Of a stretch of DNA of 64,000 nt, positions 1 through 64,000 are shown piece by piece (the first letter of the stretch is position 1; every line of letters starts with the position of its first letter). A program made the position numbers and the translations under genes. The stretch comes from Chryseobacterium indologenes (GTDB taxonomy: Bacteria; Bacteroidota; Bacteroidia; Flavobacteriales; Weeksellaceae), in NCBI RefSeq assembly GCF_018362995.1, contig NZ_CP074372.1, forward strand, positions 1,550,001 through 1,614,000, given 5' to 3'. The notes under the pieces are model-generated. The model made no database searches. It was not told the DNA's origin and saw only the letters and a program-made list of their open reading frames with translations.

Positions 1-232
1 ATTTTATACTGAGGGTTTTAATTCCATCAATTTTCATTCCGAAATGGAGTAAAAATATTTTAAATTTTGGCTAAATCCAAATGAATCTTATTGATAAAAA
101 GAGGTTCTCTAAAAGTCAAATTATCTGGCTTTTGCCGTTCTGACTGAGAAAGAATCTTATTGACGAAACTGTATGAGATTCTTCACTATATTTCATTTCA
201 TTCAGAATGATACACTCTTTAGAGATATGTTA

Positions 233-883
233 CTATTGATTGGTATTTCCAAGCATCGGAACAAATTTATACGCTCCGAATTCCTCTTTTTCAAATTCTG
301 TAGGACCTATTTTGGTAAATCTGAATAAAACCTGCTCATCAGTAGGTCCTAACGGAATCACCATAATTCCTCCGATGTTTAATTGTTTTAAAAGCTCTGT
401 TGGTAAAGTAGAAGCACCACAGGTTACTATAATTTTATCAAAAGGAGCAAAAGTAGGAAGCCCGGCAAAGCCATCTCCAAAGCTCTGAAATTTTGGAAAC
501 AGGTGAAGTTCTCTGAGTTTCTTTTTGGAAAAATCAAAAAGGTCTTTCTGTCTTTCAACCGTATATACATGAGCTTTCATTGCTATTAAGACAGCCGTCT
601 GATATCCGCATCCGGTACCAATTTCCAGGACTTTTTCACCTGGTTTTACCTGCAGCAGCTCAGACTGTTCTGCTACCGTTGAAGGATGGGAGATAGTCTG
701 ATGCGCTAAGATGGGGAATGCCCTGTCTTCATAGGCAAAATCTTCAAAAATACTTTCGATAAAAAGATGTCTTGGAACTTCACTCATTGCCGAAAGTACA
801 TTTTCGTCTGAAATTCCAATTCTGTGCCGAAGGTAATCTACTAAAATCTTTCTTTTTCCTTTATGTACAAACGAATCCTGCAT
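233..883 (-). CDS. pcm: protein-L-isoaspartate O-methyltransferase
   Basis: SAM-dependent methyltransferase that methylates isoaspartyl residues so that damaged proteins can be repaired in the cytoplasm. The 216-residue length is normal for the family. Residues 62-67 read QTISHP, the family's substrate-loop signature (usually QTISQP), and residues 85-95 (VLEIGTGCGYQ) are SAM-binding motif I. A second glycine-rich strand (GDGFAGLP) and IIVTCGA follow in the usual order. A good -7 element (CAAAAGTA on the plus strand, 888-895) sits only four bases before the ATG, so the mRNA may be leaderless. The gene is divergent from the oxidoreductase at 1000. Confident in family; the start is supported by the typical MQD N-terminus. 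Confidence 0.93.
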   Translation of the reverse strand: MQDSFVHKGKRKILVDYLRHRIGISDENVLSAMSEVPRHLFIESIFEDFAYEDRAFPILAHQTISHPSTVAEQSELLQVKPGEKVLEIGTGCGYQTAVLIAMKAHVYTVERQKDLFDFSKKKLRELHLFPKFQSFGDGFAGLPTFAPFDKIIVTCGASTLPTELLKQLNIGGIMVIPLGPTDEQVLFRFTKIGPTEFEKEEFGAYKFVPMLGNTNQ

Positions 884-887
884 TTGA

Positions 888-895
888 CAAAAGTA
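888..895 (-). promoter_or_regulatory. -7 promoter element for pcm
   Basis: Reads TACTTTTG on the minus strand, a full match to the Bacteroidota -7 consensus TAnnTTTG. It lies four bases upstream of the pcm ATG, which would put transcription start at or next to the start codon. No TTG was found at -33 spacing, so this is a partial promoter match. Confidence 0.4.
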
Positions 896-973
896 AGAAA
901 TTAGAAATTAGATTTCATAAATTGGAGGAAAGAATTATCCACAAAAACTGCTTCTACAATGTAACTTCTTTCT

Positions 974-981
974 TATCTTTA
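974..981 (+). promoter_or_regulatory. -7-like element upstream of the oxidoreductase
   Basis: TATCTTTA differs from TAnnTTTG only at the last base and ends 18 bases before the ATG at 1000. It supports that internal ATG as the true start. An in-frame upstream ATG at 772 lies inside pcm on the other strand and would precede this promoter. Confidence 0.4.
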
Positions 982-999
982 CAAAAATTTAATACAGCT

Positions 1000-1962
1000 A
1001 TGTTAAAAGCAGGTTTGGTAGGTGCCGGACACTTGGGGAAAATACATTTAAAACTTCTTAATCAATCAGATAGATATGAATTTGTAGGTTTCCATGATAA
1101 AGATGTTGAAAACGGAAAGAAATTAGAAGCCGAATTCGGATATAAATATTTTGAAAACTTTGATGAATTGCTTGAGCAGATTGACATGCTTGATATTGTT
1201 ACTCCTACAGTTTATCATTACGATTATGCTTTAAAAGCCATTGAAAAAGGCCTTCATTTCTTTATTGAAAAACCGGTAACCCAGACTCTTGAGCAGGCAG
1301 AAGAAATTTTACGTTTATGCCAGGAAAAAGGAATCAAAGCACAGGTAGGACACGTTGAGAGATATAATCCGGCTTTTATTGCCACTAAGGAATATATCAG
1401 CAATCCGATGTTCATTGAAATCCACAGGCTGGCAGAATTTAATCCCCGCGGGACAGATGTTTCTGTAGTATTGGACCTTATGATCCATGATTTGGATATA
1501 CTATTGAGTATGGCTAAATCTAAGGTTAAAAATATCCATGCAAGCGGTGTTTGTGTAGTAAGCAAAACTCCGGATATTGCCAATGCAAGAATAGAATTTG
1601 AAAACGGCTGTGTAGCTAACCTTACCACTTCCAGAATTTCTATGAAAGCCATGAGAAAAAGCAGATTCTTCCAGAAAGATGCTTATATTTCTGTAGACTT
1701 CCTTGAGAAAAAGGCTGAAGTGATCAGAATGAAAGATGCTCCTGAAAACCCTACTCCATTTGATATGATTATTGAAAATGCGGATGGGGAAAAGAATCAG
1801 ATCCTGTTTGAATACCCTAATATTCAGTCGAACAATGCTATTTTGGATGAGCTGAACTCTTTCGCAGATGCTATCACAGACGATAAAAATGTAGAGGTTT
1901 CTCTTGAAGACGGAACTGAAGCATTGAAAGTTGCTTTGGAAATCATGAGACTGATCAGCTAA
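1000..1962 (+). CDS. Gfo/Idh/MocA family NAD(P)-dependent oxidoreductase
   Basis: Cytoplasmic sugar-type or biliverdin-reductase-like dehydrogenase of 320 residues. The N-terminus MLKAGLVGAGHLGK carries the GxGxxG dinucleotide-binding turn (residues 8-13). Residues 90-92 are the family EKP motif, and HVERYNP begins at residue 118. The C-terminal half fits the GFO_IDH_MocA_C sheet domain. The frame is open from 772, but the first 76 codons overlap pcm and are unlike the family, so the ATG at 1000 directly before the Rossmann strand is chosen. Gene stands alone, followed by a hairpin terminator. The substrate cannot be read from sequence. Confidence 0.88.
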   Translation: MLKAGLVGAGHLGKIHLKLLNQSDRYEFVGFHDKDVENGKKLEAEFGYKYFENFDELLEQIDMLDIVTPTVYHYDYALKAIEKGLHFFIEKPVTQTLEQAEEILRLCQEKGIKAQVGHVERYNPAFIATKEYISNPMFIEIHRLAEFNPRGTDVSVVLDLMIHDLDILLSMAKSKVKNIHASGVCVVSKTPDIANARIEFENGCVANLTTSRISMKAMRKSRFFQKDAYISVDFLEKKAEVIRMKDAPENPTPFDMIIENADGEKNQILFEYPNIQSNNAILDELNSFADAITDDKNVEVSLEDGTEALKVALEIMRLIS

Positions 1963-2001
1963 AAATAAAAATATGCTGTTTTTATGACAGTACTACAAAA
2001 G

Positions 2002-2045
2002 TGCTACCTTACAATCAAAAGAATGATTATGAGGTAGCATTTTTA
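2002..2045 (+). terminator. rho-independent terminator after the oxidoreductase
   Basis: TGCTACCT (2002-2009) pairs with AGGTAGCA (2032-2039) and is followed by a T run. The loop is long (22 bases), but the position just after the stop codon fits. Confidence 0.65.
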
Positions 2046-2259
2046 ATTTCTAAGGTTATTCTTAATTTTAAATGCAAAAGTTTCATTTTTAGTTATGTAT
2101 TATTTTAAGTAAGCAAAGGTTAAATCGATCTTTCATCGATTTGATGAAGCTGTAGACTTATTTAGCTAATTCCGGCTTTACTTATTTAATGAAATAAAAA
2201 ATTTTCGTTAAAAATTACTGATTTGTCAATTAAAAATCCTTTTCAAAACAAAAAAACAA

Positions 2260-2267
2260 TATATTTG
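2260..2267 (+). promoter_or_regulatory. candidate -7 element for the GH5 gene
   Basis: TATATTTG matches TAnnTTTG exactly. No correctly spaced TTG was found upstream. It would give a leader of about 140 bases before the ATG at 2416. Confidence 0.35.
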
Positions 2268-2415
2268 GAGAACAATTCAATAAAGTATTGAAAGATTTTG
2301 TTTTACATATATGGATATCTGACGCAATAAATGATGTGAATAGAGCATCATCTTACCCTGTCATCATTCATTATAATCTTTAATTTCCCTACTATTTTAA
2401 ACCATTGAAACTACT

Positions 2416-4146
2416 ATGAAAAGAGCTATTCTATTATCCGCACTTTTATTGTCTCAATTTGGGACATCACAATTATTGAAGACTTCGGGACAGAAAATCG
2501 TTAATGATAAAGGAGAAAATATTCAACTGAGAGGGCTTGGCCTTGGCGGCTGGATGCTTCAGGAAGGTTATATGCTGAAAACTGCTGATTTTGCAGGACC
2601 TCAGTATAAGATTAAGGAGAAAATTGCTGAGTTAATTGGTGAAGATGGCATGAATGAGTTTTACAAAGCTTATCTGAAAAACGGAATCACCAAACAGGAT
2701 ATTGATTTTCTTGCGAAATCAAGATTCAACTCGATACGGCTTCCCATGCATTACAATCTTTACACACTTCCTATTGAAAAAGAACCTGTAAAAGGAAAAG
2801 ATACATGGCTGGAAGAAGGTTTTAAAATGACCGATGACCTGCTTCAATGGTGTGCCGATAATAAAATTTATCTCATCCTTGACCTTCACGCTGCACCGGG
2901 CGGGCAGGGAAATGATATCAATATTTCTGATAATGACAAGTCAAAACCGTCGCTTTGGACCAATGAAGAGAATCAGAGAAAAACTATAGCATTCTGGAAA
3001 AAACTGGCCGAACGATATAAAGACAGTCCATGGATTGGCGGCTACGACCTGATCAATGAGCCTAATATCAATTTCACAGGCAAAAACCCAAATGGTACCG
3101 ATGAAATGTCTAATGCTCCGCTTTGGAAACTTCAGAAGGATATCACTGCTGCTATCAGAGAGGTTGATAAGAAGCATATTATTTTCATTGAAGGAAACGG
3201 CTGGGGAAATAATTATAACGGACTGCCGGCTATCTGGGACAACAATATGGCTTTCAGCTTTCATAAATACTGGAATTACAATGATGACCAAACCCTTCAG
3301 TTTGCACTGGATCTGAGAAAAAAAAATAATATGCCGATCTGGCTTGGTGAGACAGGAGAAAATTCCAATGTCTGGTTTACTGAGCTTATTCAGCTTTTGG
3401 ATCAACATAATATCGGGTATGCATTCTGGCCGATGAAAAAGATTGATAATATTGCAGGAATCACCAATGTCAAGATCACGCCTGAATATGAAAAGTTATT
3501 GGATTACTGGAAAAACGGAGGTGAAAAACCTTCAAAAGAGTATGCAAAAAAAGCTTTGATGCAGATTGCTGATAACTATAAACTGAGCAATACGGAAATC
3601 AAAAAAGATGTTATTGATGCAATGTTCAGACAGACAACGGATGCTTCAACAAAGCCATTTAAAAATCATCAGGTTCCGGGAAGGATATTTGCTTCGGAAT
3701 ATGATCTGGGAAGAATGGGTTCTGCATATCTGGATAAAGATTTCATCAATCTATGGGTAAGTGATCCTGCAAAAAGATCAGAATGGAACTCAGGACAGCA
3801 GATGAGAAATGATGGTGTAGATATTTATAAGTGCAATGATAAGATTACCAATCAGTATTATGTAGGAAAAACAGAATCCGGGGAATGGCTCCAGTATACT
3901 GTTCAGTCAAAAGGAGACAAAAATTATACGTTTGACATCCGGTATGCATCAGCCACTGATTCAAAAATAAGGATTGAAACAGCTTCCGGAAAAGTGTTGG
4001 CGACGGTATCATTAGCTTCCAGTGGAGGAAATGAGAACTGGAAAACAGTTTCAGTCAAAAATATAAGCCTTCAGAAAGGAGAAAACAGCATCAGAATATT
4101 CTTTGAAAATGATGATGTCAATCTGAATTATTTTGAAGTAAAATAG
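2416..4146 (+). CDS. secreted GH5 family glycoside hydrolase with C-terminal carbohydrate-binding domain
   Basis: 576 residues beginning with a signal peptide (MKRAILLSALLLSQFGTSQ). Residues about 20-385 form a GH5 barrel of the exo-glucanase/cellulase type. NIQLRGLGLGGWM opens the fold, E215 in INEPN is the likely acid/base, and E312 in GETGEN the likely nucleophile. Residues about 415-576 resemble a CBM6-type beta-sandwich (IFASEYDLGRMGSAY, GEWLQYTV, near-terminal FENDDVNLNYFEVK). No T9SS sorting tail is visible, so it may be periplasmic or secreted by another route. GH5 activity on beta-glucan or mannan is family knowledge; the exact substrate is not readable. A terminator and a beta-lactamase gene follow closely. 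Confidence 0.88.
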   Translation: MKRAILLSALLLSQFGTSQLLKTSGQKIVNDKGENIQLRGLGLGGWMLQEGYMLKTADFAGPQYKIKEKIAELIGEDGMNEFYKAYLKNGITKQDIDFLAKSRFNSIRLPMHYNLYTLPIEKEPVKGKDTWLEEGFKMTDDLLQWCADNKIYLILDLHAAPGGQGNDINISDNDKSKPSLWTNEENQRKTIAFWKKLAERYKDSPWIGGYDLINEPNINFTGKNPNGTDEMSNAPLWKLQKDITAAIREVDKKHIIFIEGNGWGNNYNGLPAIWDNNMAFSFHKYWNYNDDQTLQFALDLRKKNNMPIWLGETGENSNVWFTELIQLLDQHNIGYAFWPMKKIDNIAGITNVKITPEYEKLLDYWKNGGEKPSKEYAKKALMQIADNYKLSNTEIKKDVIDAMFRQTTDASTKPFKNHQVPGRIFASEYDLGRMGSAYLDKDFINLWVSDPAKRSEWNSGQQMRNDGVDIYKCNDKITNQYYVGKTESGEWLQYTVQSKGDKNYTFDIRYASATDSKIRIETASGKVLATVSLASSGGNENWKTVSVKNISLQKGENSIRIFFENDDVNLNYFEVK

Positions 4147-4166
4147 TAATAATTATCTTAAATTGC

Positions 4167-4199
4167 AGCTCTCTTTTGGTCTTCAAAGGAGAGCTTTTT
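4167..4199 (+). terminator. hairpin between GH5 and beta-lactamase genes
   Basis: An 11-bp stem with one mismatch (4167-4177 with 4185-4195, 7-base loop) is followed by five T residues. It has the form of a terminator, yet it ends 12 bases before the beta-lactamase ATG, leaving no room for a separate promoter in between. Confidence 0.7.
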
Positions 4200-4211
4200 A
4201 ATTTCGGTATT

Positions 4212-5090
4212 ATGAAAAAAACAGCATTCTTTTTTCTTCTGATTTCGGCATTTACTTTTGCCCAGACTTCTTTATTGGAACAAAAAATAAACTCAATTCT
4301 TAAAAACAAAAAAGCAACTGTTGGTGTTTCTGTCCTAGGGTTTGAGAACAGTTTTAAATATGATAAAAACGCAGATAAAAAGCTTCCGATGCAAAGTGTC
4401 TTCAAATTTCATATTGCCGCTGCAATTCTGAATGCTGTAGATCAGGGAAAGCTTTCATTGGATCAGAAAGTTGCACTCAACAAATCAAATTTACTTGAAA
4501 ATACATGGTCCCCGCTACGCGATCAATATCCGGCAGGGAACGTTGAAGTTCCGTTAAGTGAAGTTATTGAATATACGGTCGCTAAAAGTGATAATAATGG
4601 CTGCGATATTCTTCTCAGCCTATTGGGAGGAACTCAGCCTGTTCAGAAATTCATGGATTCCAAAGGAGTAAAGGGTTTTCAGATCAAATATAATGAAGAG
4701 GCAATGCATAAAGACTGGAAAGTTCAGTATGAAAATTACAGTACTACCCAATCTGCAGTTGACGTCCTTAAAAAGTTTTATGACGGAAAATTATTATCCA
4801 AAAAGTCAACAGATTATCTGATGCAGGTCATGTTATCTACTTCAACAGGATTAAACAAAATGGTAGAGCAGCTTCCAAAAAACACTCCTGTGGCCAGAAA
4901 AACGGGAGCATCAGGAAAAAATAAGGCAGGTTTAACAGGGGCAGAAAATGAAATCGGCATCGTTACTTTACCCAATGGAAAACATTATGCATTAGCTGTA
5001 TTTGTCAGTAATTCAATGGAAACAGATGCGGTAAACTGCAGGATGATTTCTGATATTTCCAAGGAGGTTTGGGAATATTTTAATAAATAA
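4212..5090 (+). CDS. class A beta-lactamase, CGA/CIA/CME-like
   Basis: Periplasmic serine beta-lactamase, 292 residues. A signal peptide (ending FTFAQ) is followed by the catalytic SVFK motif (S62, K65), the SDN loop (S126-D127-N128) and K230-T231-G232 in RKTGASG. The omega-loop region carries NEEAMHKDW, supplying the general-base glutamate (E162 or E163). Spacing and the NEEAMH loop fit the chromosomal extended-spectrum class A enzymes known from Chryseobacterium and Elizabethkingia. The frame is open 12 codons further upstream (4176), but those codons run through the hairpin; the ATG at 4212 begins a normal signal peptide. Expression may depend on readthrough from the GH5 gene. Confidence 0.93.
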   Translation: MKKTAFFFLLISAFTFAQTSLLEQKINSILKNKKATVGVSVLGFENSFKYDKNADKKLPMQSVFKFHIAAAILNAVDQGKLSLDQKVALNKSNLLENTWSPLRDQYPAGNVEVPLSEVIEYTVAKSDNNGCDILLSLLGGTQPVQKFMDSKGVKGFQIKYNEEAMHKDWKVQYENYSTTQSAVDVLKKFYDGKLLSKKSTDYLMQVMLSTSTGLNKMVEQLPKNTPVARKTGASGKNKAGLTGAENEIGIVTLPNGKHYALAVFVSNSMETDAVNCRMISDISKEVWEYFNK

Positions 5091-5122
5091 AATTTTAAGC
5101 TTATTTTTAAGCGATTTTTAAC

Positions 5123-5533
5123 ATGAAAAAAATAATAGTAACAACGGCTCTGCTGGCTTTCACATTCTTTTACTCACAAAAGAATCAGAATTATCTGGAG
5201 ATCAGCTATGGAAGTGTATGCTGCGGCCCGCCTTCAGACAAACCCGTTATCAGCTTTCTGAAGGAATTCAAGAATAAAAGCAGGGTAAGAAGCCTGGAAA
5301 TTCTGCAACAAAAAGGAAGAGGCAGAGAAGGTGAATTCACATTATATGTTGGTACTGACTATCTTACAAAAAATCAGAAAAGCCGTCTTATAAGGGGATT
5401 AACGGCTACCGTTTCTAATCAGAACAACAGCAAGAAAAACCAAAGTACAGGAACCGTTTTCTTTGACTCGGCAACGGTTGTTTCTCAATCGGATCTTAGT
5501 GACGTAAAAAATTTAACTATCTATAAAAAATAA
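5123..5533 (+). CDS. small secreted protein of unknown function
   Basis: 136 residues with a signal peptide (MKKIIVTTALLAFTFFYSQ). The mature part is basic and begins with NYLEISYGSVCCGPPS, where a CC pair might bind metal or form a disulfide. No family is recognised. It lies 32 bases after the beta-lactamase and 6 bases before the hydroxyacyl-CoA dehydrogenase in the same direction, so co-transcription is likely. No catalytic motif or repeat is visible. Confidence 0.75.
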   Translation: MKKIIVTTALLAFTFFYSQKNQNYLEISYGSVCCGPPSDKPVISFLKEFKNKSRVRSLEILQQKGRGREGEFTLYVGTDYLTKNQKSRLIRGLTATVSNQNNSKKNQSTGTVFFDSATVVSQSDLSDVKNLTIYKK

Positions 5534-5539
5534 AGGAAA

Positions 5540-6433
5540 ATGATCAAAAACATTGTCGTTATCGGAGCGGGAACCATGGGAAATGGTATTGCACATACTT
5601 TCGCACAAAGCGGTTTTAAAGTAAATCTTGTAGATGTATCTCAGGAAGCTCTGGACAGAGGTTTGAAAACCATTACTACCAATCTTGACAGAATCATTGC
5701 AAAAGGAAATCTTACAGAGGAACAAAAAGCTGAAACGCTTGGCAATATCACTACTTTCACAGCACTGAATGATGCAGCAGGTGCTGCAGACCTTATTGTA
5801 GAGGCTGCTACAGAAAATATGGATCTTAAACTGAAGATCTTTGGACAAATGGATGAACTGGCTCCTGAAGGCTGTATCCTTGCCACCAATACCTCATCTA
5901 TATCTATTACAAAAATTGCTGCAGCTACAAAAAGAGCTGATAAAGTGATCGGAATGCACTTCATGAATCCGGTTCCAATCATGAAACTTGTAGAAATCAT
6001 CAAAGGATATTCTACTTCTAAAGAGACTTTTGATGCAATTTACGAAATGAGCAAAACGTTAGGTAAAGTTCCTGTAGAAGTGAATGATTATCCAGGTTTT
6101 GTGGCTAACAGAATTTTGATGCCGATGATCAATGAGTCTATCGAAACGCTTTATAACGGAGTGGCTGGTGTAGAGGAAATTGATACGGTAATGAAATTGG
6201 GAATGGCACATCCGATGGGCCCGCTTCAGCTGGCAGACTTTATTGGTCTTGATGTATGTCTTGCCATTCTGAATGTAATGTTTGACGGTTTCAAAAATCC
6301 AAAGTATGCGCCTAACCCATTGCTTGTAAATATGGTAACAGCAGGGAAACTTGGTGTAAAATCAGGGGAAGGATTCTATGATTATTCTGAAAGCAAAAAA
6401 GCTGAAAAAGTTTCAAAAATGTTTTTGAAGTAA
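5540..6433 (+). CDS. 3-hydroxybutyryl-CoA / 3-hydroxyacyl-CoA dehydrogenase
   Basis: 297 residues, the typical length of the short monofunctional enzyme that reversibly oxidises (S)-3-hydroxyacyl-CoA with NAD. VVIGAGTMGNGIAH near the N-terminus is the dinucleotide-binding motif. The HFMNPVP segment and NDYPGFVANRIL at the domain junction are family signatures, and the C-terminal helical domain ends with GVKSGEGFYDY. It probably serves fatty-acid or phenylacetate-type degradation or butanoate metabolism; no other pathway gene is adjacent, so a specific symbol is not assigned. Confidence 0.92.
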   Translation: MIKNIVVIGAGTMGNGIAHTFAQSGFKVNLVDVSQEALDRGLKTITTNLDRIIAKGNLTEEQKAETLGNITTFTALNDAAGAADLIVEAATENMDLKLKIFGQMDELAPEGCILATNTSSISITKIAAATKRADKVIGMHFMNPVPIMKLVEIIKGYSTSKETFDAIYEMSKTLGKVPVEVNDYPGFVANRILMPMINESIETLYNGVAGVEEIDTVMKLGMAHPMGPLQLADFIGLDVCLAILNVMFDGFKNPKYAPNPLLVNMVTAGKLGVKSGEGFYDYSESKKAEKVSKMFLK

Positions 6434-6455
6434 TTTTAAAGTCAATAATTTTATT

Positions 6456-6463
6456 TATCTTTG
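6456..6463 (+). promoter_or_regulatory. -7 promoter element for the 79-residue acidic protein
   Basis: TATCTTTG matches TAnnTTTG exactly and lies 22 bases before the ATG at 6486. It suggests this small gene has its own promoter rather than depending on the upstream dehydrogenase gene. Confidence 0.5.
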
Positions 6464-6485
6464 AGAAAGTTAAAACATTAAAAAA

Positions 6486-6725
6486 ATGAAATTACCAAAG
6501 TTTTTATTAGCAGATAATTCGGAGTTTCCAGAGGATCTATTTGTAGTTCATACAGAATACCCAAGATTTATCTTAAACGTTGAGGAAGAAGAAGTTGAGT
6601 GGTTAGATGATCTTGAAGGTGATGATGAAGAAACTATGGCAGACGAAGCTACTAAAGTAGTAGAAGCAGCATTTAAATGGTGCGACGAAGAGTTGGCTAA
6701 GTACGACGAAGAAGAGGAAGATTAA
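6486..6725 (+). CDS. small acidic conserved flavobacterial protein
   Basis: 79 residues, strongly acidic toward the C-terminus (many E and D, ending KYDEEEED), with no signal peptide or membrane segment. The N-terminal half (FPEDLFVVHTEYPRFILNV) looks folded. Similar small acidic proteins are, to my knowledge, conserved without known function in Flavobacteriia. It has its own promoter box and a strong bidirectional terminator, which supports expression. I do not recognise a function. Confidence 0.75.
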   Translation: MKLPKFLLADNSEFPEDLFVVHTEYPRFILNVEEEEVEWLDDLEGDDEETMADEATKVVEAAFKWCDEELAKYDEEEED

Positions 6726-6743
6726 TAACACTCTAAAACATAA

Positions 6744-6769
6744 AAAAGGAACTCAATTGAGTTCCTTTT
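6744..6769. terminator. bidirectional terminator between convergent genes
   Basis: A perfect 26-base palindrome centred on AACTCAATTGAGTT with A-rich and T-rich flanks. It can terminate both the acidic-protein gene (plus) and the META-domain gene (minus). Confidence 0.85.
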
Positions 6770-6776
6770 GTTTTTT

Positions 6777-7187
6777 TTATTCAGATTTAGTGAATTTCAA
6801 TAATAAAAGATTGTCTTTATACAATTCTAAAGTATTTCCGGAAATCACATATTTATTTGCTTTTCCCATCATATCCATAAAGTTCTGCTCTACTCCGATG
6901 TTGTTACACATCATTTTTGTAGATCCCATTTGTCCTGCTGTAAATCCTCCTGTAGACGGATCTATGCTAGCCGTTCCGAAATAGTTATTACATCCGGCAT
7001 TTCCTGTGATTTTCTCTCCTTCAATATTCAATGTCGGAACTTTTCCTTTTACCGTTTCAGCCAGTGTCCATTTTGTGTTGGCAAGAGCAGGCTGAGCTTT
7101 TCCTACTTTAGAAGCAGACGGGCTTGTCATAGATCCACATGAAGCCAATACTGCAGCTGTACATATGCTTAAAAAAAGATTTTTCAT
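6777..7187 (-). CDS. META domain-containing lipoprotein
   Basis: 136 residues. The N-terminus MKNLFLSICTAAVLASCGS has a lipobox (LASC), so it is probably an outer-membrane or periplasmic lipoprotein. The rest is a META/HslJ-like domain: NTKWTLAETVKG, GNAGCNNYFGTASID and GQMGSTKMMCN are the familiar motifs. Family members are linked to heat shock and novobiocin resistance in E. coli (HslJ) but have no defined biochemistry. A -7 box (TAAATTTG, 7209-7216) lies 22 bases upstream. It converges on the acidic-protein gene across a shared terminator. Confidence 0.88.
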   Translation of the reverse strand: MKNLFLSICTAAVLASCGSMTSPSASKVGKAQPALANTKWTLAETVKGKVPTLNIEGEKITGNAGCNNYFGTASIDPSTGGFTAGQMGSTKMMCNNIGVEQNFMDMMGKANKYVISGNTLELYKDNLLLLKFTKSE

Positions 7188-7208
7188 TTTTTTCTTTTTG
7201 AATTAATC

Positions 7209-7216
7209 CAAATTTA
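7209..7216 (-). promoter_or_regulatory. -7 promoter element for the META-domain lipoprotein
   Basis: The minus strand reads TAAATTTG, an exact TAnnTTTG match 21 bases before the start codon. No clear -33 TTG was found. Confidence 0.4.
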
Positions 7217-7401
7217 CGGAAATTATATTATTTAAACGGGCTGCGGTGAATTTTATTATTCTTTAACATCTTGTATTTTGAATAATTTTAGGCTTATTTT
7301 TAATGATGAAGAGTTGGAAATCGCAAAGACGCAAATGCTTTACAAGGTGCAGTTTTAGGGCACAAAGAGTTTATCTACGATGAAATAATTGATACTTCTG
7401 T

Positions 7402-7474
7402 CTTTGTCATTCCGAAGGAATCTCTATTACAATTAGCTTATAAAGAGTTCTGAGACTCCTACGGAGTGACAAAG
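7402..7474. repeat. MITE-like inverted-repeat element, copy A
   Basis: The left arm begins CTTTGTCATTCCGAAGG and the right arm ends CCTACGGAGTGACAAAG; the arms are near-complementary over about 22 bases around a 26-base centre. Related arms occur at 15533-15612, and half copies at 63262-63284 and 63607-63627. No target-site duplication is evident. Confidence 0.65.
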
Positions 7475-7510
7475 ATTGTGGATAAACTGAAGCAGGAAAA
7501 ACATCACTGA

Positions 7511-7612
7511 ATAAAATTCAATAGAACGGATGTAATCCTGAGCTTAGTCGAAGGGAGCCCGTTTACTTAAAAATCAATATCCAGATGGCTTTAGCCGAAA
7601 CCTATTAATACA
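7511..7612 (+). repeat. dispersed intergenic repeat, copy A
   Basis: Shares long blocks with 63331-63433, including TCCTGAGCTTAGTCGAAGG, AGCCCGTTT and GGCTTTAGCC, in the same order. A shorter inverted copy lies at 15425-15490. It directly follows the inverted-repeat element, as it also does at the right end of the window. Confidence 0.65.
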
Positions 7613-7639
7613 GATATATTTTTAAGATTAAAAACAAAA

Positions 7640-7663
7640 AAACGGACTTTAAAAAGTCCGTTT
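7640..7663 (-). terminator. terminator of pheT
   Basis: An 11-bp perfect stem (AAACGGACTTT with AAAGTCCGTTT, two-base loop) lies 28 bases after the pheT stop. A T-rich run follows on the minus strand. Confidence 0.85.
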
Positions 7664-7691
7664 CTGTTATATTGAAATATATTTTCAAGTA

Positions 7692-10094
7692 TTAAGATCT
7701 CAACTCAGCGTTGAATTCTTTCTGGAAAGCTTTGATCAGAGAATCCATTACTTCTGTGATTTCCTTTTCTTCCAGTGTTTTTTCTTCGTTTAACAGCTCG
7801 AAGCTCATTGCATAGGACTTCTTACCTTCAGGAAGATTTTTACCTTCATACACATCGAATAAGTTAACACTCTTAATAAATGGAGATTTATTCTTTTTAG
7901 CGGTCTGATATAGATCCTGATAGTTTACATTTTTATCAATCAATAAAGCTAAGTCTCTTCTGATCTTGTTGAATTTCGGAATGTCTTTGAATTTCAGTTC
8001 GTTTTTAGAACGTAGTTCCTGAGCATATTCCAGTTCAATTTCTGCATAGAAACAATCCTGATCAATATCAAAATCTTTTAATAAAGCAGGAGATACTTTT
8101 CCGATTCTTACCAACGCTTTACCGTCAACTTCATATACCAATGCATCAGAGAATCTTTCGTCAGACAGAGCTGCTTCTTTATAATCAACAGAAAGTCTTT
8201 CTAATAAAACCTTTACATAAGCTTTAAGATTATAGAAACTTACAGCAGACTTAGGCTGAAGCCAGTTTTCCGCAACATCTCTTCCGGAAACCAACAAAGC
8301 CAATTGTTTTCTTTCTTCGTATTTTTCTTTTTTGTGGTAAATTTTTCCTAATTCGAAGAATTTAATATCCTGATTCTTTCTGTTGATGTTATATACGGCA
8401 TTCTGAAGAAGTCCTTCCAATAAAGACTTTCTCATAAATGCTAAATCTCCGCTTAAAGGATTCAACAGTTTTACGGCATCAGTTTCATCTTTTACAGAAG
8501 TCAATGAGTTATTCATTACTTCGTTGAAGCCAATGCTCTGTAAAGCTCTTGCCCAGCTGTTTTCCAGTTCATCCTGATCGTTAGCACTAAGCTTAACAGG
8601 GGTAAACGAAATTTTCTGTGGAGCATCAATTTTATTATATCCGTAGATTCTTAGAATCTCTTCAATTACATCAATTTCTCTTGTTACATCTGCTCTGTAA
8701 GCAGGAACAGAGATTTCAAAACCATTTGGAATTTCATTTAAAACCTGAATTTCCAATGCTTTTAAGATTTCCTTTACTTTTTCTCTGTGGATTTTTGTTC
8801 CTAAAATCTGCTCAATTTTAGAAAATCTCAGGATCACATAGCTGTCTTCAATTTTCTTAGGATATTCTTCCAACAGGTCTCCTACTAATTTCCCTTCAGC
8901 AATTTCCTGAATCATTTTAATAGCGTGAGTGATTGCCGTTCTTGTAAGATTCGGGTCTACTCCTCTTTCAAATCTGAAAGAAGCATCCGTATTCAGGCTG
9001 TGAGCTTTTGCTCCTTTTCTGATCGCAATTGGATTGAAATAAGCACTTTCAAGGAATATCGTTTTTGTAGTTTCTGATACTCCGGAATTTTTACCCCCGA
9101 ATACTCCGGCGATACACATTGGATTATCTTTACCGTCCTTGATCATGATTTCAGAACCGTTCAATGTTCTTTCAACTCCGTCTAAAGTGGTAAACTTCGT
9201 TCCCGGTTTTACAACCCCTACTTTCACTTTTTTATCTGCAATTTTATCTGCATCAAATGCGTGAAGCGGCTGTCCGTATCCGTGAAGAATATAGTTGGTA
9301 ATATCTACAATATTGTTAATCGGGCTTAGTCCGATCGCTTTTAATCTGTCTTTTAACCAGGATGGAGATTCTGCTACTTTTACGTCTTCAATAACCGCTC
9401 CGATATATCTTGGGCACAGTTCAGCATCTTCAATTTCAAGTTTGAAATCATGAGTTCCCTCACTATTCAAAGCTTCGGAAGCTACTTTATTAAATTGAGA
9501 CTTCAGTTGGTTGGTAGAAAGATAAGCATGAAGATCTCTTGCAACCCCATAGTGAGACATTGCATCAGTTCTGTTCGGTGTTAATCCGATTTCAAAAACC
9601 TCATCATTAGTAAGCTCAAAATAGTCTGCAAAGTTTTTCCCAACTTCATATTTGGTTTCATCCAGCACCATGATTCCTCCGTGATCTTCGCTAAGACCTA
9701 ATTCATCTTCTGCGCAGATCATTCCCTGAGAAACCTCTCCTCTGATTTTGGCTTCTTTAATTTCAAAAAAGTTTCCTGTTTTGTCATAGATTTTTGTTCC
9801 GACAACGGCTACAGGAACAGTCTGCCCTGCGTCCACGTTAGGAGCTCCGCAAACAATATTCAGTATTTTTCCGTTTCCTACGTCTACTGTTGTCTTCTTC
9901 AGTTTGTCAGCATTCGGATGCTTTTCGCAGGTTAATACTTTACCTACAACAATTCCTTCCAGACTGCCTCTTACACTTTCAAATTTATCTATCCCTTCAA
10001 CCTCAAGACCTATATCTGTAAGGAATTCACCGATTCTTTCAGTTTTTGATTCCGTTTTTACAAAGTCCTTCAGCCAGTTGTTTGATATTTTCAT
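7692..10094 (-). CDS. pheT: phenylalanine-tRNA ligase beta subunit
   Basis: 800 residues, the normal length for bacterial PheT, which pairs with PheS as an alpha2beta2 enzyme to charge tRNA-Phe. Order of domains: N-terminal SNNWLKDFV, OB-fold tRNA-binding domain (about 40-150, with HPNADKL), B3/B4 editing domain (about 210-390, with GYGQPLHAFDADK), B5 domain (about 400-480), the catalytic-like core, and the C-terminal anticodon-binding domain (about 705-800, with FPKFN-like DIPKFNKIRRDLAL). pheS is not adjacent in this window, which is common in Bacteroidota. It ends in a strong hairpin terminator. Confidence 0.97.
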   Translation of the reverse strand: MKISNNWLKDFVKTESKTERIGEFLTDIGLEVEGIDKFESVRGSLEGIVVGKVLTCEKHPNADKLKKTTVDVGNGKILNIVCGAPNVDAGQTVPVAVVGTKIYDKTGNFFEIKEAKIRGEVSQGMICAEDELGLSEDHGGIMVLDETKYEVGKNFADYFELTNDEVFEIGLTPNRTDAMSHYGVARDLHAYLSTNQLKSQFNKVASEALNSEGTHDFKLEIEDAELCPRYIGAVIEDVKVAESPSWLKDRLKAIGLSPINNIVDITNYILHGYGQPLHAFDADKIADKKVKVGVVKPGTKFTTLDGVERTLNGSEIMIKDGKDNPMCIAGVFGGKNSGVSETTKTIFLESAYFNPIAIRKGAKAHSLNTDASFRFERGVDPNLTRTAITHAIKMIQEIAEGKLVGDLLEEYPKKIEDSYVILRFSKIEQILGTKIHREKVKEILKALEIQVLNEIPNGFEISVPAYRADVTREIDVIEEILRIYGYNKIDAPQKISFTPVKLSANDQDELENSWARALQSIGFNEVMNNSLTSVKDETDAVKLLNPLSGDLAFMRKSLLEGLLQNAVYNINRKNQDIKFFELGKIYHKKEKYEERKQLALLVSGRDVAENWLQPKSAVSFYNLKAYVKVLLERLSVDYKEAALSDERFSDALVYEVDGKALVRIGKVSPALLKDFDIDQDCFYAEIELEYAQELRSKNELKFKDIPKFNKIRRDLALLIDKNVNYQDLYQTAKKNKSPFIKSVNLFDVYEGKNLPEGKKSYAMSFELLNEEKTLEEKEITEVMDSLIKAFQKEFNAELRS

Positions 10095-10301
10095 TTGTTA
10101 ATCTATCTACTTATTTAATTCGTCAAATGAGCCTTTCGGTTTCATCTGCTCTATTTTGAAATTTTTATTTGAAATTCCACACCATATTCAAGTGTGATTT
10201 TTCGAGCTACAAATGTCGTGTTTTTTTGAGAAATAGAGAAATTTAGAAGCGATTTTAAGATAATTAATTTTCATTAATACTTCTGCTTCTTATTGAGGAA
10301 T

Positions 10302-10919
10302 CTACTGATCAGATGGTCTCACAACTTTCTTAAGGCTATCAGAAAATAATACCAATCCGCCGGCCATCATGATAATATCTTTCAGAACCAAACGCCCTGC
10401 TCCGGACAGATAGGGAAATCCAAACTGTGGTGTTGGATAATCTCCACCCAGATTTGGCACGTATACTTCTGGAGTAGTTCCTAAAAATAAAAGGATAACC
10501 AAAGACATTAAAAACGTTAAAGCCCCTCCTACTGCTCCTATTTTAGGAAACCAGATCCCCAACATTAGCAAAGCTCCGATTACTATGATCATTGTCCCCA
10601 AACCATAAGAAAATGTGTATGTTCCATTTTCTTTATGCCAATCAATATTTTTCTGGATAACCTTTCCTTCCGGATTTTTATACAGGGTATATTCTGCAAC
10701 AGGCTTCTTGTCTTCATTAAGAACTTTATTCCCTGCTTTTTTATAAAAAAAACTCATGAAGGGGCTATTGGCGACAAAGGGTACAATTCCTTCAGCTTCG
10801 TAATGAAACGCCTTCAAGCCTCCAATCCAGGCCATAACGATAAAAATTGAAATTCTGAGAAAATTGAAAAACCAGGTATCCAATCGTAATAAACGGTGGT
10901 AAAGTCTGTTGTCTTGCAT
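10302..10919 (-). CDS. DUF417 (YkgB/RclC-like) inner-membrane protein
   Basis: 205 residues with about four hydrophobic helices (around FLRISIFIVMAWIGGLKAF, MIIVIGALLMLGIW, FLMSLVILLFLG and the C-terminal DIIMMAGGLVLF). The motifs WIGGLKAFHYEAEGIVPFV and FPYLSGAGRLVLKD are those of DUF417, whose E. coli member RclC belongs to the reactive-chlorine resistance operon. A hydrophilic stretch of about 45 residues (KKAGNKVLNEDKK onward) separates helices one and two. The frame is open to 10949, but a complete promoter (10937-10965) overlaps that region, so the ATG at 10919 is the start. An AraC-type regulator lies immediately upstream, as in the rcl locus. Confidence 0.85.
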   Translation of the reverse strand: MQDNRLYHRLLRLDTWFFNFLRISIFIVMAWIGGLKAFHYEAEGIVPFVANSPFMSFFYKKAGNKVLNEDKKPVAEYTLYKNPEGKVIQKNIDWHKENGTYTFSYGLGTMIIVIGALLMLGIWFPKIGAVGGALTFLMSLVILLFLGTTPEVYVPNLGGDYPTPQFGFPYLSGAGRLVLKDIIMMAGGLVLFSDSLKKVVRPSDQ

Positions 10920-10936
10920 GTGATTTATTTTTTTAA

Positions 10937-10965
10937 CAAAGGTATTCACATGCCTATAGCGCCAA
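10937..10965 (-). promoter_or_regulatory. complete Bacteroidota promoter for the DUF417 gene
   Basis: On the minus strand TTG (10963-10965), an 18-base spacer and TACCTTTG (10937-10944) match the -33/-7 consensus fully. It sits between the AraC gene and the DUF417 gene and decides the start of the latter at 10919 rather than 10949. Confidence 0.7.
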
Positions 10966-10983
10966 CATAGATATTTGAGGACA

Positions 10984-11814
10984 TTACATGGACATTTTCG
11001 CCACCACGGAGATTCCCACCTGTTCTCTGTATTTTTTGGGGGAACATCCTACCGATTTTTTAAAATACCTGCTGAAATAAAATTCATCGGCATATCCCAG
11101 TTCTGAAGCAATTTCCTTTACTGATCTATAAGTTAAATGCAGCAATTTTTTAGATTCCAGAATGATTCTTTCATTAATAAGCTGAGTGGGTGTTTTCGCA
11201 AACTCTTTCTTTACCGCTTTGCTTAAAGTATTATTGGTGATGCTCAGTTTGTCACTGTAAAACGACAGCTCTTTTTCATTTTTAAAATGGGTCTCCAACA
11301 GTTTCTGAAATTCTGCAGCATTTTTATTGGGCAGTTTATCGTGAGAAAATACACTATTCTCAATACTGCTTTTCTGTTTACTGCCAATGGCAAGGATAAG
11401 CTGTATATAAGTTTTGATAATAGATTCTGAAAACTGATGCTTTTCGGATTCTTCTTTTTTGATGTGACTGAAAAGTTCGAGAATATAGTTATAGTTTTCT
11501 TCTGAGAGTTCAACTCCCGGATTCAGGTAAATATTATTGAAAAGAAGGCCGTTACAAGCTACTTCTTCTTTGTGATATTCTATACAGTAATAATCGCCAT
11601 GAAATAAAAGCATATCAGTATTTTCATCAGATTCCGAAGCCAGTCTCAGTTTTTGATAAGGGGAAAGAAACAGAATATTGTATCCCCTGTAAGAATAATT
11701 AATATCATCCACAGAGAAAATACCGGAGCCATTCCATAGAACCACACTGTAGTTTTCAGTGGTAAATTCTGAGGGAAAACCGGAAGTGCGGTAAGACTGT
11801 ATTTTTATTTTCAT
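10984..11814 (-). CDS. AraC family transcriptional regulator
   Basis: 276 residues. The N-terminal part (about 1-160) is a cupin-like sensor domain; the C-terminal part (about 175-270) is the double helix-turn-helix with VKEIASELGYADEFYFSRYF and FKKSVGCSPKKYREQ. The C-terminal half has the length and motifs of the AraC/XylS family. It is followed 64 bases later by the DUF417 gene with its own promoter, so that gene is a natural target. Cysteines at about 77 and 86 lie in the sensor domain; whether they are redox sensors, as in E. coli RclR, is inference. Confidence 0.92.
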   Translation of the reverse strand: MKIKIQSYRTSGFPSEFTTENYSVVLWNGSGIFSVDDINYSYRGYNILFLSPYQKLRLASESDENTDMLLFHGDYYCIEYHKEEVACNGLLFNNIYLNPGVELSEENYNYILELFSHIKKEESEKHQFSESIIKTYIQLILAIGSKQKSSIENSVFSHDKLPNKNAAEFQKLLETHFKNEKELSFYSDKLSITNNTLSKAVKKEFAKTPTQLINERIILESKKLLHLTYRSVKEIASELGYADEFYFSRYFKKSVGCSPKKYREQVGISVVAKMSM

Positions 11815-11876
11815 GATTAGCCCTTTTAAAACATTAAAAACTCTAATGATTCACAAATGGCACGGTTTGACGCTGT

Positions 11877-12710
11877 TTAATATTCTTTTGAATACGTTTT
11901 CTTTTCTGTCAAATATTCGGTTTTAGTTCCGTTACCGGTTCTGAAAAGCGTTTTGAGGGTATTCTTTTGTTTAGGCTTTGAAGGATCGGGAAGAAAACAT
12001 TGGAAATGTAAATGCGGGCCATTTGTCCAGCCTGTATTGCCGCTCAATCCTATTAAATCACCTTTTTTAACCTCATCACCTATGTTAACTTTAACCCCAT
12101 TTTGTTTCAGGTGAAAATACTGTGCAATGGTTCCATCCGAATGTAAAATTGAAATATAATTAGCCTGATTAGCACAACTTGATGTAGGACATCCTGTATT
12201 ATTATTCTGAACTGCATCAATCACTTTACCTTCTCTTGCCGCTGTAATTTCGGTTCCTTCAGGCATTACAAAATCTAAAGAGTTTTCATTCTAGTGAGAA
12301 AATATTCCATTGTAACCCTGATAAACATTAAAAGATTTCCCTTTTTGAAAAGGAAGATCATAAGTATAATCAGCATCATAGGTCTTTATCGTTGCATCTC
12401 CAGCCAATGTATAGTAAGCAGGCATTTTCTTGATTTTCCACCCTTTTTTATTATCGTTGACAACAAAATAAGCAATTTTGTTTTTCATTGATTTCGGAGG
12501 CAGTACTCTGATCATTTTAAATGCTTCGGGACTCTTCAGATTTTCTGTTTCCGGCAGTTCAGAGAACGTTATTGAAATTGGATAGATTTCAATATTATCA
12601 GCATAGTAAGTGATCATATCTTTTGTATGCTCATAGTACATTTTTACACTCTTCTGTGAAAAAGCCCATAGAGAGCAAATAAGTGATCCGAGAATTGTTA
12701 TTTTTTTCAT
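11877..12710 (-). pseudogene. M23 family peptidase gene split by an in-frame amber codon
   Basis: Two open segments in the same frame, 12291-12710 (signal peptide MKKITILGSLICSLWAFSQ plus an N-terminal domain) and 11877-12293 downstream, are separated only by TAG at 12291-12293. The upstream part ends GYNGIFSH and, past the stop, continues NENSLDFVMPEGTEITAA, which is continuous M23/LytM sequence. The H before the stop and the D in SLDF are the expected zinc ligands; HLHFQCF near the end supplies the third. The mutation therefore cuts the active site between two ligands. The downstream ATG (MPEGTEI) is internal. It is either a recent nonsense mutation or a sequencing error; suppression is less likely. 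Confidence 0.85.
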
Positions 12711-12869
12711 GATTAATGTTTTATTCTTTTAGCATCTTCTTACTATAAGGCTGCATAACTTTACAAAACCACAAAAGCCTCAAAAGTTTTTAAACACTTG
12801 ATTTTTAAAGTTAAAGGCATTCAACAGTTTGCATTGAGTTTTCTTTACGCTTCCAGCAAGATTACAAAA

Positions 12870-12892
12870 AAAGCTGGAAAAATTCCAGCTTT
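12870..12892 (-). terminator. terminator of dnaN
   Basis: AAAGCTGGAA and TTCCAGCTTT form a perfect 10-bp stem with a 3-base loop, with a run of T on the minus strand after it. It lies 21 bases beyond the dnaN stop. Confidence 0.85.
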
Positions 12893-12913
12893 CTTTTATT
12901 TATATGGTTAATG

Positions 12914-14044
12914 TTATAATCCGATTACCGGCATTGATAGCATTAAGATATTTTCATTTTCTTCAAGACCATCAAGAGGTTCAATGATCCCTGGTCTGTT
13001 AGGTTGAGACATTTTCATAGTGATATCATCTGATCCTAAGATCGTCAGCATTTCAGTTAAGAATTTAGAACTGAATCCGATATTGATATCTTCTCCGTTA
13101 TAGTCACAAGGAATCTGCATGTCTGCTTTGTTTGCATATTCAGTATCTTCTGCATGAAGGTGAAGAATATTACCGGAAAGCTTGAATCTTACCTGGTTGG
13201 TTGATTTGTTAGACATGATAGATGCTCTTTTGATCGCTCCTAATAAAAGGTTTCTGTTGATCGTCAATACATTTGGATTTTCCTTTGGAATTACCGCTGT
13301 ATAGTTTGGATATTTACCATCAATCAGTCTACAGATCCAGATATGCTTACCAAAAGTAAACTTGGCCATATTCTCATTGAAGTCGATCGTAACGTCTTCG
13401 TTGGAACTCGCCAGGATATTTTTGAAAATGTTCAGAGGTTTTTTAGGCATGATAAACTCCATCGGCTCAGCATTCATAAGGTCTGCTCTTTTATACACCA
13501 CCAATCTGTGGGAGTCTGTAGATACGAAATTGGTTTCGTTTTCTCCAAACTGGAAAAGCACTCCTGTCATTACCGGACGAAGAGAATCATTACTTGTAGC
13601 GAATAGAGTGTTTGTCAAAGCTTCAGACAAAACTCCAGCCGGCATTGTAACACTTTGTGAAGCGTCAAATTCCGGTAATTCAGGATAGTCATCAGCATTG
13701 TCTAATGCTACTGCGAAATTATCTTTTTCATCTAAAATCTCAAGCTGGCTTCCTGTACCTTCGGCATTGTCTTTTACAACAAATGTCAGAGGCTGTTCAC
13801 CGTAGGTCTTGATAAAATCCTGAAAAATTTTAGCAGGAACAGCAAATTTACCTGTATCATCAGACTTTACTTCCAGAGAAGTAACAAGAGTTGTCTCGCC
13901 GTCAGATGCTGTAATGGTAACATTATTTCCGTCTAATTCAAAAAGATAGTTTTCTAAAATCGGTCTCGATTGAGAGCTTGATATTACGCCACTTACAGTT
14001 TGCAACGCCTTCTGCAGTTCACCACTTGAAATAATAAATTTCAT
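12914..14044 (-). CDS. dnaN: DNA polymerase III sliding clamp, beta subunit
   Basis: 376 residues, the usual size of the ring-forming processivity clamp, built of three similar domains (about 1-125, 130-250, 255-376). MKFIISSGELQKALQTVSGVI at the start, LRPVMTGVLFQ in the middle domain and the C-terminal MLSMPVIGL hydrophobic end are typical. A -7 box lies 22 bases upstream and a strong terminator follows, so it is a single-gene unit. dnaA and recF are not adjacent here, as is common in this phylum. Confidence 0.96.
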   Translation of the reverse strand: MKFIISSGELQKALQTVSGVISSSQSRPILENYLFELDGNNVTITASDGETTLVTSLEVKSDDTGKFAVPAKIFQDFIKTYGEQPLTFVVKDNAEGTGSQLEILDEKDNFAVALDNADDYPELPEFDASQSVTMPAGVLSEALTNTLFATSNDSLRPVMTGVLFQFGENETNFVSTDSHRLVVYKRADLMNAEPMEFIMPKKPLNIFKNILASSNEDVTIDFNENMAKFTFGKHIWICRLIDGKYPNYTAVIPKENPNVLTINRNLLLGAIKRASIMSNKSTNQVRFKLSGNILHLHAEDTEYANKADMQIPCDYNGEDINIGFSSKFLTEMLTILGSDDITMKMSQPNRPGIIEPLDGLEENENILMLSMPVIGL

Positions 14045-14066
14045 AGATTTATAAAATAAGTTTCTA

Positions 14067-14074
14067 CAAATATA
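14067..14074 (-). promoter_or_regulatory. -7 promoter element for dnaN
   Basis: The minus strand reads TATATTTG, an exact TAnnTTTG match 22 bases before the dnaN ATG. No well-spaced TTG was found. Confidence 0.45.
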
Positions 14075-14351
14075 ATAAATAGATACAATAAAGAAAAGAA
14101 TAATATGGAGGAGTTTTTCACAAATATCCTTAATTTGTTTTGAGCCTTGATATTATGGTTAAATTTCTTTTGATCTTATAATTTTCATCAAAACATTCAC
14201 TTTATTCGGATTTCTATTTGCACATTTTTTCTTCAAAATACATTAAAACATGAGTATTGGAAGCAAAAGAGGATTAATATTGATCATTTTCTCCTATAGT
14301 ACCACATTTTGAATATAAAAAGATAATTCACAACAATCAAAATACAAAGCC

Positions 14352-14359
14352 TATCTTTG
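14352..14359 (+). promoter_or_regulatory. -7 promoter element for dgkA
   Basis: TATCTTTG matches TAnnTTTG exactly and lies 18 bases before the ATG at 14378. An upstream in-frame TTG at 14357 falls inside this box and so cannot be the start. Confidence 0.5.
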
Positions 14360-14377
14360 TGTGAAAAGTTCAGAATT

Positions 14378-14764
14378 ATGCAAAAACCTCCCCTTCATAA
14401 AAGTTTTCTCAATGCTTTCCGGGGTGTTTTTATGATGATAAAGACGGAAAGAAATTTCCAGATTGAGCTTCTGGCATTCTTTGTAAATCTTTTCCTTATT
14501 TTTTATTTCAGACTGAACAACACAGATGCAGCATTGGTTTTTATCGCTTCGGTTACTGTTTTAAGTGCTGAAATTTTCAATACTGCTATTGAAAAGATCT
14601 GCGATATCATCCAACCTGATTTCGACAAAAGAATTGGCTTTATTAAAGATATTGCCGCAGGAGCTGTTGTTTTGACGGCCATTGCATCGGTGATTGTTGG
14701 GGTTTTGGTGTATGGAAAATATATTTTAAGATTTATAAAGACAATAAAACAGCTGTTTTTGTAG
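14378..14764 (+). CDS. dgkA: diacylglycerol kinase family protein (undecaprenol or diacylglycerol kinase)
   Basis: 128-residue integral membrane enzyme that phosphorylates diacylglycerol or undecaprenol. The family motifs are present: an N-terminal amphipathic segment (NAFRGV), ERNFQIEL before helix one, and the catalytic-signature stretch VLSAEIFNTAIEKICD in helix two, followed by IKDIAAGAVVLTAI leading into helix three. The start at 14378 is fixed by the promoter box just upstream. Two small hairpins follow the stop. Which lipid it uses is uncertain; Gram-positive homologues prefer undecaprenol. Confidence 0.92.
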   Translation: MQKPPLHKSFLNAFRGVFMMIKTERNFQIELLAFFVNLFLIFYFRLNNTDAALVFIASVTVLSAEIFNTAIEKICDIIQPDFDKRIGFIKDIAAGAVVLTAIASVIVGVLVYGKYILRFIKTIKQLFL

Positions 14765-14779
14765 ATTAAAACCACCCGT

Positions 14780-14820
14780 CAAAAATCCTCTGGATTTTTG
14801 CCACCCCTCCGTCGGAGGGG
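14780..14820. repeat. pair of short perfect hairpins between dgkA and the GyrI-like gene
   Basis: CAAAAATCC/GGATTTTTG (14780-14800, 3-base loop) is followed after three bases by CCCCTCC/GGAGGGG (14804-14820, 3-base loop). They lie between convergent genes and could terminate either one, though neither has a clear T run on the plus side. The form resembles small intergenic repeats seen across flavobacterial genomes. Confidence 0.55.
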
Positions 14821-14869
14821 AGTTTCACGTCTTCAGTTCATAAGTTGTGAAGGCAAGAAGTCTTTTTTC

Positions 14870-15319
14870 TTATTTGACGGCAATTAAGATATCGACTTCG
14901 GCATCTGAAGGGTTCTGTGCTTTTTCCCCATAGATTTCAAAATCGGCAGTAAATATTCTTCCGAGGTCCATTTCCCAGATTTTCAACCATTCATTGATAA
15001 CCAACCCTTTTGAAAGATCTCCTTTTGTAGTAAATTTCAGATAGTCTCCACCATCAAAAGAATAACTGACCATTCCTTCAGGAATATTATCAAGGCTTTC
15101 CACTTTACATCCAAGAACTGTTGTATAGGGCTTTGTATGGTCTTTTTCGTAATCTGTATAGATGGAATAAATGGTATTGTCTATCTTATTTGGAATTGCA
15201 TTAAGAATATCCTCATTGATCAATTTTTCCCATAAGACCGGAATATCTTTTGCTGCCTGCCCATTTTCATTGGTTGTTCTTACTGAGATTCCGATGACCT
15301 TAAAAGGTTCTACTTTCAT
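14870..15319 (-). CDS. GyrI-like / AraC effector-binding domain protein
   Basis: 149 residues covering a single GyrI-like small-molecule-binding domain with no DNA-binding part: KVEPFKVIGISVRTTNENG at the start, VLGCKVESLDNIPEGMVSY in the middle, and the C-terminal EIYG strand. Such stand-alone domains bind hydrophobic or cationic ligands, and some hydrolyse toxic compounds. The frame opens at 15352, but a -7 box (15350-15357) overlaps that codon; the ATG at 15319 (or 15328) is preferred. No partner gene is adjacent. Confidence 0.82.
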   Translation of the reverse strand: MKVEPFKVIGISVRTTNENGQAAKDIPVLWEKLINEDILNAIPNKIDNTIYSIYTDYEKDHTKPYTTVLGCKVESLDNIPEGMVSYSFDGGDYLKFTTKGDLSKGLVINEWLKIWEMDLGRIFTADFEIYGEKAQNPSDAEVDILIAVK

Positions 15320-15349
15320 GTTATTCATTTCTTGATTTTTTTGTTGCGA

Positions 15350-15357
15350 CAAAAGTA
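15350..15357 (-). promoter_or_regulatory. -7 promoter element for the GyrI-like gene
   Basis: The minus strand reads TACTTTTG, an exact TAnnTTTG match. It overlaps the most upstream possible start codon (15352) and therefore argues for a start at 15328 or 15319. Confidence 0.45.
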
Positions 15358-15424
15358 AGGACAGGTTGTGACAAGGGTATGTCAGGAGTTTTTTTAAATG
15401 ATTGAATAGGATATTTTTTTTAAG

Positions 15425-15490
15425 TTTAGCTAAAGCTATTTGAATGTTGACGTTTTAGATAAACGGACTAAAGCACGTTCCTATTGAATT
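15425..15490 (-). repeat. dispersed intergenic repeat, inverted and shortened copy
   Basis: Its reverse complement shares ATTCAATAGGAACG, CCGTTTATC and TAGCTTTAGC in the same order with the copy at 63331-63433, with the TCCTGAGCTTAGTCG block deleted. Confidence 0.55.
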
Positions 15491-15532
15491 AAATTTCTGC
15501 GGCTATTCTCTTTTTGCTTAGTCTATTCCAAT

Positions 15533-15612
15533 TTTGTCACTCCGTAGGAGTCTCTACATATTTTATAAACCAATTATAGTATAGATTCCTTGCTCTGCTC
15601 GGAATGACAAAG
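15533..15612. repeat. MITE-like inverted-repeat element, copy C
   Basis: The left arm TTTGTCACTCCGTAGGAGTC and the right arm ending CTCGGAATGACAAAG are near-complementary. The arms are homologous to those at 7402-7474, and the central segment again contains AATTATAGT/ATTA-rich sequence. The right arm carries an extra TGCTCTGC insertion. Confidence 0.6.
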
Positions 15613-15667
15613 ATCCCGTTGAAATTCTATAGGAACTAGTGATATTGCTTCGCTTTGCTCGCAATGA

Positions 15668-16000
15668 CTATTTTCCGACATAAATAAACCCTTTCTTCCC
15701 GGATTTAAAAACGGTTTCAATTCTTTTATAGTCATCTACTTCATATTCATCTGCCTGAAGGATTTCTGCTTCTTTTACTTCAAAAAGAACCCCTTCAATC
15801 TGATCATTATCATTTCCTGAAAATTCCAGTACGGGATGGTATTTCTCACCGCTTTTCCGCAGTACTTCAGGGTCTGTAATTTCAAGCATTTTTAATTTAT
15901 ACCCTGATAAGATGTCTTTTTCACCTTGTAAAAGTCTTCCAAAGGTTTCCATTTGAACCTGCTCTTTCTGTAAGGTTCCGTAAGAAAATAAATTTGGCAT
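15668..16000 (-). CDS. gamma-glutamylcyclotransferase-like (AIG2/GGCT) family protein
   Basis: 110 residues. FSYGTLQ at residues 4-10 is the conserved substrate-binding motif (Y-G-T-L) of the GGCT/AIG2 fold, and EGVLFEVKEAEILQADEYE contains the region with the catalytic-type glutamate. Members convert gamma-glutamyl dipeptides to 5-oxoproline or act on related amines; the substrate here is not known. Its ATG overlaps the stop of the upstream SGNH hydrolase by one base (TAATG), so the two genes are translationally coupled. Confidence 0.88.
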   Translation of the reverse strand: MPNLFSYGTLQKEQVQMETFGRLLQGEKDILSGYKLKMLEITDPEVLRKSGEKYHPVLEFSGNDNDQIEGVLFEVKEAEILQADEYEVDDYKRIETVFKSGKKGFIYVGK

Positions 16001-16629
16001 TATAAATATTTTTCAATAATTGGTATAGCAACTTCAGCCATCATTCCATAGCCTTTTTCATTAGGATGAACTCCGTCTGCAGATAGTAAAATCTCTTTAT
16101 CTTCACTGAAAGCAGAATAAAAATCAATATACTCCAGTGAATGTTCTGCTGCAAGATCTTTAAGGATCTGATTATAGACAACAACATCCCGGTTGATTCT
16201 TTTTTTCCCGGAGCTTACTACTGCTCCATCTATTTTTTGAGAGAAAGGAAGGATGCTTACGAGATAAATTTCTTTGGAAAATTCTTTGGCGTGTGCGATG
16301 GCAATACTCATATTGTTTTTAAATTTTTCCGGATCTACAATCTGTATCCCGTCTTTTATCGCAAGGTCGTTGGCTCCGTAACTTAAAAAAACAAGGTTTC
16401 CATCAGTTGAATTTCTGGCACTGAGTTCGTGGGGAATTCTTTTCAGTAATCCTTCTGTAGTTTCTCCTCCGATTCCTAAATTGAATAAAATCAGTTCATC
16501 ACCATTTCCTTCGTGGAATTGCTGCAAGGCATATCTTTTCAGAATATCTACCCAGCCACCAAAAACACCGTCATATTCTCCGTAAGTAATGCTGTCACCG
16601 AAGAACAGCCCGTAAATAATTTTCTTCAT
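16000..16629 (-). CDS. SGNH/GDSL family hydrolase
   Basis: 209 residues with all SGNH blocks: GDSITYGE (catalytic serine, residues 11-18), GIGGET (block II glycine), YGANDLAI (block III asparagine) and DGVHPNEKGY (catalytic Asp and His). No signal peptide is evident: the N-terminus MKKIIYGLFFGDSI runs directly into block I, so it is probably cytoplasmic. Such enzymes are esterases, lipases or thioesterases. It overlaps the GGCT-like gene by one base and forms a two-gene unit with it. Confidence 0.92.
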   Translation of the reverse strand: MKKIIYGLFFGDSITYGEYDGVFGGWVDILKRYALQQFHEGNGDELILFNLGIGGETTEGLLKRIPHELSARNSTDGNLVFLSYGANDLAIKDGIQIVDPEKFKNNMSIAIAHAKEFSKEIYLVSILPFSQKIDGAVVSSGKKRINRDVVVYNQILKDLAAEHSLEYIDFYSAFSEDKEILLSADGVHPNEKGYGMMAEVAIPIIEKYL

Positions 16630-16975
16630 TCAATTCTTATTGTTTCCTTTTTGTTAAAGTAAAAATAGTGAGAAAAATTATTAATATCTTTCAACTTGCG
16701 TAGTTTTTAACGCAAAAGGTGCTAAGTATTTATATTTAATTCTTATGTTTTCGTTCGCAAAGGCGTTTCACTCAGCAATAGACCAATTTGTGCCCTAGTT
16801 GAATAAACTTTTTTGAACCATTAAGATTTTTGAAGGGGTGAAGAATAATTAAGGCAACAGCTAAAGCTATTATTAAGTAGCCTGCTTCATTCATCATTGA
16901 TGAATCTTAACTTTCCTTAAGATCTTTATTATTCTTAATGGTTTAAGATTCTAATTACTCATTGCTCATTACTTA
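16630..16975. other. 346-base gap with repeat fragments
   Basis: Contains a segment (16751-16776) shared with 63468-63492, an AACAGCTAAAGCTATTATT fragment like part of the dispersed repeat, and a 3' part rich in AATTCTTAATGG-type short repeats. No coding region was seen. Confidence 0.45.
16751..16776 (+). repeat. short dispersed repeat shared with the right end
   Basis: CGTTCGCAAAGGCGTTTCAC corresponds to TCGTTTGCAAGGCGTTTCAC near 63468, and both continue CTCAGC. About 23 of 25 bases agree. Confidence 0.55.
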
Positions 16976-17356
16976 TCATTCCAGCTTCAATGCAATATTA
17001 CTATGTGACTGTATAATTTCTACCAGGATTTCAAAAAGAGTCTGCCCTTTTCCTTCGGTCAAATCATCTAATTTCTGCTGAATCAATTCTATGTTGAATG
17101 GTTTTCCCTGTTTGATTTTATTGTTGTAGAATTCACAAGTGGCATCAAAACCAAGGTCTTTTTCTGATTTCTCTGATTCTTTCCAGATAATTTCAATTTC
17201 TTCTTTGCCTTCTATTACTCCGAAGCCTCCGTAGAGAATATCATCAAAGCCATCAAGCGTTCCGACTTTCCAATCTGCATCTTTCATCAGCACATGGGAA
17301 GCTTCATCGTAGAAACCGGCTAAAGACGAAAAATGACCGCCATGGATGACGATCAT
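16976..17356 (-). CDS. barstar-like ribonuclease inhibitor family protein
   Basis: 126 residues with the barstar fold signature: an N-terminal strand MIVIHGGHFSSLAGFYDEAS, then WKVGTLDGFDDILYGGFG, which matches the conserved LxAxxDxLxG helix region that contacts the ribonuclease in barstar. The family inhibits barnase-type RNases, but many members stand alone with unknown partners; no barnase-like gene is nearby. The frame opens upstream at a GTG inside purL, but the ATG at 17356, 13 bases after the purL stop, begins the fold. Co-transcription with purL is likely. Confidence 0.78.
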   Translation of the reverse strand: MIVIHGGHFSSLAGFYDEASHVLMKDADWKVGTLDGFDDILYGGFGVIEGKEEIEIIWKESEKSEKDLGFDATCEFYNNKIKQGKPFNIELIQQKLDDLTEGKGQTLFEILVEIIQSHSNIALKLE

Positions 17357-17369
17357 TTTTCTTGTATTG

Positions 17370-20300
17370 TTATTTGAAGTATTCAACACCGTTTTTGAAT
17401 ATGTTGTGATAATTCGCGGTTGGTATATTTTTCATGAGACCTTCAGCAAATCGTTCCGGGTGTCCCATTCTTCCGTAGATCTTTCCACATGGGCTGGTAA
17501 CTCCTTCAATTCCGAATAATGAGTTATTCGGGTTAAACGGCATCCCGTGAGCGATGTTTCCATCAAAATCTATGTATTGGGTAGCAATTTGTCCGTTTTC
17601 ATACAACTTTTTGATTTCTTCTTCTGAAGCCATGAAACGTCCTTCTCCGTGGGAAATCGGAATAGTGAAAGTCTGATCTTTCATTCCTTTTAACCATGGG
17701 CTTTCGTCATTCACTACTTTTACAGTAACCATCTGAGAGATGTGTCTTCTGATCGCGTTGTGAGCTAACGTTGGAGAGTTTTCATCCAAATCTTTGATTC
17801 TTCCGTAAGGCAGCAATCCAGATTTCACAAGAGCCTGGAATCCGTTACAGATACCGATGATCATACCATCTCTGTCTAATAATTCATGAACTACATTTTT
17901 CATTTTCTCGTTTTTCAGAACGTTAACAATGAATTTTGCAGAACCGTCCGGCTCATCACCAGCAGAGAAACCTCCTGAGAATGCCAGAATCTGAGAGGTT
18001 CTGATCTCTTCAACCCAAGCATCAATACTTTCCTCCAATAATTGGTGATTGATATTGATCAAAGGCAAGCTGCTCACTACAGCACCTTCTTTCTGGAATG
18101 CATTCAGCGTGTCATACTCACAGTTGGTTCCCGGGAATACCGGAGCGAATACTTTTGGCTGAGCAATTCCGTGTTTTTTAATGATGATATTTCTTGGGTG
18201 GATTGAATTTGATTTTTCATCAATTTCAACCGTAATCTTTTCTTTTTCTACTGTCGGGAAAAGGTTTTCGAATGTATTTGTATTAGCGGATACAAGGTCT
18301 ACGATATTGGATTCAAGACCGTTGATCTTTACAATACCTGAATCTTTTACTTCTCCGATAAGCTGAAGAGCTGCTGAGCTTAATTCTTCTTTCGCTTCAA
18401 TAACTAGGCTTCCGATATTTTTAGCCAATAAAACATTTTCATCAGCATTGATATCAGCTCCTAATCTGTTTCCAAAGCTCATTTTTGCTAAAGCTACGGC
18501 AAGACCTCCTTCTTTCACTGTTTTCACAGAAACGATTTTTCCTGCTTTGATATTTTCGAAAATGAATTCAAAAACTTCTTTTAAGGCATCATAGTTTGGA
18601 AGTCCGCTTTCCTGAGCAATATGATTAAAGAAATACAGTTTGTTTCCTGCGCTTTTCAGTTCAGGAGAGATGATATTTTCTTTATCCCCATTGGCACATG
18701 CAAAAGAAATCAAGGTTGGCGGAACATTCAGGTCCTGGTAAGTTCCACTCATGGAGTCTTTTCCTCCGATAGCAGCAAGACCTAAATTGATCTGTGCATC
18801 ATAAGCTCCTAAAAGTGAAGCTAAAGGTTTACCCCATTTTTCAGGGTTTTGACCTAGTTTTTCAAAGTATTCCTGGAAGCTTAGCCTGATGTTTTTGTAA
18901 TCACCACCCATCGCTGCAATTTTCGCAACACTTTCTACTACAGCATAAGATGCTCCAAGTAATGAGTTTTGTTTTGAAATTTCAGCATCAAATCCCCAGC
19001 TTGCCAAAGAAACTGTTTTAATATCTTTTGCTCCTAAAATAGGGAGTGCCTGCACACTTCCTTCCATCAGAGTCTGCTGATATTTTCCACCTAAAGGCAT
19101 TGCTACTGTTGTGGCTCCAATTGAAGAGTCAAACATTTCAAGCAACCCTTTCTGGGAAGCTACGTTTTTGTCTTTTAAGATGTTCAGGAAGTTTTCTGCC
19201 GTGAAAGCTTTGGTTTCTTCTTTTACTTCTTCAAGGTGAGTGATTTTCACTTCCTGAGATTTTGAACATCCATTGGTATCTAAGAAAGCTCTTGAAAGGT
19301 CTACAATTTTATCTCCCTTCCAGAACATCTGCATTCTTCCTGAATCTGTCACTTTTGCTACTTCTACAGCAACAATGTTTTCAGCTTCACAGAATTTAAT
19401 GAATTTTTCTTTATCCTGAGGATCTACAACCACAGCCATTCTTTCCTGAGATTCAGAAATCGCCAGTTCGGTTCCGTTTAATCCTTCATATTTTAATGGT
19501 AATACATCAAGGTTTACTTCTAAAGAGTCTGCAATTTCACCAATTGCCACAGAAACACCTCCTGCTCCGAAGTCATTTGATTTTTTGATCAGCTTCGTTA
19601 CTTCAGGATTTCTGAATAATCTTTGAATTTTACGTTCTTCTACAGCATTTCCTTTCTGAACTTCGGAACTCATGGTATGGATAGAAGTCTCGTCCTGTTC
19701 TTTTGAACTTCCGCTTGCTCCACCTACTCCGTCACGACCTGTTGCACCTCCTAAAATAATGATGGAGTCACCATTTTCAGGCTTCTCACGTCTTACCCAA
19801 TCTACTGGAACAGCTCCGGTAACGAAACCTACTTCCATTCTCTTGGCTTTGTATCCTTCGTCATAGATTTCGGAAACCATTGTAGTCGCAAGACCAATCT
19901 GGTTACCATAAGATGAATATCCGTTGGCAGCCTGTTTTGTAATGGTTTTCTGAGGTAATTTTCCTGGTAATGTTTTATCAACTGATTCCAAAACATCTGC
20001 AGCACCTGTTAATCTCATCGCCTGGAATACAAAAGATCTTCCGGATAACGGGTCTCTGATCGCACCTCCTAAACAAGTTGATGCACCACCAAACGGCTCA
20101 ATTTCTGTAGGGTGATTGTGTGTTTCGTTTTTGAATAATAAATACCAGGGTTCTTTTTTACCATCATATTCTGCTTCGATCTGGATCGTACACGCATTTA
20201 TCTCGTCTGAAATAACAAGATTATCCAGGTTACCTGTTTTATGGAAATATTTACCGCATACTGTTGCGAGATCCATTAGGGAAATTGGCTTCAGCTCACG

Positions 20301-21065
20301 GCCTAAGAATTTTCTTTTTTCGATATAATCATTGAAAATAGTTTCCAATGTGTGTTTGAACTGACCTTCAAACTGAATGTCTGACAATTCCGTTTCAAAA
20401 GTCGTGTGACGACAGTGGTCACTCCAGTATGTGTCTAATACTTTTAATTCTGTTTCCGTAGGATTTCTCTCTTCAGTTTTGAAGTATTCCTGAATGAATT
20501 TCAGGTCATCCAATCCTAAAGCAAAACCATGATTATTGTAGAAGTTTTCAAGTTCTGCATCATTGAAATTGATAAAGTTTTCGTGGATAATCACTTTTGA
20601 TGGCGTTTCATCTGCAGGAATATCCAGAATTGACAAGTCTTTCTCCTGAGATTCTACTTTGTTGATCAGAAGGTCTTTGATTTTCACCAAATCTGCTTCA
20701 GAAACTCCTTCAAATTCGATCAGTTTTCCACTTCTTACTTTTGATTTTTCATTTTCTGTAAGCAATGCAATACACTGCTGTGCAGAATCTGCTCTCTGAT
20801 CATACTGACCTGGCAAAAATTCCATTCCGAAATGAATAGCTTTTGCAGGGTTTTCTGTATGCAAAATATCAGTAACAGGGTCTACGAAAGTGTTGTTCAC
20901 TACTTTTTCAAATTCTCCGTCGTTCAGATTGAAAATATCGTACACGTTGTATACTTTCACACTTTGAACTGCCGGAACCACCGCTTTTACTTCATCAAAA
21001 ATTTTTGGACTTTCAACATCGAAAATTCCTCTTTTTTCTACGAAAATTCTTTTGTTATTAGACAT
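17370..21065 (-). CDS. purL: phosphoribosylformylglycinamidine synthase
   Basis: 1231-residue single-chain FGAM synthase, the large form that fuses synthetase and glutaminase; it makes FGAM from FGAR, ATP and glutamine in purine biosynthesis. The N-terminal domain and linker are followed by two AIRS-like halves (DTYWSDHCRHTTFETEL at about 208-224; KNETHNHPTEIEPFGGAST; GGATGRDGVGGASGSS). A class I glutaminase domain occupies about 985-1231, with C1073 in GICNGFQ as nucleophile and the HPERF region near the end. A 28-bp sequence just upstream of its start is duplicated before the neighbouring DUF1016 gene. Confidence 0.97.
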   Translation of the reverse strand: MSNNKRIFVEKRGIFDVESPKIFDEVKAVVPAVQSVKVYNVYDIFNLNDGEFEKVVNNTFVDPVTDILHTENPAKAIHFGMEFLPGQYDQRADSAQQCIALLTENEKSKVRSGKLIEFEGVSEADLVKIKDLLINKVESQEKDLSILDIPADETPSKVIIHENFINFNDAELENFYNNHGFALGLDDLKFIQEYFKTEERNPTETELKVLDTYWSDHCRHTTFETELSDIQFEGQFKHTLETIFNDYIEKRKFLGRELKPISLMDLATVCGKYFHKTGNLDNLVISDEINACTIQIEAEYDGKKEPWYLLFKNETHNHPTEIEPFGGASTCLGGAIRDPLSGRSFVFQAMRLTGAADVLESVDKTLPGKLPQKTITKQAANGYSSYGNQIGLATTMVSEIYDEGYKAKRMEVGFVTGAVPVDWVRREKPENGDSIIILGGATGRDGVGGASGSSKEQDETSIHTMSSEVQKGNAVEERKIQRLFRNPEVTKLIKKSNDFGAGGVSVAIGEIADSLEVNLDVLPLKYEGLNGTELAISESQERMAVVVDPQDKEKFIKFCEAENIVAVEVAKVTDSGRMQMFWKGDKIVDLSRAFLDTNGCSKSQEVKITHLEEVKEETKAFTAENFLNILKDKNVASQKGLLEMFDSSIGATTVAMPLGGKYQQTLMEGSVQALPILGAKDIKTVSLASWGFDAEISKQNSLLGASYAVVESVAKIAAMGGDYKNIRLSFQEYFEKLGQNPEKWGKPLASLLGAYDAQINLGLAAIGGKDSMSGTYQDLNVPPTLISFACANGDKENIISPELKSAGNKLYFFNHIAQESGLPNYDALKEVFEFIFENIKAGKIVSVKTVKEGGLAVALAKMSFGNRLGADINADENVLLAKNIGSLVIEAKEELSSAALQLIGEVKDSGIVKINGLESNIVDLVSANTNTFENLFPTVEKEKITVEIDEKSNSIHPRNIIIKKHGIAQPKVFAPVFPGTNCEYDTLNAFQKEGAVVSSLPLININHQLLEESIDAWVEEIRTSQILAFSGGFSAGDEPDGSAKFIVNVLKNEKMKNVVHELLDRDGMIIGICNGFQALVKSGLLPYGRIKDLDENSPTLAHNAIRRHISQMVTVKVVNDESPWLKGMKDQTFTIPISHGEGRFMASEEEIKKLYENGQIATQYIDFDGNIAHGMPFNPNNSLFGIEGVTSPCGKIYGRMGHPERFAEGLMKNIPTANYHNIFKNGVEYFK

Positions 21066-21071
21066 TAGATG

Positions 21072-21099
21072 TCAGATTTTTAATATTAGATTTATTTTT
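21072..21099. repeat. 28-bp direct repeat, purL-side copy
   Basis: Begins TCAGATTTTTAATATTAGAT and is identical over 28 bases to 22141-22168. It lies between the purL start (21065) and the DUF1016 stop and includes the last codons of the latter. Confidence 0.9.
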
Positions 21100-22126
21100 T
21101 ATTTTCAAATTTATTTCTTGCTATCTCTATTGAACGATGCAATTTTTCAAGCAAAACTTTTTCAGAAGGTAAGATAAGTAAATATTCTGCAACTTTTATA
21201 TTATCCCCTCCCAGATTCATAAGTTCAATATGTTCGGAATTTTTTCCTGAACAAAGAATTAAACCAATAGGTGGATTTTCACCTTCTACTTTTTCATATT
21301 TATTAAGATAGGAAAGATAAAGTTCCATCTGACCTTTATGGCTGGCTTCAAATTCACCTAATTTCAGTTCGATAACCACTAAAGATTTTAGTTTTCTATG
21401 ATAGAAAAGTAAATCCAGATAGTAATCTCTGTTATCTATTGTGATTCTTTTTTGTCTTGAAAGAAAAGCGAAATCAGTTCCTAACTCAGAAATGAATTTT
21501 TGAAGTTCTACAATAATGGCTTCTTCTAAATCTTTTTCAGAAAAGGTATCTTTCAATTCTAAAAAATCAAGAAAATAAGGGTCTTTAAAAACCAAATCAG
21601 GATTAAGGATATTATTTTCAGACCAATTTTTAAGTTCTCTATCTATTATCTCTTCAGGTTTTTTACTGATGGCTGTTCGCTCAAAAAGCAAAGAATTAAT
21701 CTTGTCTCTTAGAACTCTCACACTCCAGTTTTCAATCTTACAGACTTCAAGATAAAAGTTTCGCTTAGTATCTTCAGAAATAGGAATAAGGAGTAAAAAA
21801 TGGGTCCATGATAATTGTCGCATCGCTGATGCGACAATTTCAAAATCATCAAAAACAGAGGCAAACTGTATCATTTTTCTGATGTTTTTTTCAGAAAATG
21901 AATTTCCAAATTCTAAAATAAGCTGCTGAGAAATTTGAAAAATGATCTCTTTACCATACTCCGCTCTTTTATTCCCTAAAATATCTTCATTTATTCTTTG
22001 TCCGATTTTCCAGTACAAAACCACCATTGCTGAGTTTACCTGAGCCGCAACCTGATACTTAGTCTTATCAACCAGTTCTTTCAGATCGGTAATTAATTGT
22101 TGATGGTTCTGATTTTGTAACATCAT
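21092..22126 (-). CDS. DUF1016 (YhcG-like) PD-(D/E)XK nuclease family protein
   Basis: 344 residues. The N-terminal half (about 10-165) is the helical DUF1016_N domain with AQVNSAMVVLYWKIGQRI and RQLSWTHFLLL. The C-terminal half holds the nuclease core DLLFYHRKLKSLVVIELKLG (PD-(D/E)XK form: D, then E-x-K on the next strand), followed by GQMELYLSYLNKYE. Family members are often accessory genes near restriction or mobile loci, with RmuC-like or recombination roles proposed but unproven. The gene separates purL from the genes before it and is bracketed by an exact 28-bp direct repeat, which suggests a cassette-like insertion. An internal 12-bp inverted repeat is present. Confidence 0.9.
   Translation of the reverse strand: MMLQNQNHQQLITDLKELVDKTKYQVAAQVNSAMVVLYWKIGQRINEDILGNKRAEYGKEIIFQISQQLILEFGNSFSEKNIRKMIQFASVFDDFEIVASAMRQLSWTHFLLLIPISEDTKRNFYLEVCKIENWSVRVLRDKINSLLFERTAISKKPEEIIDRELKNWSENNILNPDLVFKDPYFLDFLELKDTFSEKDLEEAIIVELQKFISELGTDFAFLSRQKRITIDNRDYYLDLLFYHRKLKSLVVIELKLGEFEASHKGQMELYLSYLNKYEKVEGENPPIGLILCSGKNSEHIELMNLGGDNIKVAEYLLILPSEKVLLEKLHRSIEIARNKFENKK
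21813..21839. repeat. perfect 12-bp inverted repeat inside the DUF1016 gene
   Basis: AATTGTCGCATC (21813-21824) and GATGCGACAATT (21828-21839) are perfect complements around a 3-base loop. It encodes the stretch EIVASAMRQL, a conserved family segment, so it is part of the coding sequence rather than an obvious insertion. Confidence 0.75.
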
Positions 22127-22140
22127 TTAAAAATTAAATA

Positions 22141-22168
22141 TCAGATTTTTAATATTAGATTTATTTTT
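22141..22168. repeat. 28-bp direct repeat, distal copy
   Basis: Identical over 28 bases to 21072-21099. It lies 14 bases upstream of the DUF1016 start codon, so both DUF1016 and purL have this sequence as their leader. Confidence 0.9.
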
Positions 22169-22295
22169 CTTTTACTTTTTCTGAGTTAAGAGCATCCCTA
22201 TCAGATTGTTGATTTCCGTACTGATAGTTTATCATCCACCCTCTATTATTGAGTACAAATTTACTCTTTTACTTTCTTTTTCTTCTATCTTTTTC

Positions 22296-23723
22296 TTATA
22301 ATACCAATGTCAGATTATTATCTTTGGTACCATCATTATTAGATGCGTTTTTTGAAGCTCCAATCCATTCTTCTTTATTCAATACAAATTTAAAAGAATA
22401 GGGCTTTCCTTTTTCAAATCGAGAGACAGGAATCTCCAATTCATAGAGGTTTTTATCCCTTTTTATCATTTGATATTCTTTATTTTCAGCATCCCAGTTA
22501 TTGAAACTTCCTGCTACATTGATGTTATTGATAAGGTTTCCATTCATATTTTTCGGATGTATGTAAGAAAAAACGATTTTATCTTTCTTTATGGAATATC
22601 CATACATCTGTTTTTTATCTGAAGTGGAAACAAGATCAGCTACTAAGCTTGTCGTACCATTATAAAGCGAGGAAAATGTTTCAGGTCCATTGATGTTTAC
22701 AATGATGCAGACTCCAATATTTAATTCAGGAAACACTGTAAACAGGCTATTTATCCCATAAGATCCACCGTGCTTAAAACCTCTTTTACCATGTTCTGTT
22801 ATCCAATATCTGTCCCAAAAATATCCATACCAGGCTTCTTTGCTATTTTCAATATTTCTTTGAGATTCCTGTACGATTTTGTTTTGTGAATCGAGCTCTT
22901 CTTTTAAAAACTTCATCATATCTCCCATCGTAGATTCAGTTTTCGAGCCACCTGATCCCCACAGAAGGCTATGTGAAACGGGCATCAGACGATAATTTTC
23001 ATGATATCCATTGGCCTGAGCTTCATTTTTGCCAAGTTCCAGTTTGGTATGGTTCATCCCGGTTTTTGAAAAAATATTTTCTTTTAAAATGGTTTCATAG
23101 CTCTTTCCGTAAATATTTTCCAACATGAGACCAGTTAATTCAAGGCTTAAATTACTGTATTTATATTCTTTACCTGGCTCCATGTTTAATTTAACCGTTC
23201 CCAGATCTTTTTTAAAGTCTTCTTTTGTATATCCATCATTAAGCTTCTCGTATAGAAAAGCTGTTTCATCTGTCATGTTTTTTCTCAGCTCATCATCAAT
23301 AGGAAGATTTCTGGGTAAAGCGGTTTCATAAGAAATTAAATTCCTAACTTTTATGGGAACACCATTATATTCTAAGTTTGGATAAGGTTCTTTCAGATAT
23401 TTACGTACATCATCATCAAGGCTTATTTTCCCTTCCATAACTGCCTGCGCCAATAACTGGCCTGTAAAAAGCTTGGTAATGGAAGCTATAGCAAAATATG
23501 TATTATCATCTGCTTTATTTCCTTTTCCTTTGTCTATTTCCCCAAAGTGTCTGGTATAGATTTTTCCATCTTTTATAATCCCTACAGAAACAGAATATGC
23601 TTTTGATTCTTCTGCAACTTTCTGAGCAGCTGCATCTATGACTGAGTAAACTGCTTTATCTGTTTGCGCATAATTTTTCACAAATCCCAAAGCCAAAATG
23701 AATACTAGTATATGTTTTTTCAT
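22296..23723 (-). CDS. class C beta-lactamase-family serine hydrolase with C-terminal CBM48-like domain
   Basis: 475 residues with a signal peptide (ending KNYAQ). The beta-lactamase/DD-peptidase fold shows SITK (S81, K84), KYSN (the YxN motif) and KHGGSYG (the KTG-equivalent box), so it is a probable periplasmic esterase or peptidase rather than a true beta-lactamase. Residues about 395-475 form a separate beta-sandwich with NINVAGSFNNWD, typical of CBM48/AMPK-glycogen-binding domains, and ending NNLTLVL. The fusion suggests a glycan- or peptide-bound substrate. It is followed upstream by the WG-repeat gene 17 bases away, so they may share an mRNA. Confidence 0.88.
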   Translation of the reverse strand: MKKHILVFILALGFVKNYAQTDKAVYSVIDAAAQKVAEESKAYSVSVGIIKDGKIYTRHFGEIDKGKGNKADDNTYFAIASITKLFTGQLLAQAVMEGKISLDDDVRKYLKEPYPNLEYNGVPIKVRNLISYETALPRNLPIDDELRKNMTDETAFLYEKLNDGYTKEDFKKDLGTVKLNMEPGKEYKYSNLSLELTGLMLENIYGKSYETILKENIFSKTGMNHTKLELGKNEAQANGYHENYRLMPVSHSLLWGSGGSKTESTMGDMMKFLKEELDSQNKIVQESQRNIENSKEAWYGYFWDRYWITEHGKRGFKHGGSYGINSLFTVFPELNIGVCIIVNINGPETFSSLYNGTTSLVADLVSTSDKKQMYGYSIKKDKIVFSYIHPKNMNGNLINNINVAGSFNNWDAENKEYQMIKRDKNLYELEIPVSRFEKGKPYSFKFVLNKEEWIGASKNASNNDGTKDNNLTLVL

Positions 23724-23740
23724 CTGCTGAGTAAATTATG

Positions 23741-24712
23741 CTATTTGTTTATGAATTTGTTAGGATTATCCTTATGTTCTTTCTGAAAATCCTCTGCATT
23801 TTTTATTTCTTCTTTCAACCAGTTTTCGAAAGGAACTTTCTTTTCATTAAAGTCCTCAATGGCATAAAATGTTTTGCCATCTTCTGAAACCAGAAACTTG
23901 AAGCGGTAAAGCATATCTAAATCTTTTTTCCTATCATTATAAGTATTCACCTGATAATAGGGAAAATTTTCTTTTGGCCTTTCTATGATTTCAAAAAACA
24001 GATTCTTTTCATTTTCAGACAGTTTATTGTAAAAGTTTACATAATAAAGATCTGAAAGCTTTTTCTTCTGCTTTTGAAAGAACTGAAGAATACTTTTTTC
24101 TTTTTCATTGTATTGAAATGGATTCGGATAATATTTCCCATCTATTTCAACATCCTGATCTGTTTGTTTTGCTAATGGCTGAACGACTTGTCCTTTAACA
24201 TTCATCATTCCCCATTTTCCACCTACAATGGATCTGTGCTCGTCATTTGTTTTTTCCCAATCACAGCCGTCACAAAATGCAGCGTATCCGTAATTAAAGG
24301 GTGATACAAAATCATGCTCAGCTTCAATAACGATCTTACCGTTACGGTCTGCAAATCCTACTTTACCATTTTTAACCAATCTTCTCAGTCCTTCAGAGAA
24401 ATAATCTGCTCCATTGTCAAAAAGGAAAGGCTGATACAGGAATTTCCCATTTCTATCATACACATAACCCCATGAATTTTTCTCCGGTTTTTCACCTTCT
24501 TTACTTCCGTCAAAAAGAATGGTTTCTCCTTCTACAGGATCTCCATCTTTAAGAAATGAAAAGACTTTGAACTGTGCCGGAACAATTATTTTTCCGGCCT
24601 TATCTTTTACTCCTACTAAAGAATCTTTGGATTTGAAATAATGTAAATCCTCTTTACTCTGAGAAAAAGAAATGATGGGTGTCAATAAAATGGTTACCAG
24701 TAGTTTTTTCAT
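23741..24712 (-). CDS. secreted WG-repeat protein
   Basis: 323 residues with a signal peptide (MKKLLVTILLTPIISFSQ). Several WG-type repeats follow: SLVGVKDKAGKIIVPAQF, NSWGYVYDRNGKFLYQP, GKVGFADRNGKIVIEAEH and GKWGMMNVKGQVVQPL. These repeats form beta-propeller-like surfaces of unknown role. The C-terminal 110 residues are charged and helical with no recognised domain. The frame opens 15 codons further upstream, but that segment is inside the purB terminator hairpin; the ATG at 24712 begins the signal peptide. Confidence 0.85.
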   Translation of the reverse strand: MKKLLVTILLTPIISFSQSKEDLHYFKSKDSLVGVKDKAGKIIVPAQFKVFSFLKDGDPVEGETILFDGSKEGEKPEKNSWGYVYDRNGKFLYQPFLFDNGADYFSEGLRRLVKNGKVGFADRNGKIVIEAEHDFVSPFNYGYAAFCDGCDWEKTNDEHRSIVGGKWGMMNVKGQVVQPLAKQTDQDVEIDGKYYPNPFQYNEKEKSILQFFQKQKKKLSDLYYVNFYNKLSENEKNLFFEIIERPKENFPYYQVNTYNDRKKDLDMLYRFKFLVSEDGKTFYAIEDFNEKKVPFENWLKEEIKNAEDFQKEHKDNPNKFINK

Positions 24713-24733
24713 ATTGATCGGGGTTGGAAATAA

Positions 24734-24760
24734 AATATGCAGCCGAAAAGACTGCATATT
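24734..24760 (-). terminator. terminator of purB
   Basis: AATATGCAG and CTGCATATT form a perfect 9-bp stem with a 9-base loop, 3 bases after the purB stop, followed on the minus strand by TTTTATTT. Confidence 0.75.
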
Positions 24761-24763
24761 GTT

Positions 24764-26191
24764 TTATACTTTAAGATCAGCTTCCAATCCTATTAAGTCT
24801 TTATTTTGATCTATAATCGGCTGTACTTCATTTTTGATGAATTCCTCCGTCTGAATCGGTGCGAAACCAATAAAGTTTTTAGGATCTAAAACTTCTTTCA
24901 GTTTTGATTTATCCAGTTTTAAAGAATCATCGTTTAAGATTCTCTCAATAAGGTCATTTTCTTTTCCTTCTTCTTTCACTTTCTTGGAAGCTTCCATAGA
25001 ATGAACTCTGATCACTTCGTGGATTTCCTGACGGTCACCACCAGCTTTTACTTCTTCCATGATAATGTATTCTGTCGCCATGAAAGGAAGTTCTTCCATA
25101 ATATGTTTGTTGATTCTGTTTGGATATACAACGATTCCGTTTAGAATGTTGTTCCAGATCAATAGAATAGCATCAACAGCTAAGAATGCCTGAGGAATGG
25201 TTAATCTCTTGTTCGCAGAGTCGTCCAATGTTCTTTCAAACCATTGTGTAGAAGCTACCATTGCAGAACTTGTTGTCAGAGACATTACATATTTTGCCAA
25301 TGCTCCGATTCTTTCGCTTCTCATCGGGTTACGTTTGTAAGCCATTGCAGATGAACCGATCTGGTTTTTCTCGAATGGTTCTTCAATTTCCTTAAGGTTT
25401 TGAAGTAAACGTAAATCGTTTGTGAATTTGTGTGCTGATTGTGCGATATTTCCTAATAAAGCAACTACTTTCGCGTCAATTTTTCTGTCGTAAGTCTGTC
25501 CGGAAACTCCGAAAACTTTATCGAAACCGAATTTTTTTGAAAGTTCTTTATCTAAGTGTTTTACTTTAGAATAATCTCCGTTGAAAAGTTCAAGGAAACT
25601 TGCAGCCGTTCCTGTAGTTCCTTTTACTCCTCTGAAACGAAGTGTTTCAAGGAAGAAATCCAATTCTTCGATGTCAAGAACCAAACTCTGTAACCAAAGT
25701 GTAGCTCTTTTTCCAACTGTTGTCAACTGAGCTGGCTGGAAGTGTGTGAATCCTAAAGTCGGAAGGTCTTTATACTGAATAGCAAAATCTGCTAAGTTTT
25801 TCATTACGTTAACCAACTTTTTCTTTAAGATTAAAAGTCCGTCACGAATCTGAATTAAGTCTGTATTGTCTCCTACAAAAGCCGAAGTAGCTCCCAGGTG
25901 AATAATTCCTTTTGCTGAAGGCGCCACATCACCGTAAGCGTGAACATGAGCCATTACATCATGACGGAATTTTTTCTCATACTCTGCTGCTTTCTCATAA
26001 TCGATGTTTTCAGCATTAGCTTTTAACTCAGCAATCTGCTCGTCTGTAATTTCAAGTCCAAGGTCTTTTTCGATTTCAGCAAGAGCTATCCAAAGCTTTC
26101 TCCAATTCTGGAATTTGTTATTATGTGAGAAGTTAAATAACATTTCTTCACTGGAGTAGCGCTCTTCCAATGGATTTTTGTAGGAATTCAT
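24764..26191 (-). CDS. purB: adenylosuccinate lyase
   Basis: 475 residues, cytoplasmic. It cleaves SAICAR and adenylosuccinate to release fumarate in purine synthesis. The fumarase/aspartase-superfamily signature is present as GSSAMAYKRNPMRSERI, with the catalytic-serine loop. TSAFVGDNTDLIQIRDGL and GFTHFQPAQLTTVGKRA are the other conserved regions. A -7 box at 26216-26223 lies 25 bases upstream of the ATG, and a hairpin follows the stop. purL lies 3.7 kb downstream on the same strand, separated by three non-purine genes. Confidence 0.97.
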   Translation of the reverse strand: MNSYKNPLEERYSSEEMLFNFSHNNKFQNWRKLWIALAEIEKDLGLEITDEQIAELKANAENIDYEKAAEYEKKFRHDVMAHVHAYGDVAPSAKGIIHLGATSAFVGDNTDLIQIRDGLLILKKKLVNVMKNLADFAIQYKDLPTLGFTHFQPAQLTTVGKRATLWLQSLVLDIEELDFFLETLRFRGVKGTTGTAASFLELFNGDYSKVKHLDKELSKKFGFDKVFGVSGQTYDRKIDAKVVALLGNIAQSAHKFTNDLRLLQNLKEIEEPFEKNQIGSSAMAYKRNPMRSERIGALAKYVMSLTTSSAMVASTQWFERTLDDSANKRLTIPQAFLAVDAILLIWNNILNGIVVYPNRINKHIMEELPFMATEYIIMEEVKAGGDRQEIHEVIRVHSMEASKKVKEEGKENDLIERILNDDSLKLDKSKLKEVLDPKNFIGFAPIQTEEFIKNEVQPIIDQNKDLIGLEADLKV

Positions 26192-26215
26192 TCGTTCTTT
26201 TACTTTTTAGATGTA

Positions 26216-26223
26216 CAAAAATA
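26216..26223 (-). promoter_or_regulatory. -7 promoter element for purB
   Basis: The minus strand reads TATTTTTG, an exact TAnnTTTG match, with the start codon 24 bases further on. Confidence 0.4.
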
Positions 26224-26292
26224 CGGTTTTTCGGTGAGAGATAAAAATCCTGCTTTTATGATTTTTCAACCCTATTGCGAATCAGATAAAGA

Positions 26293-26500
26293 TTTCATTT
26301 ATACTTTTACCTTGAAGCAAAAGTATACAAAAGTTCAAGACGGGAATCATCCACTAAAAATTTAAATGTACTCCTAAGATTTCCAAACTCGCATGGATCA
26401 TCTGGTTCTGCTTCGGTTCTGAATAAGTCCCATGCTCAGACAGTAGAAATTTTTTAACGGATTACATTCAAAATTTCTTAACGCTACTGATTCCTAAGTC
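26293..26500 (-). repeat. 208-bp direct repeat, copy 1
   Basis: Aligns without gaps to 26765-26972, differing at roughly 15-20 positions. It begins with the palindromic segment TATACTTTTA-N8-CAAAAGTATA (one mismatch in the left arm) and ends CTACTGATTCCTAAGTC. It lies between purB and the small membrane-protein gene at 26573. Confidence 0.9.
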
Positions 26501-26572
26501 AGACATTAATAAGTAACATACTACTTTTTAATACTATAAAATAATACGTTAAACTTTAATGAAAAAGAATAA

Positions 26573-26770
26573 TTAGTTGCTGAATCTTTTCTTTTTAATA
26601 TATCTCAGACAAAAATATAAAACCATAGAAATTAAAATTGCAATTATGATCTTAAAGTATATGTGAAGAGAAATGTTATGACTGCTGGCTAATACCATTA
26701 ATAAATAAAAGACACAGATTAAAAAAGAAGTAAAACAAATAATTTGTAAAATATTTAATATAATTTTCAT
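26573..26770 (-). CDS. small two-helix membrane protein
   Basis: 65 residues made almost wholly of two hydrophobic segments (about 4-30 and 37-57) with a basic C-terminus (RYIKKKRFSN). No family is recognised. The start codon lies at the edge of repeat copy 2, whose -7 box (26790-26797) is 20 bases upstream, so the repeat supplies its promoter. Size and topology resemble small immunity or toxin-like membrane proteins, but that is only a resemblance; it could also be a fortuitous AT-rich ORF. Confidence 0.55.
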   Translation of the reverse strand: MKIILNILQIICFTSFLICVFYLLMVLASSHNISLHIYFKIIIAILISMVLYFCLRYIKKKRFSN

Positions 26771-26972
26771 TTATACTTTTGTCTTGAAACAAAAGTATAC
26801 AAAAATTCAAGACTGGAATCATCCGCTAAAAATTTAAATCTACTCCTAAAATTTCCAAACTCCCATGGATCATTTGATTCTGCTTCGGTTCTGAATAAGT
26901 CGCATGCTCAGACAGTGGAAATTTTTTAACGGATTACATTCAAATTTTCTTAACGCTACTGATTCCTAAGTC
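26765..26972 (-). repeat. 208-bp direct repeat, copy 2
   Basis: Gap-free match to 26293-26500. Here the leading palindrome TATACTTTTG-N8-CAAAAGTATA is perfect (10-bp arms), and each arm contains a TAnnTTTG -7 box, one per strand. The left edge overlaps the ATG of the 65-residue membrane protein. Confidence 0.92.
26790..26797 (-). promoter_or_regulatory. -7 promoter element carried by repeat copy 2
   Basis: The minus strand reads TACTTTTG, an exact TAnnTTTG match 19 bases before the small membrane-protein ATG. The mirror-image box on the plus strand is at 26773-26781. Confidence 0.45.
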
Positions 26973-27012
26973 GATTGATAAACTGCATATCATATTCAAC
27001 CTTATTCCAACT

Positions 27013-27333
27013 CTAGCATTGAATTGTTATCATTATAAAAGCCAGAAAAGTTCCTAAAACAGTTATACCTATTCCCAATATATTCAATAATAACATTATG
27101 AATTTGTCACTTAAGTTAAAAAAAAATGTTGCAACTGCGGGAATGATAAAAATATTTGAAATCATTAGCAGGATAGAAAAATTTAATCCTCCTTGAAACG
27201 GAGAAAATCCTTTTTTAATAATGTATATATTGGTTAACAGTGTCAGTATATTTAAAATAATGATACTAACAGCTAGTATATAATTTATTCTTGATCGCAC
27301 AAAAGTTCTATAATTAGGACTACAAAATAACAT
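27013..27333 (-). CDS. small four-helix membrane protein
   Basis: 106 residues with about three to four hydrophobic segments (IILAVSIIILNILTLL region, FSILLMISNIFIIPAVATFFF, and the C-terminal LLLNILGIGITVLGTFLAFIM). No family is recognised. It lies between repeat copy 2 and a third repeat fragment that carries two -7 boxes 28 and 38 bases upstream. It shows no obvious similarity to the 65-residue neighbour. Function is unknown; a membrane immunity or accessory role for the nearby peptide is speculation. Confidence 0.6.
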   Translation of the reverse strand: MLFCSPNYRTFVRSRINYILAVSIIILNILTLLTNIYIIKKGFSPFQGGLNFSILLMISNIFIIPAVATFFFNLSDKFIMLLLNILGIGITVLGTFLAFIMITIQC

Positions 27334-27340
27334 TTTTTCA

Positions 27341-27390
27341 CTTATAGTTCTGCCTTAAAACAAAAGTATACAAAAGTAGTTCAAGTAGAT
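27341..27390 (-). repeat. third, partial copy of the 208-bp repeat
   Basis: Only the leading about 48 bases are present (CTTATAGTTCTGCCTTAAAA, then CAAAAGTATACAAAAG), with the left palindrome arm degraded. It lies directly upstream of the 106-residue membrane protein, in the same relative place as copy 2 to the 65-residue gene. Confidence 0.75.
27361..27378 (-). promoter_or_regulatory. two tandem -7 boxes upstream of the 106-residue membrane protein
   Basis: CAAAAGTA occurs at 27361-27368 and 27371-27378 (TACTTTTG on the minus strand), both exact TAnnTTTG matches within the partial repeat. Confidence 0.4.
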
Positions 27391-27405
27391 TAATGAAGAA
27401 GACAT

Positions 27406-27440
27406 AAAATAGGCTATCCCATTTCTAAGACAGCCTGTTT
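27406..27440 (-). terminator. terminator of the double-glycine peptide gene
   Basis: On the minus strand AAACAGGCT pairs with AGCCTATTTT (one G-T pair) 22 bases after the peptide stop codon, ending in a T-rich run. Confidence 0.6.
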
Positions 27441-27461
27441 ACATTATTTTCATGAATTAAA

Positions 27462-27602
27462 TTAATCGATAAGTCCGCAAGGTGATCCTACAGGGATACA
27501 TTTTTTTTCAAATGAGCACCAGAAGTATCCTGCAAGACACATTGGAATACCTCCCTGAACTGTTTTTAATTCTCTTTTTGAAAGTTTTCTTAGATTTTTC
27601 AT
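27462..27602 (-). CDS. double-glycine leader peptide, bacteriocin-like, four cysteines
   Basis: 46 residues, too short for most gene callers. The leader MKNLRKLSKRELKTVQGG (1-18) has the shape of a double-glycine export leader (basic start, KxLSxxELKxVxGG), as known for bacteriocin-like peptides in Flavobacteriia. The 28-residue core begins IPMCLAGYFWCSFEKKC and holds cysteines at 22, 29, 35 and 42 (spacing x6, x5, x6), consistent with two disulfides or another modification. A terminator follows the stop. A weak promoter (TATATTGG at 27667-27674) lies upstream. No C39-peptidase transporter or modification enzyme is seen in the window, so processing and export must come from elsewhere. Confidence 0.85.
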   Translation of the reverse strand: MKNLRKLSKRELKTVQGGIPMCLAGYFWCSFEKKCIPVGSPCGLID

Positions 27603-27790
27603 AGTAACGTTTTTGATTTTTCTCCTACTCTATATGCTTTTCGGATTACGCTTTAATTTGGTAGATCCAATATACAGATTTTTTGCATACAAAAACATAA
27701 CCTGTTCATTTTATATAATTTACAAAGACAATTGTTTATTAACTTTTGATGATCATTATATACATCAATAGACTTAAGACAAAATAAATC

Positions 27791-27816
27791 AAAACCTCCG
27801 CTGTTGCAGAGGTTTT
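27791..27816 (-). terminator. terminator of the RHS operon
   Basis: AAAACCTC and GAGGTTTT form an 8-bp stem with a 10-base loop, extended by near-complementary A/T-rich flanks. It lies about 46 bases after the last gene of the operon. Confidence 0.75.
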
Positions 27817-27828
27817 AATTTATTTGTA

Positions 27829-27851
27829 GGCACGAGCGAGACGCTCGTGCC
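27829..27851. repeat. GC-rich perfect palindrome
   Basis: GGCACGAGCG and CGCTCGTGCC form a perfect 10-bp stem with loop AGA. It is much more GC-rich than its surroundings and stands between the RHS lipoprotein stop and the terminator. It resembles REP-like intergenic palindromes. Confidence 0.7.
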
Positions 27852-27862
27852 AGCGGGGGATG

Positions 27863-28258
27863 TTATTTTTTGAAAATTTTCTTGTAAAAAATATTTTCAT
27901 CAGCATTTACTTCCATAATAATATCATCTTTTTGTTCATAGACAGGAAAAGAAGTAATCATCAAAAACTTTTTAGCATCCTCATTTGATAATGGCTCTTC
28001 TAATTCATTATCCTCATTATTATAAAATTTCAATAGTGTAATTCTATTGTTTTCTAAAGTCCACTGACCTTCCTCTTCGTATTTTAGTTGCAAATTTTTA
28101 TCATAAATCTTATGTATAAAAATATGATTTTTAATGATTAGCGTATCAATTACATATTCTCCTTTAAAAGAATAGCTCCCTAATATTTTTTTTTTGTTTA
28201 TAGTACAGCTCATCATAATTATTAAGCTGAATATAGAAAATACTGCTATTTTTTTCAT
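27863..28258 (-). CDS. lipoprotein overlapping the RHS gene, possible partner or immunity protein
   Basis: 131 residues. The N-terminus MKKIAVFSIFSLIIMMSCT has a lipobox with Cys at about 18. The rest has a lipocalin-like pattern of strands (GSYSFKGEYVIDTLIIKNH, EEGQWTLENNRITLLKF), similar to small flavobacterial lipoproteins of unknown function. Its ATG overlaps the stop of the RHS gene (ATGA), so the two are translationally coupled. Genes directly downstream of RHS tips are often immunity proteins; here that is inference only. Confidence 0.8.
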   Translation of the reverse strand: MKKIAVFSIFSLIIMMSCTINKKKILGSYSFKGEYVIDTLIIKNHIFIHKIYDKNLQLKYEEEGQWTLENNRITLLKFYNNEDNELEEPLSNEDAKKFLMITSFPVYEQKDDIIMEVNADENIFYKKIFKK

Positions 28259-31200
28259 TTCATCTCATTTTTCTCAACCCATAATAAATACGTTTGTTTA
28301 GTCGTGCTTTGCGGAACACCTACACCATTTGTTCTAGGAATATTTCTTGACTCATCTTTATTAAATGGATTAAGAGAATAAGATGATACAGATTTAGAAT
28401 CAAAAGCCATTATAACAACTTTATTTCCAACAGGATAAAAGCTAAAATTAGTTTTACCCATAAATTGTCCTTGCATATTAGTGTTTTCTAGACCTACACC
28501 CAGAAGTCCAAACATTCCTGAAAAAGAAGTTTTTTCGTTCATAGATGTTCCCTTAAAATAATCTACAGCAGTTTCATACATATCTGTTTCCATAAGTTCT
28601 TTTACTGCTGCATTTTCTTTTCCAACAAGTAGACTGTTTTCAGGTCCCCCACCACTAAGAAACTCATCAAATAAATTTGCCCAATTAGTAGTATTCATTC
28701 TTCGTGTATAACCTTTTAAATTTTTTGATGAATTCATCCATTGGTCATCGCCAGTTGCTCTATCAACTATTCTAGTTCTTCTATTAAATTTAGCACCACC
28801 CCCTACATAATGATAAAAGTCTATTTCATCTCCTCCTAAATCGCTAATCTGTCTAGTTTTACCTGTTTTTAAATCAACTTCGTATTCATTAGGAGGAGTA
28901 AAGTTTCTTCTAACTTCTTTTGAAATTTCACTGTCTTGTTGAATTGAAGCTTGGTTTCTAATAACTTCCTCACTCTGTCTTCCATCCGGATCAACAAATC
29001 TTATAGGATTATTATAAGCGTAAGTATATGGAGACCATCGACGAGAGTTCTCCGCCAACGGATCTACAACGCCCCAACGTCCAATGTCTGCCATATAGAA
29101 CCTTGCTCCATAATCATACATGCCTGTCTCCTGCAATTCCTTGCCATTGTACTTATATTGATACGAGGGATTTCCTGTCAATACATTATATCCTTCATGT
29201 TTCAATCCTAACGGGTAATAATTACTCTCTTCAATAATCTCTAATCCTGCTCCATTCTTAGCATAACTTAATCTTGTATTTCCCAGATGGTCCGTATAAT
29301 TATACACATACTTTCCGGTTTCAACATTAAAATATCCTTCTGCTGTCGGGAAGAACTTTAATACTGAATTCATATACTGGAAGCCATCCAGATAATCAGT
29401 GGTTTCTGTTCCGAAAACCTTTCTTACCTTCACTCCGTCTGCTCTGTAAATATAATCAGTTGCTTTGGAGTTTTGGGTAATCTTACCCGGTAAATTTAGA
29501 TAATTATATTGGATGGAGGAAATTCCTTTATCCAATTGAGTGGTCATATTTCCGTTGAGATCATAAGTAATGGTGCTTCCTGTACTTCCTGATGCTAATG
29601 GATATCCACTGATGGCATTTCCGGTTCCGATTTCTTTAAGGTAAGATAATTTATTACTTTGTTCCCCATTTTCATAATGGTATTCAAGATTGTCCATTAC
29701 TTCGGGTGCGGTATATCCCGGGAGTTGTCTTCCTCTTCTTAAAAGCGTTTTTATGTTTCCGTTAAGATCGTAAGTCAGCTGCTCATGATATTCTCCTCTT
29801 TCCAAATTCATAGCATCCCAGAAACGTCCTTCCTTAAGACGGTTAAGAGCATCATATTCATAAGAATAATTTCTCAGCACCGCGTCATTTTGGGTAATCC
29901 ATGACATTTGGGAAATGTTTCCATTATATCTTGCTGAACCTGAAAACTGGTTGTTGGGCTTATTATAACGCAGTTCGTACGCAAAAAGTTTATTCTGCAA
30001 ATTGGCAGGATCGTTAATTTTTGTCATCCAGCCCCGGATATTATATTGGTAAGCAATGGTCTGTAATGGAGAGACCGCAGCTATTCCTCCTACTTTTTTA
30101 GATTCCAGCTGGGAAAGTTCATTGTATTTATTCTGAGACAGGTATTCAACAGGATTGCTGTCGATCTGATGGGTATGAGTCAGAAGCCTGTTCTGGGAAT
30201 CATAGGTAAACTTTTCTACAATGATTTTTTCAGGATCTGTACCAAACCTTCTATGATAAGTATTAGTCTGAAGGATAACCCCGGCAAAGTCAAGCTTATT
30301 ATTAATTACAGTATAGCCTCCAAGATAATTACGACTTCTTGATCCGATATTTCTTCCCTTGGTATCATACCAGATAAAATTTCTTGTCCAATTGTCATCT
30401 TCTATATTCTTTACATAAGAAGCTGTAAGAAATCCTTTAGTGGTTTGTGCATTAGCAGGATTATCTGTAAGAAGAGGTTGGGCAAAGACATTGGTTACCG
30501 CAGGGGAGCCTGTCGGATAAGTATCATAATAATTAACCGTTAACAGCGTAGTGACAGAACCAGGATAACTGGCTGAACCATTATCATAATATACTCCTAC
30601 CCCGCTGTTGGTAAATCCTACGGTAGAGGACCTGGTTACATTATTACTCCCCTTAGCATCTGCTGATATTTGCTCTGCAGCTCTTCCTGCTGTACCATAC
30701 ACCTGGGTACTGGTATATAGGCCTGTATATGCTGTTCTTCCGAATTGGTCATACTTGGTAAAAAGCCACTGTTTTAATGCTCCCATGACAGCATCCTGGG
30801 TCATGATCAGCCTGTCCTGTTTGTCATACACCATATATTCCCAGCCTTTTCCGGGAAGTTTCTTTTCTACCAGACGGTTCCTTCCGTCATATTTATACTG
30901 GTAACATAAATCACTAAGTACGGTATTGGGATCTGCTTCTACGGAAGCTTTGGGAGGAATCACAAAAGCCAGCTGGTTATAATCATTGTAAACATAATAG
31001 GTATCTGCACTTTCTGAAGCACTGATTACTTTTCTGACCAATACCACCTGCCCCTGGCCGTTTTTAAACTCAATGGTTGAGTTGCCGTCTTCATCGGTGA
31101 CTGTATTTTTATACAGCTGTCCTACTGCATAGGAACCGGATGGGATGAGTTGGGAAGTAAAAGTGGTATAGGTAAAAGTGGCTGTATATTTTTTAACCTC

Positions 31201-31680
31201 GCCATCTGAATTGGCATCATACCCAAATTTTATAGGCTTGTTATCCCAGGCATTTCCCACTTGTTTCTGCTCCAGAATTCTGTCTAAAGGTGAGTTTTCC
31301 AAAACCTTTTCTGAATAGATCTTTTCATTGCCATAGGTGTTAGGATAAACACCCAAAGGCCCTGAATAATAGTTCCCGTTACTTGTGGAAAGTTGGGGAA
31401 CAGGAAGATAGTCCTTAACCTGTCTTCCGAAAGGGTCATATTCAATATGGGTCACAACATCTTTTCCCAAAGGTGAAGCTTGTAAGTTGATAATTTGCTT
31501 AGGTCTTCCCAATCCGTCAAAATACTGTACCGTTTCTAAGGATTTGGTAGCAGCTGTTCCATTATAATCTAAATATGTTTTGGTCTGAATATAATTTTCA
31601 TTGCTTGAAATCGTGGAAAGCTGGGCATAGGCTATATTAGATAAGAGCAAGGCTCCTATTGGTATTATAAGTTTTTTCAT
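28255..31680 (-). CDS. RHS repeat-associated core protein with variable C-terminus
   Basis: 1141 residues with a signal peptide (ending SNIAYAQ). The N-terminal part (about 28-115) is DUF6443-like (VQYFDGLGRPKQIINLQASP). YD/RHS repeats fill the middle (YEYDALNRLKEG, YDLNGNIKTLLRRG, YDLNGNMTTQLDKG). The RHS core YNGKELQETGMYDYGARFY is followed by NPIRFVDPDGR, with DPDGR at residues 897-901. After this lies a distinct 240-residue tip. It has no nuclease or ADP-ribosyl signature that I recognise, but is rich in D/E and contains GMFGLLGVGLENTNMQGQF. Secretion is probably by Sec and then T9SS or surface anchoring. It is part of a four-gene operon. Confidence 0.9.
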   Translation of the reverse strand: MKKLIIPIGALLLSNIAYAQLSTISSNENYIQTKTYLDYNGTAATKSLETVQYFDGLGRPKQIINLQASPLGKDVVTHIEYDPFGRQVKDYLPVPQLSTSNGNYYSGPLGVYPNTYGNEKIYSEKVLENSPLDRILEQKQVGNAWDNKPIKFGYDANSDGEVKKYTATFTYTTFTSQLIPSGSYAVGQLYKNTVTDEDGNSTIEFKNGQGQVVLVRKVISASESADTYYVYNDYNQLAFVIPPKASVEADPNTVLSDLCYQYKYDGRNRLVEKKLPGKGWEYMVYDKQDRLIMTQDAVMGALKQWLFTKYDQFGRTAYTGLYTSTQVYGTAGRAAEQISADAKGSNNVTRSSTVGFTNSGVGVYYDNGSASYPGSVTTLLTVNYYDTYPTGSPAVTNVFAQPLLTDNPANAQTTKGFLTASYVKNIEDDNWTRNFIWYDTKGRNIGSRSRNYLGGYTVINNKLDFAGVILQTNTYHRRFGTDPEKIIVEKFTYDSQNRLLTHTHQIDSNPVEYLSQNKYNELSQLESKKVGGIAAVSPLQTIAYQYNIRGWMTKINDPANLQNKLFAYELRYNKPNNQFSGSARYNGNISQMSWITQNDAVLRNYSYEYDALNRLKEGRFWDAMNLERGEYHEQLTYDLNGNIKTLLRRGRQLPGYTAPEVMDNLEYHYENGEQSNKLSYLKEIGTGNAISGYPLASGSTGSTITYDLNGNMTTQLDKGISSIQYNYLNLPGKITQNSKATDYIYRADGVKVRKVFGTETTDYLDGFQYMNSVLKFFPTAEGYFNVETGKYVYNYTDHLGNTRLSYAKNGAGLEIIEESNYYPLGLKHEGYNVLTGNPSYQYKYNGKELQETGMYDYGARFYMADIGRWGVVDPLAENSRRWSPYTYAYNNPIRFVDPDGRQSEEVIRNQASIQQDSEISKEVRRNFTPPNEYEVDLKTGKTRQISDLGGDEIDFYHYVGGGAKFNRRTRIVDRATGDDQWMNSSKNLKGYTRRMNTTNWANLFDEFLSGGGPENSLLVGKENAAVKELMETDMYETAVDYFKGTSMNEKTSFSGMFGLLGVGLENTNMQGQFMGKTNFSFYPVGNKVVIMAFDSKSVSSYSLNPFNKDESRNIPRTNGVGVPQSTTKQTYLLWVEKNEMK

Positions 31681-31685
31681 CAGTT

Positions 31686-34532
31686 TTAGTTTTTATAATT
31701 GTATTTCATCTCCTTCAACACTTTGCCATTCACATCAATCACTTTTTCAAGCCTGTTAGCCGAATCATAAACATAGCTTTCTCTAATTCCGGATGGTGAA
31801 GTGATGCTTCTTACTCCTACTAAAGGATCATAGGTATAAGTAGTGATCTGATAACCGGATAATGAAGTATTAGCTCTGAATGAACTCAATGCTGATAAAA
31901 ACGCAGTCTCATCATTACCAGAAGCTGCTAGAGCATCTGTATCGGAGGCATTAACAATAGAATCAATTAAGGACTGCTGGATATCTGTTAATTTAGCTCC
32001 TTCTATCTTAGCAATCGGCTGAGTCTGATTATACCCCCAGATAATTACGGTAGAAATACCATCTTTCGTGGTATACTGCTGTAAGTTTCCTTTTAAATCA
32101 TATTGGTCATAAGTAACTTCTGTAGAAGTAACATTTTGTAGATCTGTAGATAGGACAGAACTTGGGAGTAAGTTTAATGGGTTATCGTATTTTGTTTCGG
32201 TTTTTGAAAGTATTTTTGTGACAGTTCCAATAGTTTGTGTTGTTTCGGTTTCTAAAGGGATACCAATCATATTGGCTGTAATTAATTTTTGGTTATTTTT
32301 ATCTAATGCATATTTATATTTTACTTCTTGGATATTTCCATCAAATGAAGTCACTTTTTCTAAGTTAGGTCTGTAATTATTCGTGTTATTAAAGACCGCT
32401 TTCTTTGTTTCAGTAATACCTGAATTAAAATAATTACGTGATATCGAAGTATGGTCTTTTATCCAAACTGTTTTTATATAGAAATTTCCTACTACACCAC
32501 TGGGAACGGGTAAATATTCAGGAGCATCATATTCCATAAAAGTATAATCAAACGCTTCGTCTGATACTTTTCCATTTAAAGCATTATAAATTTCTTTTTT
32601 AGTAAGCAGCCCACTACGCATAATACTGAAATTAGGCCAAAAAGGGAGAGAATTAAGTTGCGTAAGGGTGTAATCGTAAGGTGTTTTGAAATAATATTTT
32701 GTATAACCATCAGTTCCTCCTGAGATTTTTACATTTTGATATAATATGACAGGGTTAAGGGCTGTTAAACCATCCTCAGCGTTACCTCCTGCTACATAGA
32801 GACCACTAGATTCTGTGGGATTATCAAACTTATTATAATTATATTCCTCTACTTTTGCAGGAATAGTTCCTGTTTGGATAGAAGATGATACTTCATTATA
32901 ATATTTTATGGTTGCTATTCTCGCTTGTCCGGTTGAAGAAGGCTTACGAACAATCGTTTCAACTGGCTCTCCCAGATGTTTTGCTTCAAAATAAACTTCA
33001 CCAAAAGGTATGGTAATACCTGGTTCTGCACTCAACAAAGAAACATAATAATCCCCGGCATCTGTATTATAAAAAGGAAAAAGCTGTCTGGTAGGGTAGT
33101 CCGGATCAGGTTCTACAGCAGGTCCTAATGATATCGGTACAGGTTGATAAGAACTACCTACTTTTTTATAAAATGCCAGAGACCAATAATTATTGGCAAG
33201 TTGCCCCGCATTAATATCGATCGCAACATAATAAGGTTTATTAGGAAATGGAGTGCCACCATTGTTGACTGGTACAGTAAAAAATTTTTTTTTGGCAATA
33301 CTATTAATTGTTGTGAATGAAACATTTCCTAAATTTTCTTCCGGTACAATTATTTTAGGTTCTTCTATATAATTAAAAGGAATAAAATCATATGCATATT
33401 TAATTGTTCCACCAGAAGGTAACTGAACTTCTCCTAAAGTTGTTGGAATAACAAGTTCAGGATTCGGATCTGTATTAGGCTCCTGAATAAAAGTAATACC
33501 TCCGTATTTAAATTTCGTTTTTTCTATTTCGTTATTATTGACATCAACTTTAGCAAAAGACTCAAGGCCTGTCTGAAAAGTATATTTAGAAATAAATTGA
33601 TCCGTAACTGTTTTTAATGAAGCGCTTTTTAACCTGAATTTATCTGCTTTTATATTTCCCAAATCTGTTTCATTTATCTTATCATATTCAAGTTTAATGA
33701 GTCCTTGACTTTTCACTTCAATATCTGTAAGTTTATATTCTTCAGATTCAACTACATCAGGTTCTCCAATAGGATGGGTAACATCCTTTAAGTAATTATA
33801 AGCAGCCAGAATATTTCCGCTTTCATCCTCAACAGACGTCAGAAAGAATGCACTGCGATAATTTTGATTACCATACAATATTCCTCCATTAGGATATTGA
33901 TGTACCATTACTCTTGCTCTAGAAAGTCCGTAAATTTCGAATTTATACTTTATACCTTTGTCTGTGATAATGGTAAAAGAATCTACAACCAGAGTAGAGG
34001 TATTACTTACTGATCGCTGATAATTAATTGTTGAAGAGGTTGAGGTAAGTTTTACTAATTTAAATGTATTGTTCGAAGTATCTCTTATAAACCTGAATTT
34101 TCCTGATTCTCCAGGAATAGTATAATTATAAACATCATCAAAATAATTCTTTAAATAACTATCCCCAAGTGTAAAGTGCTCATCAAACTCACCTATTATT
34201 TCTCTGGAAATTACTCCCTGGCCAAATAAAGACCAACCTCGTCCTAAATCACCAATCCACTCATCAGTTGCATTTACCGGATGGTAGCTGATTCCCATAT
34301 CAATACCAAAGCTTTTACTGTTTGAAGGAACACTGAATAAGTTGTAGGATATATCAGGTATTCCTGTTTGTATCGAAACTGGGACATTATTATAGGTTGC
34401 AAGGGAAGAAATAGTAGGAACCGGTCGTGTTACACCTGTATTAGGAGCTGAATTTGAAGCTTGTCCATAGTACATTAAGCTGATGAATAGCAAACCTAAA
34501 ACTATGAATTTTTTTAGTATATCTTTTTTCAT
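31686..34532 (-). CDS. secreted YD/RHS-type repeat protein
   Basis: 948 residues with a signal peptide (MKKDILKKFIVLGLLFISLMYYGQ). The first about 750 residues form a large beta-rich region (VSIQTGIPDISYNLFSVP; GISYHPVNATDEWIGDLGRG) similar to N-terminal portions of SpvB/RHS-like polymorphic proteins. YD-type repeats occupy the C-terminal 200 residues (YDQYDLKGNLQQYTTKDG; TYTYDPLVGVRSITSPSG; YVYDSANRLEKVIDVNG). It ends 5 bases before the RHS core gene starts and lacks a core or tip of its own, so it likely forms a shell or scaffold with the downstream protein. That cooperation is inference. Confidence 0.85.
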   Translation of the reverse strand: MKKDILKKFIVLGLLFISLMYYGQASNSAPNTGVTRPVPTISSLATYNNVPVSIQTGIPDISYNLFSVPSNSKSFGIDMGISYHPVNATDEWIGDLGRGWSLFGQGVISREIIGEFDEHFTLGDSYLKNYFDDVYNYTIPGESGKFRFIRDTSNNTFKLVKLTSTSSTINYQRSVSNTSTLVVDSFTIITDKGIKYKFEIYGLSRARVMVHQYPNGGILYGNQNYRSAFFLTSVEDESGNILAAYNYLKDVTHPIGEPDVVESEEYKLTDIEVKSQGLIKLEYDKINETDLGNIKADKFRLKSASLKTVTDQFISKYTFQTGLESFAKVDVNNNEIEKTKFKYGGITFIQEPNTDPNPELVIPTTLGEVQLPSGGTIKYAYDFIPFNYIEEPKIIVPEENLGNVSFTTINSIAKKKFFTVPVNNGGTPFPNKPYYVAIDINAGQLANNYWSLAFYKKVGSSYQPVPISLGPAVEPDPDYPTRQLFPFYNTDAGDYYVSLLSAEPGITIPFGEVYFEAKHLGEPVETIVRKPSSTGQARIATIKYYNEVSSSIQTGTIPAKVEEYNYNKFDNPTESSGLYVAGGNAEDGLTALNPVILYQNVKISGGTDGYTKYYFKTPYDYTLTQLNSLPFWPNFSIMRSGLLTKKEIYNALNGKVSDEAFDYTFMEYDAPEYLPVPSGVVGNFYIKTVWIKDHTSISRNYFNSGITETKKAVFNNTNNYRPNLEKVTSFDGNIQEVKYKYALDKNNQKLITANMIGIPLETETTQTIGTVTKILSKTETKYDNPLNLLPSSVLSTDLQNVTSTEVTYDQYDLKGNLQQYTTKDGISTVIIWGYNQTQPIAKIEGAKLTDIQQSLIDSIVNASDTDALAASGNDETAFLSALSSFRANTSLSGYQITTYTYDPLVGVRSITSPSGIRESYVYDSANRLEKVIDVNGKVLKEMKYNYKN

Positions 34533-34537
34533 TTCAA

Positions 34538-36166
34538 TTATTTCTTAATCAGTTTTGCATTCGCCGTTTTATTGTTATCAGTTTTTACCGTCATCAAATA
34601 AGCTCCTTGCACCAAAGCTTGGGTATTAATCTTAGTCACTTTATTCTTTGTTTTTATACTCTGAAGTTGTCTTCCAGACATATCATACAAAAGAATATCA
34701 GCATCTTTAAAATCAAAACCGATTTCTACATAAGCATAATCTGAGACAGGATTTGGATAAATTTTGATGTCATATTTTTCAATTAACTGATCAACCTGTT
34801 TGTCTCCCAGCTTTATAATCTTCCAGTTTTCTTTACCCAATTCTTCTGCACTGGTTCCTGCCAGAACAATAGAACCATCTCTATTAAGTTTTAAATCAGA
34901 AAGTCTTTCTTCCTTTTTTCTGGATTCTCCTTTGACATGTTTTCTCCACTGCTCATTGCCATTCTGATCTAAATACAGTATCCAGAAGGTTTCATCATCA
35001 GTTTCTACTCTTCCTTCAGCCTGAGTATAGCCTCCCAATAAAATTCCTTTGGAAGATTTATCATCTACAGAATGAATTACGCTTATTCCCATCAAAATAT
35101 CCCTATTTTTGAAGTTGTAAGATTTCTGCCACTGCTCCTCTCCTCTTTCATTTAAAGAAATCAGCCAAAGATCCGTTCCTTCTTCCAGATCTACCCTTTT
35201 ATTGCCTGATCTTTCGGATCTTGATTCTCCACCGATAACAAAGCCATTTGAAGTTAAAGCTAGCGTTCTGATGTGATCATCACCTTTCCCTCCGAAGTTC
35301 TTTTCCCATTCTAATTTTCCGTTTTTGTCTAACTTGACAATCCAGTAATCGCCCTCACCAAAGTTTTCAGTTTGTTTCGAGTTTCGGGATACGGGATTCG
35401 AGTTTTGAACGTTTGACACAGAACCCGAATCTCGCATCTCGGAACCCTTTTCAGATCCCGAAACACGAACCTCGGAACTCCTGGAATAAATTCCCAATAA
35501 TGCTCCGCCATCTCTCGTTGGAATTATCTTCTCCACTTCGTCTAAGCCTTTTCCGCCTAAAATTAACTGTGAGAGTTCCTTTCCGTTTTTGTCCAGTTTT
35601 GTGATTAAAACATCCTTGGAGCCGTAACCTTTTGAAGAACCCTGTACATTTCCTGCAACAAAGAATCCTAAGTCTGTAGTTTGAATTACAGCTCTTGCTT
35701 CTTCATCTGAAGAACTTCCTAACGTCTTTTGCCACAATTCATCGCCAAATTCATTAATTCTGATAAGCCAGATATCCGATCCTCCTTTAGAATCCTCTTT
35801 TTTATCCAAACCTTTTCCTGAATAAGAAGTTCCGGCTAAAAGAAATCCGCCATCCTGTGTTGTGACTGTAGCTGATAAATAATCATGATTGGATCCCGAG
35901 AAATATTTTTCCCATGCTTCTTCTCCCTGCTGGTTCAATTTTACCAGATGAAAATCGTAACCATTATTTTGCTTGCTGCCTGAGGCTTGCTGCTTATCGC
36001 TTTGGATAGAGCTTCCCGTTATAAGATACTGCTGATCGATTGTTGTAGTAACCTGGCTAAGAAAATCCTGGGTAGAGGATTTAATGTCTTTCTGCCATAC
36101 TACTTCCTGAGCAGATATGCCCAGAATAGCGCATAGAGTTAGCGCTCCGAGATAGATTTTTTTCAT
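34538..36166 (-). CDS. T9SS-sorted beta-propeller protein
   Basis: 542 residues: signal peptide (ending LGISAQ), then repeated blades with the pattern DIWLIRINEFGDELWQKTLG, DYWIVKLDKNGKLEWEKNFG and FWILYLDQNGNEQWRKHVKG, then a T9SS type A sorting domain (about 465-542: IYPNPVSDYAYVEIGF, LLYDMSGRQLQSIKT, GAYLMTVKTDN). The blades resemble PQQ/SBBP-type repeats. Residues about 227-266 are an odd serine-arginine-rich insertion encoded by repeat-like DNA (35369-35487), and about 56-66 (SDKQQASGSKQN) may be another. First gene of the RHS operon; the next starts 6 bases later. Confidence 0.88.
   Translation of the reverse strand: MKKIYLGALTLCAILGISAQEVVWQKDIKSSTQDFLSQVTTTIDQQYLITGSSIQSDKQQASGSKQNNGYDFHLVKLNQQGEEAWEKYFSGSNHDYLSATVTTQDGGFLLAGTSYSGKGLDKKEDSKGGSDIWLIRINEFGDELWQKTLGSSSDEEARAVIQTTDLGFFVAGNVQGSSKGYGSKDVLITKLDKNGKELSQLILGGKGLDEVEKIIPTRDGGALLGIYSRSSEVRVSGSEKGSEMRDSGSVSNVQNSNPVSRNSKQTENFGEGDYWIVKLDKNGKLEWEKNFGGKGDDHIRTLALTSNGFVIGGESRSERSGNKRVDLEEGTDLWLISLNERGEEQWQKSYNFKNRDILMGISVIHSVDDKSSKGILLGGYTQAEGRVETDDETFWILYLDQNGNEQWRKHVKGESRKKEERLSDLKLNRDGSIVLAGTSAEELGKENWKIIKLGDKQVDQLIEKYDIKIYPNPVSDYAYVEIGFDFKDADILLYDMSGRQLQSIKTKNKVTKINTQALVQGAYLMTVKTDNNKTANAKLIKK
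35369..35487. repeat. repeat-like insertion translated within the T9SS protein gene
   Basis: Contains several variants of CGAGTTTCGGGATACGGGAT and reverse-complement forms (CCCGAATCTCG, GATCCCGAAACACG), unlike the surrounding blade-coding sequence. ACGGGATTCG also occurs in the intergenic region at about 59065. The reading frame stays open through it (about 119 bases in all, joined in frame). Confidence 0.65.
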
Positions 36167-36391
36167 TCCCGTGTTGTTGTTTTTTTGAGTTAGTAATTAG
36201 TTTCTTAAAACTTCGCGAATTTAACACTTTTTAAGACATGAAAATTATTTTAATGTGGTATGCTGTAAATCATACTATTTATAATCAAATTCTATCTATT
36301 TATATCTATTTCCATTCTATTATGATGTAAAAATATCTATCAACAACGACAAAACTTGTCGTATACAATTTGTCAATTCATTTTAATACAA

Positions 36392-36415
36392 AAAGCCACT
36401 CTTTCGAGTGGCTTT
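36392..36415 (-). terminator. terminator after the first paralogue
   Basis: AAAGCCACTC and GAGTGGCTTT form a perfect 10-bp stem with a 4-base loop, 19 bases after the stop of the gene at 36434, with T run on the minus strand. Confidence 0.85.
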
Positions 36416-36433
36416 CTATTTTTTTATCTAATC

Positions 36434-36844
36434 TTACTGATAAATTACTTCATCATTCTTCTTGATCTTGTAGCTTTTTTTATAAGGAGTTAAAACATAA
36501 CTGTCTTTAATATGAGATCCGCTTTTCCAGATTTTCTCTTTTCCCTCTTTATTCAGGATAATACTTTTTGCAGCTCCATCCGGAATAAAAACTTCAGCTT
36601 TTTTCATGTCTTTCGTGAAAATTATTGCCGTCATTGAAGTGTAGCTTTTATCTGTGTTTACTTCTTTTAGCTTTATTTTCTGGTTGAAAGTTTGTATGCA
36701 ACTATTTTTTAACTGTGAATACGTATATCCTGCAGAACCAATACAGCCGTGAACATCTCTATCACCTCCCAGAACAGGAGCTTGTTTTTGTGCAAATAGT
36801 AAGGATCCAAGGAACATTGTGCTGAGTAAAATTGTTTTTTTCAT
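36434..36844 (-). CDS. small secreted protein, tandem paralogue 1
   Basis: 136 residues with a signal peptide (MKKTILLSTMFLGSLLFAQ). The mature part begins with GGDRDVHGCIGSAGYTYSQL and has a second cysteine eleven residues on (NSCIQ). It then shows a small beta-domain ending YKKSYKIKKNDEVIY. It is about half identical to the neighbour at 36962. The GCIGSAGYT-x-C pattern is seen in small bacterial secreted proteins of unknown role that resemble protease-inhibitor-like cysteine motifs; I do not assign a function. It has its own terminator. Confidence 0.8.
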   Translation of the reverse strand: MKKTILLSTMFLGSLLFAQKQAPVLGGDRDVHGCIGSAGYTYSQLKNSCIQTFNQKIKLKEVNTDKSYTSMTAIIFTKDMKKAEVFIPDGAAKSIILNKEGKEKIWKSGSHIKDSYVLTPYKKSYKIKKNDEVIYQ

Positions 36845-36920
36845 ATGTTAAATTTTTGTTTTCTGGTTAGTATAACTATATCCCTGAACAGAGTATTAGT
36901 TAATTTCTCTAAGGTACAAA

Positions 36921-36946
36921 AAAAACCACTCTTCAGAATGGTTTTT
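36921..36946 (-). terminator. terminator after the second paralogue
   Basis: AAAAACCACT and AATGGTTTTT (one mismatch) around a 6-base loop, 15 bases after the stop of the gene at 36962. Confidence 0.75.
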
Positions 36947-36961
36947 CATTTGAATCTGATC

Positions 36962-37360
36962 TTATTGGTAGATCACAATATTATCCTTTTTAAGCTGGTA
37001 TCCGTTTTTTTTGTAAGGAACCAATACATATCCATCTTTTTTCCATGCTTTGGCTTTACCGCCTGCTCTGGTAAGAATAATACTTCCTGTATCAGCATCT
37101 TTAATGAAAACCTCAGCTTTTTTCATGTCTTTGCTGAAAATAACTGCAGCTATTGAAGTATAACTTTCTTTTGGAGCTACTTCTGTCAGCTTAATTTTCT
37201 GTTCAAAAGTTCTTACACAGTCTTTCTTAATCTGAGAGTAAGTATACCCAGCAGAACCAATACATCCGTGTGCATCTCTGTCGCCACCTTTTATTTGCAT
37301 TTCTTGCGCGAATGCTAAAGAACCTAAGAACATTGTACTCAATAAAATTGTTTTTTTCAT
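36962..37360 (-). CDS. small secreted protein, tandem paralogue 2
   Basis: 132 residues with signal peptide MKKTILLSTMFLGSLAFAQ, nearly identical to that of paralogue 1. The mature part shares GGDRDAHGCIGSAGYTYSQ, QKIKLTEV, YTSIAAVIFSKDMKKAEVFI and the C-terminal DNIVIYQ. The two differ mainly in the loop after SIIL. The frame is open four codons upstream (37372), but the ATG at 37360 begins the signal peptide. Separate terminators suggest each is an independent unit born by duplication. Confidence 0.8.
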   Translation of the reverse strand: MKKTILLSTMFLGSLAFAQEMQIKGGDRDAHGCIGSAGYTYSQIKKDCVRTFEQKIKLTEVAPKESYTSIAAVIFSKDMKKAEVFIKDADTGSIILTRAGGKAKAWKKDGYVLVPYKKNGYQLKKDNIVIYQ

Positions 37361-37454
37361 GTCGATTTGCATATAATAATAATTACCGTGGTATTATTAA
37401 AAATCATGCCAAAAAAGACATAATACACATTTCTGTGAATACTTTATCTTTTTA

Positions 37455-39782
37455 TTATTTAGTCCAATTGATCTTTGAATGCTTCACGTCAGTAGAGTTG
37501 GTTCCGATCATGATATCAAATTCACCTGATTCCCAGTCATATTTCAAATCTCCGTTGTAGAACTTCAGATTTTCAGGAGTGATATCGAAGGTTACTTTTC
37601 TGGATTCTCCTTTTTTCAAAAATATTTTCTGGAAACCTTTCAATTCTTTTACAGGTCTGGTAATACTTCCCACTATATCTCTGATATACAGCTGTACCAC
37701 CTCAGCACCATCATAATTTCCATTGTTGGTTACTGTAACAGACGCCTGAATCGACTGATCTCCTTTCGGATTGGTATTGGATACAGTAATATCAGAGTAA
37801 TTGAACTTTGTATAACTTAATCCATAACCAAAAGAATACAACGGTGTATTACACTCATCCATATAGTTGGAACGGAATCTTTCGTAAGTACATTTATCTA
37901 CTTTATCCTGGCTCAGCGGGCGGCCTGTATTTTTAGCATTATAATAAATTGGAACCTGTCCAAGGCTTCTTGGGAAAGTCATTGGAAGTTTTCCTGATGG
38001 ATTTACTTTTCCGAACAGAACATCTGCAATTGCATTTCCTGCTTCAGATCCTGCAAACCATGCATTCAAAATAGAATCCGGAGTATCTTTTACATTGGTT
38101 AAAGCTAATGGACGGCCTGTGAAAAGAACCATCGCAATAGGTTTCCCGGTTTTCTTTAATTCATTTAATAAATCAACCTGAGACTGAGGAATGGTAATTT
38201 CTGTTCTTGAGGAAGATTCTCCGCTCATTTCCGCAGATTCTCCAATCGCAAGAACAATAACATCAGCTTTGTTGGCAACGTCCACAGCTTCTTTTAAAAG
38301 TTCTTCTTTGGAACGGTTGTCTCTGTCTGTTTTCTTGCCGTGAGCAGCATAGATTTCTTCTAATTTAGCATCATAGTCTATATTCGCTCCTTTTGCTGAT
38401 AAGAACTTAACTTCTTTTCCGTAGTTGGATTGTAATCCCTGCATTAAAGAAACTGAAGAGGCATGTTTTGTAGCAACACTCCATGTTCCGGCCATATTCA
38501 TAGAATTGTTTACCAATGGTCCGATTACCGCTACCGTTCCGGATTTTTTTAAAGGCAATACCTGATTTTCATTTTTCAATAACACCATTGATTGGGCAGC
38601 TGCACTTCTTGCTATATTACGGTTTTCCATATTATAGACTTCTTTTGCTGCTAATTTGGCATCTCCATGTTTGTATGGATTATCAAATAAACCCAGGTCA
38701 TATTTTGCTTCAAGAATTCTTCTTGCTGCCATATCAATTTCAGCCTGTGTAACTTTTCCTTCTGCCAGAGATTTTTTTAATGTTGTTAAAAAACCTTCTC
38801 CAACCATATCCATGTCAACGCCTGCTTTTAAAGCTAAAGCGGAAACCTGCTGAAGGTCTCCCATCCCATGGTCTACCATTTCATTGATACCGGTATAATC
38901 TGTTACCACAAAGCCTTTAAACTTCCATAAATTTCTCAATACTTCAGTCTGAAGCCATCTGTTTCCCGTTGCAGGAACACCATCCACTTCATTGAAAGAA
39001 GCCATCACAGAAGCTACGCCTGCGTCTACCGCGGCTTTGTAAGGAGGAAAATATTCGTTGAACATTCTTACATGGCTCATATCAACCGTATTGTAATCTC
39101 TTCCCGCTTCTCCGGCTCCGTATAGTGCAAAGTGTTTTACACATGCTAAGATATTGGTTCCATTGGCAAGGTCTTTCCCTTGGTAGCCATATACCATATT
39201 TTTAGAAATTTCACTTCCTAAATATGGATCTTCACCGGAACCTTCTGATACTCTTCCCCATCTTGGTTCGCGGGAGATATCTACCATGGGAGAGAATGTC
39301 CAGTTGATCCCATCAGAAGCAGCTTCTCTGGCAGCTACTTTTGCGGACTGCTGGATAAGGTTCATATCCCATGAAGCAGCCAACCCTAATGGAATTGGGA
39401 AAGTAGTTTCATACCCGTGGATCACATCCATCCCGAAAATCATTGGAATTTTCAGACGGCTTTTTTCTACAGCTACTTTCTGAACAGCTTTAATCTTATC
39501 TGCTCCTTTTATATTGAATAATCCTCCAACTAACCCTTGTTCTACTTTCTTTCCAATATCAGAACTCTGTGCCTGTCCTGTAGTAAAATCTCCGGAAGTC
39601 GGCAGGTTCATCTGGCCAATTTTTTCGTCTAATGTCATTTTAGCTAAAAGATTGTCTACAAAAGCTTTCTTTTTAGCCTGATATTGAGCCGTCTGATAAG
39701 ACTGAACGGGCTTCGTTACCATTTCCTGCGCGGAAAATACAGGTGCCAATGCTAGGGTGGCGATTACAATTAACTTTTTCAT
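37455..39782 (-). CDS. bglX: GH3 family beta-glucosidase (BglX-like)
   Basis: 775 residues, periplasmic (signal peptide ending APVFSAQ). The GH3 N-terminal barrel (about 30-370) contains KIGQMNLP, GMDVIHGYET, ACVKHFALYGAGEAGRDYN and FKGFVVTDYTGI, where D is the expected nucleophile. The GH3_C domain (about 390-620) and a fibronectin-type III-like tail (about 680-775, ending near KINWTK) follow. Such enzymes remove terminal beta-glucose from oligosaccharides. It is the last gene of the susC-susD-GH144-hydrolase-GH3 cluster and is likely to act on short products of the GH144 enzyme. Confidence 0.93.
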   Translation of the reverse strand: MKKLIVIATLALAPVFSAQEMVTKPVQSYQTAQYQAKKKAFVDNLLAKMTLDEKIGQMNLPTSGDFTTGQAQSSDIGKKVEQGLVGGLFNIKGADKIKAVQKVAVEKSRLKIPMIFGMDVIHGYETTFPIPLGLAASWDMNLIQQSAKVAAREAASDGINWTFSPMVDISREPRWGRVSEGSGEDPYLGSEISKNMVYGYQGKDLANGTNILACVKHFALYGAGEAGRDYNTVDMSHVRMFNEYFPPYKAAVDAGVASVMASFNEVDGVPATGNRWLQTEVLRNLWKFKGFVVTDYTGINEMVDHGMGDLQQVSALALKAGVDMDMVGEGFLTTLKKSLAEGKVTQAEIDMAARRILEAKYDLGLFDNPYKHGDAKLAAKEVYNMENRNIARSAAAQSMVLLKNENQVLPLKKSGTVAVIGPLVNNSMNMAGTWSVATKHASSVSLMQGLQSNYGKEVKFLSAKGANIDYDAKLEEIYAAHGKKTDRDNRSKEELLKEAVDVANKADVIVLAIGESAEMSGESSSRTEITIPQSQVDLLNELKKTGKPIAMVLFTGRPLALTNVKDTPDSILNAWFAGSEAGNAIADVLFGKVNPSGKLPMTFPRSLGQVPIYYNAKNTGRPLSQDKVDKCTYERFRSNYMDECNTPLYSFGYGLSYTKFNYSDITVSNTNPKGDQSIQASVTVTNNGNYDGAEVVQLYIRDIVGSITRPVKELKGFQKIFLKKGESRKVTFDITPENLKFYNGDLKYDWESGEFDIMIGTNSTDVKHSKINWTK

Positions 39783-39861
39783 AAATCTATCTTCTTAAAT
39801 TATTGTTTATATTTTTTTGCTTTAATTCGATGGGTTTATCTTTCTATCATTGTGTGTCAGA

Positions 39862-40569
39862 TTATTTTTCTTTCTTTTTAGACAGCATCCATTCATAGAG
39901 CTGTGGGTTTGAATAGGCCGAGTCCCACGAATTGTGATTGTCATTCGGGAAGATAACCAATTCTGCGGTTGGATTTACCGGATGCAGTTTTTGATAAAAA
40001 TTAAAGGCATTGGCAGGTAATACGATATCATCCATTCCGCCATGAAATATTTTCATATTCAAATCTTTAAATTGATGAATATTAGCGGTCATTACCTGAT
40101 CTGTAGGAGCACAAACTGAAGCCACAGCTGCAAACATTTCCGGATGTTCCATGGCAAGCTTCAAAGTTCCCCATCCTCCCATAGAAAGTCCGGTAAGATA
40201 GATTCGGGAAGCATCAATTTTATACTTCTTCTGAATTTCTTTGATCAGATTATACACGGTAACGGTATCCCACCATGTTCCTTCCGGACATTGGGGTGCA
40301 AGAATAGCCACCGGTTCTTTGATCAGGTTTTTATAGGTAAATGGACTGTGAGCTTTTACTAAATCAAGATTAGTTCCGCGTTCTCCTGAACCGTGCAGAA
40401 AGACTATTAATGGTACATTTCCTTTTGTATTCTTAGGATAATCCAGAATATAGGATATTTTCTCCTGCCTTTTAATTTCTTTATTGAGTTCTGCTTTTAT
40501 CTCCTGCGCATTCACTTGCAATGAAAACGGCAGAAGTAAAAGAGGAATATGTTTCAGTTTTAATTTCAT
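39862..40569 (-). CDS. alpha/beta-hydrolase, CE1-like secreted esterase
   Basis: 235 residues with a signal peptide (ending LPFSLQVNAQ). PLIVFLHGSGERGTN forms the oxyanion region, GLSMGGWGTL the nucleophile elbow (Ser), GMDDIVLP and NDNHNSW the Asp and His of the triad. It matches the phospholipase/carboxylesterase or CE1 type found in polysaccharide utilisation loci. The frame opens 10 codons further upstream; the ATG at 40569 begins the signal peptide. It sits between the GH144 and GH3 genes with short gaps, so it probably removes an ester group from the same glycan. Confidence 0.85.
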   Translation of the reverse strand: MKLKLKHIPLLLLPFSLQVNAQEIKAELNKEIKRQEKISYILDYPKNTKGNVPLIVFLHGSGERGTNLDLVKAHSPFTYKNLIKEPVAILAPQCPEGTWWDTVTVYNLIKEIQKKYKIDASRIYLTGLSMGGWGTLKLAMEHPEMFAAVASVCAPTDQVMTANIHQFKDLNMKIFHGGMDDIVLPANAFNFYQKLHPVNPTAELVIFPNDNHNSWDSAYSNPQLYEWMLSKKKEK

Positions 40570-40610
40570 ATTATTATTTAGGTTTTGGCTAAAGCCCATT
40601 TCTACTGAAT

Positions 40611-42002
40611 TTATTTTATTCCGTATTTGGCTGACTGAAAGCTTAGTTTTTTTAATCCCTGTTGAATTTCAGGAGCATTCATAAATAATTTCCAAAGGAA
40701 TCCTGACCTGTAGTTTTCAACCATTGGTGCTATTGTTCCCTGATCTATCGCCAGATATCTTGGAGTGAACCAATTGTTGTAATTGATAGACGTAGCATCA
40801 TAAGGACCTGCGGATCCTATAAATTCAGGTTTTTGAGTATAAATGAATCTCAGGAAAGCCATTGATTCTTTCGGGGTATATGGGAAACTGCTCAATGCAG
40901 CTGTAGGAGTTATCACTCCGTTATCATTAGTAGGCATGTGAGCCGTGTATCCTGTGCTTCCGTCCTCATTTCTGGTATAACCTGCTGTCAGCCCCCAATA
41001 GTTAGGTCCGTAACCTTTCCATTGTTTTGGGTTTTCAACACAGTATTTATAGTCGATAAGGGTTTGATTTTTATTGATATCAAAATAGTTTTTGACAAGT
41101 TTATCAGACAATCCCGTAGGATCCAGTCCGATATATGAATATTGCGCCCAGAAAAGCGGTCCGCCATATTCTTCAGCGTAATTGTGTTTTACATACAGAG
41201 GCAATCCGTATTTTGTTTTGTCTGTAAGGTAGGTTCCGTTTCTCGTCCAGCCTTTGTAATAGGTTTCGGCATCAATGGAATACGTAGGTGAAGATGCGGC
41301 CAGAATATAGGTAATAAGGCATTCATTATATCCTTCAAGAGGAAAGTTCATTTCCCATTGGTATTCCGGTGACCAGTGCCAATAGAGAACTTTTTCGCCT
41401 CCTTTTGTATACCAGTTCCACTGAATTCCTTTCCATAGCTCATCGCATTTTGCGGCGAGTACTTTTTCTTCTGCGTTTCCGTTTTTAAAGTACTCACGGA
41501 CCATCAGTATTCCCGAAGTAAGGAATGCGGTTTCCACAAGATCCCCGCCATTATCTTTTTTGCCAAAAGGAACCGTCTTTCCGGTTTTCCCATTGATCCA
41601 GTGTGGCCACGCACCTTTATGACGGTCTGCCTTAGCCAGGAAATCCATAATATGAGTAAGTCTTTTTACAGCTTCTTTTCTCGGAACAAACCCTCTTTCT
41701 GTCCCCACAAGAATGGTTGCCAGCCCAAAGCCTGAACCTCCTGTAGTGATAACATGTTTATCGTTATCCGGATAGATATTATCTTCGTGATAACGCTCTC
41801 TTCCTAACATTGAATTAGGTTCTGCATAATCCCAGAAATACTTCAAAGCATCTTTCTGTACTCTATCCATAAGCTGTTCATCAGTAATAGTACTTTTTAC
41901 AACTTCGATTTTTCCAGCTTCCTGTTTTGATACAGGAGAATTTTTACAGGAATACACAAAAAATAAAGAGGTTATAGCCATTGATAATACGTTCCTTTTC
42001 AT
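40611..42002 (-). CDS. GH144-type glucanase (glucoamylase-like family) lipoprotein
   Basis: 463 residues. The N-terminus has a lipobox (FFVYSCKN, Cys at about 19), so it is anchored in the membrane. The PF10091/GH144 signature regions are visible: LKYFWDYAEPNSMLGRER, TTGGSGFGLATILVGTERG, LVETAFLTSGIL and EYQWEMNFPLEGYNECLITY. Characterised GH144 members are endo-beta-1,2-glucanases, and GH3 partners cut the resulting sophoro-oligosaccharides; hence beta-1,2-glucan is the best guess for this locus. The assignment rests on family resemblance only. Confidence 0.82.
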   Translation of the reverse strand: MKRNVLSMAITSLFFVYSCKNSPVSKQEAGKIEVVKSTITDEQLMDRVQKDALKYFWDYAEPNSMLGRERYHEDNIYPDNDKHVITTGGSGFGLATILVGTERGFVPRKEAVKRLTHIMDFLAKADRHKGAWPHWINGKTGKTVPFGKKDNGGDLVETAFLTSGILMVREYFKNGNAEEKVLAAKCDELWKGIQWNWYTKGGEKVLYWHWSPEYQWEMNFPLEGYNECLITYILAASSPTYSIDAETYYKGWTRNGTYLTDKTKYGLPLYVKHNYAEEYGGPLFWAQYSYIGLDPTGLSDKLVKNYFDINKNQTLIDYKYCVENPKQWKGYGPNYWGLTAGYTRNEDGSTGYTAHMPTNDNGVITPTAALSSFPYTPKESMAFLRFIYTQKPEFIGSAGPYDATSINYNNWFTPRYLAIDQGTIAPMVENYRSGFLWKLFMNAPEIQQGLKKLSFQSAKYGIK

Positions 42003-42036
42003 GAGATCTCTTTTTATAGGGTTTCTAACTAAAAGA

Positions 42037-42060
42037 AGAGGAGAACTTTCATTCTCCTCT
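42037..42060 (-). terminator. hairpin between susD and the GH144 gene
   Basis: AGAGGAGAA and TTCTCCTCT form a 9-bp perfect stem with a 6-base loop in the gap after susD. It could be a partial terminator or mRNA-processing site that gives susCD more transcript than the enzyme genes. Confidence 0.6.
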
Positions 42061-42077
42061 AATGTTTATGGTTTATT

Positions 42078-43496
42078 TTAATAGCCAGGATTCTGTGTAA
42101 ACAATCCTAAACTTGCATTCATTGCATCCAGTGGAATCGGGAATAATTCATTCTTCCCTGCTTTGAATCCATAAGAAGAAAGTACAGTAGCTGCCTGCCC
42201 CGTTCTTACAAGGTCTACGAAACGGTCACCTTCCATAGCAAGTTCCACTCGTCTTTCATGCCAGATTGCAGTTCTTAGAGCAGCTTGTGTTGATGCTGTT
42301 GTACCTCCTAACTGAGCTCTGGTTCTTACTTTGTTGAGATTAGCAATTGCTGTAGCGGTATTACCCAACTCGTTAGCTGCCTCTGCATTAATTAAAAGGA
42401 TTTCTGCAAATCTTAAAATTCTGATATTCTGTTTTGATCCGTAAGCACAAGCACTGTTATTCAAAGCTTTAGGAACATATACCTTTTGGTTGAATGTCGT
42501 TACAGAGTTAGGATCTCCCATTGCAATAAGGTCTCCTTCCGGAGTAGTTTCCCCGTTTCTAAGAATGGTAAGTTCTTTTCTGATATCTCCCGGCTCAAAT
42601 GCATTTTCCAATGCCTGAGAAGGTGTAAAGAATCCCCATCCAAATTGGTTTCTCACTCCCTGTACTTCTGCATATTGACTTCCTCCGAATTGAGTAGAAC
42701 ATTCACAGTTTACTTCAAATACAGATTCTTTTCCAAATTCACCACCAATTCTGAATACATGGTTAAAGTCAGGATCTAAATCATATCCCATAGACATCAC
42801 CTGATTAGAAGTATCATAAGCCTTCTGCCAGTCTTTTTTATAAAGATAAACCTTCGAAAGTAATCCTAAGGCAGCCCCCTTGGTAACTCTTCCAAGATCA
42901 GCAGCAGCATAAGTCTGAGGAAGAATCTCTGCTGCACTGGTAAGATCCGAAATAATAAAGTTATACACTTCTTCCGCAGAGTTTCTAGGAACTGTATAAG
43001 TAGAAGGAATTCCGTCAAAGATTGGAACACCACCGTAGATTCTCAGTAAGTTAAAGTAAAAATAAGCTCTCAGCATTTTTGCTTCTGCAATCAATCTTGT
43101 TTTTAAGGTGGCATCCATATCAATTTTCGGAACATTTGTAATCACCTGGTTACATCTGTTCACCGCCTGCCATTGTCCGATCCAATATCCTCTAACTCCA
43201 TCATCACTTACGGTATAAGTAAATTGGTCATACGCATTAATAAAAGAAGCGTCTCCAGGATTAGATCCTTTTACCACATCATCTGCTGGTACACCAAATA
43301 CAAACTGATAAGGAAATGCAGAATTTTCCCAGCTTCTTAAAAACACATAAATTGCATTTGTAGCCTGCATAGCATCATCCTGAGTTTTGAAAAAGGAATC
43401 TGCTTCTGTTACTCCTTCCTGTTTTATATCCAGATAATCGTCTTTACAACTTATTACAAGTGAAAATAAAGCGATTGATAAAAATATTTTTTTCAT
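42078..43496 (-). CDS. susD: SusD/RagB family glycan-binding outer-membrane lipoprotein
   Basis: 472 residues. The signal ends SLVISCKDDY with a lipobox cysteine at about 17; CKD(D/N)YL is typical of SusD proteins. TPR-like helices (AEAKMLRAYFYFNLLRIYGG; ALGLLSKVYLYKKDWQKAYD) and the C-terminal SusD domain (RTAIWHERRVELAMEGDRFVD) are clear. It forms the surface lid for the SusC channel and binds the substrate. It follows susC by 10 bases. Confidence 0.95.
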   Translation of the reverse strand: MKKIFLSIALFSLVISCKDDYLDIKQEGVTEADSFFKTQDDAMQATNAIYVFLRSWENSAFPYQFVFGVPADDVVKGSNPGDASFINAYDQFTYTVSDDGVRGYWIGQWQAVNRCNQVITNVPKIDMDATLKTRLIAEAKMLRAYFYFNLLRIYGGVPIFDGIPSTYTVPRNSAEEVYNFIISDLTSAAEILPQTYAAADLGRVTKGAALGLLSKVYLYKKDWQKAYDTSNQVMSMGYDLDPDFNHVFRIGGEFGKESVFEVNCECSTQFGGSQYAEVQGVRNQFGWGFFTPSQALENAFEPGDIRKELTILRNGETTPEGDLIAMGDPNSVTTFNQKVYVPKALNNSACAYGSKQNIRILRFAEILLINAEAANELGNTATAIANLNKVRTRAQLGGTTASTQAALRTAIWHERRVELAMEGDRFVDLVRTGQAATVLSSYGFKAGKNELFPIPLDAMNASLGLFTQNPGY

Positions 43497-43506
43497 GTTC
43501 TTCTAA

Positions 43507-46323
43507 TTAAAATGTTAAGTTCATACCGATTGTATAAATGGCTGAAATTGGATAAATATTATTATCAACCCCCATTTGCACTCTGTCCGTATTTACAATC
43601 TCTGGCGAGAATCCATTATATTTAAAGCTTGTCCAAGGGTTCTGAGCACTTAAATACAATCTAAATTTAGTAAGCAATAAAGATTTTGCAAAGTCTTTAG
43701 GCAGGTTATATCCTACTGTAATATTTCTGATTCTGAAATAGCTTCCATCTTCCACAAAGAAACTGCTTGGAAGAATAATGGACTGGTTGTTGGTAGTCAT
43801 CGGATACGCATTGGAAGTTCCTGCCCCATGCCATCTGTTGTTGTAGAAATCAAGATCCCAGTTTTCATTTCCATAACGCTGTTCACGGTTATAGTTATAA
43901 ATTTTGTTACCGAATACCCCTTGGAAGTCTACAGCAATATCAAAATCATGAACACTTAAATTAACTCCGAATCCATAAGTTCCTTTTGGAATCGGGCTTC
44001 CTAAGAATGTTTTATCTCTGGTGTCAATAACTCCGTTTCCGTCTACATCAGCAAATTTTAGCCATCCCGCTTTTGCTCCGGTTTGACCGGAAGCAGCAGC
44101 TTCTGCATCAGTCTGGAATACCCCAGTTACCTCATATCCATAATATGCTCCTACAGACTGTCCGTTTTGCAGTCTTACAATAGAATTCCCAAATAAACTT
44201 GCTCCTGTTTCAAGGTATGAACCTTGGTATACAGATGTAATTTTATTTTTAAGAGTAGTAAGGTTACCATATACTCCTAATTTCACTTTTTCAGAAATTT
44301 TGGTGTCATAATTTACTGAAACTTCAAAACCTTTGTTATTGAATGAATAGGCATTAGTAACAAAATTTCTCCAGTTACTTGCTCCCGAAACCGTTCCTTG
44401 TGTAACACCATATACTACATCTTTAGTATCTTTATCAAAATAGGTTGCATCAATTTTCAATTTGTTATTGAATAATCCCATTTCTAAACCGATATCTCTA
44501 CCCGTTGTAGTTTCCCACCCTATGCTTGGGTCAATCACCTGATCTATAGTCTGTGCAGGCGCTCCTGAATCTCCATAATATGCACCTTCTTTAAGAATTG
44601 TAGTTCTTAAAGTATAAGCTCTTGTTACATCGGGATTACCCAATTTACCCCAGCTTGCTCTTAACTTCAAAAGACTGAATACATTCTGATTACTCATAAA
44701 GTTCTCCTTGGAAATAACCCATCCGGCACTTACCGCTGGGAATACCCTGTGTCTGTCTCCTGAAGAATATTTTGAAGTACCGTCTCTACGAACCGATCCA
44801 TTGATCAGATATTTTCCTTTATAATCATAATTCACTCTGGCAAACATAGATTCAATTCTATCCTGATAAGGGACTACATCAAATCCTACTCTGTCATAAT
44901 CAACCATAATAATATTGGTCCCGTTAAAAATATTCATCGAAGCATTGGTTCCGTCATAATTAACATTAAGTGCTTCTAAATACGTTTGGGAATAAGAATT
45001 TCTTGTTCTGGAAAAACCGGCAAGAATTTCCAGGTTATGATCTCCTAATGATTTTTTCCAGCTTAACGTATTGTCCCAGATATAATTTCTATTTCTTGAA
45101 TCTCTTGTAATCAGCTTATTAGGCTTCTGATCAGAAACAGGAACATAATTAAATGTAGGAGTATATTCGTAAAGATTTGTATTATAATTGTCCGTTGTAT
45201 AGCTTACTCTTAAAGTAAAGTCCTGCAAGAATTTATATTCAGCCCATACATTATTCAATAACCTCTCCTGTCTGTTTTGAGAACGGTATAGATCTAAAAC
45301 AGCACGTGGGTTAGGAATAGAATACCCGTTAAAGAACTGATAGTCTCCTGTCCCCGGATTCATCACAGAGAAAATAGGAGGTGCATTATAAGCGTTCAGT
45401 AAAGGGTTTTTTGCCTGATCGGTACGCATTTTAGAGAATGTGAAATTATTCCCGATAGTAAGGTTATCCGTAATCTTATAACTAAGATTTAATTTTGTAT
45501 TAAGTCTGTTAAATCCTGAACCTGAATTAATACCCTGTCCCGCAGCAATATTTCCTTCATCCTGTAGATTTCCTATGCTTGCATAATAATTAAGCTTTCC
45601 TAAGCTTCCGGAAGCGGAGAAATCATTAGAATTAATGATACTTGTTCTGAAAATCTCATTAAACCAATCTGTATCAGCAGGGAAATTAGCTCTGGAAATC
45701 GCACCATTAAGATTCCCGTTATCATTCATCAGCTTTTCGTTATAAAGCTCAATATACTGATCAGAATTAGTCATTTTAGGAACATTGGTAACTTTCTTGA
45801 TTCCTAAATAAGAATTGAAATTGAATATCGGCTTCCCTCTCCCTGTTTTTGTTTTAATAATTACAGCTCCATTAGCGGCTCTTGCTCCGAAGATTGCTAA
45901 ACTGGAAGGGTCTTTCAGTACACTCATAGATTCGATATCCTGAGGACCAAGGAAAGAGATGTCATCAGTGATCATTCCATCAACAATAAATACTGTTTTA
46001 CCAGTCAGCGAACCTACCCCTCTGATATCTACTCTCGGGGAACTTCCCGGCGTACCAGAATTCAGAACCTGTACACCAGATAATTTACCTTGTATTGAGC
46101 TTATTGGGTTAGCGTTAGGTTTATCGGCAAGGTCCTTTGCAGAAACCATTCCGATACTTCCGGTAACGTTTTCTTTTTTCTGAGATCCATATCCGATCAA
46201 AACTACCTCCTCGATCTTCTGCTCTTTGGCAGTAGTATCTTTTGGAGTAGTCTGAGCATTGACGTTCATACCGAAGTACAAAGCAGCAATGAGACATGAA
46301 TACTTTAAATTACTTTGTTTCAT
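43507..46323 (-). CDS. susC: SusC/RagA family TonB-dependent glycan transporter
   Basis: 938 residues, somewhat short because it lacks the N-terminal carboxypeptidase-regulatory-like domain of many SusC proteins. After the signal peptide (ending MNVNAQ), the TonB-box-like EEVVLIGYGSQKKENVTGS is followed by the plug domain (about 55-165; DIRGVGSLTGKTVFIVDG, DPSSLAIFGARAANGAVI) and a 22-strand barrel that ends GMNLTF. It imports oligosaccharides across the outer membrane with SusD. It is the first gene of the utilisation locus; no regulator gene is adjacent. Confidence 0.95.
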   Translation of the reverse strand: MKQSNLKYSCLIAALYFGMNVNAQTTPKDTTAKEQKIEEVVLIGYGSQKKENVTGSIGMVSAKDLADKPNANPISSIQGKLSGVQVLNSGTPGSSPRVDIRGVGSLTGKTVFIVDGMITDDISFLGPQDIESMSVLKDPSSLAIFGARAANGAVIIKTKTGRGKPIFNFNSYLGIKKVTNVPKMTNSDQYIELYNEKLMNDNGNLNGAISRANFPADTDWFNEIFRTSIINSNDFSASGSLGKLNYYASIGNLQDEGNIAAGQGINSGSGFNRLNTKLNLSYKITDNLTIGNNFTFSKMRTDQAKNPLLNAYNAPPIFSVMNPGTGDYQFFNGYSIPNPRAVLDLYRSQNRQERLLNNVWAEYKFLQDFTLRVSYTTDNYNTNLYEYTPTFNYVPVSDQKPNKLITRDSRNRNYIWDNTLSWKKSLGDHNLEILAGFSRTRNSYSQTYLEALNVNYDGTNASMNIFNGTNIIMVDYDRVGFDVVPYQDRIESMFARVNYDYKGKYLINGSVRRDGTSKYSSGDRHRVFPAVSAGWVISKENFMSNQNVFSLLKLRASWGKLGNPDVTRAYTLRTTILKEGAYYGDSGAPAQTIDQVIDPSIGWETTTGRDIGLEMGLFNNKLKIDATYFDKDTKDVVYGVTQGTVSGASNWRNFVTNAYSFNNKGFEVSVNYDTKISEKVKLGVYGNLTTLKNKITSVYQGSYLETGASLFGNSIVRLQNGQSVGAYYGYEVTGVFQTDAEAAASGQTGAKAGWLKFADVDGNGVIDTRDKTFLGSPIPKGTYGFGVNLSVHDFDIAVDFQGVFGNKIYNYNREQRYGNENWDLDFYNNRWHGAGTSNAYPMTTNNQSIILPSSFFVEDGSYFRIRNITVGYNLPKDFAKSLLLTKFRLYLSAQNPWTSFKYNGFSPEIVNTDRVQMGVDNNIYPISAIYTIGMNLTF

Positions 46324-46689
46324 ATAGTTTCAATTTTATTCAAATAAATTCAAATTTGTACCTGTCTCTAAATAGTGGAGTTATTTAAAATCTCAAAAAA
46401 AGACATTAGCCAAAAATAGAAAAAATATTGAACAATGTTAAACTATCTTAAATATTTAAACATTATTTATTTTTATTATGTAAAAAATAGCAACCAATCA
46501 AATTTTATAATTTTATACTCAAAATAATTATCAATTAAATATCATATTATTAATGATAAATTAACGTTTTCAACTCAGAAATTCACCAAATATTCATGTG
46601 AACTTAATATTTTGTTAAATAGAGAATAGTAATTACCTTTGGTGCAGTTTTTGACAAAAAAGCATTTAGAAATAAATAATAAAAGATCA
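46324..46689. other. AT-rich divergent promoter gap of susC and the DUF4197 gene
   Basis: Carries a full promoter for the rightward gene (46612-46641) and a possible leftward -7 box TATTTTTG for susC (46411-46418) with a leader of about 85 bases. Very AT-rich throughout. No coding region was seen. Confidence 0.5.
46612..46641 (+). promoter_or_regulatory. complete Bacteroidota promoter for the DUF4197 gene
   Basis: TTG (46612-46614), a 19-base spacer and TACCTTTG (46634-46641) match the -33/-7 consensus exactly. It lies across the upstream possible start at 46639 and shows that translation begins at 46690. Confidence 0.75.
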
Positions 46690-47361
46690 ATGAAAAAATA
46701 TATCATTGCAGCCGCTCTTATCATAGGAACCGGTGCTGTTATTACCACCAGTGTGCAATCTTGCACATCACTAGCCACATCCGATATGGGGCTTTCTATT
46801 ATAAAAAGGATTCTGCTTAATGGTATTGATAAAGGAATGGGCATTTACGGGAACAAAGAAGCTTTTCTGCAGAATAATATGGTAGATAAGGCACTTCCCA
46901 AAGAGCTGAGAGATATCAATTCTACGCTGGAAAAGATTGCTCCTTCACTGGTAGCCAAAGAAAGAGATTATATAGCACAGGCAGCAGCTTATACTGTGAA
47001 TACTTCAAAACCCATTTTACAGGATGCTGTTAACAGTCTGAATGCTCAGGATGTCACCAGAATTATGCAGGGAACTACCGCAACACAGGTTCTGAAAGAG
47101 AAAACATCCCAACAGCTTATCGCAGCAATCGCTCCCAAAGTGGATGAGAAACTGAATGAATATGGAATTGTAAAAACCATCAATACAGCGTTATCAGGAA
47201 GCAATTTCCTGGGCAGTCTTTTAGGAGGAAATAAAAACACGGTCAATTCCGGTGGATTGAGCCAGCTGGCTTCTGAACAACTGGTGAATGGGTTATTCAA
47301 TATCATTGAAGATTATGAGCATCAGAACTCTAAATCTCTCTTGGGACCATTTGGAAAATAG
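46690..47361 (+). CDS. DUF4197 domain-containing secreted protein
   Basis: 223 residues. The N-terminus MKKYIIAAALIIGTGAVITTSVQSC ends in a cysteine that may serve as a lipobox (SVQSC). The rest is a helical DUF4197 domain: GLSIIKRILLNGIDKGMG, NMVDKALPKELRDINSTLEKI, VNSLNAQDVTRIMQG, and KVDEKLNEYGIVKTINTAL. Function of the family is unknown. The promoter box at 46634-46641 fixes the start at 46690. A DUF493 gene follows 40 bases later. Confidence 0.88.
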   Translation: MKKYIIAAALIIGTGAVITTSVQSCTSLATSDMGLSIIKRILLNGIDKGMGIYGNKEAFLQNNMVDKALPKELRDINSTLEKIAPSLVAKERDYIAQAAAYTVNTSKPILQDAVNSLNAQDVTRIMQGTTATQVLKEKTSQQLIAAIAPKVDEKLNEYGIVKTINTALSGSNFLGSLLGGNKNTVNSGGLSQLASEQLVNGLFNIIEDYEHQNSKSLLGPFGK

Positions 47362-47401
47362 GAGAAATTTCGTTATATTTATATTATATTAATAATTGCA
47401 G

Positions 47402-47707
47402 ATGGATATATTACAAGGAAATCAACACGCAAATCCCGAAGATTTTTACAAATCTTTGAAGGATAAACTGGAGGGTCATCATGATTTTCCGGAAGATTAT
47501 TTATTTAAATTTATTATTCCTACAGACCAGTCAAAGCTTACTGAAATATACAGAGTTTTTGACGGCATTAAATTTACACTGGGAAACCGCGAAAGTAAAA
47601 ATGGAAAATACACGGCCTGCAATATCAATGCATTTGTTTTGGATGCAGATCAGGTTGTGAATATTTATAAAGAAGTAGCAAAAATAGAAGGCGTTATTCT
47701 ATTGTAA
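47402..47707 (+). CDS. DUF493 (YbeD-like) small protein
   Basis: 101 residues of the ferredoxin-like DUF493 fold: an acidic N-terminal segment, then FPEDYLFKFIIPTDQSKLTEIYRVF and the central strand GKYTACNINAFVLDADQVVNIYKEV. E. coli YbeD is thought to bind small ligands or affect lipoate metabolism; no function is proven. An upstream in-frame TTG (47396) exists but the ATG at 47402 is preferred. It may share the mRNA of the DUF4197 gene, and a strong terminator follows. Confidence 0.88.
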   Translation: MDILQGNQHANPEDFYKSLKDKLEGHHDFPEDYLFKFIIPTDQSKLTEIYRVFDGIKFTLGNRESKNGKYTACNINAFVLDADQVVNIYKEVAKIEGVILL

Positions 47708-47714
47708 AAAACAG

Positions 47715-47747
47715 AAACCGTTTCATAGTGATGAAGCGGTTTTTTAC
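47715..47747 (+). terminator. terminator after the DUF493 gene
   Basis: AAACCGTTTCAT and ATGAAGCGGTTT pair with one G-T wobble around a 4-base loop, followed by five further T-rich bases. Confidence 0.85.
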
Positions 47748-47770
47748 TATTTAAAACATAAAAAAACACT

Positions 47771-48235
47771 ATGAACATCCAATTGATCCTATTTAATATC
47801 CTTTTAATCACATCTGCAACAAGCTGTGTTCACAAAAACAGCAATGAAAAAAGCACAACTAACATCAACACTACAGTACAGCAGCAAAAGATTGAACAAA
47901 TCCAGTTGGCGGAAAGAACGAGGGGGTTTAGTAAAAGTATTGTTTTTACACCTTCATTAAAAACAACAAATAACAACGAAGATATTGTTAATACTAAGGT
48001 ATCTCCTGCTGAATGGCAAACTGTTTCAAAACTGGCTGAAAACCTTGATTTATCTAAGATATCAGATCTTCAATCCCCCACGACGGGCAGACATTCTGAC
48101 CGTGCCATGGCAGCTTCTATTACTATTACTTCCAATGGGAAAGAATATACTTCTTCAAGTTTTGATGCCGGCCATCCCCCAAAAGAACTGGAAGCGTTAT
48201 ACAATGCGATCAACGGAACTGAGAAAACGAAATAA
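47771..48235 (+). CDS. hypothetical lipoprotein
   Basis: 154 residues. MNIQLILFNILLITSATSCVH ends in a lipobox (SATSC, Cys at 19). A linker rich in T, N and Q follows, then a small domain with KVSPAEWQTVSKLAENLDLSKI and AMAASITITSNGKEYTSSSFDAGHPPKELEALYNAING. Similar small lipoproteins occur in Flavobacteriia without known role. It sits between two terminators, so it is transcribed alone. Confidence 0.75.
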   Translation: MNIQLILFNILLITSATSCVHKNSNEKSTTNINTTVQQQKIEQIQLAERTRGFSKSIVFTPSLKTTNNNEDIVNTKVSPAEWQTVSKLAENLDLSKISDLQSPTTGRHSDRAMAASITITSNGKEYTSSSFDAGHPPKELEALYNAINGTEKTK

Positions 48236-48240
48236 AATAA

Positions 48241-48272
48241 AAATCCGCTCTTCTACAGAACGGATTTTTTTA
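48241..48272. terminator. bidirectional terminator between convergent genes
   Basis: AAATCCG and CGGATTT form a 7-bp stem with a 13-base loop, followed by a T run. It serves the lipoprotein gene on the plus strand and possibly the ArsC-like gene on the minus strand. Confidence 0.75.
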
Positions 48273-48284
48273 TTTAGATATTTA

Positions 48285-48635
48285 TTATTTTTCAATAAAG
48301 AATTTTACATTTTCAATGGGTCTTCCCAACATGGCAACTGAGCCTTTTACCAGAATTGGCCTTTGTATCAGAGAAGGATTTTCGGACAGAATTTTCAGCC
48401 ATTCTTCTTCTGAATAATTTTTATCAGCATAATTCTCAATATACAGCTTATCAGTCTTACGGATGATATGAAAAACACTTTGATTAAGCTTTTTCAACAC
48501 AGTTTTAATCTCAAGGATGCTCAATGGATCTTCAATAATATTAATGATCTCAAAAGGCACTCCGTTCTCGTCAAGATACTCCAGTACGGCATTTGACTTT
48601 GAACAGTTCCCGTTATGTAAAACTTTAACTACCAT
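48285..48635 (-). CDS. ArsC/Spx-family thioredoxin-fold protein (arsenate reductase-like)
   Basis: 116 residues. The N-terminus VKVLHNGNCSKSNAVLEYL has the single-cysteine CxxS motif of glutaredoxin-dependent arsenate reductases, and SLIQRPILVKG is the conserved RPI region near the C-terminus. Members reduce arsenate or, as YffB-like relatives, have unknown substrates. The usual arginine after the CSxS is replaced here by N (CSKSN), so activity on arsenate is uncertain. No arsR or arsB gene is nearby. The ATG at 48635 is chosen over one five codons upstream. Confidence 0.82.
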   Translation of the reverse strand: MVVKVLHNGNCSKSNAVLEYLDENGVPFEIINIIEDPLSILEIKTVLKKLNQSVFHIIRKTDKLYIENYADKNYSEEEWLKILSENPSLIQRPILVKGSVAMLGRPIENVKFFIEK

Positions 48636-48722
48636 GATATTATTATTCAAAAAATTACATTCTCTTTATCAAATTTAGGAAGAATCTCACTAAAGATGTC
48701 TTAATATTCTAATAAAAGTATG

Positions 48723-49337
48723 TTAAAACAATCCGTGAAGTTCTGCTTCAATTTTCTCCAGGATAAACCCGAAATCTTCCGGTTTTTCAACAAAATCAAG
48801 ATCATCCACTTCTACAATCAGAAGTTTTCCTTCAGTATAATTGGAGATCCATTTTTCATATTTCTGATTCAGTTTTGAAAGGTATTCAATACTGATAGAA
48901 GCTTCGTATTCACGACCTCTTTTATAGATTTTTTTAACCAGATTGGGAACATCTGATTTCAGATAGATCAGCAAATCCGGAGCCGATACAAAAGACTTCA
49001 TCAGATCAAAAACGGATGAATAATTATTGAAATCTCTGTCCGAAAGAAGATTCATATCATTTAAGTTTTCTGCAAAAATATGAGCATCTTCATAAATGGT
49101 ACGATCCTGAATGATGTTTTTACCGCTTTCTCTGATTTCCTTCACCTGACGGAATCTGCTTCCCAGGAAATAAACCTGCAGTGCGAAACTCCATTTGCTC
49201 ATATCTGAATAAAAATCCTCCAAATAAGGATTGTGATCTACGTCTTCAAATTGTGCATCCCATCCGTAATGCTTGGAAAGCATTGTCGTCAAAGTTGTTT
49301 TTCCTGCTCCAATGTTTCCTGTAACTGCAATATGCAT
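48723..49337 (-). CDS. deoxynucleoside kinase
   Basis: 204 residues of the dCK/dGK/TK2-like family that phosphorylates deoxynucleosides for salvage. The P-loop GNIGAGKTTLT begins at residue 7; DRTIYEDAHIF is the conserved DR(S/T) active-site segment; KRGREYE contains the lid-type arginines, and PDLLIYLK the following strand. Soluble, no signal peptide. It lies 24 bases after the next upstream gene (49362), possibly in the same mRNA, with no obvious functional link. Confidence 0.92.
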   Translation of the reverse strand: MHIAVTGNIGAGKTTLTTMLSKHYGWDAQFEDVDHNPYLEDFYSDMSKWSFALQVYFLGSRFRQVKEIRESGKNIIQDRTIYEDAHIFAENLNDMNLLSDRDFNNYSSVFDLMKSFVSAPDLLIYLKSDVPNLVKKIYKRGREYEASISIEYLSKLNQKYEKWISNYTEGKLLIVEVDDLDFVEKPEDFGFILEKIEAELHGLF

Positions 49338-49361
49338 ATTCTTTTTCCTTGTATTTACTGA

Positions 49362-50324
49362 TTAATTGATAAGCTTTTCGATTCCCTCAGTCTGAACTTT
49401 GGAAGTGTCTTCAAGCAATTTCTGCAGTGTATTGTCTGAAGGCTTCTCCTCTTTATTCTCAACGGGTTTTTCTTCAGTTTTTTCTATGGGCTTTTCTGTA
49501 GATTGCTGTAGAGACTCCGGCTGAGCTTCAAGCTGTTTCTGCTGTTTGGCTTTCTTTACTTTTTCAAGGCTGTAAAGATAGAGTTTGTTCCCCTTGATTT
49601 CAAAATAAGAAAGGATGTTTTTATCCACAATTTGCGCTTCAGGATCTTCAAAAACCGTCACCATTCCTTTTTCAGGAACGTATTGTGAAATAAAATTACT
49701 GGCCACAACCAGAATTGCATCATTTTCTCTTCTAAAGCGTTTTCCGTTTTCTAAAGGAGCTTCAAAAAGTTTTTCAAATTTCAGGCTGTAAATTCTGATA
49801 TGTTTTCTTGTTAAAATATAGACCTTGTTTTCGTAGACCAGCATATCCATCAGATCTTCAAAACTGATATCAAATGGATAGGAATTGATCGTAGTGTCAT
49901 TCCGGAAATTGTACTGTATCAAGCGTTTTGTACTGTCATCCAAAAGCCACAGCTGCTGCAGATCTTCGGCATAAGCCATTCTGATGAACCCAAATTTCTG
50001 CTTAAAATCAAGTCTCTGAATTTCATTCATATTCTGATCCACAAATTTCATTTCCTGGGCATTTTCAGAGAATAAAGGCACATTCAGCGGATTTTGTACA
50101 TTCTGCACTTTGTAAGGAACAGTAAGCATCATTTTTCCAATCTGCTTTCCCAAAGAATCGTATTTGGTAAAACTAAAATCTTTATTTTTATAGATGTACA
50201 GACTTCCGTAGTCATCGGCAAGCATATCTTTAGCTTCCTTCAATTTTAAAGTATCTAAAGGGAGAATATTCTGCGCAGAAAATGTGCAGAAAGCAAAAGT
50301 CAATATCAGATATACTAATCTCAA
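49362..50324 (-). CDS. secreted propeller-like protein of unknown function
   Basis: 320 residues with a signal peptide (MRLVYLILTFAFCTFSAQ). The middle is a run of beta-strand repeats such as DDYGSLYIYKNKDFSFTKYD, LQQLWLLDDSTKRLIQYNF and NKVYILTRKHIRIYSLKF, consistent with a six-bladed propeller. The C-terminal 55 residues are an acidic, lysine- and glutamate-rich low-complexity tail (EKPIEKTEEKPVENKEEKP). I do not recognise a family name. It is upstream of the deoxynucleoside kinase gene. Confidence 0.78.
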   Translation of the reverse strand: MRLVYLILTFAFCTFSAQNILPLDTLKLKEAKDMLADDYGSLYIYKNKDFSFTKYDSLGKQIGKMMLTVPYKVQNVQNPLNVPLFSENAQEMKFVDQNMNEIQRLDFKQKFGFIRMAYAEDLQQLWLLDDSTKRLIQYNFRNDTTINSYPFDISFEDLMDMLVYENKVYILTRKHIRIYSLKFEKLFEAPLENGKRFRRENDAILVVASNFISQYVPEKGMVTVFEDPEAQIVDKNILSYFEIKGNKLYLYSLEKVKKAKQQKQLEAQPESLQQSTEKPIEKTEEKPVENKEEKPSDNTLQKLLEDTSKVQTEGIEKLIN

Positions 50325-50342
50325 AATTCTTTTTTACTAAAG

Positions 50343-50366
50343 ATAGCGCTCCTCATGGAACGCTAC
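50343..50366 (-). terminator. hairpin after the glutaminyl cyclase gene
   Basis: ATAGCGCTCC and GGAACGCTAC pair with wobble (10 bases, 4-base loop), followed on the minus strand by a T-rich stretch before the next gene. Confidence 0.5.
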
Positions 50367-50416
50367 CAATTTACATACTTTATTTTATTCAGATAGAAAT
50401 TGTTATTAAACTTTTA

Positions 50417-51439
50417 TTATTTAATTACAACTTCATAAATCTTCGGCCAGTTCTTTCCTGTTACCAACATATTATCGCCTTTGAAAGCAATTCCGTTCAA
50501 TACGTCATCACTTCCTTTTGTATTCTGTTTGGCAATTTCTGTGAAATCAAAAGTTCCCACTACTTCACCGTTGGCCGGATTAATTTTTAGAATAATTGGT
50601 TTCTGCCATACATTGGCGTAGATAAATCCGTTGTGGTATTCCAGCTCGTTTAATTGATCGTAAGCCTGAGAACTACCTGCAACAGCAATATATTTAATCA
50701 GTTTTGATGGGTTATTGACATCAAGGAAATATAAAAGTTTACTTCCGTCAGAAGCAATCAGGTTTTTTCCGTCATACGTCAGCCCCCAACCTTCACCCAA
50801 TACATTTGGATAAGCAAATTCCGAAAGCAGTTTTAAAGAGCTCTTATCATAGATATACCCTTTTTTGCTCTGCCATGTCAGTTGATATACTTTATCTCCT
50901 ACAATGGTACTTCCTTCAGAAAAGTCTTCCTGAGCCTGTTTGGTAGAAGCAAGCGGCGTTGTAGTTCCCAATGTATATTTTAAAATCTGGGAAGCTCCGT
51001 TCTGTCCGTCACTTTCATAAATGGTATTTCCTTCCACCTGGAAACCTTGTACAAAGTTTTTAGGGTCGTGAGGATATTCTGCTACAATCTGGTAAGGAAT
51101 ATTTTTTTCAGGATTTTTTGCAAATACATTAATCGTTGCATCCTGATTCAGAACTTCTCCTCCTTTTGTTTTAACGTTGAAGGTAACAGCATTATCACCT
51201 AATGTGAAAAACTTAGGATCAACGGTTAAATCTGTTGTTTCTTTATCTCCAAAGCTGATGGTTACACTTTCTGCATTTTCCGTTACCTCTTTCGGAAGCT
51301 CAAGCTTATCTCCGAAATGGTATCCTTTCGCCTCCATTGAATTATTATAAGTATTCAGTGTATCAAGAATTTCTTTATTCTTGTTACAAGATGCCAGTAA
51401 TAAAATCGCTGCGAAACCCGCTATTATATTTTTTTTCAT
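50417..51439 (-). CDS. glutaminyl-peptide cyclotransferase (plant/bacterial type) lipoprotein
   Basis: 340 residues. The lipobox is LLASCNK (Cys at about 18). Residues about 20-105 form an accessory beta-domain; the rest is a five-bladed propeller of the PF05096 glutamine cyclotransferase type, with HDPKNFVQGFQVEGNTIYES, GSTIVGDKVYQLTWQSKKGY, GEGWGLTYDGKNLIASDGS and ELEYHNGFIYANVW. The enzyme forms N-terminal pyroglutamate on exported proteins, which is common in Bacteroidota periplasm. A -7 box (51460-51467) lies just upstream. Confidence 0.92.
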   Translation of the reverse strand: MKKNIIAGFAAILLLASCNKNKEILDTLNTYNNSMEAKGYHFGDKLELPKEVTENAESVTISFGDKETTDLTVDPKFFTLGDNAVTFNVKTKGGEVLNQDATINVFAKNPEKNIPYQIVAEYPHDPKNFVQGFQVEGNTIYESDGQNGASQILKYTLGTTTPLASTKQAQEDFSEGSTIVGDKVYQLTWQSKKGYIYDKSSLKLLSEFAYPNVLGEGWGLTYDGKNLIASDGSKLLYFLDVNNPSKLIKYIAVAGSSQAYDQLNELEYHNGFIYANVWQKPIILKINPANGEVVGTFDFTEIAKQNTKGSDDVLNGIAFKGDNMLVTGKNWPKIYEVVIK

Positions 51440-51459
51440 TGAATTTCTAAATATTTCCC

Positions 51460-51467
51460 CAAAAATA
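51460..51467 (-). promoter_or_regulatory. -7 promoter element for glutaminyl cyclase
   Basis: The minus strand reads TATTTTTG, an exact TAnnTTTG match 20 bases before the ATG. No well-placed TTG was found. Confidence 0.4.
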
Positions 51468-51474
51468 GCAAATT

Positions 51475-51858
51475 TTATTCCGTATTGCCAATATTATCTA
51501 TGGGTTCCCCAAATTGTAGGATATAACCATTGTTGTCATAGATCGCAAATTCCCTCATTCCCCACTCAAAAGATTCAATCCCATAGCAGACTTTTGCCTT
51601 TGTTTTAAGGTCTTCCCAAAGCTCGTCAACTTTATTTACATTGAAATACAATGATCCGGAAAAACCAATTGAAGTATTTTTTTCATGTTGGTTAGGCTGA
51701 GAAAGCATGATGTATATTTCATCCTTACGAAGGGAAGCCCATTGCCAATAATCATTTCTCCCCATCAGGGTAAAACCGAGAACGTGCATATAAAACCCTA
51801 TGGTCTCATCAAGATTTTCTGTCCAGAGAACAGGACGGAGTGCAGTAAACTGTGTCAT
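51475..51858 (-). CDS. VOC (glyoxalase/bleomycin-resistance) family protein
   Basis: 127 residues with a single VOC fold: RPVLWTENLDETIGFYMHVLG at the start, YIMLSQPNQHEK in the middle, and EWGMREFAIYDNNGYILQFG with the metal-ligand glutamate region near the end. These bind or modify small molecules using a metal centre. Its ATG overlaps the stop of the GNAT gene upstream (ATGA), so it is the last gene of a coupled operon. Confidence 0.88.
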   Translation of the reverse strand: MTQFTALRPVLWTENLDETIGFYMHVLGFTLMGRNDYWQWASLRKDEIYIMLSQPNQHEKNTSIGFSGSLYFNVNKVDELWEDLKTKAKVCYGIESFEWGMREFAIYDNNGYILQFGEPIDNIGNTE

Positions 51859-52361
51859 GATTTCTGTAATTCAAAAGTATTTTTGTGAATTTTCATATTC
51901 AGGGAAGCCCAGGTTTCTGTATCAATCTTCGCTTCACTTTTGACTTCAGGGTCAAAGGCAAAACCTACTTTCCGGTAACATTCAATAGCTCCGGTATTCC
52001 AGTCGTAAACATTAAGCTCTGCAGTTTCTCTATCAAAATGACTGAAACCATATTTAAGAAGTTCCTGCATTACTTTTTTACCATATCCTTTTCCTCTGTT
52101 GTTTGCATCCCAGATCAGAATCCTGCCCAGCAGAAATGTCTTTTCTTTTAAAAAAATCTGAGCATGGCCAATTGTTGTTCCTGTATGATCTGCAATGGTA
52201 AATAAAGTTCTTTTTTCATCGGACAAATCGGTCTCCAGCTGTTCTGCTGTAAGCGGAAAACGGTATACGGGCCCGGCAAACTGAAGAAGCATTCTTTCAT
52301 CAACTATCTTTGAAATCAGCAACGGTGCATCCTGAATGGTAAAGGGCTGTAATGTAATCAT
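51855..52361 (-). CDS. GNAT family N-acetyltransferase
   Basis: 168 residues of the acetyl-CoA-dependent GNAT fold. GHAQIFLKEKTFLLGRILIWD followed by NRGKGYGKKVMQELLKYGF is the acetyl-CoA-binding motif A (R-x-x-G-x-G/A), and ELNVYDWNTGAIECYRKVGF is motif B. The substrate is unknown. The gene lies 3 bases after the SRPBCC gene and overlaps the VOC gene by 4 bases, so the three are translated from one mRNA. Confidence 0.9.
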   Translation of the reverse strand: MITLQPFTIQDAPLLISKIVDERMLLQFAGPVYRFPLTAEQLETDLSDEKRTLFTIADHTGTTIGHAQIFLKEKTFLLGRILIWDANNRGKGYGKKVMQELLKYGFSHFDRETAELNVYDWNTGAIECYRKVGFAFDPEVKSEAKIDTETWASLNMKIHKNTFELQKS

Positions 52362-52364
52362 GGT

Positions 52365-52790
52365 CTACTTTTCTAAATATTCTTTTAAACTCTGTCCCAA
52401 AATGGTGTTCCAGCCTTCTGTAAAATTATCTCTTGAAAAACCATCTCCCAAGTCTTTGAAGTTTTCAATATTTTCATGGGTAAGTTTTACTAGAGTTTTT
52501 CCGTCTTCTGCCAACAATTCCCACGTCACAATAGTTTTTAATGCTGAAAAATCAGGATATGACCATGTATGTTTCAGTTTTTGATTAGGTATAATTTCTA
52601 AAATTTCTCCCTGATGATGGTATTTATTTTCACCTCCGGGTTCGAAGAAATTAAATTCTTTTCCTATTTCTAATGCAAAATCCTGGATATCAAAATACCA
52701 GGATTTCATTTCATTTTTATCGGTCAATGCTTTCCAGACTTTTTCAGCCGGAGCATTTATTTTGTACTGAACAGTGATGGGTGTGATCAT
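52365..52790 (-). CDS. SRPBCC / AHSA1-like domain protein
   Basis: 141 residues with the START-like SRPBCC fold: VQYKINAPAEKVWKALTDKNEMKSW at the start, FFEPGGENKYHHQGEILEI in the middle, and the terminal helix TEGWNTILGQSLKEYLEK. Members bind hydrophobic ligands or act as co-chaperone-like proteins; no specific role is known. It follows the unknown 210-residue protein by 11 bases. Confidence 0.88.
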   Translation of the reverse strand: MITPITVQYKINAPAEKVWKALTDKNEMKSWYFDIQDFALEIGKEFNFFEPGGENKYHHQGEILEIIPNQKLKHTWSYPDFSALKTIVTWELLAEDGKTLVKLTHENIENFKDLGDGFSRDNFTEGWNTILGQSLKEYLEK

Positions 52791-52801
52791 ATTTCTTTAC
52801 T

Positions 52802-53434
52802 TTAGATACTTTCTTTAAGTTTTTTCAAAACCTCATCGTTATTCATTTTCCATAAGCCGGACAATTCAGTAACCAGTTGTTCTGAAAAAGCAATTTCTTG
52901 GGGAGCTTTTCCTCCAAAACGTTCTTCGCTTTTTTTAAAAGAGGCAATAGATTCTTCTAATGAAACATCATGTACCACCTCAACCAGGCAATCCTCTACC
53001 TCCAGAAACTTTCCGGCAAATTCAGCAACTGCTCTTTCAATGGTTTGAATGCCTATTCCTTCATCAGGATGCCAGATGTCTATCCAGGAAGGTTTTATTC
53101 CTTCCTTATTTCTGGGTGCTTCATAGGGAACTTCAAAAAAATGCCCGTCATCTTTCTGGTCATAATAAAACCAATAATGACATTCATTCCCTTCCAGATA
53201 ATTTTGAAGAGTATTATAAAATTCTATTTCATCAGCATCAATATCATTCTGGATCTTAAAGCTATCAAGAGAATATCTTAAATATTTTTTTGTATTCAAA
53301 CAAACGAAACCTATTCTCTCTCCTGATGCGTAAAAAAGTTCAAGATCTTCCCATCCCGCTTTTTCTGTCAGACCATGTATGCCCCACCATAGGTCCGAGG
53401 ACTCCGTTTTTACAATAATCTTTTGCTGAGCCAT
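52802..53434 (-). CDS. conserved protein of unknown function
   Basis: 210 residues. No signal peptide or membrane segment. The sequence is rich in W, E and D: DLWWGIHGLTEKAGWEDLEL, CHYWFYYDQKDDGHFFEV, and PSWIDIWHPDEGIGIQTIE. I do not recognise a domain. The frame is open to a TTG at 53446, but the ATG at 53434 (MAQQKIIV) is preferred. It lies 16 bases after the NhaP-type antiporter gene and 11 before the SRPBCC gene, so it is part of the same operon. Confidence 0.72.
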   Translation of the reverse strand: MAQQKIIVKTESSDLWWGIHGLTEKAGWEDLELFYASGERIGFVCLNTKKYLRYSLDSFKIQNDIDADEIEFYNTLQNYLEGNECHYWFYYDQKDDGHFFEVPYEAPRNKEGIKPSWIDIWHPDEGIGIQTIERAVAEFAGKFLEVEDCLVEVVHDVSLEESIASFKKSEERFGGKAPQEIAFSEQLVTELSGLWKMNNDEVLKKLKESI

Positions 53435-53450
53435 GATAGTTTTCAATTAT

Positions 53451-55064
53451 TTACCCATGTGAAAATCCAGTGATCTTTGCTTCATCAAAATCCAGCTGCA
53501 TTTCAATGGTCCTCATCACATGGTCGTCAAATATCTTTTCTCTTTTCATTCTGTGCAATTCATTTCTTTGTGCCTGAATGATCTGTCGCAAGACATCTTT
53601 ATTTTGATTGATTGCGGATACATAGTCTCCTGTGGAGGCCATACATTGGGCTTTGTCTGCCATCAGCATCATTTCATTTTCCAGTTTATGCTTCTGATGA
53701 CGAACTAAGCTGTTTGTGACTGCCAGCTCAGAAAAATCATTATCCAGCTTGTGCAATGCTGTTTCTTTCAGTTTACGCATCAGGATCACTTCCTGTTTCT
53801 CTTCCGGCAATTCACTTCCGGCATCCTGAATATTCAATAATTTCAGGATCGGGCTCAACAATAATCCTTGCCCTACAAGGGTAATCAATATAATAACGAA
53901 AGTTACAAATAAAATAATATTTCTGTGCGGAAATGCATCTCCGTTCGGTAAAAAAGCAGGAATAGACAGCGCTGCAGCCAGTGAAACTACTCCTCTCATC
54001 GCGGCAAAACTGATGATGAATGGTTCTCTCCAATCTGGTTTGGGAACTTTTAATCTTAATTCTTTGGAACAAATTCTTGGAAAATACATCAATGCATAGC
54101 TGTACAGAATTCTTGTCCCGATGATGGCTCCACCAATCACCACACTGTAGAAAATACCTTCAGAAATGGTATATTCTTTCATGCCTTCCACTACAATAGG
54201 AAGTTCAAGACCAATCAGAATAAAAATGATCGTATTCATCAGGAATATCAATACACTCCACACATTTCCGGACTGTATTCTTGAGGTATGACTCAGATAA
54301 CAATGCGAATTGTAAGACATAAGCAAACCTCCAGCCACTACTGCCAGTACTCCTGAAAAATGGAAATGCTCTGCTCCCACATACATAATGTACGGAACAA
54401 TAAGGGTAATAATGGTATCGATATTAGAATTGGTAGGAATAATTCTAAGCAAAGCCCCAAATAAAAAGCCTGTTGCCACTCCCACCGCAATTCCTCCGAT
54501 CGCCATCGTAAAGAAATCCTGTACAGCATCTCTCCAGATAAACTGTCCTGAAATAACGGCTGCCAGAGCAAATTTAAATACAATTAAACTGGATGCATCA
54601 TTAATAAGGCTCTCTCCTTCCAGAATATTGGTTATTTTTTTAGGAATCTTCATATGTTTCAAAACCGAAGTCGCCGCTACTGCATCTGGTGGAGAATTTA
54701 CGCCTCCCAGCAAAAATCCCATTGCTACTGTAAGCCCCGGAATAATTGAAGAAGAAAGGTAAGCCACAACGATAGATGTTAAAAACACCAATCCGAAAGC
54801 CATTGAAAATATTTGTTTTCTCCATTTATGAAAGTCCTGCCATGAGGTAAACCAGGCCGCTTCAAACAAAATGGGCGGCAGGAAAATAAGGAAAACAAGG
54901 TCAGGTTCTATTTCTATACGCGGCATTCCCGGCACAAAGCTTATGAGCAATCCTGCAATCACAAGAAAAATCGGGTAAGCGACTTTTAATTTCTGGCCGA
55001 TCATTACCAATATCATCACAGACAGCAGTACTGCAATAGATATTATAACATAGCTGTGAATCAT
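53451..55064 (-). CDS. CPA1 family Na+/H+ antiporter (NhaP-like)
   Basis: 537 residues with about 12 hydrophobic segments in the first 415. LVFLIFLPPILFEAAWFTSW is a characteristic CPA1 stretch, LLGGVNSPPDAVAATSVLKH the family region with a DA pair, and EGESLINDASSLIVFKFA the ion-binding ND motif. FAAMRGVVSLAAALSIP is the conserved RG segment. The C-terminal 120 residues are a charged cytosolic helix domain. It exchanges cytoplasmic Na+ or K+ for H+. First gene of a five-gene run (NhaP, unknown, SRPBCC, GNAT, VOC). Confidence 0.93.
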   Translation of the reverse strand: MIHSYVIISIAVLLSVMILVMIGQKLKVAYPIFLVIAGLLISFVPGMPRIEIEPDLVFLIFLPPILFEAAWFTSWQDFHKWRKQIFSMAFGLVFLTSIVVAYLSSSIIPGLTVAMGFLLGGVNSPPDAVAATSVLKHMKIPKKITNILEGESLINDASSLIVFKFALAAVISGQFIWRDAVQDFFTMAIGGIAVGVATGFLFGALLRIIPTNSNIDTIITLIVPYIMYVGAEHFHFSGVLAVVAGGLLMSYNSHCYLSHTSRIQSGNVWSVLIFLMNTIIFILIGLELPIVVEGMKEYTISEGIFYSVVIGGAIIGTRILYSYALMYFPRICSKELRLKVPKPDWREPFIISFAAMRGVVSLAAALSIPAFLPNGDAFPHRNIILFVTFVIILITLVGQGLLLSPILKLLNIQDAGSELPEEKQEVILMRKLKETALHKLDNDFSELAVTNSLVRHQKHKLENEMMLMADKAQCMASTGDYVSAINQNKDVLRQIIQAQRNELHRMKREKIFDDHVMRTIEMQLDFDEAKITGFSHG

Positions 55065-55150
55065 TTTAAGTTGTTTTTTTAAGTGTTATTTTTTGTTTTG
55101 ATTAATAAGTTTTCAGATTTTACAGAAATATCTTAATCTTTAATTTTCAG

Positions 55151-56155
55151 TTAGAGTACGATGTTGTTTTTCGGAGTGATTGCCGGCGGAAGATCAGATT
55201 CATCCAGCATATCTCTCATATCAATTTCTATGGTACGGCTGATCTGGGTGATTGGAACATCGTTAGGACTTCCTTCAAATGGATTTACGGAAGCCTCCCC
55301 AACACTATCCAAAGTATGAAAGCACCATGTCACCAATAAAGAAAACGGAATATTAAACCATAATGTCCAGCCTTCCACTATTGTTCCGTCTCCTAATTTA
55401 TCGAGTTCTTTCAACAATCCGAAAGGCACAAAAACAATGAACAACAGCAAAAGATAAGTGGTGATTGAAGAGAAGTTTCTTGGATACGGAAAGTTTTTAA
55501 TTCTTTCAGCTTTTCCCTGATTGTCTGTAAACTTTACCAGCTGTTGGTTGATCTGCGTCCATTGAAAATCGTTGAGTTCTCCTTTTTCATAGGCTTCGGA
55601 CAGCGCTTTGCTCTGTTTCGCCATCAATTGTGTCGCCCTGTTTTTTTTGCTTAAAATATACTGAAGTTCGGGTTCAGAAAGATATTTTTTCAATTCTTCA
55701 TCCAGTTTGGAAAGCCTCTCCGGAATGTCATACTTTTTAGCATATTCATCAAACTGGTCTGTGCCCATGTTTTCCCATGCTCTCGGCTCACGAAGCTGAA
55801 ATCTCAGTGCAGTAAGCCATGCATAATGACGGAGAAACATTTCTTTTACTTTACCTGCATCTTTGGAAAGCAGTGCATCTCTCAGAATATATCCGAAACT
55901 ACGGCTGTCGTTAATGATCGCGCCGTAAATCTGCCTTGCTTCCCAGAGTCTGCTGTAGCTGGCATTGTTTTTAAAACCAACAATAAAAGCAACTGCTGTT
56001 CCCATGATAGCAATCGGCTGCCACGGAACTGAGAGAAATTTCCAGCCTAAAAAGTACAGAACTGTAGGGATAGCTGATAATACAACCAGAGCATAAATGC
56101 TGCGTCTGGTCCAGATAATGAACTCACGGGCTCCAAATCTTTTTCCTGAATGCAT
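55151..56155 (-). CDS. bestrophin family (UPF0187) ion channel
   Basis: 334 residues. The N-terminal region WTRRSIYALVVLSAIPTVLY and PWQPIAIMGTAVAFIVGFKN, then NASYSRLWEARQIYGAIIND, match bacterial bestrophin (YneE) proteins, which form pentameric channels. Near the C-terminus VTWCFHTLDSVGEASVNPFE and NDVPI match the conserved DxVGExxxNPFE calcium-clasp region. Prokaryotic members such as KpBest conduct Na+ or other cations, so an ion-homeostasis role alongside the adjacent antiporter is plausible. Confidence 0.92.
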   Translation of the reverse strand: MHSGKRFGAREFIIWTRRSIYALVVLSAIPTVLYFLGWKFLSVPWQPIAIMGTAVAFIVGFKNNASYSRLWEARQIYGAIINDSRSFGYILRDALLSKDAGKVKEMFLRHYAWLTALRFQLREPRAWENMGTDQFDEYAKKYDIPERLSKLDEELKKYLSEPELQYILSKKNRATQLMAKQSKALSEAYEKGELNDFQWTQINQQLVKFTDNQGKAERIKNFPYPRNFSSITTYLLLLFIVFVPFGLLKELDKLGDGTIVEGWTLWFNIPFSLLVTWCFHTLDSVGEASVNPFEGSPNDVPITQISRTIEIDMRDMLDESDLPPAITPKNNIVL

Positions 56156-56231
56156 AGGTGTTTATTTTTTGTGTTTATTATTTTTTATTTTCAAATAATG
56201 GTCTTCATCAAGCATTCGGCAGCGGTTACAA

Positions 56232-56909
56232 TCAGTTTTTGGTAAATGGAATATTATTATAAAAACCAATCTGAATCTGGCCGCGGTTTCTGTTTTCCTG
56301 AATCTGATTCATATATCCTGCTTCAATCCTCATATTTTTATTGATGACATATCCTAAAGCACCATAGACTCTGTTTCTGTCGAAAACCGGATTGTTGAAA
56401 TGAAGGAAAATCTCATTGTATACTGATGCATAAAGGGTTTTCGGCAGCATTTCTTTTTGGGTAATCGGAATATTGATTCCCAACATGTATCGGAACCTCA
56501 TCCTGAAATCATCTTCCAGAAAACGTTCTTCCAAACGGTAACGGTGCTGAAGGTAAAAACGCCCGAATTTCTGTTTGGTAATATACTGCTGGAAAATTCG
56601 GTGTTCTATATTTTCTTTTTTCTCACCGTTTACATAAGGTTGGCTCAGAATGAAACCATATCCCAACAAAACATTGTTATTGTTTTCTGTAAGATCATAA
56701 CCAATCCCGGTACGGATCAGCAGCTGTTCCAGATCTCCAACCGCATCAAAATTACGGTACTGAATCTCATTATGCCAGTTTAGTTTCTTACTGATTTTGT
56801 TATTTCCAAAATACATATACCACGCTCCCAGATCACTTTTTTGAGCAAATGTCAATATGGATCCCAAACCTAATACCGTGAATGCCAACTTCGTAAAAAC
56901 CTTTCTCAT
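56232..56909 (-). CDS. DUF2490 outer-membrane-type protein
   Basis: 225 residues with a signal peptide (ending SILTFAQ). The mature part is a series of amphipathic strands ending in a beta-barrel-like pattern: DLGAWYMYFGNNKISKKLNW, TGIGYDLTENNNNVLLGYGF and YGALGYVINKNMRIEAGYMNQ, with C-terminal QIQIGFYNN. DUF2490 is a small barrel family of unknown role in Bacteroidota. A -7 box lies at 56942-56949. It precedes the bestrophin gene by 76 bases on the same strand. Confidence 0.85.
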   Translation of the reverse strand: MRKVFTKLAFTVLGLGSILTFAQKSDLGAWYMYFGNNKISKKLNWHNEIQYRNFDAVGDLEQLLIRTGIGYDLTENNNNVLLGYGFILSQPYVNGEKKENIEHRIFQQYITKQKFGRFYLQHRYRLEERFLEDDFRMRFRYMLGINIPITQKEMLPKTLYASVYNEIFLHFNNPVFDRNRVYGALGYVINKNMRIEAGYMNQIQENRNRGQIQIGFYNNIPFTKN

Positions 56910-56941
56910 ACCTACTGATTACTATTATCTATCGTTTTTAA

Positions 56942-56949
56942 CAAAATTA
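56942..56949 (-). promoter_or_regulatory. -7 promoter element for the DUF2490 gene
   Basis: The minus strand reads TAATTTTG, an exact TAnnTTTG match 32 bases before the ATG. The -33 region has no clear TTG. Confidence 0.35.
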
Positions 56950-57043
56950 ATATTTTAAATCAATAATAGCAAATACTATTTCACAACATAAAAGATTATT
57001 CCGGAACCTGTTCTGTTAGTACATGATGTAGAGCAAATAAAAA

Positions 57044-57064
57044 ACCGGCAATGTGGCTGCCGGT
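57044..57064 (-). terminator. terminator of the VOC/DUF1569 cluster
   Basis: ACCGGCA and TGCCGGT form a perfect 7-bp GC-rich stem with a 7-base loop, followed on the minus strand by a run of six T. It lies 37 bases after the last gene of that cluster. Confidence 0.85.
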
Positions 57065-57100
57065 AAGTTCTAACTATATTTCAAATACAAAATATTAATT

Positions 57101-57550
57101 TTATGGATGCTGCTGCATTTTCGCAGGATCATCATAGTTGACCATCCAATTGATTCCGAACTTATCGCTAAACATTCCGAAATAAGCTCCCCAGAAAGTA
57201 TCTGCCATTGACATTGTTACTTGTCCTCCCGCAGAAAGACCACCGAATAATTTATCAGCTTCCTCTTTAGACTCTGCGTTGATAGAAATAGAGAAATTGT
57301 TCCCGGCCTTGAAATTGGAAGACCACTCTCCTCCTGTATCGCTTCCCATCAATATAGTTTCCTTAGAAATCGGAAGTGAAACGTGCATGATTTTGTCTTT
57401 GTCTTCCTCGGGAGTTTCTTTACCTTCCATTGGAGGCATTTCTCCAAATGTTCCGATGTAAGGATATTCTCCTCCGAAAACAGATTTATAGAAATCGAAT
57501 GCTTCTTTACAATTTCCATTGAAGGTTAAATAAACGTTTACTGTTGCCAT
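57101..57550 (-). CDS. VOC family protein, PhnB-like
   Basis: 149 residues with the paired beta-alpha-beta-beta-beta units of the glyoxalase-like PhnB/3-demethylubiquinone-methyltransferase-like group: VYLTFNGNCKEAFDFYKSVFGG at the start, MHVSLPISKETILMGSD, and WGAYFGMFSDKFGINWMVNY at the end. Such proteins are metal-binding, with no known substrate. Last gene in a run with the VOC gene at 57608. Confidence 0.9.
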   Translation of the reverse strand: MATVNVYLTFNGNCKEAFDFYKSVFGGEYPYIGTFGEMPPMEGKETPEEDKDKIMHVSLPISKETILMGSDTGGEWSSNFKAGNNFSISINAESKEEADKLFGGLSAGGQVTMSMADTFWGAYFGMFSDKFGINWMVNYDDPAKMQQHP

Positions 57551-57607
57551 AGTTGTTTTTTTATTAGTTAAGTTTTTTAAGTAGTTTTTGTACAGTTTTC
57601 CAGATGG

Positions 57608-57979
57608 TTACCTGTGCTGATCTATAAGAATCATATTTCCATCGGGATCTTTCAGGTAGATATGTTCAGGACCTGAAGTTGTTTCATCAGCTTCTTTTCC
57701 GATTTCTATTCCGCTTTCCTTCAATCTTTTCTGAATTTCACGCACATCGTCAAAGGATTCAAGATTCTGCGCATTTTCATCCCATCCAGGATTGAAAGTA
57801 AGCATATTTCCGTCAAACATAGCCTGAAAAAGTCCTATGAGTGTAGAACCGTTTTTCATGATCAGATAGTTACTTTCTGTAGTTCCTGCCATTGTTGTAA
57901 AGCCCAGCTTCTCATAAAAATCCCTGGATTTATGAAGGTCTTTTACGCTTAAACTGATTGAAAATGCTCCTAATTTCAT
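57608..57979 (-). CDS. VOC family protein
   Basis: 123 residues, a single VOC domain: LGAFSISLSVKDLHKSRDFYE at the start, NYLIMKNGSTLIGLFQAMFD, and EHIYLKDPDGNMILIDQH with the C-terminal metal-ligand region. It is 57 bases before the PhnB-like gene and about 65 bases after the unknown secreted protein, all on the minus strand. Confidence 0.88.
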   Translation of the reverse strand: MKLGAFSISLSVKDLHKSRDFYEKLGFTTMAGTTESNYLIMKNGSTLIGLFQAMFDGNMLTFNPGWDENAQNLESFDDVREIQKRLKESGIEIGKEADETTSGPEHIYLKDPDGNMILIDQHR

Positions 57980-58044
57980 AATGTTAGTGGTGTTTAAAGT
58001 GTGAATTCGAGATATAGGCTTCGGATGTGAAGTTTAGCGTATTT

Positions 58045-58515
58045 TTATTGGTTTTTTAAACGGGTCTTAAACTCCAGGGTATTATCATAGCTTTTCCAGT
58101 CCCCTATAAGCTCAATATATTGTCCTTCAATCTTTTCTGTTTTCTTATTCCATTTAAAATTGTAAACAAATTTCCCCTTAAAAAGCCCTGAATGTTTTCC
58201 TTTATTCTCTTCTGCCAGTTCATATTCCCCAAACACAGTTCCCTGCTTTCTGGAATCTTTATATTTTGAAATGGTCATCTTACCTTCAAATTTTGTGTAG
58301 TTGGTATCCACAAGAGAATATCCTGAAACAAAATACTCCTGATCATTTTTTTTATTCTGTTCAGAAATATTGATCTTCAGTTTCAGTTCCTGGCCTTTGT
58401 TTCCGATAGTTCCCAGATAAGGTTTACTGTTGTTCAGCCATGTATTTGAAATATCCGGCATCTGCCCCAATACAAAATTGGCCGCCAGAAGGAAGAGTAA
58501 TAAAGTTTTTTTCAT
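58045..58515 (-). CDS. small secreted protein of unknown function
   Basis: 156 residues with a signal peptide (MKKTLLLFLLAANFVLGQ). The mature region looks like a lipocalin-type barrel: TWLNNSKPYLGTIGNKGQEL, VSGYSLVDTNYTKFEGKMT and KGKFVYNFKWNKKTEKIEGQ. I do not recognise a family. The frame opens 7 codons upstream into the DUF1569 gene; the ATG at 58515, 10 bases after that gene's stop, starts the signal peptide. Confidence 0.72.
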   Translation of the reverse strand: MKKTLLLFLLAANFVLGQMPDISNTWLNNSKPYLGTIGNKGQELKLKINISEQNKKNDQEYFVSGYSLVDTNYTKFEGKMTISKYKDSRKQGTVFGEYELAEENKGKHSGLFKGKFVYNFKWNKKTEKIEGQYIELIGDWKSYDNTLEFKTRLKNQ

Positions 58516-58525
58516 ACAGTGAGTT

Positions 58526-58981
58526 TTAAACGCCAAATTGTGACAGATGGTGGTTCAGATGTTTAGCAAACATATTGTTCCACTCCTGAGCTTTTAATTT
58601 TCCGAAAGAAAAAGATTCTTTCCCATCAAAAGCGTCTGCCCCCAATTGCTGTGTTTTCTGAATAAAACCAATCAGTCTTGTTTTTTCTTCGTGAAAGTTT
58701 TTTCTGGTGGTCACCAAAAACTGTGGAGCCGTCGGGGAATCTCTTGGATATGCTTTCTCTCCCACTACCTTAGGTTTCACAAAGGTTTTTAATATAAATT
58801 TTGCAATAGATCCCGGTTTTTTATGTTTTTCCGGCTCATAAATCATTTCATAGGTTATACAGCAGTGTGCCAGCATCTGGTCCACCGTCATTTTCCCCCA
58901 CAAACCATGGGTGTCTTCCACTAACTTATTTATCCTATCAATATAATTTTGAGCATCTTTTGCATCAAATACATTTTCCAT
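58526..58981 (-). CDS. DUF1569 (DinB-like) family protein
   Basis: 151 residues of the four-helix DinB-like fold: HGLWGKMTVDQMLAHCCITYE with the metal-ligand type histidine at the second helix, and the C-terminal NNMFAKHLNHHLSQFGV with the other histidines. The family is thought to be metal-dependent with unknown substrates. It starts a run of four minus-strand genes (DUF1569, unknown secreted, VOC, PhnB-like). A -7 box at 59004-59011 lies 23 bases upstream. Confidence 0.88.
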   Translation of the reverse strand: MENVFDAKDAQNYIDRINKLVEDTHGLWGKMTVDQMLAHCCITYEMIYEPEKHKKPGSIAKFILKTFVKPKVVGEKAYPRDSPTAPQFLVTTRKNFHEEKTRLIGFIQKTQQLGADAFDGKESFSFGKLKAQEWNNMFAKHLNHHLSQFGV

Positions 58982-59307
58982 ATAATTTCTATTTTACTAC
59001 AGACAAATATATCAGTTTTTTTGTTTGATTTTATAGTCGGTGGAAAAAATTGAGAGTTGTTGGTTACGGGATTCGGGTTGCGGGTTTAATGGTTAAGTGT
59101 GGAGATAAAGGTTAAGAAGTGATATGGAATGTATGATGCCGATTTTCGAGTTTATAGGTCTCGGGTGATAGAATATAGAGTTAAGCGATGTGGTTATTTC
59201 TTACTGCTATTTTAAATCATTTAACTTAATGAAAACCAACCATCTAAATAATCATCATTTACTAACCAGAAACTAAAAACCAGCAGCCAGCAACTAAAAA
59301 AACAAAA
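58982..59307. other. 326-base gap with repeat-like sequence
   Basis: Contains the DUF1569 promoter box, a segment (about 59050-59170) with ACGGGATTCGGGTTGCGGGT and related phrases that match the insertion in the T9SS gene, and an AACCAGCAGCCAGCAACTAA phrase near the permease stop. No coding region was seen. Confidence 0.5.
59004..59011 (-). promoter_or_regulatory. -7 promoter element for the DUF1569 gene
   Basis: The minus strand reads TATATTTG, an exact TAnnTTTG match 22 bases before the ATG. No suitable -33 TTG was seen. Confidence 0.4.
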
Positions 59308-60516
59308 CTATTCAACATCTTCCTGAGAAGTATTCTCAACCGCAATTTCCTGTGGTGCTGCTTTTCTGAAAATAAACCAAAGTTTGATCTTTAAAGCAAT
59401 CCAGCCTATCACAGCGTATACCACTAAAAGGATACTCAAATGTTTCAGGTAAGGGAATGTAAGCTCTACCGAACCTTTTTGAATTAATAATATTTTGAAA
59501 GCCTGTAAAAAAGGGGTCAGCGGAATAATATTAGCGATAAACTGAACGAAAGCAGGCATCGCATTCAAAGGCCATGTAAAACCACTGATAATGAAAGCCG
59601 GTGAGGCAATAACCATAAGGATTTGTGTAGCCTTCAATGCATCAGGAATCAGAATACTGATAAATACTCCCAAAAATGAGACCGATCCTACAAAAACGGC
59701 TGTCAGCAAAATAAAATTGAGTATTCCTTCCGGCATCGGAACATGGAAAATCATGTGCATAAAGTAGTAAATACCTACAATGAGAATAGAAAATACCCAG
59801 ATAGGAATTACTTTTATGAGCATGGTTGGAAAGGCCCATTTTTTCATTTTCAGGTATTCTTTCACAAAAGAACCTCTTTCAAATTCGGCGGCAAAACTTA
59901 CGGCCATAGCTAACAGGATCACCTGCTGTAATACTACTGCCAGCATTGCCGGCCACATGAAAATCAGGTAGTTTCCGGTAGTATTGAAGAGGGTAATATA
60001 ATTGGCTTTGAAAGGCTCATATTGTGTCGCTGCCTTTACTGCGGGCATTCCTGCCTTTTGAAGAGCTTTGATGGAGGCTCCGGCAGAGAAGGTTCCTATG
60101 GTCAACTGAAGTGCTTTGGAGGCAAAATTTGCCGTTAAGACGTTTCCGGTATTGATATAAACATTCAGTTCAGGATATTTTTTCTGAAGCATATCTCCTT
60201 CAAACCTTGAGGGAATAATCACTACAGCTGCTGCTTCATGCCTGATCACCTCATCTTTGATGCTCAGAGGCTCCTGCAGATATCTGATAATTTTGATGCT
60301 TTTATTGTCATCCAGCATTTCCGTCAATTGGTTAGACAAAGGAGTATTATCCCTGTCTACAACCAGTACGGGAGTATTTTCAACTTTTCCGCTTTTGTAG
60401 ACAAACCCCAGCAAGGTTGCATAGAAGACCGGTGCCAAAAAGAACACCGTCCTTAAGGTAGAATTGCCGATAAAAAGTTTGAACTCACGTTTCAAAAGAC
60501 GGAAAAATTCTTTCAT
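59308..60516 (-). CDS. ABC-2 type transporter permease
   Basis: 402 residues. Hydrophobic segment near residues 20-40, a large periplasmic loop (about 45-180, VLVVDRDNTPLSNQLTEMLD), and five more membrane helices from about 180 to 385, as in the ABC2_membrane_3 family. Such permeases export drugs or lipids with an ATPase, a HlyD adaptor and TolC; the first two partner types lie directly upstream in the same direction (61537 and 62964), but no ATPase gene is present in the window. Confidence 0.88.
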   Translation of the reverse strand: MKEFFRLLKREFKLFIGNSTLRTVFFLAPVFYATLLGFVYKSGKVENTPVLVVDRDNTPLSNQLTEMLDDNKSIKIIRYLQEPLSIKDEVIRHEAAAVVIIPSRFEGDMLQKKYPELNVYINTGNVLTANFASKALQLTIGTFSAGASIKALQKAGMPAVKAATQYEPFKANYITLFNTTGNYLIFMWPAMLAVVLQQVILLAMAVSFAAEFERGSFVKEYLKMKKWAFPTMLIKVIPIWVFSILIVGIYYFMHMIFHVPMPEGILNFILLTAVFVGSVSFLGVFISILIPDALKATQILMVIASPAFIISGFTWPLNAMPAFVQFIANIIPLTPFLQAFKILLIQKGSVELTFPYLKHLSILLVVYAVIGWIALKIKLWFIFRKAAPQEIAVENTSQEDVE

Positions 60517-60577
60517 CTCTATATTTTTATATTTTGAAGAATGAAATTCAAGAGAAACTTCATCCGTTCTTTTCAGT

Positions 60578-61537
60578 TTATTTCAGAATTACGTTAGCAT
60601 TGACTAAAATACTTTTAGCCTTATTCATGTCTTTGGGTTTTACTTTGATCTCATAGATTGCATCCTGCAACTGGTAATCAGGGTAAGCCGTTGTAATATC
60701 CGCATACTTTGTCAGCTGCTTGATGTATACAATATTTCCTGTCAGGTTTTCTTTGTTATAAACTACCTGCATGGTTACCTCCTGCCCTTTTTTATATTTT
60801 GAAATAGCACTTTCCGGGATCGTAAATCTGAAATAAGTACTTTCAGGGATATATCCGTTGAATAGGGCAAAACCAGCTGTTGCAAGCTCTCCTGTGTTTA
60901 AACTGATGGTTTCTATTTCCATATCATTGGTGGCAATGATGTATCTTTCAGAATAGGCCACATTGGCTTCCTGCAAAGCGCCTTTGGCCTGTGATGCCTG
61001 TCCTGCCGCCATTTCTATTTTTTCAAAACGGGTTCCTCTGTTGACGTCATCCAGCTCTGCCACTACAGCATCATATTGTGCTTTTGCTCCCTGCAGTTTT
61101 GCATAGATTTCGTCATGAGCCTGCGGAGACATTAAACTATCACGGAACATATTGTTGGCTCTTTTGTAAGATTTCTGGGCAAATTCATATTGTTCTTTCA
61201 AACCTTTATATTTGGCCTGAAGCTGTCTCAACTGATCGGATGTAGCTCCGTTTTTTGCCATTTGCTCCTGGGCTGATGCAGCATTTACTGCGCCCTGTGC
61301 CTGCGCTATTTTTGCAGAAACTTCAGGTACATCAAGCTGAGCCAAAGTATCTCCTTTTTTCACTGTCTGGCCTTCGGAAACATATATTTTCAAGATCCTC
61401 CCGGTAACTTTAGGAGCAAAAGAGATCACATCTTTTTTAGTTTTCCCTTCAGGTTCTTTGATTTTTTCATTTTTTTTGTCACAGCTCCCCAGCAAAAACA
61501 GAGCAGCGAAGAGTATAGATATATTTTTATGCATCAT
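60578..61537 (-). CDS. HlyD-family periplasmic adaptor lipoprotein
   Basis: 319 residues. The N-terminus has a lipobox (LGSCDKK, Cys at about 19). FAPKVTGRILKIYVSEGQTV at about 40-60 is the biotinyl-lipoyl-like entry; a coiled coil follows (about 70-175; QAQGAVNAASAQEQMAKNG), and the beta-barrel (about 215-300) contains FRFTIPESAISKYKKGQ. It bridges the inner-membrane permease and TolC in a tripartite exporter. It starts 8 bases after the TolC stop. Confidence 0.9.
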   Translation of the reverse strand: MMHKNISILFAALFLLGSCDKKNEKIKEPEGKTKKDVISFAPKVTGRILKIYVSEGQTVKKGDTLAQLDVPEVSAKIAQAQGAVNAASAQEQMAKNGATSDQLRQLQAKYKGLKEQYEFAQKSYKRANNMFRDSLMSPQAHDEIYAKLQGAKAQYDAVVAELDDVNRGTRFEKIEMAAGQASQAKGALQEANVAYSERYIIATNDMEIETISLNTGELATAGFALFNGYIPESTYFRFTIPESAISKYKKGQEVTMQVVYNKENLTGNIVYIKQLTKYADITTAYPDYQLQDAIYEIKVKPKDMNKAKSILVNANVILK

Positions 61538-61545
61538 TTAAATTT

Positions 61546-62964
61546 TTAAGGGATTAAATAAAATTTGGTGATATCCAGTTCCTGGGTAGATCTCATCAGT
61601 TCTATTCCCGCTCTTCTCTGGTTGAAAATGGCATTCTGGTATTCCAGTTCGGAAGTTTCAAGATCGTTTTCTGCATCAATAAGCTGGGAAGATTTGCTCA
61701 TTCCGTATCTGAATTCTTTTTCTGCCTGTACGAGGGCATTTTTTGCCAGTTCTTTTTCTTTGGCTTTTAGTGTGATCTGCGCAGAAGCAATATCATAATT
61801 CGTCTGATTATTAGCCAAGTTCAGTGTCAGTTTTTTCAGGGCATCTTCTTTCTGGTTCTGCAATACTTCTTTCCCTACTTTGGCGGTTTCTTCAGCATGT
61901 TTTCCTTCTTTACCATCGAAAATCTCCCATTTAAAGCCTACTCCGGCAGTGATCAATGGAAATACGTTGATATTATTGGGTCTCCAGTCCAGTTTTTTTC
62001 CTTCATATCCAAGTATTGGAACTGCCGGGATTACATTTTCCGAAGATTTGATCCTGTTTCCGTACAAGCCGATATAGTAAGCAGAAGCCATCAGCTGTAC
62101 TTTAGGAATCATCCATGTTCTTTCCGCTTTTATTTTATAGTCTGCAGCACTGATACCATGTTCCAGCGCACGGATTTCCGCTCTCTGTTCTATTCCTTTT
62201 TCAGCAGCCAGCAGTTCTACAGGAGATAATACAGGATCTATCATTCTGAGCCTCTCTCTGTTGATTCCTGTTAAAATATAAAGCTGGGTAAGAAGTAATT
62301 CCTTTTTCCCTTCATATTCTACCATTTTCGCATCTAAAGTAGCCTGAGCAAGTTCGATTTTCTTATGGTCATAAGGAGTGATCAAACCGTAACCAAGCGC
62401 TTTATCGGCTGTTTTTCTGTTGATATCAAGTCTTTTTTTGCTTTCATCCAGTACTTTTTTAGACTGATGAATAAGAGCCAGCTGATCGTATGCTTTAGAA
62501 ATAGTGGCAATCACCTCATCTTTTGTTTTTTCCAAAAGAATATCTTCAGACTTTTTCTTTTCTTCAACCGCTTTTTTCATGTATTTGACCTTCCCTCCGG
62601 AATACAGAAGCATTTTAGCATCTGCCTTGGCGATACCTGAAAATCCTGATACATTAAAATTATTGTTGAAAGTCCCTTCAGGAATATTAATAAAGGGAGC
62701 AAGATTGAATTCAGGGGACGTCAGTCTTGCTGTTCCGTTGAGATAGCCGGCTTTACCACTCAATTCCAGGGTAGGAAGAAAGATGTCTTTCAGTTTATGT
62801 TCATCAAGATCGGTAAGTTTGTTTTGGGTCACCTGCATTTTGAAGTTCGAGTCCCGAACCATAGCACTATCCAGAAGTTCTTTAAAATCCGGCGCAGACT
62901 GTGCCCAGCCAAAAGCGGGGAAAGCAAAAAAACTAAACGTAAAAATCAATAAATTGTTTTTCAT
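61546..62964 (-). CDS. TolC family outer-membrane efflux protein
   Basis: 472 residues with a signal peptide (ending GWAQS). The two repeated outer-membrane-efflux domains have the long helical segments expected: KGKVKYMKKAVEEKK-like helices around 150-190 (KAYDQLALIHQSKKVLDESK), EYEGKKELLLTQLYILTGIN, and the second half LAKNALVQAEKEFRYGMSKS with LIDAENDLETSELEYQNAIF. It provides the outer-membrane channel. First gene of the tolC-hlyD-permease unit, with a -7 box just upstream. Confidence 0.93.
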   Translation of the reverse strand: MKNNLLIFTFSFFAFPAFGWAQSAPDFKELLDSAMVRDSNFKMQVTQNKLTDLDEHKLKDIFLPTLELSGKAGYLNGTARLTSPEFNLAPFINIPEGTFNNNFNVSGFSGIAKADAKMLLYSGGKVKYMKKAVEEKKKSEDILLEKTKDEVIATISKAYDQLALIHQSKKVLDESKKRLDINRKTADKALGYGLITPYDHKKIELAQATLDAKMVEYEGKKELLLTQLYILTGINRERLRMIDPVLSPVELLAAEKGIEQRAEIRALEHGISAADYKIKAERTWMIPKVQLMASAYYIGLYGNRIKSSENVIPAVPILGYEGKKLDWRPNNINVFPLITAGVGFKWEIFDGKEGKHAEETAKVGKEVLQNQKEDALKKLTLNLANNQTNYDIASAQITLKAKEKELAKNALVQAEKEFRYGMSKSSQLIDAENDLETSELEYQNAIFNQRRAGIELMRSTQELDITKFYLIP

Positions 62965-62978
62965 GGTTTATGTTTACA

Positions 62979-62986
62979 ACAAATAT
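62979..62986 (-). promoter_or_regulatory. -7 promoter element for the TolC export operon
   Basis: The minus strand reads TATATTTG, an exact TAnnTTTG match 14 bases before the ATG, giving a leader of about 8 bases. A -33 TTG at standard spacing is not evident. Confidence 0.45.
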
Positions 62987-63125
62987 AATGCAAAAAAAAG
63001 TAAAATCCTTTAAGATAATTCTACAATATGGTGAATTTAAAGTAAGTTTAAAATCTGTTTAAGTTTAAAGCCTTATAAAATAAAGTTTTGCTCGGTGCGT
63101 TTAAATGTTAATTAAAAACTAAAAA

Positions 63126-63200
63126 ATTTCGAAAAAATATTTAACTCTACTTTTCGCACTTCCTTTTTGTTATGTTTTTTCTCAGAAAACAAAGGAATAA
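63126..63200 (+). pseudogene. possible remnant of a secreted-protein gene (signal peptide only)
   Basis: The frame reads (ATT) SKKYLTLLFALPFCYVFSQ, then KTKE and a stop. This has the full shape of a Bacteroidota signal peptide ending FSQ, but there is an ATT where ATG is expected, and it stops four codons after the cleavage site. Repeat elements begin soon after. It may be a gene start cut off by repeat insertion, or chance. Confidence 0.35.
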
Positions 63201-63261
63201 AAGGATTTTCAATCTAAAAAAGCACCCTTAACTTTTTATTCTGATTCTGAATATTGTAAGT

Positions 63262-63284
63262 TAGATTCCTGCGGAATGACAAAG
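63262..63284 (+). repeat. half copy of the inverted-repeat element
   Basis: AGATTCCTGCGGAATGACAA plus AAG corresponds to the right arm of the elements at 7402-7474 and 15533-15612; no left arm is recognisable next to it. Confidence 0.6.
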
Positions 63285-63330
63285 TGGGTGGATAGACTTT
63301 GGGAATAATAATCAGTAAAATTTGCAAGAA

Positions 63331-63433
63331 TGATTATTCAATAGGAACGGACCATTATCCTGAGCTTAGTCGAAGGCAGCCCGTTTGATAAAAGGTTAAA
63401 ATTTCAACTGGCTTTAGCCAAAACCTATAATAC
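63331..63433 (+). repeat. dispersed intergenic repeat, copy B
   Basis: Matches 7511-7612 in order: ATTCAATAGGAACGGA, TCCTGAGCTTAGTCGAAGG, AGCCCGTTTGAT, then GGCTTTAGCCAAAACCTATA. Divergence is about 20-25 percent with small indels. Confidence 0.65.
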
Positions 63434-63467
63434 AACGCGATGTTCGCAAAAGCATTATTTATTTTTT

Positions 63468-63492
63468 CGTTTGCAAGGCGTTTCACTCAGCG
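63468..63492 (+). repeat. short dispersed repeat, right-end copy
   Basis: TCGTTTGCAAGGCGTTTCAC followed by TCAGC corresponds to 16751-16776 with two or three differences. Confidence 0.5.
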
Positions 63493-63606
63493 AAAATAAT
63501 GAGGAAATATTTACTTGAAATCATTCAATAAAAATTGGTTTTAAATAAAATTTAAGGTTAATGGAAACAGAATTAATAATAAGGCGATTCTGAATTTTCG
63601 AACCTG

Positions 63607-63627
63607 GATTCCTGCGGAATGACAAAC
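63607..63627 (+). repeat. second half copy of the inverted-repeat element
   Basis: GATTCCTGCGGAATGACAAA matches the half copy at 63262-63284 over about 20 bases. Confidence 0.6.
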
Positions 63628-63669
63628 GACACGTTCAATTAATTCCAAATTGATACTAATAAAAAAACG

Positions 63670-63699
63670 AAAACTCCCCACATCGCTGTGAGGAGTTTT
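63670..63699 (-). terminator. terminator of the ecotin gene
   Basis: AAAACTCCCCACA and TGTGAGGAGTTTT pair over 13 bases with one mismatch around a 4-base loop. On the minus strand it is followed by a run rich in T. It lies 23 bases after the ecotin stop. Confidence 0.85.
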
Positions 63700-63722
63700 C
63701 TATATAATTATAATAAGCTGAT

Positions 63723-64000
63723 TTATCTTTGAACTGCTTTTTTCATGCCAGCATCGGGACGTAAAATTCTGTAACGTACTTCGATGTCTTTCGGTACGTA
63801 GAATACCAATGGAAGTTTACTGTTATATCTTACCGTTTCTGGCTTTAGGGTAACAAACTTTTTAGTCAGTTTTTTATCCATGCAGCCCATCAGGGTTCCG
63901 GCAGTTTCACCTTTAGACTCTACTTCATAATAATTGTAGCCCCATCCCTGAAGATCCTGAGTTTTCATTTCTCCCATCAGGAAATAGTTGTTACAGTCTA
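63723..64000 (-). CDS. eco: ecotin-type serine protease inhibitor, 3' part (cut by window end)
   Basis: The frame is open to the window edge; only the last about 92 residues are present, reading DCNNYFLMGEMKTQDLQGWG onward. The match to ecotin is strong: DCN, LQGWGYNYY, KKFVTL, RYNSKLPLVFYVP and the end VRYRIL. The reactive loop is GTLMGC, so the residue aligned with Met84 of E. coli ecotin (P1) is Leu. Both disulfide cysteines (in DCN and MGC) are kept. Ecotin is a periplasmic dimeric inhibitor of trypsin-fold proteases. The ATG at 63977 is internal. The signal peptide is outside the window. Confidence 0.9.
   Translation of the reverse strand, partial: DCNNYFLMGEMKTQDLQGWGYNYYEVESKGETAGTLMGCMDKKLTKKFVTLKPETVRYNSKLPLVFYVPKDIEVRYRILRPDAGMKKAVQR

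Follow-up and report, generated by a model that had tools for sequence, protein, structure and literature searches.

Class II bacteriocins and microcins are exported by C39-peptidase ABC transporters. The peptide described here, which is encoded in a 64,000-nucleotide window of the Chryseobacterium indologenes genome, resembles them in its double-glycine leader, in the C39 exporter with HlyD adaptor of its genome and in its likely disulfides, but it is unlike them in that its gene lies far from the exporter, has many paralogues per genome and is without a constant immunity neighbour. Among named families, NF047798 (leader_Chryseo, 'bacteriocin-like protein') shares with it the genus, the leader and the short Cys-rich form; the model covers the 18-residue leader only and is silent on exporter, core and regulation. 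A second family, NF047792 (CCPGW family putative bacteriocin), has a similar leader and size. In addition, the chryseoviridin and ATP-grasp loci of Chryseobacterium have been described in PMC8939145, a table of which gives the C39 double-glycine peptidase/transporter as the first-listed family associated with ATP-grasp enzymes. Rfam lists the DUF805b RNA (RF02914) as cis-regulatory, and the link of this element to double-glycine peptides was found in the present analysis. In the open-licence literature searched, no paper named DUF805b, none joined DUF805 with a riboswitch and none joined any two of bacteriocin-like protein, Chryseobacterium and GG leader; among the matches listed, no title or abstract start concerned the peptide of this window.

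The window spans positions 1,550,001-1,614,000 of a single-contig genome of 5.0 Mb. A sequence-only reading had drawn attention to an open reading frame of 46 codons, giving no strand, and such a frame is indeed present: it runs on the minus strand from an ATG at 27602 down to a stop ending at 27462, and on the plus strand the same interval carries stop codons throughout, the frame of the ORF being closed. Residues 1-18 (27549..27602, minus strand; MKNLRKLSKRELKTVQGG) form the double-glycine leader, which matches NCBIfam NF047798 with 37.0 bits against a curated cut-off of 23.5, and residues 19-46 (27465..27548, minus strand; IPMCLAGYFWCSFEKKCIPVGSPCGLID) form the core, with cysteines at 22, 29, 35 and 42 as had been noted. 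The terminator that had been claimed 3' of the gene corresponds to a terminator-like hairpin of 11 pairs on the minus strand (27411..27436, read from 27436) with the tail ATTTT; over 27350-27900, 2 terminator-like sites were found on both strands together, versus a mean of 0.2 in shuffles. Upstream, the partly conserved TATATTGG (27667..27674, minus strand), seen in the alignment of upstream regions, is what we take to be a possible -7 box of a Bacteroidetes-type promoter. The description of the peptide as overlooked does not hold up given the match to the curated leader model and the several relatives already called bacteriocin or bacteriocin-like protein; judged by its sequence, the peptide belongs to an already named Chryseobacterium family. 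What is newer is the naming of a likely exporter far off in the chromosome and the DUF805b RNA that is common to other such peptide genes. Membership does not extend to NF047792 as a whole protein (30.2 bits against a cut-off of 80), and the core is without the letters CCPGW.

The small gene is real and encodes a precursor: 53 of 148 genus genomes match it strongly, its four cysteines are invariant, and dN/dS is about 0.1 in leader and core alike. The 148 Chryseobacterium genomes were drawn from a larger group; matches at E<=0.001 occur in 121 of them, many via the leader alone, and strong matches (E<=5e-12) in 53, the genome of the window being included in both counts. Loci were taken from 49 other genomes, which represent 48 of the 52 other strong matches plus the more distant L122, and the remaining four strong matches were fetched later (L131-L134). 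Over residues 1-43 of 46 distinct orthologous reading frames, dN/dS was 0.129 (leader 0.142, core 0.119) at a mean synonymous distance of about 0.8, near saturation; two distant members and one damaged copy (L121, L122, L123) were left out of this set, and the value for the 42 reading frames outside the exporter operon was 0.111. An alignment of 27 sequences shows no variation at the four cysteines, Gly25, Tyr26 and Trp28; in a wider alignment of 35 sequences this still holds except for Gly25, which is nearly invariant. Some copies, about 4 of the 53, seem to be damaged: G067 has an internal stop, G062 and G124 are each matched in two overlapping frames, and G112 is partial; sequencing error is possible for G062, as this genome is only 75% complete and has stops in its VKOR gene too. 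A protein search against 5.8 billion sequences returned 7 relatives by single sequence and 18 by profile, and those with an organism name come from Chryseobacterium. Annotated longer starts of 71-72 aa (P0002 and P0003) are probably wrong, and would read through the DUF805b RNA. The expectation that leader and cysteines are conserved while the rest varies was borne out between paralogues within a genome and failed among orthologues, where the remaining core positions are for the most part conserved as well, and this conserved core argues against a fast-diversifying bacteriocin.

In line with the earlier suggestion of a structured, putatively disulfide-bonded peptide, whose structured four-cysteine core the sequence supports, AlphaFold2 (35 sequences) predicted a beta-hairpin in the core at residues 26-29 and 34-37, although the whole model is weak (mean pLDDT 69; 84 for residues 21-30, 88 for residues 31-40, 51-52 for the leader; pTM 0.41). 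A profile of the 27 orthologues matched, among PDB sequences, the LDL-receptor class A module of relaxin receptor 2 over residues 20-42 (E=7.9e-4) and two entries of relaxin receptor 1 (0.014 and 0.045), which would make the peptide a relative of the first half of this animal module. We regard such a relationship as very improbable: the single-sequence search reached only E=0.31 against the module, a control profile built from other Cys-rich operon peptides matched Dickkopf-4 at E=0.014, Foldseek gave no match at E<=0.001 among 114, and the module is absent from the four Pfam families matched by the 27 members at E<=10, in a scan in which HMMER discards most weak matches at its filter stage. 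We judged the resemblance a chance one on the basis of the single-sequence search, the Pfam scan and the control profile.

The peptide had been proposed to be an orphan precursor, with no processing transporter nearby and its machinery elsewhere in the genome, and this fits what was found. No C39 match over the cut-off lies within the 64-kb window (1.550-1.614 Mb). In the whole genome PF03412 (C39) matches 4 places at E<=10, 2 of them over the cut-off. The first is a protein of 731 aa with C39, ABC membrane and ATPase domains, encoded at 4.093-4.095 Mb, 2.5 Mb from the window, and it is the single full C39-peptidase ABC exporter of the genome. The second is a stand-alone protein of 186 aa (L056, 6813-7373, plus strand) with no ABC domain match and, by eye, a lipoprotein-like N-terminus, which could cut leaders too, as a second leader peptidase. 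The exporter gene stands in a row on one strand, presumably one operon, that encodes a 503-aa VKOR-thioredoxin fusion (VKOR and Thioredoxin_4 domains), the exporter, a six-Cys double-glycine peptide, an HlyD adaptor (HlyD_3) and a four-Cys double-glycine peptide.

In 4 of the 49 loci (L109-L112) a relative of the window's peptide, 63-64% identical to it, forms part of the equivalent operon, where it lies next to other double-glycine peptides and between VKOR gene and exporter gene; the exporters there are 90-91% and the VKOR proteins 71-72% identical to those of the present genome. One of these operons bears on the idea that the peptide is the precursor of a graspetide or of another enzyme-modified product. 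Graspetides are expected to have pairs of Thr/Ser and Glu/Asp, and the invariant core residues of the peptide are Cys, Gly, Tyr and Trp. Although the L110 exporter operon follows a grasp-with-spasm locus (SPASM 259.9 bits against 175; ATP-grasp 221.2 against 230, just under) and L109 and L111 look similar to it by eye, none was seen by eye in L112, and no ATP-grasp or SPASM match was obtained among the 9 neighbour proteins in the window or the 8 proteins of L055, so that we consider enzymatic modification of this kind improbable. Set beside the chryseoviridin and ATP-grasp loci of PMC8939145, the common trait is that the L110 locus precedes an operon holding a relative of the peptide, and the differences are that no modifying enzyme was found beside the window's gene and that the core is a different one.

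The VKOR fusion served as marker for a comparison across the genus. It has matches at E<=0.001 in 139 of the 148 genomes, among them G052 with only a distant one (2.6e-34), and it was counted as present at E<=1e-90, which leaves 138 genomes with and 10 without it. NF047798 leaders (E<=0.001) were missing in 10 of the 10 genomes without a close VKOR protein versus 2 of the 138 with one (G028 and G089), a co-occurrence with Fisher p=6.5e-14 over 148 related genomes whose kinship the test ignores; the exception G028 holds a double-glycine peptide below the threshold (L277), and the count is affected by this threshold. In two genomes, G142 and G052, an exporter with 90% identity to the present one occurs without a close VKOR protein and without leader matches, and thus exporter and leaders can part. 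The leaders themselves occur in 136 of the 148 genomes at E<=0.001, with up to 48 per genome (at most 56 candidates were scored in each). A search for other precursors with the same leader, as had been proposed, gave 53 places in the present genome at E<=10, 30 of them over the cut-off. Of 51 places read, namely 50 of the 53 (the three weakest omitted) and one from another search, 46 parsed as double-glycine peptides, 24 with six cysteines behind the leader, 15 with four and the rest with 2, 3, 5 or 8; the 46 leave out the window's gene, the places 2289526 and 3134412 and two not starting with MK. These paralogues have similar leaders and differing cores.

Some species thus have relatives of the same gene within the operon; in most, they lie close to the adenylosuccinate lyase gene purB (38 of the 49 loci). 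In the window, purB (Pfam ADSL_C and Lyase_1) lies at 24764..26191 on the minus strand and is a conserved neighbour of the orthologues; it is not part of the mechanism. The other 7 loci comprise five 3.1-kb stretches, at least two of which are near purB in longer pieces (L135, L130), and the two distant members L121 and L122; in a further named set (L135-L175), which overlaps the same genomes, purB was found in 37 of 41. In the window, the interval separating the peptide gene from purB contains a 215-nt direct repeat (26286-26500 and 26758-26972, 92% identical), a 42-nt part of which recurs at 27336-27377. RHS-repeat proteins are encoded beside the peptide gene at 28255-34532 (minus strand), and RHS matches near the peptide were seen in 8 of the 49 loci and 13 of the 41 named ones. 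At the purB locus of G024 (L129, 4947-14488), a lanthipeptide-like cluster stands directly upstream of the peptide, with, as labelled by eye, a large LanB-like protein, LanC-like proteins, four near-identical double-glycine precursors and its own C39 exporter-like protein. This cluster and the RHS genes in other species suggest that the purB locus is an insertion hotspot for conflict genes.

The neighbourhood also bears on whether the peptide is a class II bacteriocin with an immunity protein next door. The candidate for the latter is a 106-aa protein without Pfam match, hydrophobic and membrane-like by eye, encoded on the same strand (27013-27333, minus strand) 128 nt downstream of the peptide gene. 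Its presence, the nearby RHS-repeat genes, the name of the NF047798 family and a weak match of the peptide to PF10439 (Bacteriocin_IIc; 16.7 bits, below the gathering score of 27.1), a family that matches 23 of the 27 orthologues at E<=10 with a best E of 0.00054, speak for a bacteriocin, and a C39 exporter is found in the genome. The neighbour, however, was matched by tblastn in only 12 of the 49 loci (two copies in L087). These 12 all belong to the 29 short stretches, which extend no more than 1.5 kb beyond the gene, and in several of them the ATG frame of the neighbour is short. A search for ORFs of >=50 residues within 1.5 kb downstream in 48 of the 49 loci gave no constant immunity partner; 22 of the 48 have no closed ATG frame of this size on the same strand over that distance. 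Since the core is, in addition, under purifying and not diversifying selection, we hold a bacteriocin with this immunity protein to be possible but rather unlikely.

A structured RNA, which lies outside the coordinates covered by the sequence-only reading and was missed by it, was found in the 5' UTR. The DUF805b RNA (RF02914), a pseudoknot, occupies 27622..27654 on the minus strand, 19 nt before the start codon, scores 36.9 bits against a gathering score of 35.6, and is the only Rfam family over its gathering score in the window; score and position before the start codon agree with the Rfam family. When the upstream regions of the relatives are aligned, a common block stands out some 20 nt ahead of the start codon, and a relaxed pattern located it in the 90 nt upstream of the gene in 42 of 48 relatives. 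Three of the four operon copies (L110, L111 and L112) are among these 42; the fourth, L109, lacks the block, as do the distant members L121 and L122, and L118, L126 and L127 have it in altered form. Covariation supports both stems of the element, namely stem 1 of the Rfam consensus and an interleaved second stem put forward in this analysis: in the 43 of 45 elements that could be parsed, 263 of 301 pair cells were paired, against an average of 208.5 over 2,000 shuffles, none of which exceeded 227; the elements are related and not independent. Support is weak for the outermost pair of stem 1 (21 of 43), and in the window's copy one of the four stem 1 pairs is non-standard.

With up to 3 mismatches the block occurs at 6 places in the present genome, all before double-glycine peptide genes, and a backward control gave 0. 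The Rfam model itself has 17 matches at E<=0.1, 12 of them over the gathering score, and 16 were counted, the last (E=0.067) being omitted. All 16 lie 17 to 25 nt before an ATG; 9 precede double-glycine peptides, one of which is the peptide right behind the exporter, and 7 precede genes without such a leader (L221, L222, L224, L230, L233, L235, L236), which encode trypsin-like peptidase, caspase-domain, tail-collar, PixA and DUF308 proteins and two proteins without Pfam match (E<=0.001). The association with double-glycine peptides in this genome has a Fisher p=5.7e-15 (46 double-glycine versus 4,450 other genes, numbers that are partly assumed). In other genomes the share differs: by our own reading, 11 of 15 elements in G085 and 2 of 14 in G122 stand before double-glycine peptides, and in G122 the relative of the window's peptide is preceded by the best-scoring element of that genome, while in five genomes chosen for lack of NF047798 matches (G011, G056, G078, G028, G104) 1 of 14 elements precedes a weak double-glycine peptide and four precede small secreted-looking proteins. 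Over all distinct element instances, 74 of 87 stand before double-glycine peptides, in loci mostly chosen for such peptides, so that this is no measure of enrichment. Thus, the DUF805b RNA is broader than the double-glycine class; the proportion of elements that stand before such peptides differs from genome to genome, with enrichment in the present one. Secreted-looking proteins of 82-93 aa with cysteines were also seen behind DUF805b in other genomes (L242, L243, L244, L251, L254, L255, L269-L272).

The conserved frame, the NF047798 leader, the single exporter, the relatives within its operon, the co-occurrence with VKOR and the covarying DUF805b RNA before the start codon are best explained by an exported, disulfide-bonded peptide that is matured in trans by the distant exporter and gated by the RNA, and we consider this reading probable. 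The leader would direct the precursor to the distant C39 exporter, whose C39 domain would cut after the GG at residue 18, the HlyD adaptor would carry the 28-residue core across the periplasm, and the VKOR-thioredoxin fusion would install two disulfides. The DUF805b RNA may switch translation on some signal, together with that of eight other scattered peptide genes. Once mature, the peptide would most likely work extracellularly, either on other bacteria or as a signal. A role as an extracellular signal or in self-recognition within the genus, exerted through a conserved receptor and not as a weapon, would agree with a core conserved across species, with the conserved place near purB and with an RNA element common to other peptide genes; the patchy distribution, with the strong matches confined to about a third of the genomes and a few of these copies damaged-looking, speaks against it, and we hold this specific role, too, to be possible but rather unlikely. 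A conserved target or signal role is as likely as a classical bacteriocin, since there is no constant immunity gene and the core does not diversify among orthologues.

Beyond the exported, RNA-gated peptide itself, the locus might be one piece of a scattered arsenal, in which up to about 48 dispersed double-glycine peptides per genome share one VKOR-coupled C39 exporter and DUF805b co-switches a subset of them with other proteins, the caspase-domain, trypsin-like, PixA and tail-collar proteins being added to the switched set and DUF805b being the sensor of a shared signal; we take this reading as a whole to be a serious possibility that falls somewhat short of an even chance. Each genome has tens of orphan precursors whose leader bears a curated name, yet the literature searched describes neither processing nor purpose for them. 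With an exporter and a likely disulfide-forming partner named, these orphan precursors become testable by the removal of one gene. In addition, the DUF805b RNA, for which the literature searched names no ligand, gains a concrete set of target genes, and its link to the peptides offers a handle on the signal that turns them on.
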